A stretch of 50,697 nt of DNA, taken from assembly GCA_944387115.1 (NCBI GenBank), contig CALXDR010000006.1, positions 1-50,697 of the forward strand. Reading direction: 5' to 3'. Below the pieces are notes generated by a model. That model did no database searches. It saw only the letters and a program-made list of their open reading frames with translations, and was not told the DNA's origin. Made by a program: the position numbers and the translations under genes. Source of the DNA: an uncultured Oscillospiraceae bacterium. Its GTDB lineage: Bacteria > Bacillota > Clostridia > Oscillospirales > Oscillospiraceae. Positions 1-50,697 of the stretch are shown here, one piece after another (the stretch's first letter is position 1; the number at the start of each line of letters is the position of its first letter).

Positions 1-213
1 CAGGCGGTGTTTCTCCTGCGCGCCTCCATCGCCCCTGCCCAGCTGGCCCCCGGTCTGGAGCTGGAGGACGGATACATCAAGGTGGACCACCGCATGGCCA
101 CCAACCTCCCCGGCATTTACGCCGCCGGAGACTGCACCGGCCAGCCCCTCCAGCTGGCAAAGGCGGTGGGCCAGGGTCAGCTGGCCGCCCACTATGCGCT
201 GGGCGTGGGCTGA
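1..213 (+). CDS. NAD(P)/FAD-dependent oxidoreductase, thioredoxin reductase-like (C-terminal end only)
   Basis: The frame is already open at base 1, so only the last 70 residues are present. They carry the end of a thioredoxin reductase-type flavoprotein: the motif [10 protein letters not shown], which in this family lies against FAD, followed by [13 protein letters not shown], the usual C-terminal helix. The enzyme would pass electrons from NAD(P)H through FAD to a thioredoxin-like or other small partner in the cytoplasm. The redox CxxC motif and the NAD(P) domain lie outside the window, so a true TrxB cannot be told from a related alkyl hydroperoxide reductase F-like or ferredoxin-NADP reductase-like protein. 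The family is fairly sure; the exact substrate is not. Confidence 0.75.
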
Positions 214-289
214 CTACCCCGTGTTTGTGCGATGCGCCAAACCCATTTTCCCACGCCGGCAACTTTTTTAGAAAAATCGCATATATCTC

Positions 290-318
290 TTGCAATCCCT
301 CCGCATAAATGGTAAGAT
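290..318 (+). promoter_or_regulatory. sigma-A promoter for the P-loop gene at 370
   Basis: TTGCAA at 290-295 and TAAGAT at 313-318 are separated by 17 bp. Transcription would start near 325, giving a short leader before the ATG at 370. The first gene ends at 213, so this makes the small P-loop gene an independent unit. Confidence 0.6.
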
Positions 319-369
319 AAGGACAAGCAAAGGGGGCCTCCCCCAGTCATATATAAAGGAGTGATCGTT

Positions 370-780
370 ATGGTCAAGGTGATTATGGGCCAAAAGGGTA
401 CCGGCAAGACCAAGCAGATGATTGATCTGATCAACACCGCAGTGGAAAGCGAGCACGGAAATGTGGTTGCCATCGCCCATGACTCCAAGCTGAACCTGGA
501 CATCAGCCACAAAATCCGCCTGGTGGATACCTCTGAGTATGACATTCCCAACTATGACGCCCTGCGCGGCTTCCTCTACGGCCTGTACGCCAGCAATTAC
601 GACATCACCCACGTGTTCATCGAGAGCCTGAACAAGCTGGTGCCCACTGTGGGCAATCAGGATGTGGAGCCCTTCCTGGACTGGCTGGAGGCCTTTTCCC
701 AGAAGTGCGGCATTAAGTACACGGTGTCCATCAGCGAGGACGCCGCCAATGCCAGCGAGGGTGTGAAGAAATACTTCTGA
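370..780 (+). CDS. small P-loop protein of unknown function
   Basis: This 136-residue protein begins MVKVIMGQKGTGKT, so a Walker A motif (GxxGxGKT) sits within the first 14 residues. A possible Walker B strand (HVFIESL) lies near residue 80. It is short for a P-loop NTPase, which normally needs about 150 residues or more, and I see no Q-loop, sensor or DNA-binding region. I do not recognise a named family. An in-frame GTG lies three codons upstream, but the ATG at 370 has AAAGGAG eight bases before it and is the better start. It has its own promoter and a downstream hairpin, so it is probably monocistronic. Nucleotide binding is inferred from the motif only. Confidence 0.8.
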   Translation: MVKVIMGQKGTGKTKQMIDLINTAVESEHGNVVAIAHDSKLNLDISHKIRLVDTSEYDIPNYDALRGFLYGLYASNYDITHVFIESLNKLVPTVGNQDVEPFLDWLEAFSQKCGIKYTVSISEDAANASEGVKKYF

Positions 781-803
781 GCACAAGCATATACACACGC
801 CTT

Positions 804-838
804 CATACCCGCCACGCCCTGCATGGCGGGTATGTTTC
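804..838 (+). terminator. likely intrinsic terminator after the P-loop gene
   Basis: CATACCCGCC (804-813) pairs perfectly with GGCGGGTATG (825-834), with an 11-base loop, and is followed by a short TTT run. The weak T-tract makes it a moderate call. Confidence 0.5.
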
Positions 839-923
839 CCATCACCTCTTCCCAATGCCTTCCACATGAAACAACACCCCTGTGTGCGCAAGCACTTGCC
901 CACAGGCTGACAGGAGGACGTTT

Positions 924-2519
924 ATGAAACTGACATTCTACGGCGCCGCCCGGGCGGTCACTGGCAGCTGTCATGCCATCCAGTGCGGAAACAAGCGCCT
1001 GCTTGTGGACTGCGGACTGCAGCAGGGTCAAGACGAGGTGGACAACGCCACCCTGCCCTTCCGCCCCGGCGACATCGACGATGTGATTGTCACCCACGCC
1101 CACATCGACCACTCCGGCCGCCTTCCCCTGCTGGTCAAGCAGGGCTTTGGCGGGAATATCTACTGCACCCGCCTCACCGCCCAGCTGCTCTCCATTATGC
1201 TCCGGGACTCCGCCCATATCCAGGAGAGCGAGGCCAACTGGGAAAACCAGAAGGGCAAGCGGGCTGGCCGGGAGCCGGTGGAACCCCTCTATACCCTGGC
1301 AGATGTGGAAAAAACCATGCGCCATGTGGTCCCCCTTGAATATGAGCAGGAGGTGCCCATCACCGACGGGGTGCGCCTGCGCTTTGTGGATGCAGGCCAC
1401 CTGCTTGGCTCTGCCTGCGCCGAGGTGTGGCTTACCGAGGCAGATCAGACCCGCAAGGTGGTGTTCTCCGGCGACATCGGCAACAAGGAGCAGCCCATCC
1501 TCCGCGACCCCCAGTTCATCCACGAGGCGGATTTTGTGCTCACCGAGAGCACCTACGGCGACCGGCTCCACGATGTGGAGGAAAATCCCGACTATACCGC
1601 AGACCTGGCCGCCATCATCGACCGCACCCTGGGCAAGGGCGGCAATGTGATTATCCCCTCCTTTGCCGTGGGGCGCACCCAGGAGCTGCTCTATTTCATC
1701 CGGGAAATCAAGGAATCCGGCATGGTGAAAAGTGCGCCCAACTTCCCCGTCTATGTGGACTCCCCCCTGGCGGCGGAGGCCACCCGCATTTTCTCCGGGG
1801 ATTTGCACGGCTATCTGGACGAGGAGGCCATTGAGGAGCTGAAGGACGGTGCGCTCTTCCTCTTCCCCGGCCTGTGCATCACCGAGAGCAGCGACGAGTC
1901 CCGGGCGCTCAACTTTGACCCCACCCCGAAGGTCATCATCTCCGCATCGGGGATGTGTGACGCCGGGCGCATCCGCCACCACCTCAAGCACAACCTCTGG
2001 CGTCCGGAGTGTGCGGTGGTATTCGTGGGCTACCAGGCGGAGGGCTCGCTGGGCCGCCGCCTGCTCAGCGGTGTGGAGCGGGTGAAGCTGTTTGGCGAGG
2101 ACATCGCCGTGCGGGCCAGCATCGTCAACTTCCACGGCCTGTCCTCCCATGCCGACCGGGACGGTTTGCTGGCCTGGATGGACGCTTATACCCCCAAGCC
2201 CCGCCATGTGTTTGTGGTGCACGGCGAGCAGGAGGTCACCCAGGTGTACGCCAAAACCCTCCAGGAGCGGGGCTTCTCCGCCCACGCCCCCGACCCCGGC
2301 GAGGTGTACGACCTGCTGGCCCAACAGGTGGTGCAGGCGGGCACGCCTCCCGCTGTCCCCCACAAGGGCGATCCCGCCCTCTCCCCTGCCTACCGCCGTC
2401 TGGAGGAGGCAGGACGGCAGCTGCTGGAGGTCATCGCCCGCAACAAGGGCGGCTCCAACAAGGATCTGGGGAAATTCGCCGACCAGATTCGTGCCCTTAT
2501 GGACAAGTGGGAGCGCTGA
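924..2519 (+). CDS. beta-CASP metallo-beta-lactamase fold hydrolase, probable RNA-processing nuclease
   Basis: This 531-residue protein has the zinc-binding motif HAHIDHSG (residues 58-65) of the metallo-beta-lactamase fold, an SGDIG motif, the beta-CASP stretch around SFAVGRTQELL, and late motifs SASGMCDAGR and HGLSSHADRDGL. This is the CPSF73-like group of bacterial and archaeal MBL proteins that cut RNA, distinct in length and sequence from RNase J. The C-terminal tail of about 60 residues (ARNKGGSNKDLGKFADQI region) is a charged extension. The ATG at 924 follows AGGAGG with ideal spacing, and I reject an upstream GTG at 882. The gene stands alone between two hairpins. Nuclease activity is family knowledge; its target is unknown. 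Confidence 0.88.
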   Translation: MKLTFYGAARAVTGSCHAIQCGNKRLLVDCGLQQGQDEVDNATLPFRPGDIDDVIVTHAHIDHSGRLPLLVKQGFGGNIYCTRLTAQLLSIMLRDSAHIQESEANWENQKGKRAGREPVEPLYTLADVEKTMRHVVPLEYEQEVPITDGVRLRFVDAGHLLGSACAEVWLTEADQTRKVVFSGDIGNKEQPILRDPQFIHEADFVLTESTYGDRLHDVEENPDYTADLAAIIDRTLGKGGNVIIPSFAVGRTQELLYFIREIKESGMVKSAPNFPVYVDSPLAAEATRIFSGDLHGYLDEEAIEELKDGALFLFPGLCITESSDESRALNFDPTPKVIISASGMCDAGRIRHHLKHNLWRPECAVVFVGYQAEGSLGRRLLSGVERVKLFGEDIAVRASIVNFHGLSSHADRDGLLAWMDAYTPKPRHVFVVHGEQEVTQVYAKTLQERGFSAHAPDPGEVYDLLAQQVVQAGTPPAVPHKGDPALSPAYRRLEEAGRQLLEVIARNKGGSNKDLGKFADQIRALMDKWER

Positions 2520-2540
2520 GCCTCCCCATCCCAGCCGCAG

Positions 2541-2580
2541 CTTCGCCCCATCCCGGCGCACCTGCCCGGGTGGGGCGAAG
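2541..2580. other. stem-loop downstream of the MBL gene
   Basis: CTTCGCCCCA (2541-2550) pairs with TGGGGCGAAG (2571-2580), and the inner bases CCCGG and CCGGG can extend the fold. There is no T-run after it. It may stabilise the 3-prime end of the mRNA ahead of the stronger hairpin at 2586. Confidence 0.4.
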
Positions 2581-2585
2581 TATTG

Positions 2586-2640
2586 GCGCAAACAGGCCCC
2601 CGGAGTACAACTCCGGGGGCCTGTTTGCGCTGTGTGTTCT
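2586..2640. terminator. 20-bp perfect hairpin between convergent genes, probable bidirectional terminator
   Basis: The arms at 2586-2605 and 2611-2630 are perfectly complementary over 20 bp with a five-base loop (TACAA). The hairpin sits between the stops of the MBL gene (+) and htrA (-). The T-richness on the + side is weak (TGTGTGTTCT), so termination is inferred mostly from position and stem strength. Confidence 0.6.
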
Positions 2641-2652
2641 ATCGCGTGGAGC

Positions 2653-4164
2653 TTACCAGCCCCGGCCGCCAAAGAAATAGCTCCAGGGGTCAATGACCAT
2701 GCTGCTCTGGCTGGGCTCAGGGTCCTGGGTGCCGCTCTGACCTCCCTGATTGGGGAGCTGCCCCTGTCCCTGATTCCCCTGCTGGCTCTGACTGCCCTGG
2801 GCAGTCTGGTTGTCCTGCTCATCAAAGGTCATGGTGAGGGTGAGGTACTCCCCGGAACGAAACACGGTAAGGGTCACGGTATCGCCGGCGGTATAGCTGT
2901 TTTTCACCGAGGACATCTGAGCCACACCGGTGATGTCTGTGTCGTCAATCTTGGTGATGATGTCCCCCTGCTTCAGACCGGACGTCTGAGCACAGGAGCC
3001 CTCCTCCACAGAATTGACATACACACCGGCGGGCCAGCCAAAGGCCTGCATATACTGCTGGCTGATATCGCTGACCTGAATGCCCATGTAGGGCCGTCCG
3101 GTGACATAGCCATACTGGATATAGTCGGTGATGATGTTGATCACATCGTTGATGGGAATGGCAAAGCCAATGCCCTCAATGGCGGCGTCAGACGAGCTGC
3201 CGTTGTTGGACAGCTTTGCGGAGGTAATGCCCACCACCCGGCCGTAGCTGTCAAAGAGAGGGCCGCCGGAGTTGCCCGAGTTGATGGTGCAGTCGGTCTG
3301 AATCATGTTGATGACCGTGCCGTCGCTCATGGTCACCGAGCGGTCAGTGGCGGACACGCCCCCGGAGGTCTGGGAGAAGGACAAGGTGCCCAGGGCATTG
3401 CCAATGGTACACACCGTCTCTCCCACCACCACATCGTCGCTGTCACCCAGCACCACGGGCTTGAGCCCGGTCACACCGTCAATCTTGAGCACCGCCACGT
3501 CGTTGAGCTCCTCGCCCCCCACCAGCTTGGCATCGTAGCTCTCTCCATTGTTGAGGGTGACCTTGATGGAGGTGGCCCCGTCAATGACGTGGTAGTTGGT
3601 GACGATGTAGCCATCCTCGCTGATGATAAAGCCCGACCCTGCGCCGCTGGCCTGGTACTGGTAATAGCCCTGCTGAACCACCGCCTGCACGGTGATGCAC
3701 ACGCAGGAGTCGGCGTAGGCGGCGTAAATTTCGGACAGGCTCATGGGGGTCAGGCCATCCGCCTGCCGCACATCCACGGGGGTGGGGTCCACCTTGTTCT
3801 GATAAATCACAGTGCCGTCTCCATCGCCGCCCCGGTTCACGGCGCTGTACACTGCCGCACCGCCCACGCCTGCCGCACCGCCCACCAGGGCACAGCACAA
3901 CACCAGAGCCACCGCACGGCCAGCACCCTTCTTCTCCTTCTTGGGCGCCTGGCCCATGCCCGGCGTGTTGGAGAAGTGATAGGTGGTGCTGCTCTGGCCT
4001 ACGAAGCCCTCCGAGTACCCGCCGCTGGCGTAGCCCCCATCGGAATAGCCGTTGCCGCCGGGGCATCCGCCGTTGCCGCCATGGCTGTCCCCACTGGCAC
4101 ACCCAGTGTCATTGGACGGGTTGTTGTTGCCCATGCCATTCTGATTGTCGTTCATATCATACAT
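2653..4164 (-). CDS. HtrA/DegP-type membrane-anchored serine protease with PDZ domain
   Basis: This 503-residue protein has a cytoplasmic Gly/Asn-rich head (residues 1-80), one transmembrane segment (about 82-108), a trypsin-like domain with triad His192 (in TNYHVI), Asp222 (in NDVAVL) and Ser299 (in GNSGGP), then a PDZ domain (GIQVSDIS to about 440) and a Gln/Gly-rich tail. It should degrade or refold damaged proteins outside the membrane, as HtrA/HtrB do in Bacillus. The ATG at 4164 has AGAAGGAGTG just upstream; the open frame extends further but into repeat DNA. A single promoter-like site and the hairpin at 2586 suggest a monocistronic gene. The low-complexity cytoplasmic head is unusual next to Bacillus HtrA. 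Confidence 0.92.
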   Translation of the reverse strand: MYDMNDNQNGMGNNNPSNDTGCASGDSHGGNGGCPGGNGYSDGGYASGGYSEGFVGQSSTTYHFSNTPGMGQAPKKEKKGAGRAVALVLCCALVGGAAGVGGAAVYSAVNRGGDGDGTVIYQNKVDPTPVDVRQADGLTPMSLSEIYAAYADSCVCITVQAVVQQGYYQYQASGAGSGFIISEDGYIVTNYHVIDGATSIKVTLNNGESYDAKLVGGEELNDVAVLKIDGVTGLKPVVLGDSDDVVVGETVCTIGNALGTLSFSQTSGGVSATDRSVTMSDGTVINMIQTDCTINSGNSGGPLFDSYGRVVGITSAKLSNNGSSSDAAIEGIGFAIPINDVINIITDYIQYGYVTGRPYMGIQVSDISQQYMQAFGWPAGVYVNSVEEGSCAQTSGLKQGDIITKIDDTDITGVAQMSSVKNSYTAGDTVTLTVFRSGEYLTLTMTFDEQDNQTAQGSQSQQGNQGQGQLPNQGGQSGTQDPEPSQSSMVIDPWSYFFGGRGW

Positions 4165-4224
4165 AGAGATCACTCCTTCTGATGCTCTGTGGTTCTGACT
4201 TTCTACACCATACGATACATTACA

Positions 4225-4253
4225 ATTATGTCCAGATTGTGACGGGAAATCAA
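4225..4253 (-). promoter_or_regulatory. possible promoter of the htrA gene
   Basis: On the minus strand, TTGATT (4253-4248) and CATAAT (4230-4225) are 17 bp apart. A separate TATAAT at 4263-4258 lacks a good -35 box. No CtsR or CssR-like site is obvious. Confidence 0.4.
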
Positions 4254-4290
4254 ATTGATTATAAACAGTGGCTGAAATTTTGCTGAAAGA

Positions 4291-4427
4291 GAAGTGCTGA
4301 GCCGTCGTGAGCAGGCTGGATGGACCGAAGTGAGGGATAAATTCCAGGGCGGGCGTAGCCCGACCGAATTTGTTCCGAGTCGGAGGGAAGTCAAGCGTTG
4401 CGGAGGGGAGCGAAGCGTGACAACAAA
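4291..4427 (+). repeat. structured repeat, array A, full unit A1
   Basis: This 137-bp unit starts GAAGTGCTGAGCC and ends near GCGAAGCGTGACAACA. Helix B (4334-4344 with 4366-4376) pairs over 11 positions with two G-U wobbles, and a small hairpin GGGC-GTA-GCCC (4351-4361) sits inside it. Helix A is imperfect here because the 5-prime half resembles unit 4 of array B while the 3-prime half resembles unit 2. The unit lies upstream of htrA and downstream of the AI-2E family gene. Confidence 0.85.
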
Positions 4428-4496
4428 GAAGTGCCGAACCCCCGGAGTAGCTCGGATGGACCGAAGCGAAGGGCAAAACCCAGCCCCCACCCCCCG
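4428..4496 (+). repeat. structured repeat, array A, truncated terminal unit A2
   Basis: It begins GAAGTGCCGAACC, exactly 137 bp after A1, and keeps the central GGATGGACCGAAGCGA motif. Then it departs into AGGGCAAAACCC and a C-rich end that touches the stop codon of the AI-2E family gene at 4497. The last unit of array B ends in a similar way. Confidence 0.75.
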
Positions 4497-5657
4497 TCAC
4501 TCCTGCCGTCCGCTTTTGAGCATCGCCTGCACATCCCGTGCCGCCAGCCCCAAATCATCCAGGGTGGGGCGGAACACCCCCAGCTTGCCCAGGTTGATGA
4601 ACACCAGCAGCAGCAAGGGGCCCACCACCATGCCCAGCACACCCCCCAGGCGCATACCCACATAGATGCCCACCAGGGACAAAATGGGGGACAGTCCGGT
4701 CTGGTCGCCCAGGATTTTCGGCTCACACAGCCTGCGAAACAGGGCAATGATGCCCCAAATCACCATCAGCTCCACTGCACCGCCGTACTCTCCCAAAATC
4801 AAATCCACCACCGCCCAGGGCACCATCACTGTGCCTGCCCCGATGATGGGGATAAAGTCCAGCACCGCCAATCCCGCCGCCAGCAGCAGGCTGTACGACT
4901 GTCCGATGAAGAAAAAGCCCACCATCAAAATGACAAACACACCCAGGGAGAGGAGCAATTGGCTCTTGATATAGCCGCCGAAGGCCTCCACAAAGAGCCT
5001 GCGCACCGTGCTGCCAAAAGCCCGCACATCCGCCGGAGCCCGCTCGGCCAGCTGAAAACGCAGCCGGGGATAATCTGCGGTGATGAAATAGCTGGCAGTG
5101 AGAAACACCACTGCCCCCACGGAGAAGCTGGACACCGAGGCCACCACATTGGGGGCTTGTCCCGCCATTTTCGTAACCCAGGCGGACAAATCCAGCTCCT
5201 CAATCCAATGCACCACCGCCTGGGTGATGTCCTCCCCCGTGGTCATGACCTGGTGAGGGAGCAGACCGCCCAGCAGATTATCCAGCCAGCTGGACACACT
5301 GTTAAAGGCGCTGGCGGCGGCATCCCGCAGCGTCTCCCAGTTTTCAAACAGCGCTCGAATCTGGGTAATCAGCGCCCAGCCCAATCCAAAGAGCACCCCG
5401 CCCGCAGCGGCAAAGAGGAGGAGGAGCACCACCATGGAGATGGACTTGCGGGAAATGGCCAGCTTGCGCTGGAGCCAGCGCACCAGGGGATTGAGCAGCC
5501 AGGCCACCACCAGCGCCAGCAAAAAGGGGTAGAACAGGGACACCAGCGGGGGCGCCGCATAGTACAGCACCAGCAGCACTGCAATCAGCAGTACGCCCCG
5601 GATGCTCAAGCGGCCCCACAGCCGCCAGCGTTCCCGCCAGGACAGGGGTTGTTCCAT
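4497..5657 (-). CDS. AI-2E family transporter (YtvI/TqsA-like integral membrane protein)
   Basis: This 386-residue protein has about eight hydrophobic segments in the layout of the AI-2E exporter family: paired N-terminal helices (GVLLIAVLLVLYYAA and LFYPFLLALVVAWLLNPLV), a long soluble loop with amphipathic helices, then the conserved PIIGAG region and C-terminal helices ending VGPLLLLVFINL. Members include TqsA (autoinducer-2), the sporulation protein YtvI and Na+/H+ antiporter-like proteins, so the substrate is open. The ATG at 5657 is preferred over a GTG at 5666 because GAGGTG lies seven bases before it. It follows the AEC gene by 63 bp and may be cotranscribed with it. Its stop codon abuts the terminal repeat unit at 4496. 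Confidence 0.85.
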   Translation of the reverse strand: MEQPLSWRERWRLWGRLSIRGVLLIAVLLVLYYAAPPLVSLFYPFLLALVVAWLLNPLVRWLQRKLAISRKSISMVVLLLLFAAAGGVLFGLGWALITQIRALFENWETLRDAAASAFNSVSSWLDNLLGGLLPHQVMTTGEDITQAVVHWIEELDLSAWVTKMAGQAPNVVASVSSFSVGAVVFLTASYFITADYPRLRFQLAERAPADVRAFGSTVRRLFVEAFGGYIKSQLLLSLGVFVILMVGFFFIGQSYSLLLAAGLAVLDFIPIIGAGTVMVPWAVVDLILGEYGGAVELMVIWGIIALFRRLCEPKILGDQTGLSPILSLVGIYVGMRLGGVLGMVVGPLLLLVFINLGKLGVFRPTLDDLGLAARDVQAMLKSGRQE

Positions 5658-5720
5658 TGCGCACACCTCATTTTCATCAAAAGTTTCCGCCGCCGGATGG
5701 GGGCAGCGGTTGTATCACAT

Positions 5721-6653
5721 TCACCCGCCGCACAGCGCTCTGGCCGCCAAAGTGACCACAGGCAGGGTGAGAATGCACAGCAGGGTGGAGAGGGTAACCA
5801 GCTTGGCGGCCAACGGGGCATCCTTCCCCAGCTTCTGAGCAAACAGACTGGTAATTCCCGCCACAGGGCACCCGGCAAGGATGACCGCCGCCAAAAAGGT
5901 GGGCTGCGCCAGGTGAAAGGGGAGGAGCACCGCCATAGTGATCAGGGGTACAACCAGCAGCTTCAGGGCCGAGACAAGGTAGAGCCGCCCATCCTTGAGC
6001 AGGGAGGGCAGGGATACCGCCGCCATCTGCGCCCCGATAATCACCATCGCCAGCGGGGTGTTGAGGGAGCCAAGATAGCCCACGGCCTCCATCACCGGGT
6101 CGGGCACAGGCACCTGAAGGAGGAAGAGCAGTATGGCCAGCCCGAAGCCCACCACACCGGGGTTGAGCAGCCCCTTCTTCACCGACACCTCATCCTTGCC
6201 CCCAATGAGGAGCATCCCATGGGTCCACACACATATATTAAACACTGCCAGGCTTGTGACAGTCAACAGCATTCCCTCCCCCTGGAGTACTGCCAGAATG
6301 AGGGGAATGCCCATAAAACCTGTATTCCCGTAAATGGAGGCAAAGCGTAAAATCCCCTGCACCCCTTCGGCGCTGCGCCGGAAGCACAGCTGCACCAGCA
6401 CCATATTCAACACATAGGTGCCCACCATCACCCCGGCGGCGATGAGCAGCTCACGCAGGGTGTCCGGGGTGGGCTGCTGCTGTAGAAATGTATCTATGAT
6501 AATGGCGGGCGCCACCACATACAGCAGCAGGGTGGACATCTGCGAGAGGGTCTGCTGGGTCAGCATCCCCCGCTTTGCCATAAAAAATCCCACTGCCATC
6601 ATCAAAAATAGGGTGAGGACGCTGCCGCCCACAACCTGAATCTCGTGCCACAT
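5721..6653 (-). CDS. AEC family transporter (auxin efflux carrier-type permease)
   Basis: This 310-residue protein has about ten transmembrane segments. The N-terminal repeat includes GFFMAKRGMLTQQTLSQMSTLLLYVVAPAII broken by short loops, and the C-terminal repeat includes VPLITMAVLLPF and AGCPVAGITSLFAQ, both typical of the AEC family. Bacterial members are secondary carriers, some for malate or other organic acids; the substrate here is unknown. AAGGAGG lies just before the ATG. A strong minus-strand promoter (6765-6737) reads into it, and the AI-2E family gene follows, so the two probably form one transcription unit divergent from the ABC exporter. Confidence 0.88.
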   Translation of the reverse strand: MWHEIQVVGGSVLTLFLMMAVGFFMAKRGMLTQQTLSQMSTLLLYVVAPAIIIDTFLQQQPTPDTLRELLIAAGVMVGTYVLNMVLVQLCFRRSAEGVQGILRFASIYGNTGFMGIPLILAVLQGEGMLLTVTSLAVFNICVWTHGMLLIGGKDEVSVKKGLLNPGVVGFGLAILLFLLQVPVPDPVMEAVGYLGSLNTPLAMVIIGAQMAAVSLPSLLKDGRLYLVSALKLLVVPLITMAVLLPFHLAQPTFLAAVILAGCPVAGITSLFAQKLGKDAPLAAKLVTLSTLLCILTLPVVTLAARALCGG

Positions 6654-6736
6654 CTTGTTTTGCCTCCTTGCCTGGATGTCACGCCTCGCCTGTTCACAAC
6701 GGCTCGGACGCTTCTTATGTCCAGAAATACCCCCCT

Positions 6737-6765
6737 ATTATAATCCCCGCCCTCTGAATTGACAA
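6737..6765 (-). promoter_or_regulatory. sigma-A promoter for the AEC transporter gene
   Basis: On the minus strand TTGTCA (6765-6760) and TATAAT (6742-6737) are 17 bp apart. The -35 hexamer shares bases 6760-6764 with the -35 of the opposing promoter. Confidence 0.65.
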
Positions 6766-6787
6766 TCACAAGGGAACACGATATACT
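6759..6787 (+). promoter_or_regulatory. sigma-A promoter for the ABC exporter gene
   Basis: A consensus TTGACA (6759-6764) is followed after 17 bp by TATACT (6782-6787). Transcription would begin near 6794, leaving a leader of about 180 bases before the ATG at 6977. Confidence 0.75.
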
Positions 6788-6793
6788 AGAGAA

Positions 6794-6976
6794 TCCATGG
6801 GATATTTTCGTGCAAGCTTCCAAGTGGGGCGCTGTGCGCAAAAGCTCCCAGGGTAATCCACGGGACCCCGCCTTGCACAGTCATTTGCTCCCAGCCGAGC
6901 GTGCTCCCCACCTCTCTGGGCCGGTGCCAACCTCACCGAAGGGCGTCCCATCTCAAGCAAAGGAGCGTGTGAACCA
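6794..6976 (+). other. long untranslated leader of the ABC exporter gene
   Basis: This 183-base stretch has no gene I can support. GTGCAAG (6810-6816) can pair with CTTGCAC (6872-6878), enclosing a GC-rich segment. I do not recognise a riboswitch. An ATG at 6797 opens a frame that overlaps the ABC gene but has no ribosome-binding site. Confidence 0.35.
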
Positions 6977-8728
6977 ATGGATCGAAAACAACGATTTCAA
7001 CGGGGCTATCTGTCCATCTTTCTGTCCTACTACCGGCCCCACCTGAGCCTGTTCATCCTGGATATGTGCTGTGCCCTGGGCATTGCTCTGGTGGATTTGG
7101 CCTTCCCCTATGCCTCCCGCATTGCCCTGAATCAGCTGCTGCCCCAGAATCTGTATGGGGCATTTTTTGCCGTAATGGCCGTGCTGCTGCTGGCTTATGC
7201 CCTGCGGGCCGGCATGAACTTCGTGGTCACCTACTGGGGGCATATGATGGGCGTGCGCATTGAGGCGGACATCCGCCGGGACCTGTTTGCCCATATGCAA
7301 AGCCTGTCCTTCTCCTTCTATGACCAGAACCGCACTGGACAGCTGATGAGCCGGGCCACCAACGATCTGTTTGAAATCACGGAGCTGGCCCACCACGGCC
7401 CGGAGGACTTGTTCATCTCCGTGATTACCCTGGTGGGCGCCTTTTGTCTGATGCTCTCCATCCAGTGGCGGCTGGCCCTGGTGGTGTTTGCCGTCATCCC
7501 CGTGTTTGTGGTGTTCACCATCATTCAGCGGCGGAGAATGGTGAAGGCCTCGGTGCAGGTCAAGCAGAATATGGCGGGCATCAACGGTCAGCTGGAATCC
7601 TCCATCTCCGGTATGCGCACCGCCAAGGCCTTCGCCAACGAGGCCCAGGAGAACGAGAAGTTCCGCACCACCAACAACCAGTTCAAGGGAGCCAAGCGGG
7701 ACTACTACAAGGCCATGGCAGGCTATATGGCGGGCCTGGAATTTACCCTGCCGGTGATGAACGTGCTCACCATTGCCGCCGGCGGCTATTTTATCATGCA
7801 GGGGCAGATGGATTTTGTAGACCTGGTGACCTTCTCCCTGTATATCTCCACCTTCCTCACCCCTGTGCGCAAGCTGGCCGCCTTTGTGGAGCAGTTCCTC
7901 AACGGCATGGCAGGCTTTAAGCGCTTTGTAGAGCTGATGCGTGTGGAGCCTGCGGTGCAGGACGCCCCGGACGCCGCCGTGATGCCCCCCGCCAAGGGCG
8001 ACATCCTGGTGGACGACGTCTCCTTCTCCTACAAGCCCGGGGAAGAGGTGCTCGAGCACATCTCCCTGCACATTCCCGCCGGGGAGACGGTGGCGGTGGT
8101 GGGCCCCTCCGGCGGCGGCAAGTCCACCCTGTGCCAGCTCATCCCCCGGTTCTACGATGTGACCGAGGGCCGCATTCTGGTGGACGGCCTGGATGTGCGT
8201 GCCGTCACCCAGCAGTCTCTGCGGCAGAACATCGGCATTGTGCAGCAGGATGTGTTCCTCTTTGCGGGCACCATCCTGGAGAACATCCGCTACGGCCGGC
8301 CGGATGCCACCGACGAAGAGGTGTTTGAGGCCGCCAGGCGGGCGGAAATCTACGAGGACATTATGGAGATGCCCCAGGGCTTCCAGACCTATGTGGGAGA
8401 GCGGGGCGTCATGCTCTCCGGCGGTCAGAAACAGCGGGTATCCATCGCCCGTATTTTCCTGAAAAACCCCGCCATCCTCATTCTGGACGAGGCCACCTCC
8501 GCCCTGGACTCTGTCACCGAGGCCCGCATTCAAAACGCCTTTGACGAGCTGGCAAAGGGTCGCACCACCCTGATCATTGCCCACCGCCTGTCCACCATCC
8601 GCAACGCCCACCGCATTTTGGTGGTGGATGAGCACCGCATTGTGGAGCAGGGCAACCATGAGGAGCTGCTGGCCGCCGGTGGGGAGTACGCCCAGCTGTA
8701 CAACGCCCAGAAAAGCGTGTCGGTATGA
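6977..8728 (+). CDS. ABC exporter half-transporter, fused permease and ATPase
   Basis: This 583-residue protein has six N-terminal transmembrane helices (to about residue 310) and a nucleotide-binding domain with Walker A GPSGGGKST (about 376-384), signature LSGGQKQR (about 480) and Walker B ILILDEATSALD (about 500), followed by the H-loop IIAHRLSTI. This is the type IV (MsbA/Sav1866/BmrA) exporter layout. It would act as a homodimer or pair with a second half not encoded beside it. Substrates in this family range from drugs to lipids and peptides, and none can be named. AAAGGAG precedes the ATG. Its stop overlaps the next start by four bases (ATGA), showing translational coupling to YlmH. 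Confidence 0.92.
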   Translation: MDRKQRFQRGYLSIFLSYYRPHLSLFILDMCCALGIALVDLAFPYASRIALNQLLPQNLYGAFFAVMAVLLLAYALRAGMNFVVTYWGHMMGVRIEADIRRDLFAHMQSLSFSFYDQNRTGQLMSRATNDLFEITELAHHGPEDLFISVITLVGAFCLMLSIQWRLALVVFAVIPVFVVFTIIQRRRMVKASVQVKQNMAGINGQLESSISGMRTAKAFANEAQENEKFRTTNNQFKGAKRDYYKAMAGYMAGLEFTLPVMNVLTIAAGGYFIMQGQMDFVDLVTFSLYISTFLTPVRKLAAFVEQFLNGMAGFKRFVELMRVEPAVQDAPDAAVMPPAKGDILVDDVSFSYKPGEEVLEHISLHIPAGETVAVVGPSGGGKSTLCQLIPRFYDVTEGRILVDGLDVRAVTQQSLRQNIGIVQQDVFLFAGTILENIRYGRPDATDEEVFEAARRAEIYEDIMEMPQGFQTYVGERGVMLSGGQKQRVSIARIFLKNPAILILDEATSALDSVTEARIQNAFDELAKGRTTLIIAHRLSTIRNAHRILVVDEHRIVEQGNHEELLAAGGEYAQLYNAQKSVSV

Positions 8729-9522
8729 ACAAGCGTGACCTGATTGCCCGGCACGCCGCCGGCCAGGAGGAGCGGATGGTGCTGGCCCGGGTGCTCGATC
8801 AGATGGAGCGCACCCAGCAGCGCTCCATCCCCAGCGCCACCCACTTCCTCTCCCCTGCCCAGCGGGCGGCGGCAGAAGGTTTGCTTGCCGCCTGCGGCCA
8901 CCCCAGCCATGTGTTCTGGGGTGGCTACGAGGGGGCGGAACGGACCATCTGCCAGTTCCTCCCTCCATGGATGGAGCCGGAGGATGCATACAGCCAAGCC
9001 GATTCCCCGCTGAGTGCCGTCGAGGCGGTGTATCCAAAGGGGGCGCAGCTCACCCACCGGGACCTGTTGGGCGGCGTGCTTGGCATTGGTCTGACCCGGG
9101 AGAAGGTGGGGGATCTGCTCCTCCTACCCGACCGTGCCCAAATTGTCATCCTGGCAGAGGCCGCCCCCATCCTCCTGTCCCAGTTTGACCAGGCGGGACG
9201 CTACCGGCTCAAGCTGCGCCCCATCTCCCTGGATGAGCTTTCGCCCGCCCCTGCCCAGGTCAAGGTGATTTCGGATACCGTGGCCACCTTGCGCCTGGAT
9301 GCGGTGCTCTCCTCCGCCTTCTCGCTGTCCCGGAGCAAAGCCGCCGACCTGATTGCCGGGGGACGGGTGTCCGTCAACCACCGGGAATGCTGTAAGGGGG
9401 ACAGGCTGGTGGCGGAAGGGGATGTGCTCACCTGCCGGGGACTGGGGAAATGCGTGCTCACCCAGGTGGGCGGACAGTCCCGCAAGGGGCGCACCATCAT
9501 TCAGCTGGAACGGTATCTGTAG
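8725..9522 (+). CDS. S4 RNA-binding domain protein, YlmH family
   Basis: This 265-residue protein has an N-terminal YlmH domain (about 1-180; GYEGAERTICQFLP is typical) and a C-terminal S4 domain (about 190-250; RLDAVLSSAF, SRSKAADLIAGGRVSVN). In Bacillus YlmH lies by the division gene cluster and, from published work, binds ribosomes and has been linked to rescue of stalled nascent chains. Here it sits instead behind an ABC exporter with a four-base overlap, so the usual ylm-divIVA neighbourhood is missing. The start is fixed by the overlap. Membership of the family is confident; its role here is inferred from homologues. Confidence 0.88.
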   Translation: MNKRDLIARHAAGQEERMVLARVLDQMERTQQRSIPSATHFLSPAQRAAAEGLLAACGHPSHVFWGGYEGAERTICQFLPPWMEPEDAYSQADSPLSAVEAVYPKGAQLTHRDLLGGVLGIGLTREKVGDLLLLPDRAQIVILAEAAPILLSQFDQAGRYRLKLRPISLDELSPAPAQVKVISDTVATLRLDAVLSSAFSLSRSKAADLIAGGRVSVNHRECCKGDRLVAEGDVLTCRGLGKCVLTQVGGQSRKGRTIIQLERYL

Positions 9523-9562
9523 CCTCTGCCCTGTGTATTTTGAACCATAGGAGGATTTTGCT

Positions 9563-9772
9563 ATGATGACCCAGGAGAAAATTGACCGCATCAATGAATT
9601 TGCCCGCCGTGTCAAGGCCGGGGAGACCCTCACCCCCGAAGAGCTGGAGGAGCGGGACGCCCTGCGCCGGGAGTATGTGGCCAGCGTGAAGGCCAGCCTG
9701 GTGGGCCACCTGGAGAACACCTACCTGGTGGAGCCGGACGGAACGAAGCATAAATTACCCAAGAAGCGCTGA
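9563..9772 (+). CDS. DUF896 (UPF0291, YnzC-like) small protein
   Basis: This 69-residue protein carries the DUF896 pattern: KIDRINEFARRVKAGE, then LTPEELEERDALRREYV, and an end NTYLVEPDG. YnzC-like proteins are short helical-hairpin proteins of unknown role, some linked to the SOS response. AGGAGG lies eight bases before the ATG at 9563, with a second ATG one codon later. The last codons (KKR-stop) coincide with the first bases of the repeat array: the TGA stop is the one inside the repeat motif GCGCTGAGCC. The original C-terminus may therefore have been altered when the repeat arrived. Confidence 0.88.
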   Translation: MMTQEKIDRINEFARRVKAGETLTPEELEERDALRREYVASVKASLVGHLENTYLVEPDGTKHKLPKKR

Positions 9773-9897
9773 GCCGTTGCGAACAGCCCGAATGGACCGA
9801 AGCGAGGGATACAAACCAAGGACGGCATAGCCGGCCTGTTTGTGTCCCGAGTCGGAGGGAAGCCGGGCGTCGTGAGCAGGCGAAGCGTGACATCTAA
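9763..9897 (+). repeat. structured repeat, array B unit 1
   Basis: This 135-bp unit begins GAAGCGCTGAGCC, inside the end of the DUF896 gene. Helix A pairs GCCCG (9786-9790) with CGGGC (9864-9868). Helix B pairs 9806-9816 with 9838-9848 over 11 bp with one U-G wobble. A CGGC-ATA-GCCG hairpin (9823-9833) is nested inside. It ends with GCGAAGCGTGACATCTAA. Confidence 0.88.
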
Positions 9898-10033
9898 GAA
9901 GCGCTGAGCCCCCGGAGCAGCTTGACTGGACCGCAGCGAGGGATAAATTTTAGGACGGGCGCAGCCCGGCCAAATTTGTCCCGAGTCGGAGGGAAGTCAA
10001 GCGTGGCGGAGGGGAGCGAAGCGTGACATCTAA
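9898..10033 (+). repeat. structured repeat, array B unit 2
   Basis: This 136-bp unit has the same boundary motifs as unit 1 but different helix sequences. Helix A pairs GCTTGACT (9920-9927) with AGTCAAGC (9995-10002). Helix B pairs 9940-9950 with 9972-9982, again with one U-G wobble at the same position. The inner hairpin is CGGGC-GCA-GCCCG (9956-9968). Confidence 0.88.
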
Positions 10034-10220
10034 GAAGCGCTGAGCCATATCAAAAAAGTCAAAGGACTTTTTTGAGGGATGCAGGGGAAACAGGGTTCGA
10101 TTCCTTCGGAATTGTCACCCTCTTTCCCCTGAGCAGAGTGTTTTCCGAGGCGCATGTCCCCGGAAAACACGAAATTCCACTTTATTTCGCCCCCTGCGGG
10201 TGCGAAACTCTGTGAGACAC
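10034..10220 (+). repeat. array B unit 3, a different 187-bp multi-hairpin module
   Basis: It shares only the start motif GAAGCGCTGAGCC with its neighbours. Inside are an 11-bp hairpin (10050-10060 with 10065-10075), a three-tier hairpin spanning 10082-10131 (CAGGGGAAA/TTTCCCCTG, AGGGT/ACCCT, ATTCC/GGAAT), a 10-bp hairpin (10138-10147 with 10161-10170) and a short CGAAAT/ATTTCG hairpin. No coding potential is convincing. Confidence 0.8.
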
Positions 10221-10353
10221 GAAGCGCTGAGCCGTCGTGAGCAGGCTGGATGGAGCGAAGTGAGGAATAAAACCCAGGTGGGCGAAGCCACCCGGTTTTG
10301 TTCCGAATCGGAGGGAAGCCAGCCGTTGCGAACAGGCGAAGCGTGACAACAGC
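10221..10353 (+). repeat. structured repeat, array B unit 4
   Basis: This 133-bp unit pairs GGCTGG (10244-10249) with CCAGCC (10319-10324) as helix A, and 10264-10274 with 10294-10304 as an 11-bp helix B with one U-G wobble. The inner loop contains GGCGAAGCC. It ends GCGAAGCGTGACAACAGC, slightly unlike units 1 and 2. Confidence 0.88.
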
Positions 10354-10944
10354 GAAGCGCTGAGCCGTTGCGAACAGCCCGGATGGACCGAAGCGAGGGA
10401 TACAAACCAAGGACGGCATAGCCGGCCTGTTTGTGTCCCGAGTCGGAGGGAAGCCGGGCGTCGTGAGCAGGCGAAGCGTGACATCTAAGAAGCGCTGAGC
10501 CCCCGGAGCAGCTTGACTGGACCGCAGCGAGGGATAAATTTTAGGACGGGCGCAGCCCGGCCAAATTTGTCCCGAGTCGGAGGGAAGTCAAGCGTGGCGG
10601 AGGGGAGCGAAGCGTGACATCTAAGAAGCGCTGAGCCATATCAAAAAAGTCAAAGGACTTTTTTGAGGGATGCAGGGGAAACAGGGTTCGATTCCTTCGG
10701 AATTGTCACCCTCTTTCCCCTGAGCAGAGTGTTTTCCGAGGCGCATGTCCCCGGAAAACACGAAATTCCACTTTATTTCGCCCCCTGCGGGTGCGAAACT
10801 CTGTGAGACACGAAGCGCTGAGCCGTCGTGAGCAGGCTGGATGGAGCGAAGTGAGGAATAAAACCCAGGTGGGCGAAGCCACCCGGTTTTGTTCCGAATC
10901 GGAGGGAAGCCAGCCGTTGCGAACAGGCGAAGCGTGACATCTAA
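10354..10944 (+). repeat. second copy of the four-unit cassette (units 5-8)
   Basis: Units start at 10354, 10489, 10625 and 10812 and repeat units 1-4 in order with a constant offset of 591 bp. By eye the copies agree except for one base in unit 1 versus unit 5 (CCCGAATGG versus CCCGGATGG) and the final few bases of units 4 and 8. Confidence 0.9.
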
Positions 10945-11012
10945 GAAGCGCTGAGCCCCGGTCGCAGCCCGGATGGACCGAAGTGAGGAAGGGTCAAAGC
11001 CCAACCGAATCC
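10945..11012 (+). repeat. truncated terminal unit of array B
   Basis: It begins GAAGCGCTGAGCC and keeps CCCGGATGGACCGAAGTGAGG, then diverges into AGGGTCAAAGCCC and a C-rich end. It resembles the truncated unit that ends array A at 4428-4496. The right edge is approximate. Confidence 0.7.
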
Positions 11013-11036
11013 CTCCCACCCTCCACAAAAGTGTCC

Positions 11037-11084
11037 AAACAAAAAGCAATGCCGTCTGCTGTGCAGACGGCATTGCTTTTTTTG
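11037..11084. terminator. bidirectional intrinsic terminator between array B and csp
   Basis: AGCAATGCCGTCTGC (11045-11059) pairs with GCAGACGGCATTGCT (11063-11077). It has T7 on the + side and A5 on the left, which reads as a T-run on the minus strand. It can end both the rightward DUF896/array transcript and the leftward csp transcript. Confidence 0.88.
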
Positions 11085-11094
11085 ACCAGATAAA

Positions 11095-11313
11095 TTAGGC
11101 CTCGGTCTGAGCGACCACGTTGGTGGCACGCACGCCCTTGGCGCCGCGGGGATCGGGCTCGGTCTCGAAGGTGACCTGCTGACCCTCCAGCAGCTTCTTG
11201 TAGCCGTCGGCCACAATGGCGGAGAAGTGCACGAACACGTCCTCGGAGCCGTCATCGGGGGTGATGAAGCCATAGCCCTTCTCAGCGTTGAACCATTTCA
11301 CGATACCAGTCAT
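11095..11313 (-). CDS. cold-shock domain protein (CspA family)
   Basis: This 72-residue protein is a single OB-fold cold-shock domain with RNP1-like KGYGFITP and RNP2-like DVFVHFSAI motifs. Such proteins bind single-stranded RNA and DNA, melt RNA hairpins at low temperature and can prevent transcription termination. The length is slightly above the usual 66-70 residues, with extra residues in the loop [16 protein letters not shown]. The ATG at 11313 follows AGGAGG. A consensus promoter lies at 11463-11435, leaving a 5-prime leader of about 115 bases that contains an intrinsic-terminator hairpin. It is followed by the bidirectional terminator at 11037. Confidence 0.95.
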
Positions 11314-11363
11314 TTGAAATTCCTCCTAGAGAGATGTTTGCGTTTTGAAGAGAAGTGTAGGAA

Positions 11364-11405
11364 AAAGCCTGCCCCTCTGTACTTCATGTACGAAGGGCAG
11401 GCTTT
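11364..11405 (-). terminator. intrinsic terminator between tatD and csp, inside the csp leader
   Basis: Read on the minus strand, AAAGCCTGCCC pairs with GGGCAGGCTTT (11 bp) and is followed by TTTTTC. It ends the tatD transcript, but it also lies about 23-64 bases downstream of the start expected from the csp promoter at 11463-11435, so it could act as an attenuator for csp. Confidence 0.8.
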
Positions 11406-11434
11406 GGCATTTCATACATCAAAACAACAAGGTC

Positions 11435-11463
11435 AGTATACCATCGCCTACCAGCGATGTCAA
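11435..11463 (-). promoter_or_regulatory. near-consensus sigma-A promoter of csp
   Basis: On the minus strand TTGACA (11463-11458) and TATACT (11440-11435) are 17 bp apart, with an extended -10 TG (TGGTATACT). It starts only eight bases past the tatD stop codon. Confidence 0.82.
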
Positions 11464-11470
11464 GGAGTTT

Positions 11471-12277
11471 TCATCTGTCCAGCCCAAAGAAACGCTTTCC
11501 ATTTTCCAGGGTGATGCGGGCACACGCCTCCAGCGAAATCCCCTTAATCTCCGCCAGCCGGGCGCAGGTATGCACCACAAGGGCAGAATCACAGCGCTTT
11601 CCACGGTGGGGCACCGGCGCCATGTAGGGGCTGTCCGTCTCCACCATCAGGTGCTCCAGGGGAATGGCCTGGGCCACCTCCACCGCTTTGCGGGCGTTGT
11701 TGTAGGTGAGCACCCCAGTGAACGAGAGCATCCACCCCCGCTTTACCAGCTCCTGAGCCTGCTCCACGCTGCCGGAGTAGCAGTGGAACACCCCCCGCAC
11801 CTGGGGGAAGTCCCGCACCACATCCATACAGTCTCCGTGGGCCTCCCGGTCGTGGACGATGACGGGCAGCCCCAGCTCCTGGGCCAGGGCCATCTGGTCC
11901 CGGAAGGCCCGCTGCTGCAATTCCCTGGGCGGATTTTCCTTCCAATAGTAGTCCAGGCCGATCTCCCCGATGGCCACCACCTTGGGATGGGTGGCCAGGG
12001 TGCGCAGCTGAGCGATGTGCTCTGGTACATACCCCCCGCACTCCTCGGGGTGAATGCCCACGGCGGCATAGACAAACGGGTACCGGCCGGCCAGGTCCAC
12101 CGCCTGGGCGCTGGAGGCCAAATCGCACCCGGGGTTGACCACCAGCTCCACCCCCTGCCGGGGGAGGTCGGAGAGTACCTGCTCCCGGTCGGCGTCAAAC
12201 TGATGGGCGTCGTAGTGGGCATGGGTGTCAAACAGGGGCGGGTATGCACCCCCGCCCAGCGTCTCGGCCCTCAGCAC
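11471..12277 (-). CDS. tatD: TatD family metal-dependent hydrolase
   Basis: This 268-residue protein has the TatD signature: metal ligands in FDTHAHYD (His19, His21), a glutamate in IGEIGLDYYW, and later HD and ETDSPY motifs. Family members are cytoplasmic 3-prime exonucleases or DNases with a TIM-barrel fold. The start is a GTG at 12277 that overlaps the metG stop (GTGCTGA), so the two genes are translationally coupled; no other in-frame start lies before FDTHAH. The metG-tatD pair is also found together in Bacillus. It is the last gene of the leftward housekeeping run, before the terminator at 11405-11364. Confidence 0.92.
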   Translation of the reverse strand: MLRAETLGGGAYPPLFDTHAHYDAHQFDADREQVLSDLPRQGVELVVNPGCDLASSAQAVDLAGRYPFVYAAVGIHPEECGGYVPEHIAQLRTLATHPKVVAIGEIGLDYYWKENPPRELQQRAFRDQMALAQELGLPVIVHDREAHGDCMDVVRDFPQVRGVFHCYSGSVEQAQELVKRGWMLSFTGVLTYNNARKAVEVAQAIPLEHLMVETDSPYMAPVPHRGKRCDSALVVHTCARLAEIKGISLEACARITLENGKRFFGLDR

Positions 12278-14244
12278 AGCTTGGCCCCTGCGGGGATGGC
12301 GTCGGGCAGCACAATCAGGTTGAGCCGCTCCTCCCCCTGCTCGGTGTGGACGGCGGACAGGAGCATACCGCAGCTCTCCTGCCCCATCATCTTACGGGGC
12401 GGCAGGTTGACAATGGCCACCAGCGTCTTGCCCACCAGCTCCTCAGGCTGATAGTACATGGCAATGCCGGAGAGAATCTGCCGGTCGGTGCCGGTGCCGT
12501 CGTCCAGCGTAAATTTCAGCAGCTTAGCGGACTTTTTCACCGGCTGGCAGTCCTTCACCTTCACCGCACGCAAATCAGAGCGGCAGAAGGTGTCAAAGTC
12601 CACCTGCTCCTGGGTATAGGGCGCAATCTCCAGGGCAGGCAGGGCGGCCTTGCGCTGCGCCTCAGCGGCCTGCTCCAGCGTCTCCAGCGCCTGCTGTGCA
12701 TCCACACGGGGGAACAGATTCTCCCCCTTGGTGACAGCGGCGGCAGTGCTCAGGCTTCCCCACACCCCGGCGCTCTCCCAGGTGCGGCAGTGGGCGCAGG
12801 CTCCAATCTGCACAAAGAGCTTCTCCATACTCTCTGGCATGAAGGGCGTGAGCAGCACCCCGCAGATGCGGGTGGTCTCCAGCAGGTTGTACAGCACCCG
12901 GGCCAGGCGGGGGCCATTGGCCTGCAAATCCTTGGCCAGTGCCCAGGGGGCGGTCTCGTCGATATACTTGTTGGCCCGCTGAATCACCTTGAACACCTCA
13001 TCCAGCGCCTTGTGTGGGGCGTACTGGTCCATCTGCTGGGCGTAGATGCCCTGCAAAGCGGCGGCCTTGGCTGTCAGGTCAGCATCCACCTCCTGGGTGT
13101 TCTCCTCCATGCCGCCGGGCAGCGTGCCCCCAAAATACTTGCCCACCATGGCGGTGGTGCGGCTGACCAGGTTGCCCAGGTCGTTGGCCAGGTCGGTGTT
13201 GATGGTCTGAATGAGCAGCTCATTGGAGAAGTTGCCGTCCGAACCGAAGGGGAAGGTGCGCAGCAGGAAGAAGCGCAGTGCATCCACCCCGAATTGCTCA
13301 GCCAGAATGTAGGGGTCCACCACGTTGCCCTTGGACTTGGACATCTTCCCCCCGTCAAAGAGCAGCCAGCCGTGGCCGTACACCTTCTTGGGCAGGGGCA
13401 GCCCCAGGCTCATGAGCATGGCGGGCCAGATGATGGCGTGGAAGCGCACAATCTCCTTGCCCACAATGTGCACGTCGGCGGGCCAGAACTGCTCAAAATC
13501 CTGGTACTTATCGTTGTCATAGCCCAGTGCGGTGATGTAGTTGGACAGCGCATCAATCCACACATACACCACATGGCCGGGGTCGAAGTCCACAGGCACA
13601 CCCCAGGTAAAGGAGGTGCGGGAAACGCACAAATCCTCCAGCCCGGGCTTGATGAAGTTGTTCACCATCTCATTGACCCGGGAGCGGGGCTCCAAAAAGT
13701 CGGTGTTCTCCAGCAAGTCCTGAATGGGCTTGGCATACTTGGACAGCCGGAAGAAGTAGGCCTCCTCCTCGGCGTCCTCCACGGGGCGGCCGCAGTCGGG
13801 ACACTTGCCCTCCACCAGCTGGGACTCCGTCCAGAAGGACTCGCAGGGCTTGCAGTACTTCCCCTTGTAGGCGCCCTTGTAGATATCCCCGTTGTCGTAC
13901 ATCTTGCGGAAAATCTTCTGAATGGCGGACACATGGTAGTCGTCTGTGGTGCGGATAAACCGATCGTTGGAGATGTTCATCAGCTTCCACAGGTCCATAA
14001 CCCCCCGCTCGCCGGTGACGATGTTATCTACAAACGCCTGGGGGGTCACCCCCGCCTCATGGGCCTTGTCCTCAATCTTCTGCCCGTGCTCATCGGTGCC
14101 GGTGAGGAAGAGCACCTCACGGCCCCGCAGACGCTGATAGCGGGCAAAGGCATCGGTGGCCACGGTGCAATAGGTGTGCCCGATGTGCAGCTTATCTGAA
14201 GGGTAATAAATGGGGGTGGTGATATAGTATTTCTGTTGTTCCAT
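12271..14244 (-). CDS. metG: methionyl-tRNA synthetase
   Basis: This 657-residue class I synthetase charges tRNA-Met. It has the HIGH motif (HIGH, residues 20-23), a zinc-knuckle pair CKPC and CPDC in the connecting domain, and KMSKSKGN near residue 300. A C-terminal EMAP-II/Trbp-like tRNA-binding domain follows (about 550-657, with DLRAVKVKDCQPV and PRKMMGQESCGM). The length matches the Bacillus-type dimeric enzyme. GAAGGAGG lies before the ATG. The 130 bases upstream show no T-box or S-box I can recognise. Its stop overlaps tatD. Confidence 0.96.
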   Translation of the reverse strand: MEQQKYYITTPIYYPSDKLHIGHTYCTVATDAFARYQRLRGREVLFLTGTDEHGQKIEDKAHEAGVTPQAFVDNIVTGERGVMDLWKLMNISNDRFIRTTDDYHVSAIQKIFRKMYDNGDIYKGAYKGKYCKPCESFWTESQLVEGKCPDCGRPVEDAEEEAYFFRLSKYAKPIQDLLENTDFLEPRSRVNEMVNNFIKPGLEDLCVSRTSFTWGVPVDFDPGHVVYVWIDALSNYITALGYDNDKYQDFEQFWPADVHIVGKEIVRFHAIIWPAMLMSLGLPLPKKVYGHGWLLFDGGKMSKSKGNVVDPYILAEQFGVDALRFFLLRTFPFGSDGNFSNELLIQTINTDLANDLGNLVSRTTAMVGKYFGGTLPGGMEENTQEVDADLTAKAAALQGIYAQQMDQYAPHKALDEVFKVIQRANKYIDETAPWALAKDLQANGPRLARVLYNLLETTRICGVLLTPFMPESMEKLFVQIGACAHCRTWESAGVWGSLSTAAAVTKGENLFPRVDAQQALETLEQAAEAQRKAALPALEIAPYTQEQVDFDTFCRSDLRAVKVKDCQPVKKSAKLLKFTLDDGTGTDRQILSGIAMYYQPEELVGKTLVAIVNLPPRKMMGQESCGMLLSAVHTEQGEERLNLIVLPDAIPAGAKLC

Positions 14245-14374
14245 GGGAAAGTTTCCTCCTTCTCACCTGGTTGCGTTGTCCAAACAAGCGCACAGGGCCG
14301 GTTTGAGCCACGCTATTTGGAATCTTCTCGCCCTCGGCTCCCGTCTGTCCCGACGGCTCCGGGGATGCAGCCCT

Positions 14375-15352
14375 TTAGCGCTCCCACCGCTTGGTGGCCT
14401 GCAGGTCGGCTTCCGGTTCCATCTCCTCAACCGGTTCCTGCGCTGCCGGCTGCTCCGGCTGCTCCGTGTGTTCTTCCAGCTCCTCCGGCTGTTCTTCCAG
14501 CTCCTCCGGCTCCTCCTGCTGGGGCGGATTGGCCAGATTGACCGGCACATACCACAGCACCGCCACGGCGCACACACTCTGCGCCGCCAGCATCAGGTTC
14601 CCGCTCAGGGTGGTGTGGGCTGCGGCAGCCATGGCGGAAAACACAATGGTCATCCCGGCCAGCCACAGCAACAGCCGGGGCCGGGGCTTGCCCACACTCA
14701 GGGCCGCCCACTCCAGATAGAGCAGCATCCCCAGCACCACAGCCAGCAGCAGGGGTACATAGTCCCACTGCACCGGGTTGGCCGCATGGCCCCGGTAGCT
14801 CTCCATCATCCAGGCACAGCCGTTCACCGCCGCCATCACCATGGCGCTGCGGCCGCCCTGCTTGCCCCGGAACACCGCCACGCCAGCCACCAGTACACCC
14901 ACAAAGGCCAGCACACTGCTCAGGCCGGTGAGTATGACCAGAATGCCGTTGTTTCCCGTCTTATCAGCACTCAGGCGAAAGGCCTGCCACAGCCCTGCGC
15001 CCTCTTGGAGAAGCATGGGGGCGGCCGCCAACAGCAGGGCCGCCGCCACCAGGGTGAGGGCCAGGTGCAATCCGCTGCCCGTGGCCTGGGTCAAATCCCG
15101 GCGGCCCTGACGGTGGAGGTGTCGGGGCAGGGGCGCCTCCCGCTGCACCATAGCCAAAATCCCCAGCAACGCCGCCGCAATGGCCATCAGGCACAGCAGA
15201 CAAATGGTTGCAGGGGCCCCGGCAACAGGGAGATTCAAATCCCCCTCAAAGGCTGTGTCTATTTGCCAGCGGCGCAGCCACACCGCCCCGCCTGCCAGCA
15301 CTGCACTGCACACCAGCCAGCCCCACCGGCTGGCTGTGTCCTGTCTGTTCAC
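14375..15352 (-). CDS. polytopic membrane protein of unknown function with an acidic tail
   Basis: This 325-residue protein has roughly eight hydrophobic segments (for example GWLVCSAVLAGGAVWL, ICLLCLMAIAAALLGIL, YVPLLLAVVLGMLLYL). It ends in a 50-residue Pro/Gln/Glu-rich tail (repeats of EELEE and EQPE). I recognise no family. I chose the GTG at 15352 because AGGGGGG lies just upstream and it leaves a 14-base gap after lepB; the frame stays open further into lepB. Its place between lepB and metG suggests cotranscription with both, but says little about function. The acidic tail is probably cytoplasmic. Confidence 0.75.
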   Translation of the reverse strand: MNRQDTASRWGWLVCSAVLAGGAVWLRRWQIDTAFEGDLNLPVAGAPATICLLCLMAIAAALLGILAMVQREAPLPRHLHRQGRRDLTQATGSGLHLALTLVAAALLLAAAPMLLQEGAGLWQAFRLSADKTGNNGILVILTGLSSVLAFVGVLVAGVAVFRGKQGGRSAMVMAAVNGCAWMMESYRGHAANPVQWDYVPLLLAVVLGMLLYLEWAALSVGKPRPRLLLWLAGMTIVFSAMAAAAHTTLSGNLMLAAQSVCAVAVLWYVPVNLANPPQQEEPEELEEQPEELEEHTEQPEQPAAQEPVEEMEPEADLQATKRWER

Positions 15353-15366
15353 ACGCGTCCCCCCTG

Positions 15367-15975
15367 TTACAAAATCTGAAAGTCCCCAAAGGGGAAGAGC
15401 ACCAGCACGGCCCGCCCAATCACACACCGGGCGTCCACAATGCCGATGGGGGCATAGCGGCTGTCGGCAGACTGGTTGCGGTTGTCCCCCATCACGAACA
15501 GGCACCCCTCCGGCACCACGATGTGGTTGAGTCCCTCTCCGTAGGCGGGCAGGAGCATCGGCTCTTTGGTGTACGGCTCGGTCAGGGGCGCACCATCCAC
15601 ATACACCGTGCCTGTGGCGTAATCGATGTCCACCGTCTGGCCGCCCACGGCAATCACCCGCTTGACGATGGAATCCTCCTGATAGGTGCGCTTGGTGAGC
15701 ACCACCACGTCCCCCTGCTTGGGGGTATAACCCAGGGACCAGACCAGCATGGCGTCCCCGTTGTGGAGGGTGTTCTCCATGGACGGGCCGCTGACCACAA
15801 TGATGCGCCCCACAAAGGTGAACACCAGGATGAGCACCGCCAGCACCGTAGCCAGCATACGCACATTCTGATACAGCTCACTGCCCGCAGGCTCCAGGGC
15901 CAGCCGCCGCCCGGGCTGGGAGGACTGCTCCGGGGTGCCTGCCGTGTCCGCCTCATACTGCCTGTCAAACTCCAT
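15367..15975 (-). CDS. lepB: signal peptidase I
   Basis: This 202-residue enzyme cuts signal peptides from exported proteins at the outer membrane face. It has one transmembrane segment (about 41-60), the catalytic Ser65 in SGPSM, the general-base Lys105 in VKRVIAV, and the box E motif MGDNRNQSADSR. The size is that of Gram-positive SipS-type enzymes. The N-terminal 35 residues are charged and predicted cytoplasmic. It lies 18 bases after ftsH and before an unknown membrane protein, in a run that also carries the membrane protease FtsH. Confidence 0.95.
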   Translation of the reverse strand: MEFDRQYEADTAGTPEQSSQPGRRLALEPAGSELYQNVRMLATVLAVLILVFTFVGRIIVVSGPSMENTLHNGDAMLVWSLGYTPKQGDVVVLTKRTYQEDSIVKRVIAVGGQTVDIDYATGTVYVDGAPLTEPYTKEPMLLPAYGEGLNHIVVPEGCLFVMGDNRNQSADSRYAPIGIVDARCVIGRAVLVLFPFGDFQIL

Positions 15976-15993
15976 GTATGTCCTCTCCTATCT

Positions 15994-17850
15994 TCAGGGC
16001 AGCGGCTCCTGGGCCAGCGCCTGGGGATCGTCGTATGCCAGCTGGAACTGGCGGGCGTCCATCGTCTCATGGCGGAGCAGGAACTGGGCCACCAGCTCCA
16101 GCTTCTCCCTGTCACGCTCCAAAATCTCCCGGCAGCGCTGATAGGCCCCATCCAGCAGTTCCTTGACCTCCCGGTCAATCTGGGCGGCCGTCTGCTCGGA
16201 ATAGGGCTTGGCCTGGGCCATAGAGCGGCCCAAAAACACCTCGTCATGTCCGCTGGCAAAGGTGACAAAGCCCAAATGCTCGCTCATGCCGTACTTGGTG
16301 ACCATATCCCGGGCAATGGCAGTGGCCCGCTCCAAATCGTTCACCGCACCCGTACACACAAATCCCAGGGCCACCTCCTCGGCGCACCGTCCCCCCAACA
16401 GGGTGGACAGCGTCTCCACCAGGCGCTGGCGGGTGACATGGCTGCGGTCCTCCTGGGGGCGGTTGATGGTCATGCCCGCCGCCTGACCCCGGGGGATAAT
16501 GGTAATCTGGTGCACCGGGTCCTGGGTCTCCAGCGCCCGGCTCACCACAGCGTGCCCCGCCTCGTGGTAGGCGGTGATGCGCCGGTCCTCCTCCAGCTGC
16601 TCCCTGCTCTTCTTCTCAGGGCCGGCAATGACCTTAATCACCGACTCCTGCACATCCTTGAGAGTGATGAAGGGCTGGTGCTTGCGGGCGGCCAGCAGGG
16701 CGGCCTCATTGAGCAGATTCTCCAGGTCGGCCCCGGTAAAGCCGGTGGTCTCCCGGGCGATTTCCCGCAAGTCCACATCCTCTGCCAGGGGCTTTTTCCG
16801 GGCGTGTACCCGCAAAATTTCCTCCCGGCCCTTCATATCCGGCTGGCCCACATACACCTGGCGGTCAAAGCGGCCGGGGCGGAGCAGCGCAGGGTCCAGA
16901 ATGTCCTGCCGGTTGGTGGCGGCCAGCACAATGACGCCCTCGTTGGCGGCAAAGCCGTCCATCTCCACCAGCAGCTGATTGAGGGTCTGCTCCCGCTCGT
17001 CGTGTCCGCCGCCCAGGCCAGCGCCCCGCTGGCGGCCCACGGCGTCAATCTCATCGATAAAGACAATGGCAGGGCTGATTTTTTTGGCCTCCTGGAACAG
17101 ATCCCGCACACGGCTTGCACCCACGCCCACATACAGCTCCACAAAGTCGGAGCCGGAGATGGACAAAAACCGCACCCCCGCCTCCCCTGCTACCGCCTTG
17201 GCAAGCAGGGTTTTGCCGGTGCCCGGCGGGCCCACCAGCAGCACCCCCTTGGGAATGCGGGCGCCCAGGTCTGTAAAGCGCTGGGGATCCCGGAGAAAGT
17301 CCACAATCTCCTGCAGCTCCGCCTTCTCCTCATCTGCGCCCGCCACATCGTCAAAGGTGACCTTGCTCTTCTGCTGGCCCTCAATCACCCGGGCCTGGCC
17401 GAAGCGGCTCATGCCGCCCTGTCCCCCCTGGGCATTTTGCTGGCGCATGGCCATCACCCACCACAGCACCATCACCACCGACACGGAGAGCACCGGGGGA
17501 ATGATAATCAGTGCCCAGCCGGGCAGCTGCTGGGGCTGCTGGAACTCGTAGTTGACCAGAATTCCCGCTTCCCGCTGCTCCCGAATCAGCTGGCCCAAAT
17601 CGGCGTAAAACAGCTGCACATCCGCCAGGGCATGGCGGCGGAGGGTGCCGTCGGTCAGCTTCATGGTCAGCAGCTTGTCCCCGCTGACCTGAAACTCGCT
17701 CACCTGCTCCTGGCGGAAGAGCTCTTCCATCTCTGCATAGGTCACATACCCCTGCTGCTGGGTGCCCAAAAAGCTGGACACGCCCCACATCAGCAGGAGC
17801 AGGACCAGGGCATACACCACGATGCCCCGAAATTTCACCACTCGATTCAC
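15994..17850 (-). CDS. ftsH: ATP-dependent zinc metalloprotease FtsH
   Basis: This protein of 618 residues has two N-terminal membrane segments (about 10-28 and 113-135), an AAA+ domain with Walker A GPPGTGKT (near 208), Walker [12 protein letters not shown], the second region of homology ([19 protein letters not shown], in parts), and the zinc protease motif HEAGH (near 430). It degrades membrane and regulatory proteins as a hexamer. I place the start at the GTG at 17850, seven bases after AGAGG; a TTG at 17856 is also in frame. The order tilS-hpt-ftsH is the Bacillus one. Confidence 0.95.
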
Positions 17851-17861
17851 ACTCAATCCTC

Positions 17862-18404
17862 TTACTTCCCGCCGTACACAGACGGCTCCAAAATGCCCAC
17901 ATAGGGGAGGTTGCGATACTTTTCGTTATAATCCAGCCCATAGCCCACCACAAAGGCATCGGGAATTTCAAACCCCACATAGTCGGCAGAGATGGGCTTG
18001 GTGCGCCGCTCAGGCTTATCCATCAGGGTGCAGATGCGGATGGAGGCGGGCTTTCGTGCCCGGAGCACATCCATCAGGTAAAACAGGGTGTTGCCCGAGT
18101 CCAGAATGTCCTCCACAATGATCAGGTGCTTGCCCTCGATGGAGTCGGACAAATCCTTCTTGATTTCCACCTGACCGGAGCTCACCGTTCCCGCCCCGTA
18201 GGAGGACACCGCCATAAAGTCCACGGTGACGGGCAGCTGGATGGCACGGCTCAGGTCTGCCATGAAGATATAGGAGCCACGCAGCACCGAGGCCAGCGCC
18301 ACCTCCTTGCCGGCATAATCCCGGGTAATCTGCGCGCCAATCTCTTTCACACGCTCAGCCAGCTGCTCCTGGGTATACAAAATCTCTTTGATGTCTTGAT
18401 ACAC
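17862..18404 (-). CDS. hpt: hypoxanthine phosphoribosyltransferase
   Basis: This 180-residue enzyme salvages hypoxanthine and guanine to IMP and GMP using PRPP. The PRPP-binding motif [10 protein letters not shown], the flexible-loop sequence [11 protein letters not shown] and the purine-contact region [22 protein letters not shown] (in parts) are all present. The start is a GTG at 18404 preceded by AAGGGAG. It lies between tilS and ftsH with gaps of about 12-15 bases, the same order as in Bacillus and many clostridia. Confidence 0.95.
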
Positions 18405-18419
18405 GGTTTGTTCTCCCTT

Positions 18420-19745
18420 TCATTCCTGTGTTGGATGGATGCGGATGTGTAAACTGGGCTGCCCCGGCTGGGCCAGTGCCTCCCAATGGGGGCCAAGCCC
18501 TCCCACCGCCGCCACGCCCCCCTCCCCTGCCAGCACAGGCACGCCGGGGCGGAGGTGGGCGGGGATGCGGGCTTCAATCATCAACTCTTTCAGGCGCTTG
18601 CGGGGACGGCGGCCCAGTTGTATCCCGTCCCCCGGCATACGGGAGCGGAGGTGGTACGCCCCCGGTTTCAGGTAAAACTCCTCAGGGGAGCGGTAGGCTG
18701 CGCCGGGACATACCGCAGGGCGGGCCTCAATCTGCCACGCCCCCCAGACCTGACTGCCCTCCCCCAGCGGCGCAGGCTCCGGCGGAGGCTCCGCCCTGGC
18801 AGGCAGCAGGGTAAGGCGCTGATACGCCGCAAGGGCCACACAGCCCGGGGCCTCCAGCCGTCCCCCTCCCGCCCCGGCACACAGGGCCAGCATCCCCTCT
18901 AAGTGACGGGACTGGGGATTGCCCCCCACCCGCCGGGCCAGCTGGGACAGCGCCCGCAGAGCGAGGGACGGGGGCGCCTGGAGGAGTGCCTGGATGGGAA
19001 TGCCCCACCCCGCCCCCTCCCGAACAGCCTGCTCCGCCAGCTGCCCGCCCAACTCCTCCAGCACCTGCTCATCCTGGGTGAGCCGGCGGGCGGCGGCGGC
19101 AATGTGGGCCTGCGCCTGGGGATTGAGCTGCTCCAGCAGGGGGAGCACCTGGTGGCGCACCAGATTGCGGGCATAGCGGCAGTCGGCGTTGCTCTCATCC
19201 TCCCGGTGGGGAATGCCCCGCTCCTCCAGCCAGGCCAGAATCTCCTGGCGGGAGGTGTCCAGCATTGGGCGCACGATATTGCCCCGCTGGGCGGGAATGC
19301 CGCACAGCCCCCGCAGCCCCGCCCCCCGGACCAGATGGAGGAGCACCGTCTCTGCGTTGTCCCCGGCGTGGTGCCCTGTGGCGATGCAGCCGCCACCGGC
19401 CCGCTGCACCTCCCGCTGGAGAAAGTCGTAGCGCATACTCCGGGCGCACTCCTCCACCCCCAGGCCGCGGCGGCGGGCCTCCCCTGCCACATCCCCCCGC
19501 TCCACCCTCAGGGGCACCCCCAGGCGGCGGCACCACGCCTCCACAAACTGCGCATCCTGGCCGGAGCCGGGGCGCAGCCCGTGGTCGTAGTGGGCCGCCC
19601 GCAGGGTGTATCTCTCCGCCCCCTCCAGCAGCCGGTGGAGCAGGTACATGGAGTCCGCCCCGCCGGACAGGGCGCACACCACCACACTGCCCTCCGGGAT
19701 GAGTTCATAGGCAAACGGCGGGGAATTAGTAATCCTCTTCGTCAT
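18420..19745 (-). CDS. tilS: tRNA(Ile)-lysidine synthase
   Basis: This 441-residue ATP-dependent ligase puts lysine on C34 of tRNA-Ile(CAU), so that the codon AUA is read as isoleucine. The PP-loop motif SGGADS lies at residues 27-32, and the N-type ATPase domain continues with DHGLRPGSGQDA and GHHAGDNAET. A substrate-binding domain and a C-terminal domain (PRKRLKELMIEARIP) follow. The ATG at 19745 lies inside the dnaB gene, a 20-base overlap. That spacing to the PP-loop matches Bacillus TilS, so I keep it over internal GTG codons nearer the motif. Confidence 0.93.
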   Translation of the reverse strand: MTKRITNSPPFAYELIPEGSVVVCALSGGADSMYLLHRLLEGAERYTLRAAHYDHGLRPGSGQDAQFVEAWCRRLGVPLRVERGDVAGEARRRGLGVEECARSMRYDFLQREVQRAGGGCIATGHHAGDNAETVLLHLVRGAGLRGLCGIPAQRGNIVRPMLDTSRQEILAWLEERGIPHREDESNADCRYARNLVRHQVLPLLEQLNPQAQAHIAAAARRLTQDEQVLEELGGQLAEQAVREGAGWGIPIQALLQAPPSLALRALSQLARRVGGNPQSRHLEGMLALCAGAGGGRLEAPGCVALAAYQRLTLLPARAEPPPEPAPLGEGSQVWGAWQIEARPAVCPGAAYRSPEEFYLKPGAYHLRSRMPGDGIQLGRRPRKRLKELMIEARIPAHLRPGVPVLAGEGGVAAVGGLGPHWEALAQPGQPSLHIRIHPTQE

Positions 19746-21084
19746 AATTATACGCTAGATTACGGAATGTTGTGAATTCCGGCCGCCATTCCAGCATGAC
19801 CGTTCCCGTCTCGCCGTGGCGGTTTTTGGCCACAATGCACTCGGCCACATTGGGGTTTTCCGTGTCGTTTTCGTAGTAGCCCTCCCGGTAGATGAACATG
19901 ACGATGTCTGCATCCTGCTCGATGGAGCCGGATTCACGCAGGTCGGAGAGCATGGGGCGGCGCTGCCCCGCCGAGCGGCTCTCGTTGGCACGGGAGAGCT
20001 GGGACAGGCAGATGACCGGCACATTCAGCTCCTTGGCCATCAGCTTGAGGGAGCGGGACATATCAGAGACAATCTGCTGGCGGTTGTCGCTGGCGCGGGT
20101 GGCGCCGTTGGCAGAGGTCATCAGCTGGAGGTAGTCCACAATGACCAGCCCCAGATCCTTAATCCGCCGGCACTTTGCGTTCATATCCGCCACGGACAGG
20201 GAGGAGTCGTCGTCGATATAGATTCTGGACTGGCTCAGGGCAGCCATCGCCATGGCCGCCCGGCTCCACTCCTCTTCCCCGCTCAGCCGCCCGGTGAGCA
20301 GCTTTTTGTTGTCGATGAGGGACTCGGTGGAAATCAGGCGCAGGCCCAGCTGCGCCCGGCTCATTTCCAGGGAGAAGATTGCCACACTCTTGCCCGAGTG
20401 CTTCCCCACCTCCAGGCCGATGTTCAGCGCCAGCGAGGTCTTGCCCATGCCGGGACGGGCGGCGAGAATGATGAGGTCGGAGTTGTTCAGACCCGAAATG
20501 CGCCGGTCCAAATCCACCAGCCCCGTGGACAGCCCTGGGAATTCAGAGCCTTGGGCATTGCGCTCCTTGATGGTCTGCCACACATCCTGCATCACCGCAG
20601 AAATGCTCACCATATCCCGGGAGGAGCGCCCCTGGCGCAGGGCGTAGATGCGCTGCTCTGCCACCTCAAGGATGTCCTTGGCGCTGCCCCGCTCGCTGAG
20701 CACCATTTCCACCAGCTCCCCGGAGACCTGCCCCACCCGGCGCAGCAGCGCCTTGTCCGCCACAATGTGCACATACTCCATTACATTGGCGGAGGTGGGG
20801 GTAATCTCCATGAGCTGACCCAGATAGGCCACCGAGCTTTGCTCGTTGTACACCCCATCCTGCTTCATGCGCTCCAGCACCGTCACCGGGTCCACCGTCT
20901 CCATGCGGTGGAACATCCCGGCGATGACGGCATAAATCTCCCGGTTCTGCTGCATATAGAAGTCGTCCGGCGTGAGGCAGGGCACCACCAGCTGAATGCA
21001 CTGCTCATCCAGCAGCATGGCCCCCAGCACCGACTGCTCCGCCACAATGCTGTGGGGCATCTGCCGGGCATTCAATTCCTCCAT
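19726..21084 (-). CDS. dnaB: replicative DNA helicase DnaB (DnaC in Bacillus naming)
   Basis: This 452-residue hexameric helicase opens the replication fork. It has the N-terminal primase-interaction domain (PHSIVAEQSVLGAMLLDEQ onward), then a RecA-like domain with Walker A ARPGMGKTS near residue 212, Walker B LVIVDYLQLM and the DnaB motif QLSRANE. The length is typical and I see no intein. It follows rplI by 27 bases, the arrangement gdpP-rplI-dnaB being conserved in Firmicutes. Its end overlaps tilS. Confidence 0.96.
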   Translation of the reverse strand: MEELNARQMPHSIVAEQSVLGAMLLDEQCIQLVVPCLTPDDFYMQQNREIYAVIAGMFHRMETVDPVTVLERMKQDGVYNEQSSVAYLGQLMEITPTSANVMEYVHIVADKALLRRVGQVSGELVEMVLSERGSAKDILEVAEQRIYALRQGRSSRDMVSISAVMQDVWQTIKERNAQGSEFPGLSTGLVDLDRRISGLNNSDLIILAARPGMGKTSLALNIGLEVGKHSGKSVAIFSLEMSRAQLGLRLISTESLIDNKKLLTGRLSGEEEWSRAAMAMAALSQSRIYIDDDSSLSVADMNAKCRRIKDLGLVIVDYLQLMTSANGATRASDNRQQIVSDMSRSLKLMAKELNVPVICLSQLSRANESRSAGQRRPMLSDLRESGSIEQDADIVMFIYREGYYENDTENPNVAECIVAKNRHGETGTVMLEWRPEFTTFRNLAYNYDEEDY

Positions 21085-21111
21085 GGGTCTACCGCCTTTC
21101 TCCGGGGAGGA

Positions 21112-21558
21112 TTACTCCTCCACCACCATCACCTGAATGGTGCCCACCACTTCGTAACCCAGCTTGCACTTGATCTGATAGCCGCCAAAGGCCTTGATGG
21201 GCTCAGGCTGGACAATTTTGCTCTTGTTGATGTCCAGCTGGAACTGGGCCTTGAGGGCCTCGGAAATCTCCTTGCTGGTCACCGAGCCAAACAGCCTGCC
21301 GCCCTGGCCGGCCTTGGCCCGAATCTTCACCTGGCACTCCTTGAGGCGCTGGGCCACAGCCTCCGCCTGGGCCTTCTCCTCGGCCTGGCGGGCCTTCAGG
21401 GCCTTGTCCTGCATCTTCATGGTGTTGATATTCTCCGCATTGGCCTCCACTGCCAGCTTGCGGGGCAGGAGGAAGTTGCGGGCATAGCCGTCGGAAACCT
21501 CCACCATCTGGCCCTTCTTGCCGTGGCCCTTCACGTCCTGTTGCAGAATCACTTTCAT
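21112..21558 (-). CDS. rplI: 50S ribosomal protein L9
   Basis: This 148-residue two-domain ribosomal protein has the N-terminal motif MKVILQQDVKGHGKKGQMVEVSDGYARNFL (given in parts: VILQQDV, GYARNFLLP), a long connecting helix and a C-terminal 23S rRNA-binding domain (GRLFGSVTSKEI). GGAGGT lies just before the ATG. It sits between gdpP and dnaB. Confidence 0.97.
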   Translation of the reverse strand: MKVILQQDVKGHGKKGQMVEVSDGYARNFLLPRKLAVEANAENINTMKMQDKALKARQAEEKAQAEAVAQRLKECQVKIRAKAGQGGRLFGSVTSKEISEALKAQFQLDINKSKIVQPEPIKAFGGYQIKCKLGYEVVGTIQVMVVEE

Positions 21559-21599
21559 GGGTATAACCTCCTAGGTATGATAATTCGTAATACGCTTTG

Positions 21600-23651
21600 T
21601 TATTTCGGCGCACTCTGCGCCTTTTTGTCATCGTCCCCTGGGGACTCCTCCTGGCTGCTGTCACGCTCAAAGTAGCGGTCGAGCACCGCAATGAGGGACT
21701 GTGTGACCTCGGACACGGTGGCGTCGGGAATCTGCGCCCCCGCCGCTCCGGCATTGCCGCCGCCGCCCAGCGCCTCCAAAATCACCTGTACATTGGTCTC
21801 CCCCATGCTGCGGGCGGAGAGAATCACCCGCCCATCCTCGGGGTAGAGCACAAAGGAGGTGTTGATGCCCGCAATGTTGAGCAGCTCGTCTGCCGCCTGC
21901 GCCGCAGATACCCGCCCCACATTGTGGTCCACAGAGGCAATGGCAATGTCCTGACGATAGGTCCAGGCGTTCTGGATGATGCCGTACTTGGCCACGGTGT
22001 CCGTCAAATCGGTCTGAAACAGCTTTTTAAGCTCGGCGGTGTCCGCCCCTGCCCGGCGCAGCAGGGCGGCGGCCTCAAAGGTGCGCCCGCCGGTGCGCAG
22101 GGTGAAGTTTTTGGTGTCCAGCATCAGCCCGGCCATCAGAGCCTCCGCCTCGCCCCGCAGCAGCTCCTCCGGCTCCATCAGGTAGCCAATCAGCTCGGTG
22201 ACCAGCTCACTGGCCGAGGAGGCATAGGGCTCGTGGAAGTTGAGCGCCGCCCCCTCGATATAGGTCGCCGCCCGGCGATGGTGGTCAATCACCGCCACCT
22301 TGTTGCAGGAGGAGAGCAGCTCCCGACTGCTCACCTGCTCGGGCCGGTTGGTGTCCACCACCACCAGCAGGGTGCGGGAATCGGCACGCAGCATGGCCTC
22401 CTCCTGGTCCAGGTACACCCCCTGATACTCCGCCATTCCCTCCACCCGGCGGTACAGCTCGTCGGCGGGGGTGGGGCCGCTCTCCCGCACAATGTAGTGG
22501 GCAATTCCCTTCCGCCGGGCAATGGCGCACACGCCCACCGCAGCGCCTACAGCGTCCATATCCGCAGAGCGGTGGCCCATCACCATCACGCTGGAGGCGT
22601 CCGCCACCAGCTTGCCCAGCGCAGAGGCCATCACCCGGCTTTTCACCTTGGTGCGCTTCTCCGTCTCCTTGGCCCGTCCGCCGTAGAACTCGAAGTTAAA
22701 GCGGTTTTTCACCACCGCCTGATCTCCGCCGCGGGACAGGGCCATTTCCACAGACAGGGAGGCAAAGCGGTAGTTTTCCACCAGTGTGGCGCCGTCCAGC
22801 CCCATGCCGATGGACACCGTGACGGGAATGCCGTTGGGGCTTTGCACCTCACGCACGCTGTCCAGCAGCGAGAACTTCTCCTGCTGGAACCGGGCCAGGT
22901 GGCGCTGTTCAAAGATGAACAGGTAGCGGTCCCGGTCCAGGCGGGTAAAAATCCCCTCCGTTCCCTCAATCCACTGGGCAAAGCGCTGGCTGATCTGGTT
23001 GAGCATCGCCGAGCGCACGCTGTCGTCCTGTCCCTTGAGGGTGTCCTCATAGTTGTCCAGCAGAAGCAGCGCCACCACCGGGCGGGTGGCCTTGTAGGTG
23101 TCCCGGGTGTCCGCCAGATCGGTGATGTCCAGCCAGTAGGTGGTGGCCAGCATGCCAGCCTCTTCCTCCCCCGCTGCCGGGCGCGTCACACTGCCGAACA
23201 CCTGGTAGCGCCGGTGGCCCAGACGTACCTCGGTGGGGCATTCGTTCTTCCCCTCCAGCAGCCACTGACCATCAAAATCGGGGACCAAATCAGACATTTT
23301 GGTGTCAAACAGCCCCTCTTGATCCCCGGTAATGCGCAAAAACCGGTCGCTGCTCCAAAGCACCTCCCCAGATTCCGGGCGGAACATCACCACCGGCAGG
23401 GGACAGTTGAGGGCGCTGTCCCGGGTGGCTCCATCCATGTTGCCCAGCCACTGCTCCAGGTAGCGGGCGGTATCCCGCCGGCGCAGCACCATGGTGCGCC
23501 AGTGCACTGCATAAATCAGCAGCACCACCGTCAGCTCCAGCGCCGCCACATCCCACCGGGCAAACAGCAGGTTTGCCAGGGCAAAGGCCACCATTACAAG
23601 AAAATACAGACCGTATCTAGGGGTCAAAAGCTGCGAGATTTTTTTGTTCAC
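21600..23651 (-). CDS. gdpP: cyclic-di-AMP phosphodiesterase GdpP (YybT family)
   Basis: This 683-residue membrane enzyme hydrolyses c-di-AMP. It has two N-terminal membrane helices (about 13-31 and 34-52), a PAS-like domain, and a degenerate GGDEF domain where the catalytic loop reads RLDRDRYLFIF. A DHH-DHHA1 phosphoesterase follows with motifs GHRSADMDA, VVDTNRP, VIDHHRR and LMLDTKNF, so the metal ligands appear intact. The tail of about 30 residues after the DHHA1 domain is acidic and Ser-rich. The GTG at 23651 is chosen because GAGGTG precedes it and it starts VNKKIS just before the first helix. It is the first gene of the gdpP-rplI-dnaB-tilS-hpt-ftsH-lepB run. Confidence 0.93.
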   Translation of the reverse strand: MNKKISQLLTPRYGLYFLVMVAFALANLLFARWDVAALELTVVLLIYAVHWRTMVLRRRDTARYLEQWLGNMDGATRDSALNCPLPVVMFRPESGEVLWSSDRFLRITGDQEGLFDTKMSDLVPDFDGQWLLEGKNECPTEVRLGHRRYQVFGSVTRPAAGEEEAGMLATTYWLDITDLADTRDTYKATRPVVALLLLDNYEDTLKGQDDSVRSAMLNQISQRFAQWIEGTEGIFTRLDRDRYLFIFEQRHLARFQQEKFSLLDSVREVQSPNGIPVTVSIGMGLDGATLVENYRFASLSVEMALSRGGDQAVVKNRFNFEFYGGRAKETEKRTKVKSRVMASALGKLVADASSVMVMGHRSADMDAVGAAVGVCAIARRKGIAHYIVRESGPTPADELYRRVEGMAEYQGVYLDQEEAMLRADSRTLLVVVDTNRPEQVSSRELLSSCNKVAVIDHHRRAATYIEGAALNFHEPYASSASELVTELIGYLMEPEELLRGEAEALMAGLMLDTKNFTLRTGGRTFEAAALLRRAGADTAELKKLFQTDLTDTVAKYGIIQNAWTYRQDIAIASVDHNVGRVSAAQAADELLNIAGINTSFVLYPEDGRVILSARSMGETNVQVILEALGGGGNAGAAGAQIPDATVSEVTQSLIAVLDRYFERDSSQEESPGDDDKKAQSAPK

Positions 23652-23803
23652 GCTCTTCACCTCTTCACAGGGCGGGTCAAACACGCCAGCCCGCCCCAAC
23701 AACCAAACTCCGCCCCAGCTGGGGCAGGCAGACGGGATGTCCCCCGCCTGTCTGTGCGCCTCCCGCCTGTCCGCTCCCCACGGGCGCCGCACTTAGGCTT
23801 CCT

Positions 23804-23832
23804 ATTATAGCAAATCCCCCAGTCAAAAACAA
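23804..23832 (-). promoter_or_regulatory. probable promoter of the gdpP housekeeping run
   Basis: On the minus strand TTGTTT (23832-23827) and TATAAT (23809-23804) are 17 bp apart. The leader of about 150 bases to the GTG contains GC-rich stems such as GCCCCAGCTGGGGC but no riboswitch I recognise, including no c-di-AMP (ydaO) type. Confidence 0.6.
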
Positions 23833-23866
23833 GCTTTTTCCCTCCCCCGCTCCCTGTGCGCAAAAA

Positions 23867-23899
23867 GCAAAAAGCGGAAGGGGAGGGCCCCCTTCCGCT
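23867..23899 (-). terminator. intrinsic terminator of the FNT gene
   Basis: AGCGGAAGGGG (23873-23883) pairs with CCCCTTCCGCT (23889-23899). On the minus strand the stem is followed by TTTTTGCTTTTTG. Confidence 0.85.
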
Positions 23900-23927
23900 C
23901 CAGCGGCGTATCCTTCCTTCCGCCCCG

Positions 23928-24566
23928 TCAGGCCTGCGCCTTGCCGCTGCGCTGGCGCACCAGAAAGCACACAGGCAGAAGCAGGCCGCCCACGGAGTTG
24001 CCCGCTGTAATCACCAAAAGGCGCAGGAATGTCTCCCCAGACCAGGCCTCTGCCAGGGCAAAGTAGTACATATCCGCCACGCAGTGCTCAAACCCGCACA
24101 GGACAAACACGCTGACCCCGAAGAGAATCCCCAGGTATTTGCCCAGCTGATGGGGGTTGGTGCGGTATCCGTCCACCGCCATGAAAATGAGGACATTGCA
24201 CAGCACAGCCAGCAGAAACAGGGAGAGCAGCCCGTCCCCGGACTTTGCCGCCGCCAACTCCTCCGCCTTTTCAATCAGCGGGGGCGCCAGCCGGGTGGCA
24301 CGCACCGCCATGGCCGTCAGCTGTGCGCCAATCAGGTTGCCCACCCACACAATGGCTAGAAAACCCAGATAGGACACCGGCTGCCCAGGCAGGTAGCACA
24401 CCTTTCCGGTGTACAGGTTCAGACCCATCACGCACACCATGAACAGCCCCACGGAGAAAAGCAGCGCCCCCACCGGCTTGCTCTGGGCAGACAAAAACGC
24501 CGTTACGCCAATGGAGATGGCGCCGCCGCCCAAAATCCCCAGCAGAAAATCGTTGAGTTTCTTCAT
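23928..24566 (-). CDS. formate/nitrite transporter (FNT) family channel
   Basis: This 212-residue protein has six hydrophobic segments in the FNT/aquaporin-like layout, with GGGAISIGVTAFLS early and the second-half motif FEHCVADMYYFAL, which resembles the family signature. FNT pentamers pass formate, nitrite, hydrosulfide or lactate. In an anaerobe with pyruvate oxidoreductase, formate or hydrosulfide are plausible, but the substrate is not shown. It is short for the family (250-280), mainly in the N-terminus and loops. The ATG at 24566 has AAGGAAAG upstream; the frame extends further without a good start. It has its own terminator. Confidence 0.82.
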   Translation of the reverse strand: MKKLNDFLLGILGGGAISIGVTAFLSAQSKPVGALLFSVGLFMVCVMGLNLYTGKVCYLPGQPVSYLGFLAIVWVGNLIGAQLTAMAVRATRLAPPLIEKAEELAAAKSGDGLLSLFLLAVLCNVLIFMAVDGYRTNPHQLGKYLGILFGVSVFVLCGFEHCVADMYYFALAEAWSGETFLRLLVITAGNSVGGLLLPVCFLVRQRSGKAQA

Positions 24567-24684
24567 GTCATTCTTTCCTTCTTGCAAACTACTTCTATGC
24601 GCTCCGCCACCCCAGGGTTGGGATGCGGCGGAGCGCCGCTTCATTCCCACCGCCCCAGGGCGGTGAAAGACCGAGCGATGTCTA

Positions 24685-27171
24685 TCAGCACTTTTTCATG
24701 TGCTGCGCGGCTGATTTGAGCATCAGCCGCTTGGTGCCCGCCCCGTCAAAGGAAATCTCCACCAGGGCGTCTCCCCCCATCTTCTGCACGGACACCACCG
24801 TGCCCCGGCCAAAGGCCTTATGCTCCACCACATCTCCCGAGGCAAACGCAGGCAGGGCGGGAGCGGTGGTATACCCCGTGCCCCCGGACCGCCGGGCAGC
24901 GGGACGGGCGGGTGCGCCGCCCGGACGGGAAGCGCCCGCTGCGCCGTAACCGCTCCCGCCACCGCCGGGGGCGGCAGACCGGCCCGAGCCGCTCCAGCCG
25001 GCGCCGTCGCTCTGGTACTCCAGCAAATCCCGTTTCCATCCTCCCCGCTCGCCATAGCTGCGCCCCGTGCGCTCCAACAGCTCCGGGGGAATCTCGTCGG
25101 TAAAGCGGGAGGGCAGGTTGTTGGTGGTGCGCCCAAAGAGCATCCGCTGGGCAGCGCAGGTGAGGTTCAGCGCCTCCTTGGCCCGGGTGAGGGCCACATA
25201 GCACAGCCGCCGTTCCTCTTCCATCTCCTCCACATCGCCGATGGCGCGCATACCGGGGAAAATCCCCTCCTCTGCGCCCACCACAAACACCACGGGGAAT
25301 TCCAGGCCCTTGGCGGCGTGCATGGTCATCATCACCACCGCCTCCTCCCCGGCGTCATGGTTGTCCAGGTCAGTGTACAGGGCGATTTCATCCAGGAAGC
25401 CCGCCAAAGACGGCTCTCCCTCCGCATTGTCCAGATACCCCTGGATGGAGGTGAGCAGCTCCCGCACGTTTTCCAGGCGGGTACGGCTTTCCACATCGTT
25501 TTTCGTCTGGAGCATCAGGGCGTAGCCGGTGCGCTCCACCACCTGCTCGTAAAACTGGGGCAGGGACACCGTGCACGAGAGCTGGCGCAGCTGCTCCACC
25601 AGCTCCACAAACTGTCTCAGCCGCCCTGCGGCCTTTTGCAGCTCGGGGAAGTCCTGGGCGTGGCTTACCACCTCCCACATGGACACGCCCTCCTGCGCCG
25701 CCAGCTGCACCGCCCGCTCAACGGTGGCCGCCCCAATCCCACGGGGCGGGTTGTTGATGATGCGGCGCAGGCGCAAATCGTCCTGGGGATGGGCCACCAC
25801 GCAGAGATAGGCCAGCATATCCTTCACTTCCGCCCGGTCAAAGAATCGGGTGCCCCCGATGACCCGGTAGGGGATGCCGCTGCGCTTGAAGGCCACTTCC
25901 AGCTGGTTGGACTGGGCGTTCATCCGGTAGAGGATGGCGTGATCCCTCCACCTGCGCCCCTGGCGGTAACTGTCCAAAATGGCGTTGGCCACATACTGCG
26001 CCTCGTCGTTCTCGTTGAGTGCGGTGTACAGCCGCACCTTCTCCCCCTCGCTCCCCGTGGTCCACAGCTCCTTGCCCTTGCGGCCCTGATTGTTGCGGAT
26101 GACGGCGTTGGCGGCGGAGAGGATGGTTTTGGTGGAGCGGTAGTTCTGCTCCAGGCGGATGGTGCGGCAGCCCTTGTACTGCTTCTCAAAGGAGAGGATG
26201 TTCTCAATGGTGGCCCCTCGGAAGCGGTAGATGGACTGGTCGTCGTCCCCCACCACGCAGATGTTCTCATACCCGCCAGCCAGCAGAGAGGCCAGGAGGT
26301 ACTGCAAATTGTTGGTGTCCTGGTACTCGTCAATGAGCACATAGCGGAACTTGCGCTGATAGTAGCCCAGCGTCTCCTCGTCCTGCTGGAGCAGGCGCAC
26401 CGTGTGCAGAATAATATCATCAAAGTCCAGCGCCCCGGCATCCCACAGCTTTTTCTGGTACAGGGTGTACAGCCTGGCAATGCTCTGGGCACGGAAATCC
26501 CCCGTGCGCTGGCTCTCCCGCTGGTAGTCCTGGGCCAGCTGGAGCTGGTCTTTGGCCTTGGAGATGGCGGAGAGCACCGACCGGGGCGGGAACTGCTTGT
26601 CGTCCATCCCCAGCTCCTTCAGGCAGTCCTTCATCACCCGCAGGGAGTCGTCTGTGTCGTAAATGGTAAAGGAGCTGGGAAAGCCCAGGCGCTCAATGTC
26701 CCGGCGGAGGATGCGCACGCAGGCGGAGTGGAAGGTGGAGGCCCACACATCCCGGGCGCTGGGGCCCAGCATCCGCTCCAGCCGCTCCTTCAGCTCCCCG
26801 GCGGCCTTGTTGGTAAAGGTAATGGCCAAAATGCTCCAGGGGGCGGCAGGCTCCACGGCGCACAGCCGGTCTGCCTCCAGGCGCTGCTGCGGGTCCGGGT
26901 TGGCCACATACTGCCGCAGCCACGCCAAATCCTCAGGCGTGACCCACTGGGGCACCTCGGAACAGTCCGAGCCCCGTCCGTAGCGCATCAGGTTGGCCAC
27001 CCGGTGGATGAGCACCGTGGTCTTGCCAGACCCCGCCCCCGCCAGCAGGAGCAGGGGGCCGTCGGTGTCCAGCACCGCCTCCTGCTGCATGGGATTCAGA
27101 TTCTGATATTGGAGGGCAATGGCCTGCCGCCGCAACCGGCAAAACTCCTGTTCCTGGGCGTGATTGAGCAT
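24685..27171 (-). CDS. pcrA: ATP-dependent DNA helicase PcrA/UvrD
   Basis: This 828-residue superfamily 1A helicase acts in repair and in clearing protein from DNA. Motifs in order: Q motif LNPMQQEAV, Walker A AGAGSGKTT (44-52), ITFTNKAAGELKERL (motif Ia), FDDI and DEYQDTN (motif II), GDDDQSIYRFRGA (motif III), LEQNYRST (motif IV), MTMHAAKGLEF (motif V) and ALTRAKE (motif VI). The C-terminal 130 residues are a Gly/Arg/Ser-rich linker and a small domain (GDVVEHKAFGRGTVV) like the RNA polymerase-binding Tudor domain of PcrA. It is about 90 residues longer than Bacillus PcrA because of the N-terminal and linker additions. The AAGGA before the ATG is weak. Confidence 0.95.
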   Translation of the reverse strand: MLNHAQEQEFCRLRRQAIALQYQNLNPMQQEAVLDTDGPLLLLAGAGSGKTTVLIHRVANLMRYGRGSDCSEVPQWVTPEDLAWLRQYVANPDPQQRLEADRLCAVEPAAPWSILAITFTNKAAGELKERLERMLGPSARDVWASTFHSACVRILRRDIERLGFPSSFTIYDTDDSLRVMKDCLKELGMDDKQFPPRSVLSAISKAKDQLQLAQDYQRESQRTGDFRAQSIARLYTLYQKKLWDAGALDFDDIILHTVRLLQQDEETLGYYQRKFRYVLIDEYQDTNNLQYLLASLLAGGYENICVVGDDDQSIYRFRGATIENILSFEKQYKGCRTIRLEQNYRSTKTILSAANAVIRNNQGRKGKELWTTGSEGEKVRLYTALNENDEAQYVANAILDSYRQGRRWRDHAILYRMNAQSNQLEVAFKRSGIPYRVIGGTRFFDRAEVKDMLAYLCVVAHPQDDLRLRRIINNPPRGIGAATVERAVQLAAQEGVSMWEVVSHAQDFPELQKAAGRLRQFVELVEQLRQLSCTVSLPQFYEQVVERTGYALMLQTKNDVESRTRLENVRELLTSIQGYLDNAEGEPSLAGFLDEIALYTDLDNHDAGEEAVVMMTMHAAKGLEFPVVFVVGAEEGIFPGMRAIGDVEEMEEERRLCYVALTRAKEALNLTCAAQRMLFGRTTNNLPSRFTDEIPPELLERTGRSYGERGGWKRDLLEYQSDGAGWSGSGRSAAPGGGGSGYGAAGASRPGGAPARPAARRSGGTGYTTAPALPAFASGDVVEHKAFGRGTVVSVQKMGGDALVEISFDGAGTKRLMLKSAAQHMKKC

Positions 27172-27288
27172 GGAATCAGTCCTTTTTCTGTAAAATCACT
27201 TGGGCAAAGGGGTGGCGCTCCTGTAACCCTCCAAAGGGCAAACCCGTTCTCCCACTCCCCCTGCCGCACCATCGCTGCTTTGCCTTCC

Positions 27289-27317
27289 ATTATACCAGAC
27301 CCGCCGCAAAAAGTACA
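27289..27317 (-). promoter_or_regulatory. probable promoter of pcrA (extended -10)
   Basis: On the minus strand a TATAAT at 27294-27289 is preceded by TGG (extended -10). The -35 (TGTACT, 27317-27312) is weak at 17 bp spacing. Confidence 0.5.
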
Positions 27318-27393
27318 GAGCCTTTCCCCCGCCCGCTCACCCCGCCCCTGTGCGCAACCCCCTGGGCCCCAACTGGTCTCCCAGTTTCTTTCA

Positions 27394-27423
27394 TTGACTT
27401 TCCACCCCGGATGTCGCTACAAT
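27394..27423 (+). promoter_or_regulatory. promoter of comEC
   Basis: TTGACT (27394-27399) and TACAAT (27418-27423) are 18 bp apart, about 45 bases before the comEC start. Confidence 0.6.
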
Positions 27424-27469
27424 AGCCGGGCATTTTGCCGTTTAGCCAACCAATAAGGGAGGGAGTCAA

Positions 27470-29839
27470 TTGCGCACGCTGCTCTGGTTTTCTCTGGGCG
27501 CCGCCCTGTCCTGCCTGCTGGTCACCTACGGCGAGGGCTGGATTGCCCTGGCGGTGGTGGGCGGGGCGGCAGCTGCCCTCTCCCTCCCCATGAGGATATG
27601 GCTGCGTCCCGCCTCCCACGACCCGGACCCCGGCGCCCTCCCCCAGCCCCGCCGTGCCGTCTACCAGCTCTCCCGCATGGCCTTTGCCGTGGCCTTGGGG
27701 ATGATGGCCGCCGCACCCTATTGCGCCGTCCGCCTGGATGGCGTGTACTCCGCCGCTCTGCCCCTGGCAAGCCAGCAGCCCCAGGCCATTTCCTGCACCA
27801 TACGCACCTATCCCCGGCAGACCGATTCGGGCAGCTGGCAGGTGGAGGTGGAGCTCCACGCCCCCGGCAGTCCCCTGGCCCTGCTCTACGGCGGGGAGGG
27901 GTGGGATACGGTGCGCCCCGGTGACCGGGCGGAGGCCACGGCCACCCTCTCCCTGGCCGACACCCTGGCGGGCGAGCCCACCGCCTACTATCTTGCCCAG
28001 GGCATTTTCCTGCGGGGCAGCGCCCAGGATTACCCGGATGTGACCCGCCCCGACACGCCCGCCCTGCGCCATTGGCCCGCCCTGTGCGCCCACGCCCTTT
28101 CCCGTGGGATTTCCCTGGCCTTTGACCCGGTGGCGGCTCCCCTGGCCGCCGCAGTCACCTTGGGCGACCGCACGGGGCTAGACGAGGCGCTGTCCGCCGC
28201 CCTCAGCCGGTCCGGTCTGATGCACGCTGTGGTGGTATCGGGGATGCACATCTCCTATCTGGTGTCCATCTTTCTCCTCCTCAGCCGGGGACGCAGCCGC
28301 CTGACCCCGCTGTTGCTCCTGCCCATTTTGCTCTTCTACGGGATGATGGTGGGGGCCACCCCCTCTGCCCTGCGTGCAGTGCTCATGCAGGGGGTGGCGC
28401 TGGCCGCCCCATGGTTTCGCCGGGAGGGCGACGCCCGGTGCGCACTGGCCTTTGCACTGCTGGTGCTTCTGGTACAAAACCCCTGTGCCGCCGCCAGCGT
28501 CAGCCTGCAGCTCTCCTTTGGCGCAGTGCTGGGGCTGCTGCTCTTTGCCGAGCCAATCTACCAGTCCATGGCACGCCCCCTGCGCAAGCGCTTTCCCTCT
28601 ACCTCCTCCCGCCCCTTTGCCCTGCTGCGCCGGCTGCTGTTTGCACTGTGCGCCAGCATCTCCTCCTCCCTGGCGGCCTCAGCCTTTACCACACCCCTCA
28701 TTGCCCTGTACTTTGGTCAGCTCAACCTCATCAGCCCCCTGTCCAACCTGCTGGCCCTCTGGGCCGTGTCCGCCCTCATGGCCGTCACGCTGGTGCTGGC
28801 GCCCCTGGCTCTGGTCCTCCCCCAGCTGGCTGCCGCCCTGGGCAGCGGGGCCGGCTGGATTGCCCACTACCTCCGGGCTGTGGTGTGCCGTCTGGGGGTG
28901 CTCCCCCTGGCCAGTGTGGACAGCACCCTCCCCCTGATTCGGATATGGATGGCGGGGGTGTACCTCCAGCTGCCCGTCCTGTTTGGGGAGGCACGGCACC
29001 GGCTGCGCAGATTGGCGGCCCTCACCCTCTCCTCGGCGCTCCTCCTGGGGGTTGCCCTCCTGCTCCAGGCACGCCTGTCTGACACGGCCCAGCTGTCTGT
29101 GACGGCGCTGGATGTGGGGCAGGGCTCGGCCACCCTCTTCGTCTCCGGCTCTGCCGCCGCCCTGGTGGACTGCGGCGGCAGCGGCAGCCGTTCCGCCGGG
29201 GACATTGCCGCCGACCGGCTCATTGCCCTGGGGCATACCCAGCTGGATGTGCTGGTGCTCACCCACCTGGACGAGGACCACTGCAACGGCGTTCCTCAGC
29301 TCTTCCGACGCCTGGACATCGCCCAGGTGGTGCTGCCCAAGGGTCAGCCCAATACCCAGGCCCTGGAGATGGTGCAGTCCCTGGCCCAGGCGGAGGGGGC
29401 ACAGCTGCGCTTCCTGGCAGACGACACCCTCCAGCTGCCCCTGGGCCAGGCCAGCCTCACCCTCTTCCCGCCCATGGGGTTTGGGGAGGCCAACCAATCG
29501 GGGCTGTTTGCCCTGTGCTCCTGCCAGGACTTTGATGTCCTCATCACCGGGGACGCCGGGCAGTTTGTGGAGCAGATGTTCCTCAAATACCACACCCTGC
29601 CCGATTTGGAGGTGCTGGTGGTGGGGCACCACGGCGCATCCTCCTCCACCCACCCCCAATTTCTCCAGCGGCTCAGCCCGGAATACGCCCTGATTTCCGT
29701 GGGGTACAACACCTACAATCACCCCCATCCCCAGGTGCTTGCGCGTCTGGAGGCCCTTGGCGCCCAGGTTCTGCGCACCGACCAGCTGGGCAGCATCACC
29801 CTCTCCTTCCGCCATGGCCTGGTGGCCCAATCCCCCTGA
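27470..29839 (+). CDS. comEC: DNA internalisation protein ComEC/Rec2
   Basis: This 789-residue membrane protein forms the channel that brings single-stranded DNA into naturally competent cells. It has N-terminal membrane segments and an OB-like outer domain, the competence domain with GLMHAVVVSGMHISYLVS (in parts), further membrane helices, and a C-terminal metallo-beta-lactamase domain with DVGQGSATLF, THLDEDHCNG and GHHGASSSTH. The C-terminal domain keeps zinc-ligand motifs, so nuclease activity is plausible. The start is a TTG at 27470 after AGGGAGGGAG, an uncommon start codon. No comEA lies upstream. A c-di-GMP gene separates it from holA, its usual downstream neighbour. Confidence 0.93.
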   Translation: MRTLLWFSLGAALSCLLVTYGEGWIALAVVGGAAAALSLPMRIWLRPASHDPDPGALPQPRRAVYQLSRMAFAVALGMMAAAPYCAVRLDGVYSAALPLASQQPQAISCTIRTYPRQTDSGSWQVEVELHAPGSPLALLYGGEGWDTVRPGDRAEATATLSLADTLAGEPTAYYLAQGIFLRGSAQDYPDVTRPDTPALRHWPALCAHALSRGISLAFDPVAAPLAAAVTLGDRTGLDEALSAALSRSGLMHAVVVSGMHISYLVSIFLLLSRGRSRLTPLLLLPILLFYGMMVGATPSALRAVLMQGVALAAPWFRREGDARCALAFALLVLLVQNPCAAASVSLQLSFGAVLGLLLFAEPIYQSMARPLRKRFPSTSSRPFALLRRLLFALCASISSSLAASAFTTPLIALYFGQLNLISPLSNLLALWAVSALMAVTLVLAPLALVLPQLAAALGSGAGWIAHYLRAVVCRLGVLPLASVDSTLPLIRIWMAGVYLQLPVLFGEARHRLRRLAALTLSSALLLGVALLLQARLSDTAQLSVTALDVGQGSATLFVSGSAAALVDCGGSGSRSAGDIAADRLIALGHTQLDVLVLTHLDEDHCNGVPQLFRRLDIAQVVLPKGQPNTQALEMVQSLAQAEGAQLRFLADDTLQLPLGQASLTLFPPMGFGEANQSGLFALCSCQDFDVLITGDAGQFVEQMFLKYHTLPDLEVLVVGHHGASSSTHPQFLQRLSPEYALISVGYNTYNHPHPQVLARLEALGAQVLRTDQLGSITLSFRHGLVAQSP

Positions 29840-29970
29840 ACCGGGCGGGCTGAACCCCACATCAAAAGCCCCCAAACCCACCGATGTGGATATATCCCGG
29901 CGGCCCCCCACACTTGCGCATCAGGTTTTTGTGCACATTGCCAAATGTCCCCTGCCCGGAGAAGAATTCT

Positions 29971-29999
29971 TTGACGAACCCCCCGCAACCCGCTATAAT
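29971..29999 (+). promoter_or_regulatory. promoter of the GGDEF-EAL gene
   Basis: TTGACG (29971-29976) and TATAAT (29994-29999) are 17 bp apart. The gene therefore has its own transcription start, independent of comEC, with a leader of about 95 bases. Confidence 0.7.
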
Positions 30000-30098
30000 G
30001 TTTCTAACTAACCAGCGCTATGGGCTATGCCCCGGAACCCACCTAGATCCCCCGCCGCCCCAACGCCTGCCCGATCTCACTGTAAAGGAGTGCTCACC

Positions 30099-33080
30099 GT
30101 GGAACAAAAGAAAAAAAGCCATTCGCTCACCCGAAAGCTGGCGGCTTTTCTGTCCGTGGCCCTGGTGATTCAGTGCGTGCTCTTTTCCCTGTTCATTTCC
30201 TTTGGCGGCATTACAGGGCAGCTGCGCCAGAGCGCCATGTCCATCCTCACCGAACGCACCCAAAACCGGGGTCATTATCTACAAAATGAGATGGTGCAGC
30301 GCTGGAGCAACCTGAACAGCACCCAATACGCCATCAAAAAGCTGGTGTCCAACTTCCTCAACCAAAACGGCATGACCACCGAGGAGCTCACCCCGGACAA
30401 TCCCAAGACCGCCCAGCTCCTCGGCCAGACCGTGGACCCCCTGGTGGCCTTGCTGCGCCGCAACTCGGTCACGGGGGCCTTTGTGGTCTTTCGGGGGGAT
30501 TGCCCCCTGGAGGGGGACAACCTGCGGGACACCCAGCACCCCGGGATGTACTTCCGTGACAGGGACCCCACCACCACCCCTTCCAACTCCTCGGACATTC
30601 TCACGGAGCGGGGCCCCATCGACGCCATCTGGGAGACCCAGTATCCTCTGGATGTGAACTGGTACCCCCACTTCCTGGTCTCCCCCTTCACCGACTCCTA
30701 CTATGTCCCCCAGGTGGAGGCCCTCCACAGCGACGCCTCTTCCGCCGCTGACTTCGGCTACTGGAGCCAGCCGTTTATGCTCAGCGGGGACGATACGCAG
30801 ATGATTACCTATACCGAGCCTCTGCTGGACTCCAGCGGTCAGCCCTACGGCGTGCTGGGCATTGAGCTGTCCCTGGAGTATCTCCAGAGCCTGATGCCCA
30901 GCGACGAGCTGGGGGACAACGCCTCCTACCTGCTGGCGGTGTCCTATCCCGGCGACCCCGAGGGGAGCTACCGGGTGCAGACGAGCACCGGCGCCCTGGC
31001 CCGGCAGCGCTTCCCCAGCGGCACGCTGTGTACCTTTGACAGCCAGGCTGTGCAGGGGAACATCTACCCCCTGCAATCGGATGACGGGCCGGAGTACTAC
31101 GGCAGCATCTACTCCCTTCAGCTCTACGGCAGCGCCACCTCCTTTTCTCAGCAGCAGTGGGTGCTCATTGCCCTGATGGAAAAGGACACACTGTTCAGCT
31201 TCTCCAATTCCGTGCAGCGGGGTGTGCTGGGGCTGAGCCTGGCGCTGCTGGCCCTGGGCATTCTCCTCAGCATCATTGCGGGCAGCTCCTTTGCCGCCCC
31301 CATCCGCAGGCTGTCAAAGCAGGTCAAGGGTCTGGACCCCACCGCACCGGTGGCCCTCACCCCCACCCGCACCGTGGAAATCGACGAGCTGTGCGCCGCC
31401 ATTGAATCCCTCAGCCGCAATGTGGCAGACTCCGCCTCCCGGCTGTCTCAGATCATCGAAATTGCCCAGATTCCCCTGGCGGCCTTCCATCTGGATCCCC
31501 AGATGAACACAGCCTACTGCACCAAGAACCTCTTCCCCCTCCTGGGCTATCCCACACCGGAGGAGCCGCTGAGTGCAAAGCAGTTCCAGGACTTCTTTGC
31601 CTCTCTGGACCGTTGGGCGGAGGACGCCCCGCCAGACAGCAGCGGCGTGCTCTACCACCTGTCGCCCGGCACCTCCAACGAGAAGTGGCTGCGCTGCAAA
31701 ACCGCCCGCTCCGGTGTGTGTACCCTGGGGGTGTTCCTGGATGAAACCCACACCATTCAGGAGAAGCGGCGCATTGAATATGAGCGGGACTACGACATTC
31801 TCACCAACCTGCTCAACCGCCGCTCCTTCCACGCCCGGCTCAACCAGCTGGGCAGCGCCTCCAAGGCGCTGGGCTACGGCGCAATGATTATGATGGACCT
31901 GGACGACTTGAAGCACGTCAACGACAATTACGGCCACGATGCGGGAGATGAATACATCCGCCGGGCCGGTCAGCTGCTGCGCCCCTATCACGAGCACCAG
32001 GGCATTGCCGCGCGCATCTCGGGGGATGAGTTCTACCTCTTCCTCTACGGCTTCCAAGACCCGGATTCCCTGGAGCGTATCATTGCAGAGCTGAAAAACC
32101 AGCTCTCCCGGGCCTATATCCAGCTGCCCGGTTCTCAGCGCTATCGTCTGCGGGCCTCCATGGGCATCGCCCACTATCCCCAGGACAGCAGCGACCTGCC
32201 CACCCTGGTGCGCTACGCCGATTTTGCCATGTACGAGGCCAAGCACGCTGTAAAGGGCAGTGCCCGCAACTTTGACAGCAGCACGTACCAGCGGGACTCC
32301 TACCTGCTGTACAACAAGGAGGAGCTCAACCGGGTGCTGGAGGAAAAAGCCATCGACTACGCCTTCCAGCCCATTGTGGACTGTCAGACCGGCCGCATTT
32401 TCGCCTACGAGGCCCTGATGCGCCCCCGGTCGGAGACCCTCCACAGCCCTGCCGAGCTGCTGCGCATCGCCAAGGCCCAGAGCAAGCTGAGCCAAGTGGA
32501 GGAGCTGACCTGGCGCAACGCCGCCGCCAGCTTCTTCGCCCAGGAGGGGCTGGATGAAGCGGTAAACCTGTTTATCAATTCGGTGCCCAACCAGCGCCTG
32601 GACGAGGCCACCCGCAACTCCATCCTCCAGTTCCTCGCCCAGCACACCCAGCGCATTGTGATGGAGCTGACGGAAAGCGATGAGATGGCGGAGGAGCTTA
32701 TCGCCGAAAAGCGGCGTGTCGCCGATGAATGCGGTATGCGCATTGCCCTGGACGACTTCGGCGCGGGATACAGCACCGACTCGGTGCTGCTGAGCACCCA
32801 GCCCCACTATGTCAAGCTGGATATGAGCATCGTGCGGGGCATCGACCAGGACTGCAAAAAGCAGGTGCTCCTGCGCAACCTGTCCCAGCTGTGCCGCTCC
32901 ATGGGCTCCAAGCTGGTGGCAGAGGGCATTGAGACGCCCGCAGAGCTGCGCACCGTCATTGCCCTGGGGGCAGACTATGTCCAGGGCTATTACCTGGCCC
33001 GTCCCGCCTTCCATCTGGCAGACGACCCGGAAGACATCCGCCAGCGGGTGCTCCAGGCCCATCCTGACGCTCCCGGTTGA
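30099..33080 (+). CDS. membrane sensor with GGDEF and EAL domains (c-di-GMP synthesis and breakdown)
   Basis: This 993-residue protein has a first membrane helix (about 15-38), a large extracytoplasmic sensor region (about 45-375, dCache-like by size), a second helix near 380-405 (LGLSLALLALGILLSIIAGSSF), a HAMP-like linker and a PAS-like segment. A GGDEF domain has the active loop as SGDEF (near 641). An EAL domain has YEALMR (near 771), ELTESDE, DDFGAGYS, KLD and AEGIET. Both active sites look usable, so it could make or cleave c-di-GMP depending on the signal. The GTG at 30099 has AAAGGAG eight bases upstream. It lies between comEC and holA. Confidence 0.9.
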   Translation: MEQKKKSHSLTRKLAAFLSVALVIQCVLFSLFISFGGITGQLRQSAMSILTERTQNRGHYLQNEMVQRWSNLNSTQYAIKKLVSNFLNQNGMTTEELTPDNPKTAQLLGQTVDPLVALLRRNSVTGAFVVFRGDCPLEGDNLRDTQHPGMYFRDRDPTTTPSNSSDILTERGPIDAIWETQYPLDVNWYPHFLVSPFTDSYYVPQVEALHSDASSAADFGYWSQPFMLSGDDTQMITYTEPLLDSSGQPYGVLGIELSLEYLQSLMPSDELGDNASYLLAVSYPGDPEGSYRVQTSTGALARQRFPSGTLCTFDSQAVQGNIYPLQSDDGPEYYGSIYSLQLYGSATSFSQQQWVLIALMEKDTLFSFSNSVQRGVLGLSLALLALGILLSIIAGSSFAAPIRRLSKQVKGLDPTAPVALTPTRTVEIDELCAAIESLSRNVADSASRLSQIIEIAQIPLAAFHLDPQMNTAYCTKNLFPLLGYPTPEEPLSAKQFQDFFASLDRWAEDAPPDSSGVLYHLSPGTSNEKWLRCKTARSGVCTLGVFLDETHTIQEKRRIEYERDYDILTNLLNRRSFHARLNQLGSASKALGYGAMIMMDLDDLKHVNDNYGHDAGDEYIRRAGQLLRPYHEHQGIAARISGDEFYLFLYGFQDPDSLERIIAELKNQLSRAYIQLPGSQRYRLRASMGIAHYPQDSSDLPTLVRYADFAMYEAKHAVKGSARNFDSSTYQRDSYLLYNKEELNRVLEEKAIDYAFQPIVDCQTGRIFAYEALMRPRSETLHSPAELLRIAKAQSKLSQVEELTWRNAAASFFAQEGLDEAVNLFINSVPNQRLDEATRNSILQFLAQHTQRIVMELTESDEMAEELIAEKRRVADECGMRIALDDFGAGYSTDSVLLSTQPHYVKLDMSIVRGIDQDCKKQVLLRNLSQLCRSMGSKLVAEGIETPAELRTVIALGADYVQGYYLARPAFHLADDPEDIRQRVLQAHPDAPG

Positions 33081-33235
33081 CCCATCGCCAACGCTGGTGC
33101 CCCGTCCGCTGTGTTCAGCGCCTGTGTACCAGGTACCCTGTGCCAGCCTCTCCCCCCGGTTTTTCAGCCGGGGGGAATTCGTCCCCACCATCCTGCGCCC
33201 GCTGTCCCGGGCCGCCGCCAAAGGGAGGAGGCGCC

Positions 33236-34300
33236 ATGCCACCCAAATCCAAACCAAAGGCCAGCGACCAGGCCGCTCTGCAAGCCCTCAAGCAGGCGCT
33301 GAAGGAGGGCCGTCCCGGTCCGCTGTACGTGTTGTACGGCGAGGAGACTTATCTGCGTGATTACTACCTGCGCCAGCTCAAAGCTCAGCTGCTCCCCCCA
33401 GGTCTGGAGGACTTCAACCTCCACACGGTGCAGGGCAGCGACTGCTCGGTGGAGTGGATTGAGCAGCTGACGGACAGTGTGCCCGTCATGAGTGAGCGCA
33501 CCATGGTGCTGGTCACAGACTTCGACCTGTCCGCCCTGGGGGAGCGCCCCCGGGAGCAGCTCATACAGCTGCTGGCCCAGCTGCCCGATTACTGCTGTCT
33601 GGTGTTTTTCTACGACATCCTCCCCTATAAGCTGGACGGGCGCTCCAAGCTGGCCGCCGCCCTCAAAAACCACGGCTGCGTGGTCAACTTCCAGCGTCAA
33701 AAGCCGGAGGATCTGGTACCCTGGATTGTCCGCCGCTTCAAGGCGGAGGGGCAGGCCATCCACCCGGAGGACGCCCGCTATCTGCTGTTTTTGTGCGGGG
33801 ATTTGATGACCAACCTGGCCTCGGAAATCCACAAAATCTCCACCTCCACCGCCGCCCCCCACATCACCCGGCAGCACATTGACGCCGTTGCCATTCCCCA
33901 GGTGGAGGCCATTGTATTCCAGATGACCGATGCAGTGGCCCGCCGGGACTTTGAAAAGGCCGCCGCTGTGCTGGCAGACCTGCTCCACAACCAGGAGGAG
34001 CCGGTGCGCATCCTGGCGGCCATGAGCCGCTATTTCCTCCAGCTGTATACCGCCCGGCTCTACCTGGACCACGCCCGCAGCGTCAGCCAGCTTGCCCAGA
34101 CCCTGGGTCTGTCCCACCCCTGGCAGGGCGACAAGCTGATGGACGCCGCCCGCCGCTTCTCCCTGCCCTGGTGCCGCCACGCCCTGGGCCGGTGTGCTCA
34201 GACGGAGCTGGCCATAAAATCCTCCGCCCTGGGCGGTCAAGAGGCGCTTATCAGCCTGCTGATGGAGCTGTCTGCGGGAAGAAAGGTGATTTCATGCTGA
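33236..34300 (+). CDS. holA: DNA polymerase III subunit delta
   Basis: This 354-residue clamp-loader subunit opens the beta clamp. It shows the delta-subunit pattern: PLYVLYGEETYLRDYYL at the start, then LPDYCCLVFFYD and the C-terminal collar domain (QEEPVRILAAMSRYFLQLY). Like other delta subunits it has an AAA+ fold without a working Walker A. The ATG at 33236 follows GGGAGG; the frame is open for 53 codons before it without a better start. The 155 bases before it hold a CCCCCCGG/CCGGGGGG hairpin (33152-33175). It overlaps the next gene by seven bases. Confidence 0.93.
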   Translation: MPPKSKPKASDQAALQALKQALKEGRPGPLYVLYGEETYLRDYYLRQLKAQLLPPGLEDFNLHTVQGSDCSVEWIEQLTDSVPVMSERTMVLVTDFDLSALGERPREQLIQLLAQLPDYCCLVFFYDILPYKLDGRSKLAAALKNHGCVVNFQRQKPEDLVPWIVRRFKAEGQAIHPEDARYLLFLCGDLMTNLASEIHKISTSTAAPHITRQHIDAVAIPQVEAIVFQMTDAVARRDFEKAAAVLADLLHNQEEPVRILAAMSRYFLQLYTARLYLDHARSVSQLAQTLGLSHPWQGDKLMDAARRFSLPWCRHALGRCAQTELAIKSSALGGQEALISLLMELSAGRKVISC

Positions 34301-34890
34301 AAATCCGCCAGGCCATTGTGGTAGAGGGCCGGTACGACAAACACACCCTCTCCCAGGTGGTGGACACCCTCATTGTGGAGACCTCCGGCTTCGGCATCTT
34401 CCACGACAAGGAAAAGCTGTCCCTCCTCCGCCAGCTGGCCCAGCGCCGTGGGCTGATTGTGCTCACCGACTCCGATGGGGCGGGCTTTGTCATCCGCAAC
34501 TACCTGAAGGGGGTCATTCCCCCCCACCAGCTCAAGCACGCCTACATCCCCGATGTCATGGGGAAGGAGCGGCGCAAACGCACCCCCGGCAAGGAGGGAA
34601 AGCTGGGGGTGGAGGGGATGCGCCCGGAGGTGCTCCGTCAGGCCCTGGAGCGGGCGGGCGCAACCTTTTTGGAGCAGCCGCAGTCCGGCCACACGCCACC
34701 CCGGGGCAGCCTCACCCCCGCCGATCTGTGCCAACTGGGACTCAGCGGCACCCCAGACGCCGCCCAGCGCCGTGCCGCCCTCCTCCGGCGGCTGGATTTG
34801 CCCCAGCATATGACCGCCAAGGCTTTGCGGGGGGTGCTCAACGCCCTGTACACCCGGGAGGAGCTGGAGGACCTGTTGTCCCAGCTGTGA
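34294..34890 (+). CDS. toprim domain protein, ribonuclease M5-like (DUF4093)
   Basis: This 198-residue protein starts LKIRQAIVVEGRYDKHTL, with the toprim glutamate in VVEGRYD, and continues to LIVLTDSDGAG, the toprim DxD. RNase M5 (RnmV) matures 5S rRNA with the same fold, and clostridial proteins of this type carry a DUF4093-like C-terminal half (EGMRPEVLRQALERAG). It differs from Bacillus RnmV in the C-terminus, so I do not give the symbol. The ATG overlaps the holA stop as ATGCTGA, so it is coupled to holA. The hairpin at 34938 lies 48 bases after it. Confidence 0.82.
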   Translation: MLKIRQAIVVEGRYDKHTLSQVVDTLIVETSGFGIFHDKEKLSLLRQLAQRRGLIVLTDSDGAGFVIRNYLKGVIPPHQLKHAYIPDVMGKERRKRTPGKEGKLGVEGMRPEVLRQALERAGATFLEQPQSGHTPPRGSLTPADLCQLGLSGTPDAAQRRAALLRRLDLPQHMTAKALRGVLNALYTREELEDLLSQL

Positions 34891-34934
34891 ACCCTCCGGC
34901 ACACACAGCCCCCTTTCAAATGTCTATGCCATGC

Positions 34935-34980
34935 AAAAAGGCCCCCTGTGGGGAGCGTTACGCTCCCCACAGGGGGCCTT
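34935..34980. terminator. 20-bp perfect hairpin, terminator of the thi operon and probably of the holA unit
   Basis: Arms at 34938-34957 and 34961-34980 are perfectly complementary over 20 bp with a three-base loop. On the minus strand it is followed by T5, a good intrinsic terminator for the thi operon; on the + strand the T-run is poor. Confidence 0.8.
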
Positions 34981-34998
34981 GTCTGTCCAAAAGGGCCT

Positions 34999-36024
34999 TT
35001 AGTCCTCATCCCAGTGCAAATCCACCATCACCTGGGACACCTCTATCTCCTGGGAAATCAGACCTGCCTCATGCATCCAGCGGATGTTCTCCTGCCACAC
35101 TTCCTCACTCTGGCTCAAGAAGGGTGCGGCATCCGTCTCCATAAGGGGGAGGAGCACCCTGCTGGACTTCAGCTCCACCGTCTCAGACAGGGGGAAATTC
35201 TCCTCGTTCTGATTTTGGAGCAAAATCTCCAGACAGCCCTGGGGATCGGCCTGGAAGTCCTCAAATCCCTTGGCGGAGGCCCGCAGAAAGCTGCGCAGCA
35301 CGTCAGGCTCCTGGTCAATTATGGTGTCGCTGGCCAAAAATACGCCCTCATAGTAGTTGGGAATGCCGTAGTCCGTCACCATAAAGTAGTTGACGGCAAA
35401 ACCCTCCTCCTCCATCTGCGGCACCTCGTGGTTGACCAGGCAGCCAATGGTGGCGTCCACATTTCCGGTGGTCATAGAACTCATCAAATCAAAGCCCACA
35501 TCCACCATCTGAACCTGGCTGACGTCCTTCCCCACCGCCTCCAGCATGGTGCGCACCAGGGCCTCATTCAGGGCGGTGCCCGCATAGCCGATGGTCTTGC
35601 CCACCAGGTCCGTGGGGCTGGTGATTCCCTGTTCTTTGAGGGAGAGCACCACGTTGAGGGGGGACTGCACCACAGCGCCGATGGACTTCACCTTGATCCC
35701 CCGCTCGGCCACCCCCTGGATGATGTCATGCTGGTAGTACAGGCCGATTTCCGCCTTTCCCGCCGCCACCAGGGCCAGGGCGTCGTTGGCATTGGAGGGG
35801 AACTGAATGCGCACATCCAGCCCTTCTTCCCGGTAGTACCCCCGCTGAATGGCGGTATACAGGAAGGTGTGCAGGGCATTGGGGTACCAGTCCAGCACCA
35901 CATCCACCTGCCGCAGCCCCTCCTCCCCCGCCCCGCCCCCGGGTGTGCAGGCCGCCAGCGGGGTACACAGCAGCGCCCCGCCCAGCGCCACAGCTGCCAG
36001 ACGTTTGAATATTCTCGATTTCAT
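34999..36024 (-). CDS. thiY: thiamine-precursor ABC transporter, substrate-binding lipoprotein (ThiY-like)
   Basis: This 341-residue lipoprotein has a signal peptide ending in the lipobox LAAC (Cys26) and belongs to the NMT1/THI5-like periplasmic-binding fold: VVLDWYPNALHTFLYTA and the loop LVAAGKAEIGLYYQHD. It would catch pyrimidine precursors of thiamine such as formylaminopyrimidine outside the cell. I take the ATG at 36024; the ATG at 36030 has GGGAGG only three bases before it. It is the last gene of a TPP-riboswitch operon with thiD, tenA and its own permease and ATPase. That the ligand is FAMP or HMP rather than thiamine is inferred from those neighbours. Confidence 0.85.
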   Translation of the reverse strand: MKSRIFKRLAAVALGGALLCTPLAACTPGGGAGEEGLRQVDVVLDWYPNALHTFLYTAIQRGYYREEGLDVRIQFPSNANDALALVAAGKAEIGLYYQHDIIQGVAERGIKVKSIGAVVQSPLNVVLSLKEQGITSPTDLVGKTIGYAGTALNEALVRTMLEAVGKDVSQVQMVDVGFDLMSSMTTGNVDATIGCLVNHEVPQMEEEGFAVNYFMVTDYGIPNYYEGVFLASDTIIDQEPDVLRSFLRASAKGFEDFQADPQGCLEILLQNQNEENFPLSETVELKSSRVLLPLMETDAAPFLSQSEEVWQENIRWMHEAGLISQEIEVSQVMVDLHWDED

Positions 36025-36102
36025 TTCCATCGTCCTCCCTCATTTACACGCTCCCCGCCCCAGTCCGCACCATTCCGGCCGCCGGGGCGGCGCTGCACTG
36101 TG

Positions 36103-36858
36103 TTAGGTCACACCCCGCCATGTCACTACCCGCCGCTCAACCAGGGATACCACCCCCACCAGCACCATGGCCACCAGGGAGAGCAGAACAATGGGGGCAA
36201 AGACCCCGGCCCCGTCCAGCTGGGTCATCATCCGGCGGCTGAAATAGCCCAGGCCGCTCTGGGCTCCCAGCCACTCCCCAATGGCTGCACCAATGATGGA
36301 GAGGGGGATTGCCATTTTCAAGGCCGAAAAGGCGTAAGGGAGCACCGCCGGCACCTTCACCTTGCAGAATATCTGCCGCCGGTTGGCCCCAAAGGTGTGC
36401 ATCAGCTCTACCATCTCCACACGCACCGCACGAAAGCCGTCAAACACGGTGATGGTGATGGGGAAAAAGGTCATCAGCACCGTCACCAGCACCTTGCTCC
36501 AAATGCTGTACCCAAACCACAGCACAAACAGGGGCGCAAGGGCGGTGGTGGGAATGGTCTGTGAGGCGATGATAAGGGGGTAAATGGCCCGCTGCGCCAC
36601 AGGACTGGCGTCCATGAGCACCGCCAGCGCCACCCCCAGCACCACCGAGATGACAAGCCCAATCCCCACCACACCCATGGTGGCGGGCAGATGGGCGAGA
36701 AAGAGCGGCTCCCGCAGCTCCCAAAGCCGCTGCAATATCTGTACCGGGCTGGGGAGAATATACTGTGCGTCCATCCCCATGGCCCCCCACTGCCACAGCA
36801 TCAGCACTGCCAGCACCAGCAGGGCAGCGGGCAAGTTGGACTTCCACTGCCCCTTCAT
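36103..36858 (-). CDS. thiX: thiamine-precursor ABC transporter permease (ThiX-like)
   Basis: This 251-residue protein has six membrane segments of the SsuC/TauC/ThiX type with the EAA loop around FGANRRQIFCKVKVPAVLPYAFSALKMA (in parts). It would form the membrane channel for the ThiY-bound ligand. GGAGGG precedes the ATG. Its start overlaps the ATPase stop by four bases, showing coupling, and thiY follows after 78 bases. Confidence 0.85.
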   Translation of the reverse strand: MKGQWKSNLPAALLVLAVLMLWQWGAMGMDAQYILPSPVQILQRLWELREPLFLAHLPATMGVVGIGLVISVVLGVALAVLMDASPVAQRAIYPLIIASQTIPTTALAPLFVLWFGYSIWSKVLVTVLMTFFPITITVFDGFRAVRVEMVELMHTFGANRRQIFCKVKVPAVLPYAFSALKMAIPLSIIGAAIGEWLGAQSGLGYFSRRMMTQLDGAGVFAPIVLLSLVAMVLVGVVSLVERRVVTWRGVT

Positions 36859-37607
36859 AAGTTATCCCTCCTGAGCATGGTAATCAGCCCCTCCTTGATA
36901 GCCATAATCTCTCGCCGCTGCATCCCCACAATGGTGCGGGGGTAGGGCGCAGGCACAGGGATGGAGGCCAGGCGGGAGATGGGCCGCCCCCGCACCGCCA
37001 GCACCCGGCTGGAGAGGAACAGCGCCTCCTCCACATCGTGGGTGATGAATACCACCGTCTTGCGCTCCCGCTCCCACTGGGCCAGCAGCCACTCCCGCAT
37101 GGACAGGCGGTTGAGGTAGTCCAGGGAGGAAAAAGGCTCGTCCAGCAGGAGCAAATCGCTGCCCGTGAGCACCGTGCGGGCAAAGGCCACCCGCTGGCGC
37201 ATCCCTCCAGAAAGCTGGTCTGGCCGGTGATTCCGCCAGGCCTTCAGCCCCACATCGGACAACACCTTGTCCACAAGCCCATCCATCTCTTTTTCGCTGC
37301 GCCCGCCCTGCACCTCCAGGGGCAGGCGCACATTCTCCGCCACCGTGCGCCAGGGCATGAGCATATCCCGCTGGGGCATATAGCCGCAGCAGCCTCCCGC
37401 CCCTTTGACAGGCCGCCCCCCCACAAGCACCTCTCCCTTGTCCGGCGTGAGCAGGCCATTGATGAGGCGGAACAGGGTGCTCTTCCCGCACCCGGACGGC
37501 CCCACCAGACACACAAATTCCCCCTGCTCCACCCGGAAGGACAGCTTGTCTACAATGGGCCCGGCCTCGCCAGGGTATTGAAAGGTAACGTCACGAAATT
37601 GCAGCAT
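36855..37607 (-). CDS. thiZ: thiamine-precursor ABC transporter ATPase (ThiZ-like)
   Basis: This 250-residue cytoplasmic ATPase has Walker A GPSGCGKST (near 36-44), signature LSGGMRQR (about 135), Walker B LLLLDEPFSSLD and H-loop VFITHDVEEAL, the pattern of the SsuB/TauB/ThiZ family. It powers the ThiX permease. The ATG starts directly after the TenA stop (TGAATG). Family alone does not separate thiamine-precursor from sulfonate or taurine transport; the riboswitch and the tenA and thiD neighbours make the thiamine role likely. Confidence 0.87.
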   Translation of the reverse strand: MLQFRDVTFQYPGEAGPIVDKLSFRVEQGEFVCLVGPSGCGKSTLFRLINGLLTPDKGEVLVGGRPVKGAGGCCGYMPQRDMLMPWRTVAENVRLPLEVQGGRSEKEMDGLVDKVLSDVGLKAWRNHRPDQLSGGMRQRVAFARTVLTGSDLLLLDEPFSSLDYLNRLSMREWLLAQWERERKTVVFITHDVEEALFLSSRVLAVRGRPISRLASIPVPAPYPRTIVGMQRREIMAIKEGLITMLRRDNL

Positions 37608-38279
37608 TCAGCACCCCTCCTTCCAGGCCATATCCCAAAAGGCGGCCTCATACCGTGAGCAAATCAGAAAAATCTCCTCCAGCTTATCCAGCTGCGCCCC
37701 ACTGCGCCCCTGGGCAAGCTGCTCTGTCAGTGCAATCAGGGCCAGGTTGCCCCGGTGATATTCCTCCCCGGCATATCCCCGCACCCACTCCCCATAGAAG
37801 GGGTGCCTGTCACAGCCGGGAAAGCGCTCCACCAGCCTGCGGGCAATCACCTCATAGCTGAGGGCGCAGGCCAGCACAGCCACTGCCGCCGCCCCTTCAT
37901 CCCCCTCATAGGCCACCCGCAGCATATAGGAGGTGTAGGAGATGGTGTCCAGGGCGGGCGCCGTCCCCTCTGCCTCCTCCTGCGTGATGCCCAGGCGGGC
38001 CATATAGCTGCGGTGGAGGTCCATTTCTCCGTGTAAAATCTGGTGGACATACCCGGCGTACTCCCCCATGGCGGCAAGGCTCCCCCCTTTGGCGGTGCCA
38101 ATGGCGAATACCCGGGCATAGTCGGCCAGGTATCGATAGTCCTGTATGAGGTAGCGGCGGAACTTGTCCACCGGCAGCGTGCCATCTCCAATCCCCTGGA
38201 CAAAGGGGTGGGTGTGGTATCCCGCCCAGATTTCCCCGGCGGCCTCCAGCAGCCGCTGCACAAAGGTCGGTTGTTCCAT
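37608..38279 (-). CDS. tenA: TenA aminopyrimidine aminohydrolase / thiaminase II
   Basis: This 223-residue all-helical enzyme releases 4-amino-5-hydroxymethyl-2-methylpyrimidine (HMP) from the aminomethyl derivative formed when thiamine breaks down. It shows the TenA/THI-4 pattern: FVQGIGDGTLPVDKFRRYLIQDYRYL (in parts), and the nucleophile region AVLACALSYEVIARRL, where the cysteine matches the active-site cysteine. I choose the ATG at 38279 because GGAGG lies nine bases before it; the ATG at 38288 directly abuts GGAGG. It links uptake (ThiXYZ) and phosphorylation (ThiD). Confidence 0.92.
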   Translation of the reverse strand: MEQPTFVQRLLEAAGEIWAGYHTHPFVQGIGDGTLPVDKFRRYLIQDYRYLADYARVFAIGTAKGGSLAAMGEYAGYVHQILHGEMDLHRSYMARLGITQEEAEGTAPALDTISYTSYMLRVAYEGDEGAAAVAVLACALSYEVIARRLVERFPGCDRHPFYGEWVRGYAGEEYHRGNLALIALTEQLAQGRSGAQLDKLEEIFLICSRYEAAFWDMAWKEGC

Positions 38280-38284
38280 GTTCC

Positions 38285-39082
38285 TCATCCTCCAAATGCT
38301 CCGCCGATGTCAAAGGCGTGGTTCATCGGGCCTGCGCCATGCCCCAAATCCAGCATTGCCGCCAGCGCCCCGGATAGATACTCCTTGGCCCGCTCCACAG
38401 ACGCCTCCAGCCCCTGCCCCTTGGCCAGGTTTGCGGCAATGGCGCTGGAGAGGGTGCAGCCGGTGCCATGGGTGTTGGGATTGTCAATCCGCCGCCCGCA
38501 AAACCACCGGCACCGCCCCTTGCGATAGAGCAGGTCGTTGGCGTCATTGCGCTGGTGCCCCCCCTTGCACAGCACGGCGCAGCCGTAGGTATCTGAGATG
38601 TACCGGGCGGCCCGCTCCATGTCCTGCGCAGTGAAAATCTCCATCCCGGATAACACCTGCGCCTCAGGAATGTTGGGGGTAATCAGGTCTGCCAGAGGGA
38701 ATAGCTCCCCCTTGAGCGCCTCCACCGCATCCTCGCTGATAAGCCGCGCCCCGCTGGTGGCCACCATCACCGGGTCCACCACAATGCGCACCGCCCCATA
38801 CTCCCTGAGCTTGCCCGCAATCACCCCAATGAGGGCGGCGGAGGACACCATGCCCACCTTTACGCTGTGGGGCGGAATGTCGGAAAAGATGCTGTCCAGC
38901 TGCTGGGCAAGAAACCCAGGGGAGACCTCTAAAATCCCCTGCACCCCCATGGTGTTCTGGGCGGTGAGGGCGGTAATGGCGCTCATGGCATACACCCCGT
39001 TGGCGGTCATGGTCTTGATGTCCGCCTGAATGCCTGCCCCGCCGCTGGAATCACTGCCTGCAATGGTCAACGCTGTGTTCAT
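38285..39082 (-). CDS. thiD: hydroxymethylpyrimidine / phosphomethylpyrimidine kinase
   Basis: This 265-residue ribokinase-fold enzyme phosphorylates HMP to HMP-P and HMP-PP. It has the N-terminal motif ALTIAGSDSSGGAGIQADI, the catalytic loop GTGCTLSSAIAANLA and the central region DPVMVATSGARLI. The start at 39082 is supported by an AGGAG eight bases upstream; the frame extends further but into the riboswitch leader. It is the first gene after the TPP riboswitch. There is no thiE or thiM beside it, so the thiazole half must come from elsewhere. Confidence 0.94.
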   Translation of the reverse strand: MNTALTIAGSDSSGGAGIQADIKTMTANGVYAMSAITALTAQNTMGVQGILEVSPGFLAQQLDSIFSDIPPHSVKVGMVSSAALIGVIAGKLREYGAVRIVVDPVMVATSGARLISEDAVEALKGELFPLADLITPNIPEAQVLSGMEIFTAQDMERAARYISDTYGCAVLCKGGHQRNDANDLLYRKGRCRWFCGRRIDNPNTHGTGCTLSSAIAANLAKGQGLEASVERAKEYLSGALAAMLDLGHGAGPMNHAFDIGGAFGG

Positions 39083-39134
39083 CGCCGATGCTCCTCTCTC
39101 CATGGGGGAGAAGGCCTCCCCCTCCCTACGCAAC

Positions 39135-39174
39135 AAAAAACAGCGGGGGCCTACGATTGGCCTTCCACCGCTGT
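39135..39174 (-). terminator. attenuator terminator of the TPP riboswitch
   Basis: On the minus strand ACAGCGG pairs with CCGCTGT, with a GGCC/GGCC inner pairing, and is followed by T6. It lies between the TPP aptamer and thiD, so it is the expression platform: ligand binding should favour premature termination. Confidence 0.8.
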
Positions 39175-39189
39175 TGTTCAGCACTGTAT

Positions 39190-39272
39190 TTCCCTCCGTT
39201 GGCATTATCCAAATCAGGTTATGGGTAACGGCAAACCAGCCGATTCTCAGCCCACTTCAGTAAGCACCCCGT
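39190..39272 (-). ncRNA. TPP riboswitch (THI element)
   Basis: On the minus strand the conserved aptamer parts appear in order: GGGGTGC, then CTGAGAAT, then ACCTGATTTGGATAATGCCA, then a GGAGGGAA end. These are the invariant thi-box blocks. It lies between a strong promoter and thiD, and controls thiD-tenA-thiZXY by the terminator just downstream. Confidence 0.96.
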
Positions 39273-39294
39273 TGTTCGGTTGTAAGCATTCCCT

Positions 39295-39323
39295 ATCTTA
39301 GCCCCATCCGCCCCATTTGTCAA
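39295..39323 (-). promoter_or_regulatory. promoter of the thi operon
   Basis: On the minus strand TTGACA (39323-39318) and TAAGAT (39300-39295) are 17 bp apart, just upstream of the TPP riboswitch. Confidence 0.75.
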
Positions 39324-39399
39324 CCCCGTTTCTCCCCACCGCTTCCCCTCCCATGGCCGCCCATTGGCGCTTCCCAGGCGCCTGCGCCAGCACCAGGCC

Positions 39400-39437
39400 A
39401 AACGCCCCTCCGCACACCGCTGTGCGAAGGGGCGTTT
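39400..39437. terminator. stem-loop after the hydrolase gene, possible terminator
   Basis: AAACGCCCCTCCGCACA (39400-39416) pairs with 39421-39437 with one mismatch and a four-base loop. It lies six bases after the hydrolase stop codon. There is no T-run on the minus strand, so termination would need a different mechanism. Confidence 0.5.
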
Positions 39438-39442
39438 GACAA

Positions 39443-40381
39443 TCAGGCCAGATGCTCCTCCAGCCAGTCCAGCACATCCCGGTACACCTCATCCCGGTTG
39501 CACTCATTGAGCATCTCATGGCGGCCGCCGGGATACTCCTTCAGGCGCACATCCTCCACCCCGCAGCGGCGGAAGCGCTGGTACACCCAGTGCACCCCGG
39601 ACAGCCCGTCGCCGCCCACCGGGTCCTGGGTGCCGGAGAAGAGGTAGATGGGGGTGGCCCTATCCATTTTCTCCAGGGAGTCCGGGCGGGAGATTTCCAG
39701 CAGACCGCCGAGCATATCCCGGAACATCCCCACCGTGGGCCGGAAGGTACACAGCGGGTCGCGCAGGTAGCAATCCACCACCTCCTCGTCCCGGCAAATC
39801 CAGTCCGCCGGGGTGCGGTTGGGGCGGAACTTCCGGTTGTACCGTCCCAAAGACAGGTTGTAAACCAGGCCGCTCACCCACTGCGGCCCCTTCATTTTGC
39901 ACAGCAGCGACGCTACAAGCCACCCGCTCCTCACCACCGCTCTGGGCTCCTGCCCGGTGCCGGACAGAATGCACCCATCCACCGTGCCCGGGTAGCGGCA
40001 CAGATAGGTGCGGGCCAGGAACGAGCCCATCGAATGACCCAGCAGGAAATAGGGCAGGCCGGGGAAGCGCTCCCCCATCTGCACACGCAGCTGGCGCACA
40101 TCCGCAACCACGGTATCCCACCCGTGCTCCGTTCCAAAATAGCCCATCCGCTCCCCCTGCTGTCCGGTGCGCCCGTGTCCCAAATGGTCCTCGCCGCACA
40201 CCGCATACCCCTGCCGGGTCAGATAGCGGGCAAAGGCCTCGTACCGCTCCACATACTCCGCCACGCCGTGGACAATTTGCACCACAGCCCTGGGCGGCTG
40301 GCCGTCGGGCAGCCACAGGGTGCCCCAGATGGTGTGTACGCCGTCGCTGGAGGGAAAGGTCAGCTGCTCTGTCTGGTTCAT
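39443..40381 (-). CDS. alpha/beta hydrolase, lysophospholipase / monoacylglycerol lipase-like
   Basis: This 312-residue protein has the Hydrolase_4 (serine aminopeptidase S33 / MGL) pattern: VVQIVHGVAEYVERYEAFA near the start, the nucleophile elbow GHSMG with Ser117, an acid in FSGTQDPVGGDG, and the histidine in GGRHEMLNE. It would cleave lipid or other esters; the substrate is not known. No signal peptide is seen, so it is cytoplasmic. GAGGTG precedes the ATG and a promoter is at 40464-40436, so it is likely monocistronic. Confidence 0.88.
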   Translation of the reverse strand: MNQTEQLTFPSSDGVHTIWGTLWLPDGQPPRAVVQIVHGVAEYVERYEAFARYLTRQGYAVCGEDHLGHGRTGQQGERMGYFGTEHGWDTVVADVRQLRVQMGERFPGLPYFLLGHSMGSFLARTYLCRYPGTVDGCILSGTGQEPRAVVRSGWLVASLLCKMKGPQWVSGLVYNLSLGRYNRKFRPNRTPADWICRDEEVVDCYLRDPLCTFRPTVGMFRDMLGGLLEISRPDSLEKMDRATPIYLFSGTQDPVGGDGLSGVHWVYQRFRRCGVEDVRLKEYPGGRHEMLNECNRDEVYRDVLDWLEEHLA

Positions 40382-40435
40382 ATCGGATTCACCTCATCAT
40401 CAGACTTCCCCACACCTTGGGGGAGATTCCCCAAC

Positions 40436-40464
40436 AGTTTACCCGCTGTGGCGGGGTTTGTCAA
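40436..40464 (-). promoter_or_regulatory. promoter of the alpha/beta hydrolase gene
   Basis: On the minus strand TTGACA (40464-40459) and TAAACT (40441-40436) are 17 bp apart. Confidence 0.65.
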
Positions 40465-40516
40465 TTTCCATCCCCCACAGGTCACAGGGAGGCTCCCCCG
40501 GCGCAGAGAAACGCCG

Positions 40517-40558
40517 GCAGCCCGGCTGAGGTACAGGGGTGTACCAAAGCCGGGCTGC
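40517..40558. other. stem-loop between DUF2461 and the hydrolase gene
   Basis: GCAGCCCGGCT (40517-40527) pairs with AGCCGGGCTGC (40548-40558), with an inner GGTAC/GTACC pairing. It lacks a T-run. It probably ends or protects the VanW-DUF2461 transcript. Confidence 0.5.
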
Positions 40559-40580
40559 GACGCGCCAGGTATGCGGGCGC

Positions 40581-41267
40581 TTATCCCTGGCCCGCTCCAT
40601 CCTCCTGCGCCCACAGAGTGTCGAAGTAGTCCAGATAGGGCATGAGGAAGGTAAAGTCCTCCACAAGGCGCTGGGCCAGCTGGGGCTGGTAGAGCAATTC
40701 CTCCCAGGGGCCCTCGTGGCTGATTGCCAGCGATTTCTTATTGTACCAGGGGGCCAGCTTCGCATTTTGGGGCGTTTTGACCCGGCTGTACTCCGGCCCC
40801 TCCAGCACAAAGCGCTCCTGCCCCCTGAGCTTCCGGTCCAGGGCGAGCAGGGGGCGCTCCTGGGTGTCAATGCGGGCACGGTGCCTGGCCATCACTGCGG
40901 GCTTGGCGCACCAAAAGCCCATACCGCAGCTCCACCCGTCCGGGGTGAGCTCAAACCACAGGGCAGGCCGTGTCCCCAGGGAGCTCTCCCCCCGGTGGAG
41001 GGTGAACCAAAGGTGGTCCTTATACGGCCCCCGCCCAAACAGACGGCGGGCATCCCGGTAAATGCGGGAGATTTTCAGCCGCAGTCCATTGTCCGGCATC
41101 TGTGCGTCCAGCGCCTGGGCCACCTGAGCGCCCAGCGCCTTCATGGGCTGGTAGAGGGCACGCTGATACACCTCTTTGTGCTCCTCAAACCAGCCCCGCT
41201 CGTTGTTAAATCGAATGCCCCAGAGAAACTCCACCGTCTCAGGGGAAAACCCGGAGAATTGCGCCAT
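40581..41267 (-). CDS. DUF2461 family protein
   Basis: This 228-residue protein matches the DUF2461/TIGR02453 family: [25 protein letters not shown] at its start (in parts), [22 protein letters not shown] in the middle and the C-terminal [19 protein letters not shown]. The family has no assigned function. It lies four bases after the VanW gene stop, in one unit with it. No membrane segment or signal is seen. Family assignment is confident; function is not. Confidence 0.85.
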
Positions 41268-41270
41268 ACC

Positions 41271-43202
41271 TCAGCCCTCCCCCGCATCCGTGCCGGGCGC
41301 AGGGGGCTCAACCGGGTCCGGGGTGGGCGCAGGTGTGGGTGCAGGCGTAGGTGCGGGCGTGGGAACCGGCGTAGGCGCCGGAGTGGGTGCGGGCGTAGGC
41401 GTAGGCGTCGGGGTAGGTGCGGGCGTGGGTGCCGGTGTGGGTGCAGGAGTGGGAGTTGCCACCGGTGCCGGGGTAGGCGTTGCCACCGGCGCCGGAGTGG
41501 GGGTGGCAACAGGGGCGGGGGTGGGGGTGGCCACAGGGGTCGGGGTGGTGGTCACGCCGCCGCTGCCCAGGGGGGTGCCGTCCGGGTTGAGCCCCAGGCT
41601 GGCCGCATCGGCGGGATTGAACAAAATCACCTTGTCCCGCTTGGAATAGCGGCTCTTGTTTTCAAAGGTGCGGGAGCGCAGACTTCCGTCGGCATTGTAC
41701 ACCAGCCGGTACACCTCCACGGTGTAGCCGGTATATGGCGTGGTCTTTACCTTGGTGGTGCCCCGGGGAATGGAGCTGTCCGGCTGATACACCGTCTCCC
41801 AGGGAACGGTATCCAGGGTATTGCGCTCGGTTTTCACGTAGGAACCGTCGGTTTTGGTTCCGTAGAACTGCACCGTCAGCCTGCCCCCGCTGACATAGGA
41901 CACAATTTTAATGGGGAAGCCCGTGTTGTTGCGGAACTTGTAATCCAGGCTGGGGTAGTACACCGTGGCGTCCAGCCCGTTGGGCACATACCCCACGATG
42001 AAGGCATGGTTGGCCCGGTATACAATCTCCAGGTTGGCGTACACGGTGCAGTAGTAGATGGAGGAGGACACCTGGCAGATGCCGCCGCCCACCATGTCCA
42101 CCGTCTCACCGTTGGCGTAGCCGGTGGAGGTCTGGTATCCGTTGGCCACCGAGGGGTTGCCGATTGCCCCCAGATAGGAGAACACCTGACCGGGCATAAT
42201 TACCTTGCCGTTGCAGGAGGAGGCCGCCAGGGCCACGTTGTGCCCACGGGTGGCCACACCGTCCAAAGGCGTCACCACCGAGGAGAGCAAATCCTGGTAC
42301 AGCTGTCCCGACACCCCGCTGAAGTCGGGCTGGGTCTGGATGAGGGGGATTTTGCAGCTCTCCCCCGGAGCAGTCTGGTCCAGCAGCTCCTGGGCGGCGG
42401 CAGTGTCAATGCGCACGCCCACCACACCGGGAACCAGCTTTCCGCTGTCATCCCGATAGGGATTTTGGGGCTCCACATAAACCGCCTCGCTCAGCGCCTG
42501 GGCGTCCACCTTCTCGGCGGGAATCTCCCTGGTGGTGACGGCCAGCTTCTCCCGGCCCTCCGCCAGCGCCTGCTCCACCTGGAGGAAGAGCGCATCCACA
42601 TCCACCTCTGCCCCCGCCACGCCGCTGGTGACGGTGACTGCGTCTGTACCTACCTCATAAGTATATGCGCTGGGGGCCACATACACAGCCTTGGCCACAT
42701 CCTCAATGATTTCCCTAGCCTGCTCCTCACCCTCCTGGGTAAAGGCGGCGGCGGTGAGGGGCAGCGTCTGGCTGTGCTTCTCCAGCCCCAGCCAGATCAG
42801 CCCCAGGTGGAAAAAGGACTGCTGTGCTTTGTGCTCCATGCCGCTCTCCACAGCGCCCTGGGGGTCGGCTTCCAGCAGACTGCCGGAGAGGGAGACCTGC
42901 TGCCCCTCCCCGTACTCCAAAATCAGCGCCCGCTGGCTGAGGTAGTCGTCCATATACCCCTCTATCTGCTCCACGGCGCTTTCCTGGGATACCTTGCCCA
43001 AATTCACCGATACCTGACCGTCCTCACTGGCGGCAACTGTACCTGGCAGCAGGCAGCCATTCCCCTGCACCCACCGGCACAGCCCCAGGTAGGCCCCACC
43101 CAGGACAACCGCCAGCGCCAGCACGGCAGCCCCCGCAATGAGTGCCGCCGGGGGAATGGGCAGCTTGCGCCACACAATCCCCTTGGACTTTTGTTCATTC
43201 AT
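41271..43202 (-). CDS. VanW family cell-surface protein with a Pro/Thr-rich tail
   Basis: This 643-residue protein has a signal-anchor helix (about 18-42), a peptidoglycan-binding-like region (YoaR/PF12229-like, two halves between about 60 and 290), the VanW domain ([47 protein letters not shown]), and a G5-like stretch. About 80 residues of alternating Thr-Pro-Ala end the protein. VanW proteins are cell-wall associated; their role is not settled. The ATG at 43202 follows GGAGG; the frame extends further upstream without a ribosome-binding site. The tail probably spans the wall. It is cotranscribed with DUF2461. Confidence 0.88.
41310..41556 (-). repeat. imperfect short tandem repeats coding for the VanW Pro/Thr/Ala tail
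   Basis: On the + strand this is a run of GTGGGTGCAGGC and GTAGGCGTAGGT-like imperfect 6- and 12-base units. Read from the minus strand they give PTPA and ATPTPAPV motifs. The reading frame stays open. Such tracts are prone to changes in copy number. Confidence 0.8.
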
Positions 43203-43302
43203 AGCGTTACCTCCAAATACTTGCACATGGATATACCCGCCAGGCATACACCCGCCGGGCGCAGCGGACAACCCAGCGGTGTCCGACGAAAAGGTTGTCT
43301 TC

Positions 43303-43331
43303 ATTCTACCACCTCCCCCCTTGCGCCGCAA
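43303..43331 (-). promoter_or_regulatory. promoter of the VanW gene
   Basis: On the minus strand TTGCGG (43331-43326) and TAGAAT (43308-43303) are 17 bp apart, with an extended -10 TGG. The leader is about 95 bases. Confidence 0.55.
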
Positions 43332-43408
43332 GGGCTTTTCCCAAATTTGATACCAAATAATTGGCGTTTCCCCATATCCAGCCGTGTGGAAAATTCTCGC
43401 TGAGGTTA

Positions 43409-43437
43409 TTTACACCGCCGGAAAAAACAAGTATAAT
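43409..43437 (+). promoter_or_regulatory. promoter of the XpaC-like gene
   Basis: TTTACA (43409-43414) and TATAAT (43432-43437) are 17 bp apart. It faces away from the VanW promoter, about 80 bp off. Confidence 0.7.
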
Positions 43438-43537
43438 AGGATTATCGCGCCCATCGCCGCCCCACTGCGGGGCTTGGCGGACCGGGCGCTGGATTGATCC
43501 GGCACTGCCGGGCTTATCACGAGGAGGAATCCCATCC

Positions 43538-44971
43538 ATGTCCGACTTCCAAAATCATCAATCCGGCGGTCAGGGCTACCACTATGACCCCCAGCCCGGC
43601 CCGGGTTTCAACTCCGGCGGCTATCACTATGACCCCGCCCCCGGTTCCGGCGGCCCCAACCACTCCAACAACTCCAGCAGCTGGATGAAGATTCTCATTC
43701 TCTATGGCCTGGGCTGCATCGGCATTGTGCCCTGCCTGTTCATCGCCATCTACCTCACGCTGAAAAAGGTGTACTTCAACCAGAGCGAACAGCAAAAGGC
43801 CTATTACCGCAGCAAGGCCCGTGCGGCGGGGTATGAGATGAAGGGCTTCGCCCAAAACCTGGCCCGTGAGATTCGCCAGGAGGTGGACCGTGCCCAGCGC
43901 CGGAACCAGGCCCAGCAGGGTCAGCCCGGCCAAAGCCAGCAGACGCAGCACACCGCCGCCCCCTCTGCCGGGGCCAAAGGGGCCCAAAAGCGGGATACCC
44001 AGTGGAAGCAGGGGGCGGCGGATGCCCAAAGTCCTCCCTTCTCCCAGGAGGAGGCGCGCGCTGCCTCCTACCGCTCCCTGCGCGATCGTCTGCGCCGGGG
44101 CACCGGCCGCGGGCGGATTGTCCTGGGCGGCATTCTAGCCGGTCTGCTCTCCATCCCCACCATGGCCCAGCTGGCCGAGCTTCTCCAGGACGGGTGGCAC
44201 GACTTGGACGAATTCCCCGTCTTGGTGGTGCTCCTAGCCGCCTCTCTAGGACTCATTTACAGCGGCGTCCGCCAGGGTCAGCGCTCCCAGCGGTTTCTGG
44301 CCTACCTGGACTACATCGGCACAAACCAGGAGATTGATTTGACCCGCATGGCCGCCGCCTTTGACATCCGCATGAAGAAGCTGTGCAAGGATTTGCGCCA
44401 GATGCTGGCCCAGGGCGTGCTCCCCAGCGGCTATCTGGATTTGGCGGAGGGCAAGCTGTACCTGTCCACCACCGGCTACCGGGGGGAGGACCAGGCGGAG
44501 GCGGAGGAACAGCCCGAGCCGGAGTTTGCCGGCCAGCCCCAGCAGGCAGGGGAGGATGATGAGATTCTCCGGGAAATCCGCCAGGTGAACCAGGCCATTC
44601 CCAATCCCGCCATGAGTGCGAAAATCCACCGCATTGAGGAGATTACCCGGCGCATTTTGGACTATCAGCAGTCCCACCCCGCCAAAGCCAGCCAGCTGCG
44701 CACCTTCCTCAACTACTACCTGCCCACCACCCTGAAAATCCTCCGCTCCTACGCCCAGCTGGACGCCCAGGGGGTGGAGGGCGCCAACATCTCCGCCACA
44801 AAGGCCCGCATTGAGGGGATGATGGACCGGCTGGTGAGCGCCTTTGAGGCCCAGCTGGACCGGCTGTTTCAGGATGAGGCGCTGGACATTTCCGCCGATG
44901 TGGCCGTGCTGGAGCAAATGCTCAAGAAAGACGGCCTGTCCGACGAGGACGGCGTCAACCTGACCATGTGA
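43538..44971 (+). CDS. XpaC-like (5-bromo-4-chloroindolyl phosphate hydrolysis family) membrane protein
   Basis: This 477-residue protein has a Gly/Pro/Tyr-rich head with two copies of GYHYDP-like sequence, a membrane segment (about 48-75), a charged linker, two further hydrophobic segments (GRIVLGGILAGLLSIPTMA and LVVLLAASLGLIYSGV), and a C-terminal helical region. This last part (IHRIEEITRRILDYQQ, FLNYYLPTTLKILRSYAQL) is the signature of the XpaC family (PF10112). The name comes from an old screen and does not prove hydrolase activity; in Bacillus xpaC lies beside the tellurite-resistance gene yceH/telA, which is absent here. The ATG at 43538 follows GAGGAGG. Confidence 0.85.
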   Translation: MSDFQNHQSGGQGYHYDPQPGPGFNSGGYHYDPAPGSGGPNHSNNSSSWMKILILYGLGCIGIVPCLFIAIYLTLKKVYFNQSEQQKAYYRSKARAAGYEMKGFAQNLAREIRQEVDRAQRRNQAQQGQPGQSQQTQHTAAPSAGAKGAQKRDTQWKQGAADAQSPPFSQEEARAASYRSLRDRLRRGTGRGRIVLGGILAGLLSIPTMAQLAELLQDGWHDLDEFPVLVVLLAASLGLIYSGVRQGQRSQRFLAYLDYIGTNQEIDLTRMAAAFDIRMKKLCKDLRQMLAQGVLPSGYLDLAEGKLYLSTTGYRGEDQAEAEEQPEPEFAGQPQQAGEDDEILREIRQVNQAIPNPAMSAKIHRIEEITRRILDYQQSHPAKASQLRTFLNYYLPTTLKILRSYAQLDAQGVEGANISATKARIEGMMDRLVSAFEAQLDRLFQDEALDISADVAVLEQMLKKDGLSDEDGVNLTM

Positions 44972-44998
44972 TTGAGGCAATAAATTCCCCCCGCCCCC

Positions 44999-45027
44999 TT
45001 GCAATCTCCCAGGGCTTATGCTATCAT
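44999..45027 (+). promoter_or_regulatory. promoter of secG
   Basis: TTGCAA (44999-45004) and TATCAT (45022-45027) are 17 bp apart, with an extended -10 (TGCTATCAT). Confidence 0.6.
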
Positions 45028-45092
45028 AGACCCTACCTGCATGGTCGCTCCATGCCCATTTCATGAACTCGTTACCGAAAGGATTGAACGCT

Positions 45093-45332
45093 ATGACCAC
45101 TCCGCAGCTTGTCCTGTCTATCCTGTACTTTATCGCCGCCCTGGTGCTCATCACCGTAGTGATGCTTCAGTCTGGCAAGAGCGCCGGCCTGTCCGGCGCC
45201 ATCTCCGGCGGCGCCGACACCTTCCTGTCCAAGAACAAGGCCAGATCTGCCGATGCCCGTCTGGCCCGCCTGACCAAGTGGGTCGCCATTGTCTTTATGG
45301 TGCTCACCCTGGTGGTCAACTTCGTGGGTTAA
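45093..45332 (+). CDS. secG: preprotein translocase subunit SecG
   Basis: This 79-residue protein has two membrane helices (about 5-24 and 56-76) joined by the conserved loop LQSGKSAGLSGAISGGADTFL, the SecG signature. It stimulates the SecYE export channel. AAAGGA lies nine bases before the ATG at 45093; an ATG at 45063 is in frame but lacks a ribosome-binding site. It has its own promoter and terminator. Confidence 0.94.
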   Translation: MTTPQLVLSILYFIAALVLITVVMLQSGKSAGLSGAISGGADTFLSKNKARSADARLARLTKWVAIVFMVLTLVVNFVG

Positions 45333-45345
45333 GTCTGGAAATGCC

Positions 45346-45385
45346 AAAGGGGACGCTGCGGTAGCGCAGCGTCCCCTTTTCTATT
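45346..45385 (+). terminator. intrinsic terminator of secG
   Basis: AAAGGGGACGCTGCG (45346-45360) pairs with CGCAGCGTCCCCTTT (45365-45379), with a four-base loop and then T and CTATTT. A second GC-rich hairpin (about 45399-45433) lies between this and the yifB stop. Confidence 0.85.
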
Positions 45386-45518
45386 TCCCGGCGCCTCCGC
45401 CAAGGGGGAGCGCCTTGCACGCTCCCCCTGGCGTCCAGCCCGTTCTCTCCATGGCGTCGCCCTGCCCTGCGGCACAGCCCCGGCCGCACGCCCCTCCCAC
45501 ACAGGGCGTCCTCCTCCC

Positions 45519-47042
45519 TCATCGGGCCAGACCTTCCGCCCGGCGGTACTGCAGGGCCTCTGCCAGGTGGTGCGCCTCAATCCGCTCCGACGCCTCCAGG
45601 TCTGCCACCGTGCGGGCCACCCGCAGCACCCGGTCGTATCCACGGGCCGTCAGGCCCATGCGCTGATACGCCCCCCGGATAAGGGTCTCCCCCGCCTCGT
45701 CCAGCTGGCAATATTCCTTCAGCTCCCTGGGCCCCATGTGGGCGTTGCAGGCCGGGCCGTCGGGGCCGAAGCGGGCGGTCTGAATGGCCCGGGCCGCATT
45801 CACCCTGGCTCGAATCTGGGCAGAGCTCTCCCCCGGCGCTCCCCGCCCAGACAGCTCGTCAAAATCCAGGCTGGGCACATCCACGCACAGGTCAATGCGG
45901 TCCATCATGGGGCCGGACAGCCTGGATTGGTACCGCCGCACCCCCTCTTTGGAGCAGGTGCACCGCCCGGAGGGATGCCCATACCAGCCGCATTTGCAGG
46001 GATTCATGGCACACACCAGCATGAACCGGCTGGGATAGGTCACCGACCCCGCCACCCGGGTAATCTGCACCTGCCCGTCCTCCAGCGGCTGGCGGAGCAC
46101 CTCCAGCACATCGGCAGAGAATTCAGGCAGCTCATCCAGGAAGAGCACCCCGTTGTGGGCCATGGAGATTTCCCCCGGCCGCAGGCCGCCGCCCCCGCCC
46201 GCCATCCCCGCTGTGGACACCGTGTGGTGGGGCGCACGGAAGGGACGGCTGGTCACCATGGGGTGCTCCCGGCTGGTCAGGCCGAGCACAGAGTAAATTT
46301 CCGTGCAGGCCAGCGCCTCCTCCCGGGTCATATCCGGCAGGATGGAGGGCAGGCGCTTGGACAGCATGGACTTGCCAGAGCCGGGACTGCCGGACAGCAG
46401 GATGTGATGCCCCCCTGCCGCCGCCACCTCCAGGGCACGCTTGGCCTGTTCCTGCCCCTTTACCTCTGCAAAATCCGGCCCCCCCGCCCCCTCCTCCGGG
46501 GCGGTCCAGACCGGAGCGGGCGTCAGGGCTGTCTCCCCCCGCAGGTGGGCTGCCAGAGCCTGCACCGATTCCACGGGATACACCTCCACCCCCTCCGCCA
46601 GAGTGGCCTCGGGGGCGTTGTCCGCCGGGACAAACAGCCTGCGCACCCCCGCGCGCTGGGCGGCCAGCGCCATGGGCAGCACCCCGGATACCGGGCGCAG
46701 AGAGCCGGACAGGGACAGCTCCCCCAGGAAGGCTGCATCCTCCATCCCCTGGAACGGAATCTGATGCCCCGCCGCCAGAATTCCCAATAAAATGGGTAAA
46801 TCGTACACAGTTCCCCCTTTTTTACGGTCAGCAGGGGCCAAATTCACCGTGATACGCGACACCGGAAAGTCGAACCCGCTGGCCCGCACCGCCGAGCGCA
46901 CCCGCTCTCTGGCCTCCTTCACCGCCGCATCGGGCAGACCCACCACATCGAAGGCGGGCAGCCCCGAGGACAGGGCACATTCCACCGTCACCGGGTATCC
47001 CAACACCCCATGCAACCCCAGTGAGCGCACATTACACACCAT
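45519..47042 (-). CDS. YifB/ComM family Mg-chelatase-like AAA ATPase
   Basis: This 507-residue protein has an N-terminal ribosomal S5/Lon-like domain (VECALSSGLPAFDVVGLPDAAVKE, in parts), a central AAA+ domain with Walker A SGSPGSGKS, Walker B GVLFLDELPEF, and a C-terminal Mg-chelatase domain (MNPCKCGWYGHPSGRC, QARVNAARAIQ-like). In Vibrio and Haemophilus ComM aids branch migration of DNA taken up during transformation; in Firmicutes the role is less clear. comEC lies in the same window but far away. The ATG at 47042 is the likely start; the longer frame has no support. The gene runs convergently with secG. Confidence 0.93.
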   Translation of the reverse strand: MVCNVRSLGLHGVLGYPVTVECALSSGLPAFDVVGLPDAAVKEARERVRSAVRASGFDFPVSRITVNLAPADRKKGGTVYDLPILLGILAAGHQIPFQGMEDAAFLGELSLSGSLRPVSGVLPMALAAQRAGVRRLFVPADNAPEATLAEGVEVYPVESVQALAAHLRGETALTPAPVWTAPEEGAGGPDFAEVKGQEQAKRALEVAAAGGHHILLSGSPGSGKSMLSKRLPSILPDMTREEALACTEIYSVLGLTSREHPMVTSRPFRAPHHTVSTAGMAGGGGGLRPGEISMAHNGVLFLDELPEFSADVLEVLRQPLEDGQVQITRVAGSVTYPSRFMLVCAMNPCKCGWYGHPSGRCTCSKEGVRRYQSRLSGPMMDRIDLCVDVPSLDFDELSGRGAPGESSAQIRARVNAARAIQTARFGPDGPACNAHMGPRELKEYCQLDEAGETLIRGAYQRMGLTARGYDRVLRVARTVADLEASERIEAHHLAEALQYRRAEGLAR

Positions 47043-47158
47043 GGTCCTACCACTCCAAATCCCTAAAATATTGACTATACTACCAGAATTCCAGGAAACC
47101 CGCAAGATAGCCCCCATATTTTTTCCCGAATACTCCCCCTTTTCAGCCTCCAAATTAG

Positions 47159-47173
47159 TTGACAAATTGTCAA
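47159..47173. promoter_or_regulatory. perfect 7-1-7 palindrome upstream of nifJ, candidate operator
   Basis: TTGACAA-A-TTGTCAA is a perfect inverted repeat in the 354-bp gap between yifB and nifJ, about 55 bp upstream of the nifJ -35 box. It is not a Rex, LexA or CodY consensus. The symmetry suits a TetR- or MarR-type regulator. Confidence 0.4.
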
Positions 47174-47226
47174 GAAATGCTGGCAAAAATTTTTTTGCTG
47201 TTGCCTAAAAAAATCGTGTTTCCCAT

Positions 47227-47255
47227 TTGCAAATTTCGTGAAACCGTGATACACT
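47227..47255 (+). promoter_or_regulatory. promoter of nifJ
   Basis: TTGCAA (47227-47232) and TACACT (47250-47255) are 17 bp apart, with an extended -10 TGA. The -10 overlaps the palindrome ACACT-A-AGTGT (47251-47261). The leader of about 135 bases contains GGTCAAT and ATTGACC, which can pair. Confidence 0.7.
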
Positions 47256-47396
47256 AAGTGTGTCGGTCAATTCTCGGCGGTGGAATGAGTGGTCCTACCT
47301 ATTTTTCCCCCGCCCTCCGTGATTGACCAGAGGTTATGTATTTCTAATTTGCCCCGGCCCCCCGGGTCTGGGCAGAACAAGGAGGAGAACACAAAC

Positions 47397-50697
<3,301 letters not shown>

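Follow-up and report, generated by a model that had tools for sequence, protein, structure and literature searches.

The window, by which we mean the whole 50,697-nt stretch analysed, carries on its forward strand an array of structured repeat units between two convergent genes. Upstream lies a DUF896 gene (9563..9772, + strand; PF05979, E = 4.4e-16). The array begins inside its final codons, and its TGA stop (9770-9772) is in fact supplied by the first unit. Type I units, all on the + strand, occupy 9763..9892 (helix A GCCCG/CGGGC; 147.3 bits with covariance model R1), 9898..10028 (GCTTGAC/GTCAAGC; 130.1 bits) and 10221..10348 (GGCTGG/CCAGCC; 136.8 bits), with second copies at 10354..10483 (148.3 bits), 10489..10619 (130.1 bits) and 10812..10939 (136.8 bits), respectively. 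Interspersed with them is a second kind of unit, type II, also on the + strand, which has several hairpins (10034..10220; -79.5 kcal/mol, z = -6.47) and a second copy at 10625..10811 (nhmmer E = 1.4e-56); its left-end motif at 10034, GAAGCGCTGAGC, is common to type I. The array closes with a truncated type I left end (10945..10990, + strand), delimited by a start motif at 10945 and by eye, with no covariance-model match listed. Beyond it are a terminator-like hairpin (11041..11083), whose sequence and extent were taken by eye and whose core appears in the scan, and a cold-shock protein gene (11095..11313, - strand; PF00313, E = 3.4e-28). Because the hairpin comes after the array, the array would lie in the 3' UTR.

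The stretches 9763-10353 and 10354-10944 form a 591-bp tandem duplication with five differences, four of them in the last spacer, and the window hence holds fewer independent copies than is apparent. A further type I unit stands at 4291..4422 (+ strand; 130.8 bits), starts with GAAGTG and is followed by a partial unit that runs, by eye, to about 4483. The unit at 4291 is chimeric: the sequences of its two arms, GGCTGG (left) and GTCAAGC (right), belong to different subfamilies. Its fold is weak (z = -1.89), against z-scores of -4.82, -6.03 and -5.14 for the other three folded units. An earlier note had proposed, from the letters of the window, a dispersed family with full units at 4291, 9763, 9898 and 10221 and tandem copies of these. 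We recover all of them, the copies being those at 10354, 10489 and 10812, and the fixed boundary motifs, helix B sequences and triloops are as it described; so are the helix A sequences, except that in the chimeric 4291 unit they do not pair.

A repeat family with a stranded fold

At least 132 type I units were found by R1 in the 1.68-Mb genome, that of a gut-type bacterium, to which the window belongs, a lower bound in that 150 of 1225 candidates were scored; 121 of these hits, after exclusion of 11 contig-end or weak partial ones, entered the array and stop-codon analyses. The repeat is real and above chance, its 13-mer start motif having 88 genome matches with up to one mismatch against none for the reversed pattern. 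The loci of the pattern were covered in two steps (100 of 105, then the remaining five). Type II, the second structured module (187 nt), contributes 55 pieces to the own-genome loci examined by nhmmer. Eight longer units that we inspected carry extra hairpins.

The type I unit, of about 135 nt (units of 127-133 nt), has five helices. On the + strand, P1 closes the structure around stem P2 and a long hairpin made up of P4 and P5, with internal loops between them, two of which show opposed G-A pairs by eye. In a MAFFT alignment of 39 own-genome units, 95% of cells are paired and 16 of the 32 pairs show two-sided changes. Covariation, as posited in the earlier note, is 0.42 in these units versus 0.19 after shuffling. 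The fold also holds on 142 units from other genomes, a result that leans towards the model since these units were aligned by fitting to it. The covarying fold of the type I unit is thus well supported. So is its strandedness, which is strong: the + strand is the better folder in 107 of 114 and in 126 of 127 units, and G-U outnumbers A-C by 170:69 in the own genome (two conserved wobble pairs left out) and by 208:71 in A2 (one left out). Selection for a + strand fold, as the earlier note had suggested, is supported by the 39-unit covariation, the 142 other-genome units and this asymmetry; the U-G wobble it considered invariant is kept in the window copies and is not universal, with UG in 32, CG in 6 and UA in 1 of 39 units. 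Wobble use, together with the sense position behind genes, leads us to infer that the fold acts as RNA and not as single-stranded DNA.

Subfamily boundaries account for most of the compensating changes. Private one-sided changes kept pairing in 20 of 26 cases at one clustering threshold (0.42 expected, p = 0.0003), in contrast to 7 of 13 (p = 0.15) and 21 of 39 (p = 0.08) at two others, so that the signal of selection after insertion is threshold-dependent.

A known RNA family was considered and rejected, in agreement with the earlier note, which recognised no named one: no unit matches Rfam 15, whether the whole window is searched at the gathering cut-off or 9700-11050 at E values up to 5, and in the loci of 19 relatives the sole match is a neighbouring lysine riboswitch. 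We found no description of the repeat in the literature searched, mostly open-access texts without supplements.

Position at stop codons

The position of the repeat relative to stop codons is new in this analysis, going beyond the earlier note, as do the signs of mobility and the second module. Distances were taken with a simple gene caller trained on 11 reading frames of the window, for the 55 of 72 own-genome arrays with a 400-nt left flank and for 99 units of other genomes. Where the upstream gene is on the same strand, the start falls between -10 and +5 nt from its end for 26 of 34 own-genome arrays and for 31 of the 51 units from other genomes, and none in either set starts 6-31 nt from it. 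When the -10 class, whose stop codon is part of the unit, is set aside, the counts are 17 of 25 arrays and 29 of 49 units. A second count, on 107 other-genome units, places 35 at a stop, versus 11 of 1880 random positions. With the repeat so often beginning at a gene's stop codon, it is probably carried in mRNA tails.

Not all units conform, 92 of 158 lying elsewhere by one rule, and those at stop codons show no advantage in preservation, whether by profile bits (p = 0.10) or by MFE (p = 0.57). In 9 of 107 units a called reading frame ends 16-20 nt within the unit, and hence genes may have been interrupted by some of the insertions, as could also be true of part of the -10 class. The left flanks, analysed on the same 107 units, favour T-6 A-5 A-4, even in units not called as locked. 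Of 98 such units, 36 carry a stop triplet within the 8 nt of left flank next to the unit (control windows, 8-19 of 98), a figure that includes short genes missed by the rule, such as infA. Behind opposite-strand genes, + strand stop triplets occur in 10 of 30 units (controls, 3-11 of 30) and their reverse complements in 9 of 30 (controls, 1-4 of 30). The former stay at control level and the latter exceed it, so that a plain DNA target may play a part, for instance through a general A+T preference.

Distribution and signs of mobility

Carriers are patchy within a single family, which the named records place as Oscillospiraceae and which include the culturable Flavonifractor sp. An10 and Pseudoflavonifractor phocaeensis An901. 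They make up 33 of 250 genomes, in a survey whose stricter filters and few scored candidates per genome may miss weak carriers, and copy number swings widely between genomes. At two loci the repeat is present in some genomes and the site is empty in others. The DUF896 locus has no unit in 29 other genomes, in 20 of which the convergent cold-shock gene, our locus marker, follows DUF896 after 61-188 nt, versus 1323 nt here. Behind infA (30 loci examined, from 35 genomes with the gene) a unit is present in five genomes and none in 25; for ylmH, 30 loci were examined from 39 genomes. In genome G005 the infA unit is flanked on both sides by AGTAA, the left one 3 nt off the unit. Among isolated units, left and right flanks share at least 5 nt (matches of 5-6 nt) in 12 of 85 (4.6 expected), and across all units there is no signal of a fixed-length target duplication. 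The repeat is short, non-coding, structured and of high copy number, as a MITE is; it has no perfect terminal inverted repeats, its ends GAAGCGCTGAGCC and GGCGAAGCGTGACA pairing only as the interrupted P1.

Searches of the own genome (94.65% complete) for Y1_Tnp, rve, DDE_Tnp_1, TnpB and RVT_1 found none of them. Nor was a kb-size autonomous version, with a gene between half-units, found in 307 loci (1.5 Mb, 5-kb limit); the largest gap from a left to a right half-unit is 177 nt, and 80 left and 20 right halves are partnerless. Plasmids and phages gave no match to the repeat. The repeat pattern is present in three IMG/VR contigs.

A probable stop-proximal mobile repeat and rival readings

REP sequences are short palindromes of about 20-40 nt with a conserved tetranucleotide adjoining the hairpin, and the unit is several times that length. 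It is nevertheless like E. coli REP, as portrayed in the relevant part of PMC12306157, in being structured and lying behind genes, with many of its copies no more than 15 nt from the stop; unlike REP, it is about 135 nt long with several helices, occurs in tandem together with another module, in some cases provides the stop codon, and has no Y1/RAYT found in its genome. With ERIC, IRU and RU-1, as sketched in sections of PMC2229807, it has in common a similar size, intergenic location and an end-to-end stem, whereas it is GC-rich, lacks TA ends and matching inverted repeats, has a peak at stop codons and, among the genomes searched, occurs in one family. Pneumococcal BOX, by its description in part of PMC3049150, is likewise a composite of modules with predicted RNA structure and is over-represented between convergent genes; that description has no stop-codon peak, and its boxA-B-C modules are not the type I and type II units seen here.

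We think it rather probable that this is a new non-autonomous, RNA-structured mobile repeat acting like stop-proximal REP or ERIC elements, a reading built on dispersal, covarying fold, strand asymmetry, stop excess and filled and empty orthologous loci, all calculated here. Units would be transcribed together with the host gene, forming the 3' end of its mRNA, and would be moved by an enzyme acting in trans, and the tandem arrays of type I and type II would be reshuffled by recombination. The unit would then affect the upstream gene as those elements do: termination or mRNA decay may be altered when a terminating ribosome can reach a structure just ahead of it. Precedents, in the portions of the sources used, are REP copies no more than 15 nt from a stop codon, which are reported to stall ribosomes (PMC12306157, citing Liang 2015), and ERIC in connection with RNase E, an orientation-dependent effect on the upstream transcript being reported for ERIC, IRU and RU-1 (PMC2229807). 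That integration occurs at sense-gene stops by reading the termination site itself (for instance the mRNA, or a ribosome-linked cut) and not a DNA motif, with spread independent of common transposases or reverse transcriptase, strikes us as distinctly doubtful.

Other interpretations must be weighed against this one. The stop-proximal copies might be a cis-regulatory RNA kept by host selection because it adjusts how the upstream gene terminates or re-initiates, or how fast its mRNA decays, as their sense orientation at stop codons, the persistence of the unit behind infA in five genomes and the private changes at one threshold would suggest; we regard this as unlikely, given the patchy distribution, the copy-number swings, the 25 infA loci with no unit, the unexceptional preservation of stop-codon units, the private changes at the other thresholds and a 4291 unit with a broken helix A. 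A DNA-level MITE, whose transposase reads a single-stranded hairpin, for example in replication, would need the fold for movement and could reach stops through an A+T-rich preference in GC-rich genomes. Covariation mostly between subfamilies, i.e., source copies, is compatible with it, G-T pairs would also help single-stranded DNA, and the 5-6-nt flank matches, the triplets in units not called as locked and the reverse-complement triplets all lean its way. We nonetheless find it rather unlikely: the four transposase-type domains were not found in the own genome, + strand triplets behind opposite-strand genes stay within their controls, and the 6-31-nt gap falls where A+T-rich terminators would be expected. 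A RAYT-moved REP, or a side product of an enzyme from a group II intron or a retron, would accord with the RNA-like fold and with placement near stops resembling that of E. coli REP (PMC12306157, in part), and was rejected as very improbable, its domains being missing or anticorrelated with the repeat: Y1_Tnp occurs in 2 of 16 genus genomes with at least 10 repeat hits versus 7 of 9 with none, and in 7 of those 16, own genome included, the search for RVT_1 found nothing. The length of the unit is also against a REP.

With R1 these repeats, which may explain contig breaks in the assemblies of these bacteria, can be annotated. Their combination of a well-supported covarying fold with a start at the stop codon provides a way to ask, outside E. 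coli, what such a structure does to ribosomes and mRNA ends, and also how a repeat comes to lie at stops in a genome where searches for five common domains of transposases and reverse transcriptases found none.

Repeat copies and their arrays

The window sequence bears out the placement of the repeat units that the earlier note had put forward, and a unit is indeed present at 4291; that unit is a chimera, however, and its helix A is unpaired. In the surrounding genome (1.68 Mb in 97 contigs, 94.65% complete, with the window as contig C6) GAAGCGCTGAGCC, the start motif, is matched 88 times at ≤1 mismatch, and its reversed control is not matched at all. R1, a covariance model built from 39 aligned type I units of this genome (A1), finds at least 132 copies at E ≤ 0.001 among the 150 candidates scored out of 1225. 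Five further contigs (C9, C24, C35, C50 and C64) start or end inside or beside copies, and hence the repeat may be a cause of assembly breaks, and its copy number may be underestimated.

Type I units occur together with a second module of 187 nt, the type II unit, which lies among them at 10034-10220 and 10625-10811 (fold z -6.47), is recovered by nhmmer as 55 pieces (fetched loci, window's genome) and has a left-end motif in common with type I. Arrays are mixtures of the two with spacers of about 5 nt; in some arrays the spacers are identical throughout and repeat the left flank of the array's first unit, and in others they do not. A 591-bp block of four units occurs twice in tandem (9763-10353 and 10354-10944), with 5 differences between the copies, 4 of which fall in the last spacer; the duplication is possibly recent, or possibly an assembly effect. 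Elsewhere in the window, GC-rich 12-nt tandem repeats (family D1) at 41296-41547 are perhaps a low-complexity coding stretch.

A fold of the + strand

A hand-made structure of 32 pairs was applied to A1, where 95.0% of 1246 cells were paired, with two-sided changes at 16 of the 32 pairs and a covariation score of 0.421, against 0.193 ± 0.009 for shuffles and at most 0.120 for slid controls; further pair types were not above shuffles (35 vs 38.8). In A2, a set of 142 units that come from other genomes and were fitted to the model, 89.8% of cells were paired, 28 of 32 pairs showed two-sided changes, covariation was 0.417 vs 0.128, and further pair types numbered 110 vs 82.3. Helix P1 covaries too: within A1, one pair changes from C-G to U-A in 4/39 units and another from U-A to C-G in 11/39. 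Eight loci (L159, L161, L173, L180, L184, L210, L221 and L240) contain longer units of 162-184 nt, in which an additional hairpin domain precedes or follows P4, and the architecture of the family is therefore variable.

The suggestion that the fold belongs to the + orientation agrees with the strand asymmetry of type I units and their excess of G-U over A-C, both of which a folded + strand would predict. In 107 of 114 distinct units from the window's genome, and in 126 of 127 from other genomes, the better fold is that of the + strand, and G-U outnumbers A-C by 170 to 69 and 208 to 71, respectively, conserved wobble pairs excluded. Type II units lack this bias (+ strand better in 13/23). One-sided private changes within subfamilies preserved pairing in 20 of 26 cases under one threshold (p = 3e-4, with 0.42 expected), and in 7/13 (p = 0.15) and 21/39 (p = 0.08) at two others. 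Given this dependence on threshold, most of the covariation may stem from source copies and not from selection after insertion.

Position at stop codons

Genes were called with a simple coding score trained on 11 reading frames from the window, and the distance from each array or unit to the end of the nearest gene on its left, stop included, was measured. In the window's genome, 55 of 72 arrays had sufficient flank and 34 a same-strand gene; 26 of these 34 start at -10 to +4 nt of the gene end, and the remaining 8 lie at least 35 nt away. In other genomes a same-strand gene lies left of 51 of 99 units, 31 of which start at -10 to +5 nt, with the next one 32 nt away. In the class starting at -10 (9 in the window's genome, 2 in others), it is the element's own stop that terminates the gene, and the window's DUF896 gene (9563-9772, +) is such a case; with this class set aside, 17/25 arrays and 29/49 units, respectively, are still at the gene end. 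Unit right ends show no comparable peak, the nearest being 74 nt away in the window's genome and 10 nt in others, although the former result is less clean because distances there were taken from the last type I unit, ahead of any type II or partial unit. Under a looser rule, 35 of 107 units are at a gene end vs 11 of 1880 positions drawn at random from these loci, and in 9/107 the reading frame terminates 16-20 nt within the unit.

Some of this placement may reflect a preference for A+T. Behind opposite-strand genes, stop triplets on the + strand stay at control level (10/30 units; controls 3-11), and reverse stop triplets occur in 9/30 units vs 1-4 in control windows; stop triplets are also found in 36 of 98 left flanks of units not called as locked (controls 8-19), some missed short genes included. 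The reverse triplets and these left flanks suggest that A+T preference may take part. Alone, it does not account for the stop peak and the empty range of 6-31 nt. Units at stop codons are no better preserved than those elsewhere, which fits an insertion preference over a position-tied function, without proving it.

Insertion, distribution and affinities

The repeat inserts, as seen at the DUF896 and infA loci. Thirty DUF896 loci were read among 39 genus genomes having ylmH, and R1 finds no unit there in the 29 genomes besides the window's. In 20 of the 29, DUF896 is followed by a convergent cold-shock gene at 61-188 nt; in the window this gap is 1323 nt, with the array inside. One of the 29, locus L080 (genome G019), has 406 nt after DUF896, with what by eye is a reverse-oriented type II-like piece. 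Behind the infA stop, R1 confirms a unit in 5 of 30 genomes; several of the 25 loci without one contain other long sequences at that place. The five units share one position and so may represent a single old insertion. At the infA locus of genome G005, AGTAA is found to the left and to the right of the unit, with 3 nt between the left copy and the unit. Left and right flanks share at least 5 nt in 12 of 85 isolated units, where 4.6 would be expected, and 6 nt in 6 of 85 (about 1 expected); among these, two units have the same flanks as each other and a third resembles them. A fixed-length target duplication was not found across all units. A search of 1.5 Mb found no unit interrupted by a gene.

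Twenty-eight of 60 relatives carry the repeat, all from the window's genus (28/37), and the 23 that belong to the order's other families gave no hits; the repeat occurs in 33/250 genomes and 17/106 genera family-wide, and in 2/291 genomes of a class-wide sample, where both carriers fall in the same genus. Scanning named genomes for the pattern gave at least 105 loci, and the group names among the matches listed (80 titles) are Oscillospiraceae, Flavonifractor, Pseudoflavonifractor, Galloscillospira and Clostridiales. PLSDB plasmids and INPHARED phages gave no match; the pattern is present in three IMG/VR contigs (L244, L245 and L246). At five loci (L170, L177, L185, L206 and L238) units adjoin another repeated sequence with CCACGGTTCCACCCTGCTT, at three (L057, L167 and L214) they lie within apparent T-box leaders (by eye, GTGGTACCGC), and L051 contains both a unit and a lysine riboswitch.

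Y1_Tnp, RVT_1, rve, DDE_Tnp_1 and TnpB domains were not found in the window's genome, of which about 5% is possibly missing, and Y1_Tnp occurs in 2 of 16 genus genomes with at least 10 hits vs 7 of 9 with zero hits. Judged by the features tested, the repeat is not a RAYT-type REP. The listed MITEs (ERIC, RUP, Correia) have inverted repeats, whereas the present repeat is without them; in build it is most like BOX, which PMC3049150 describes as made of modules. We file it as a new entry among small non-autonomous repeats. By analogy, we infer that it may affect the host gene, and its action would most resemble that of stop-proximal REP, which PMC12306157 links to stalled ribosomes when it lies within 15 nt of a stop codon, and of ERIC, for which PMC2229807 deals with RNase E and orientation.
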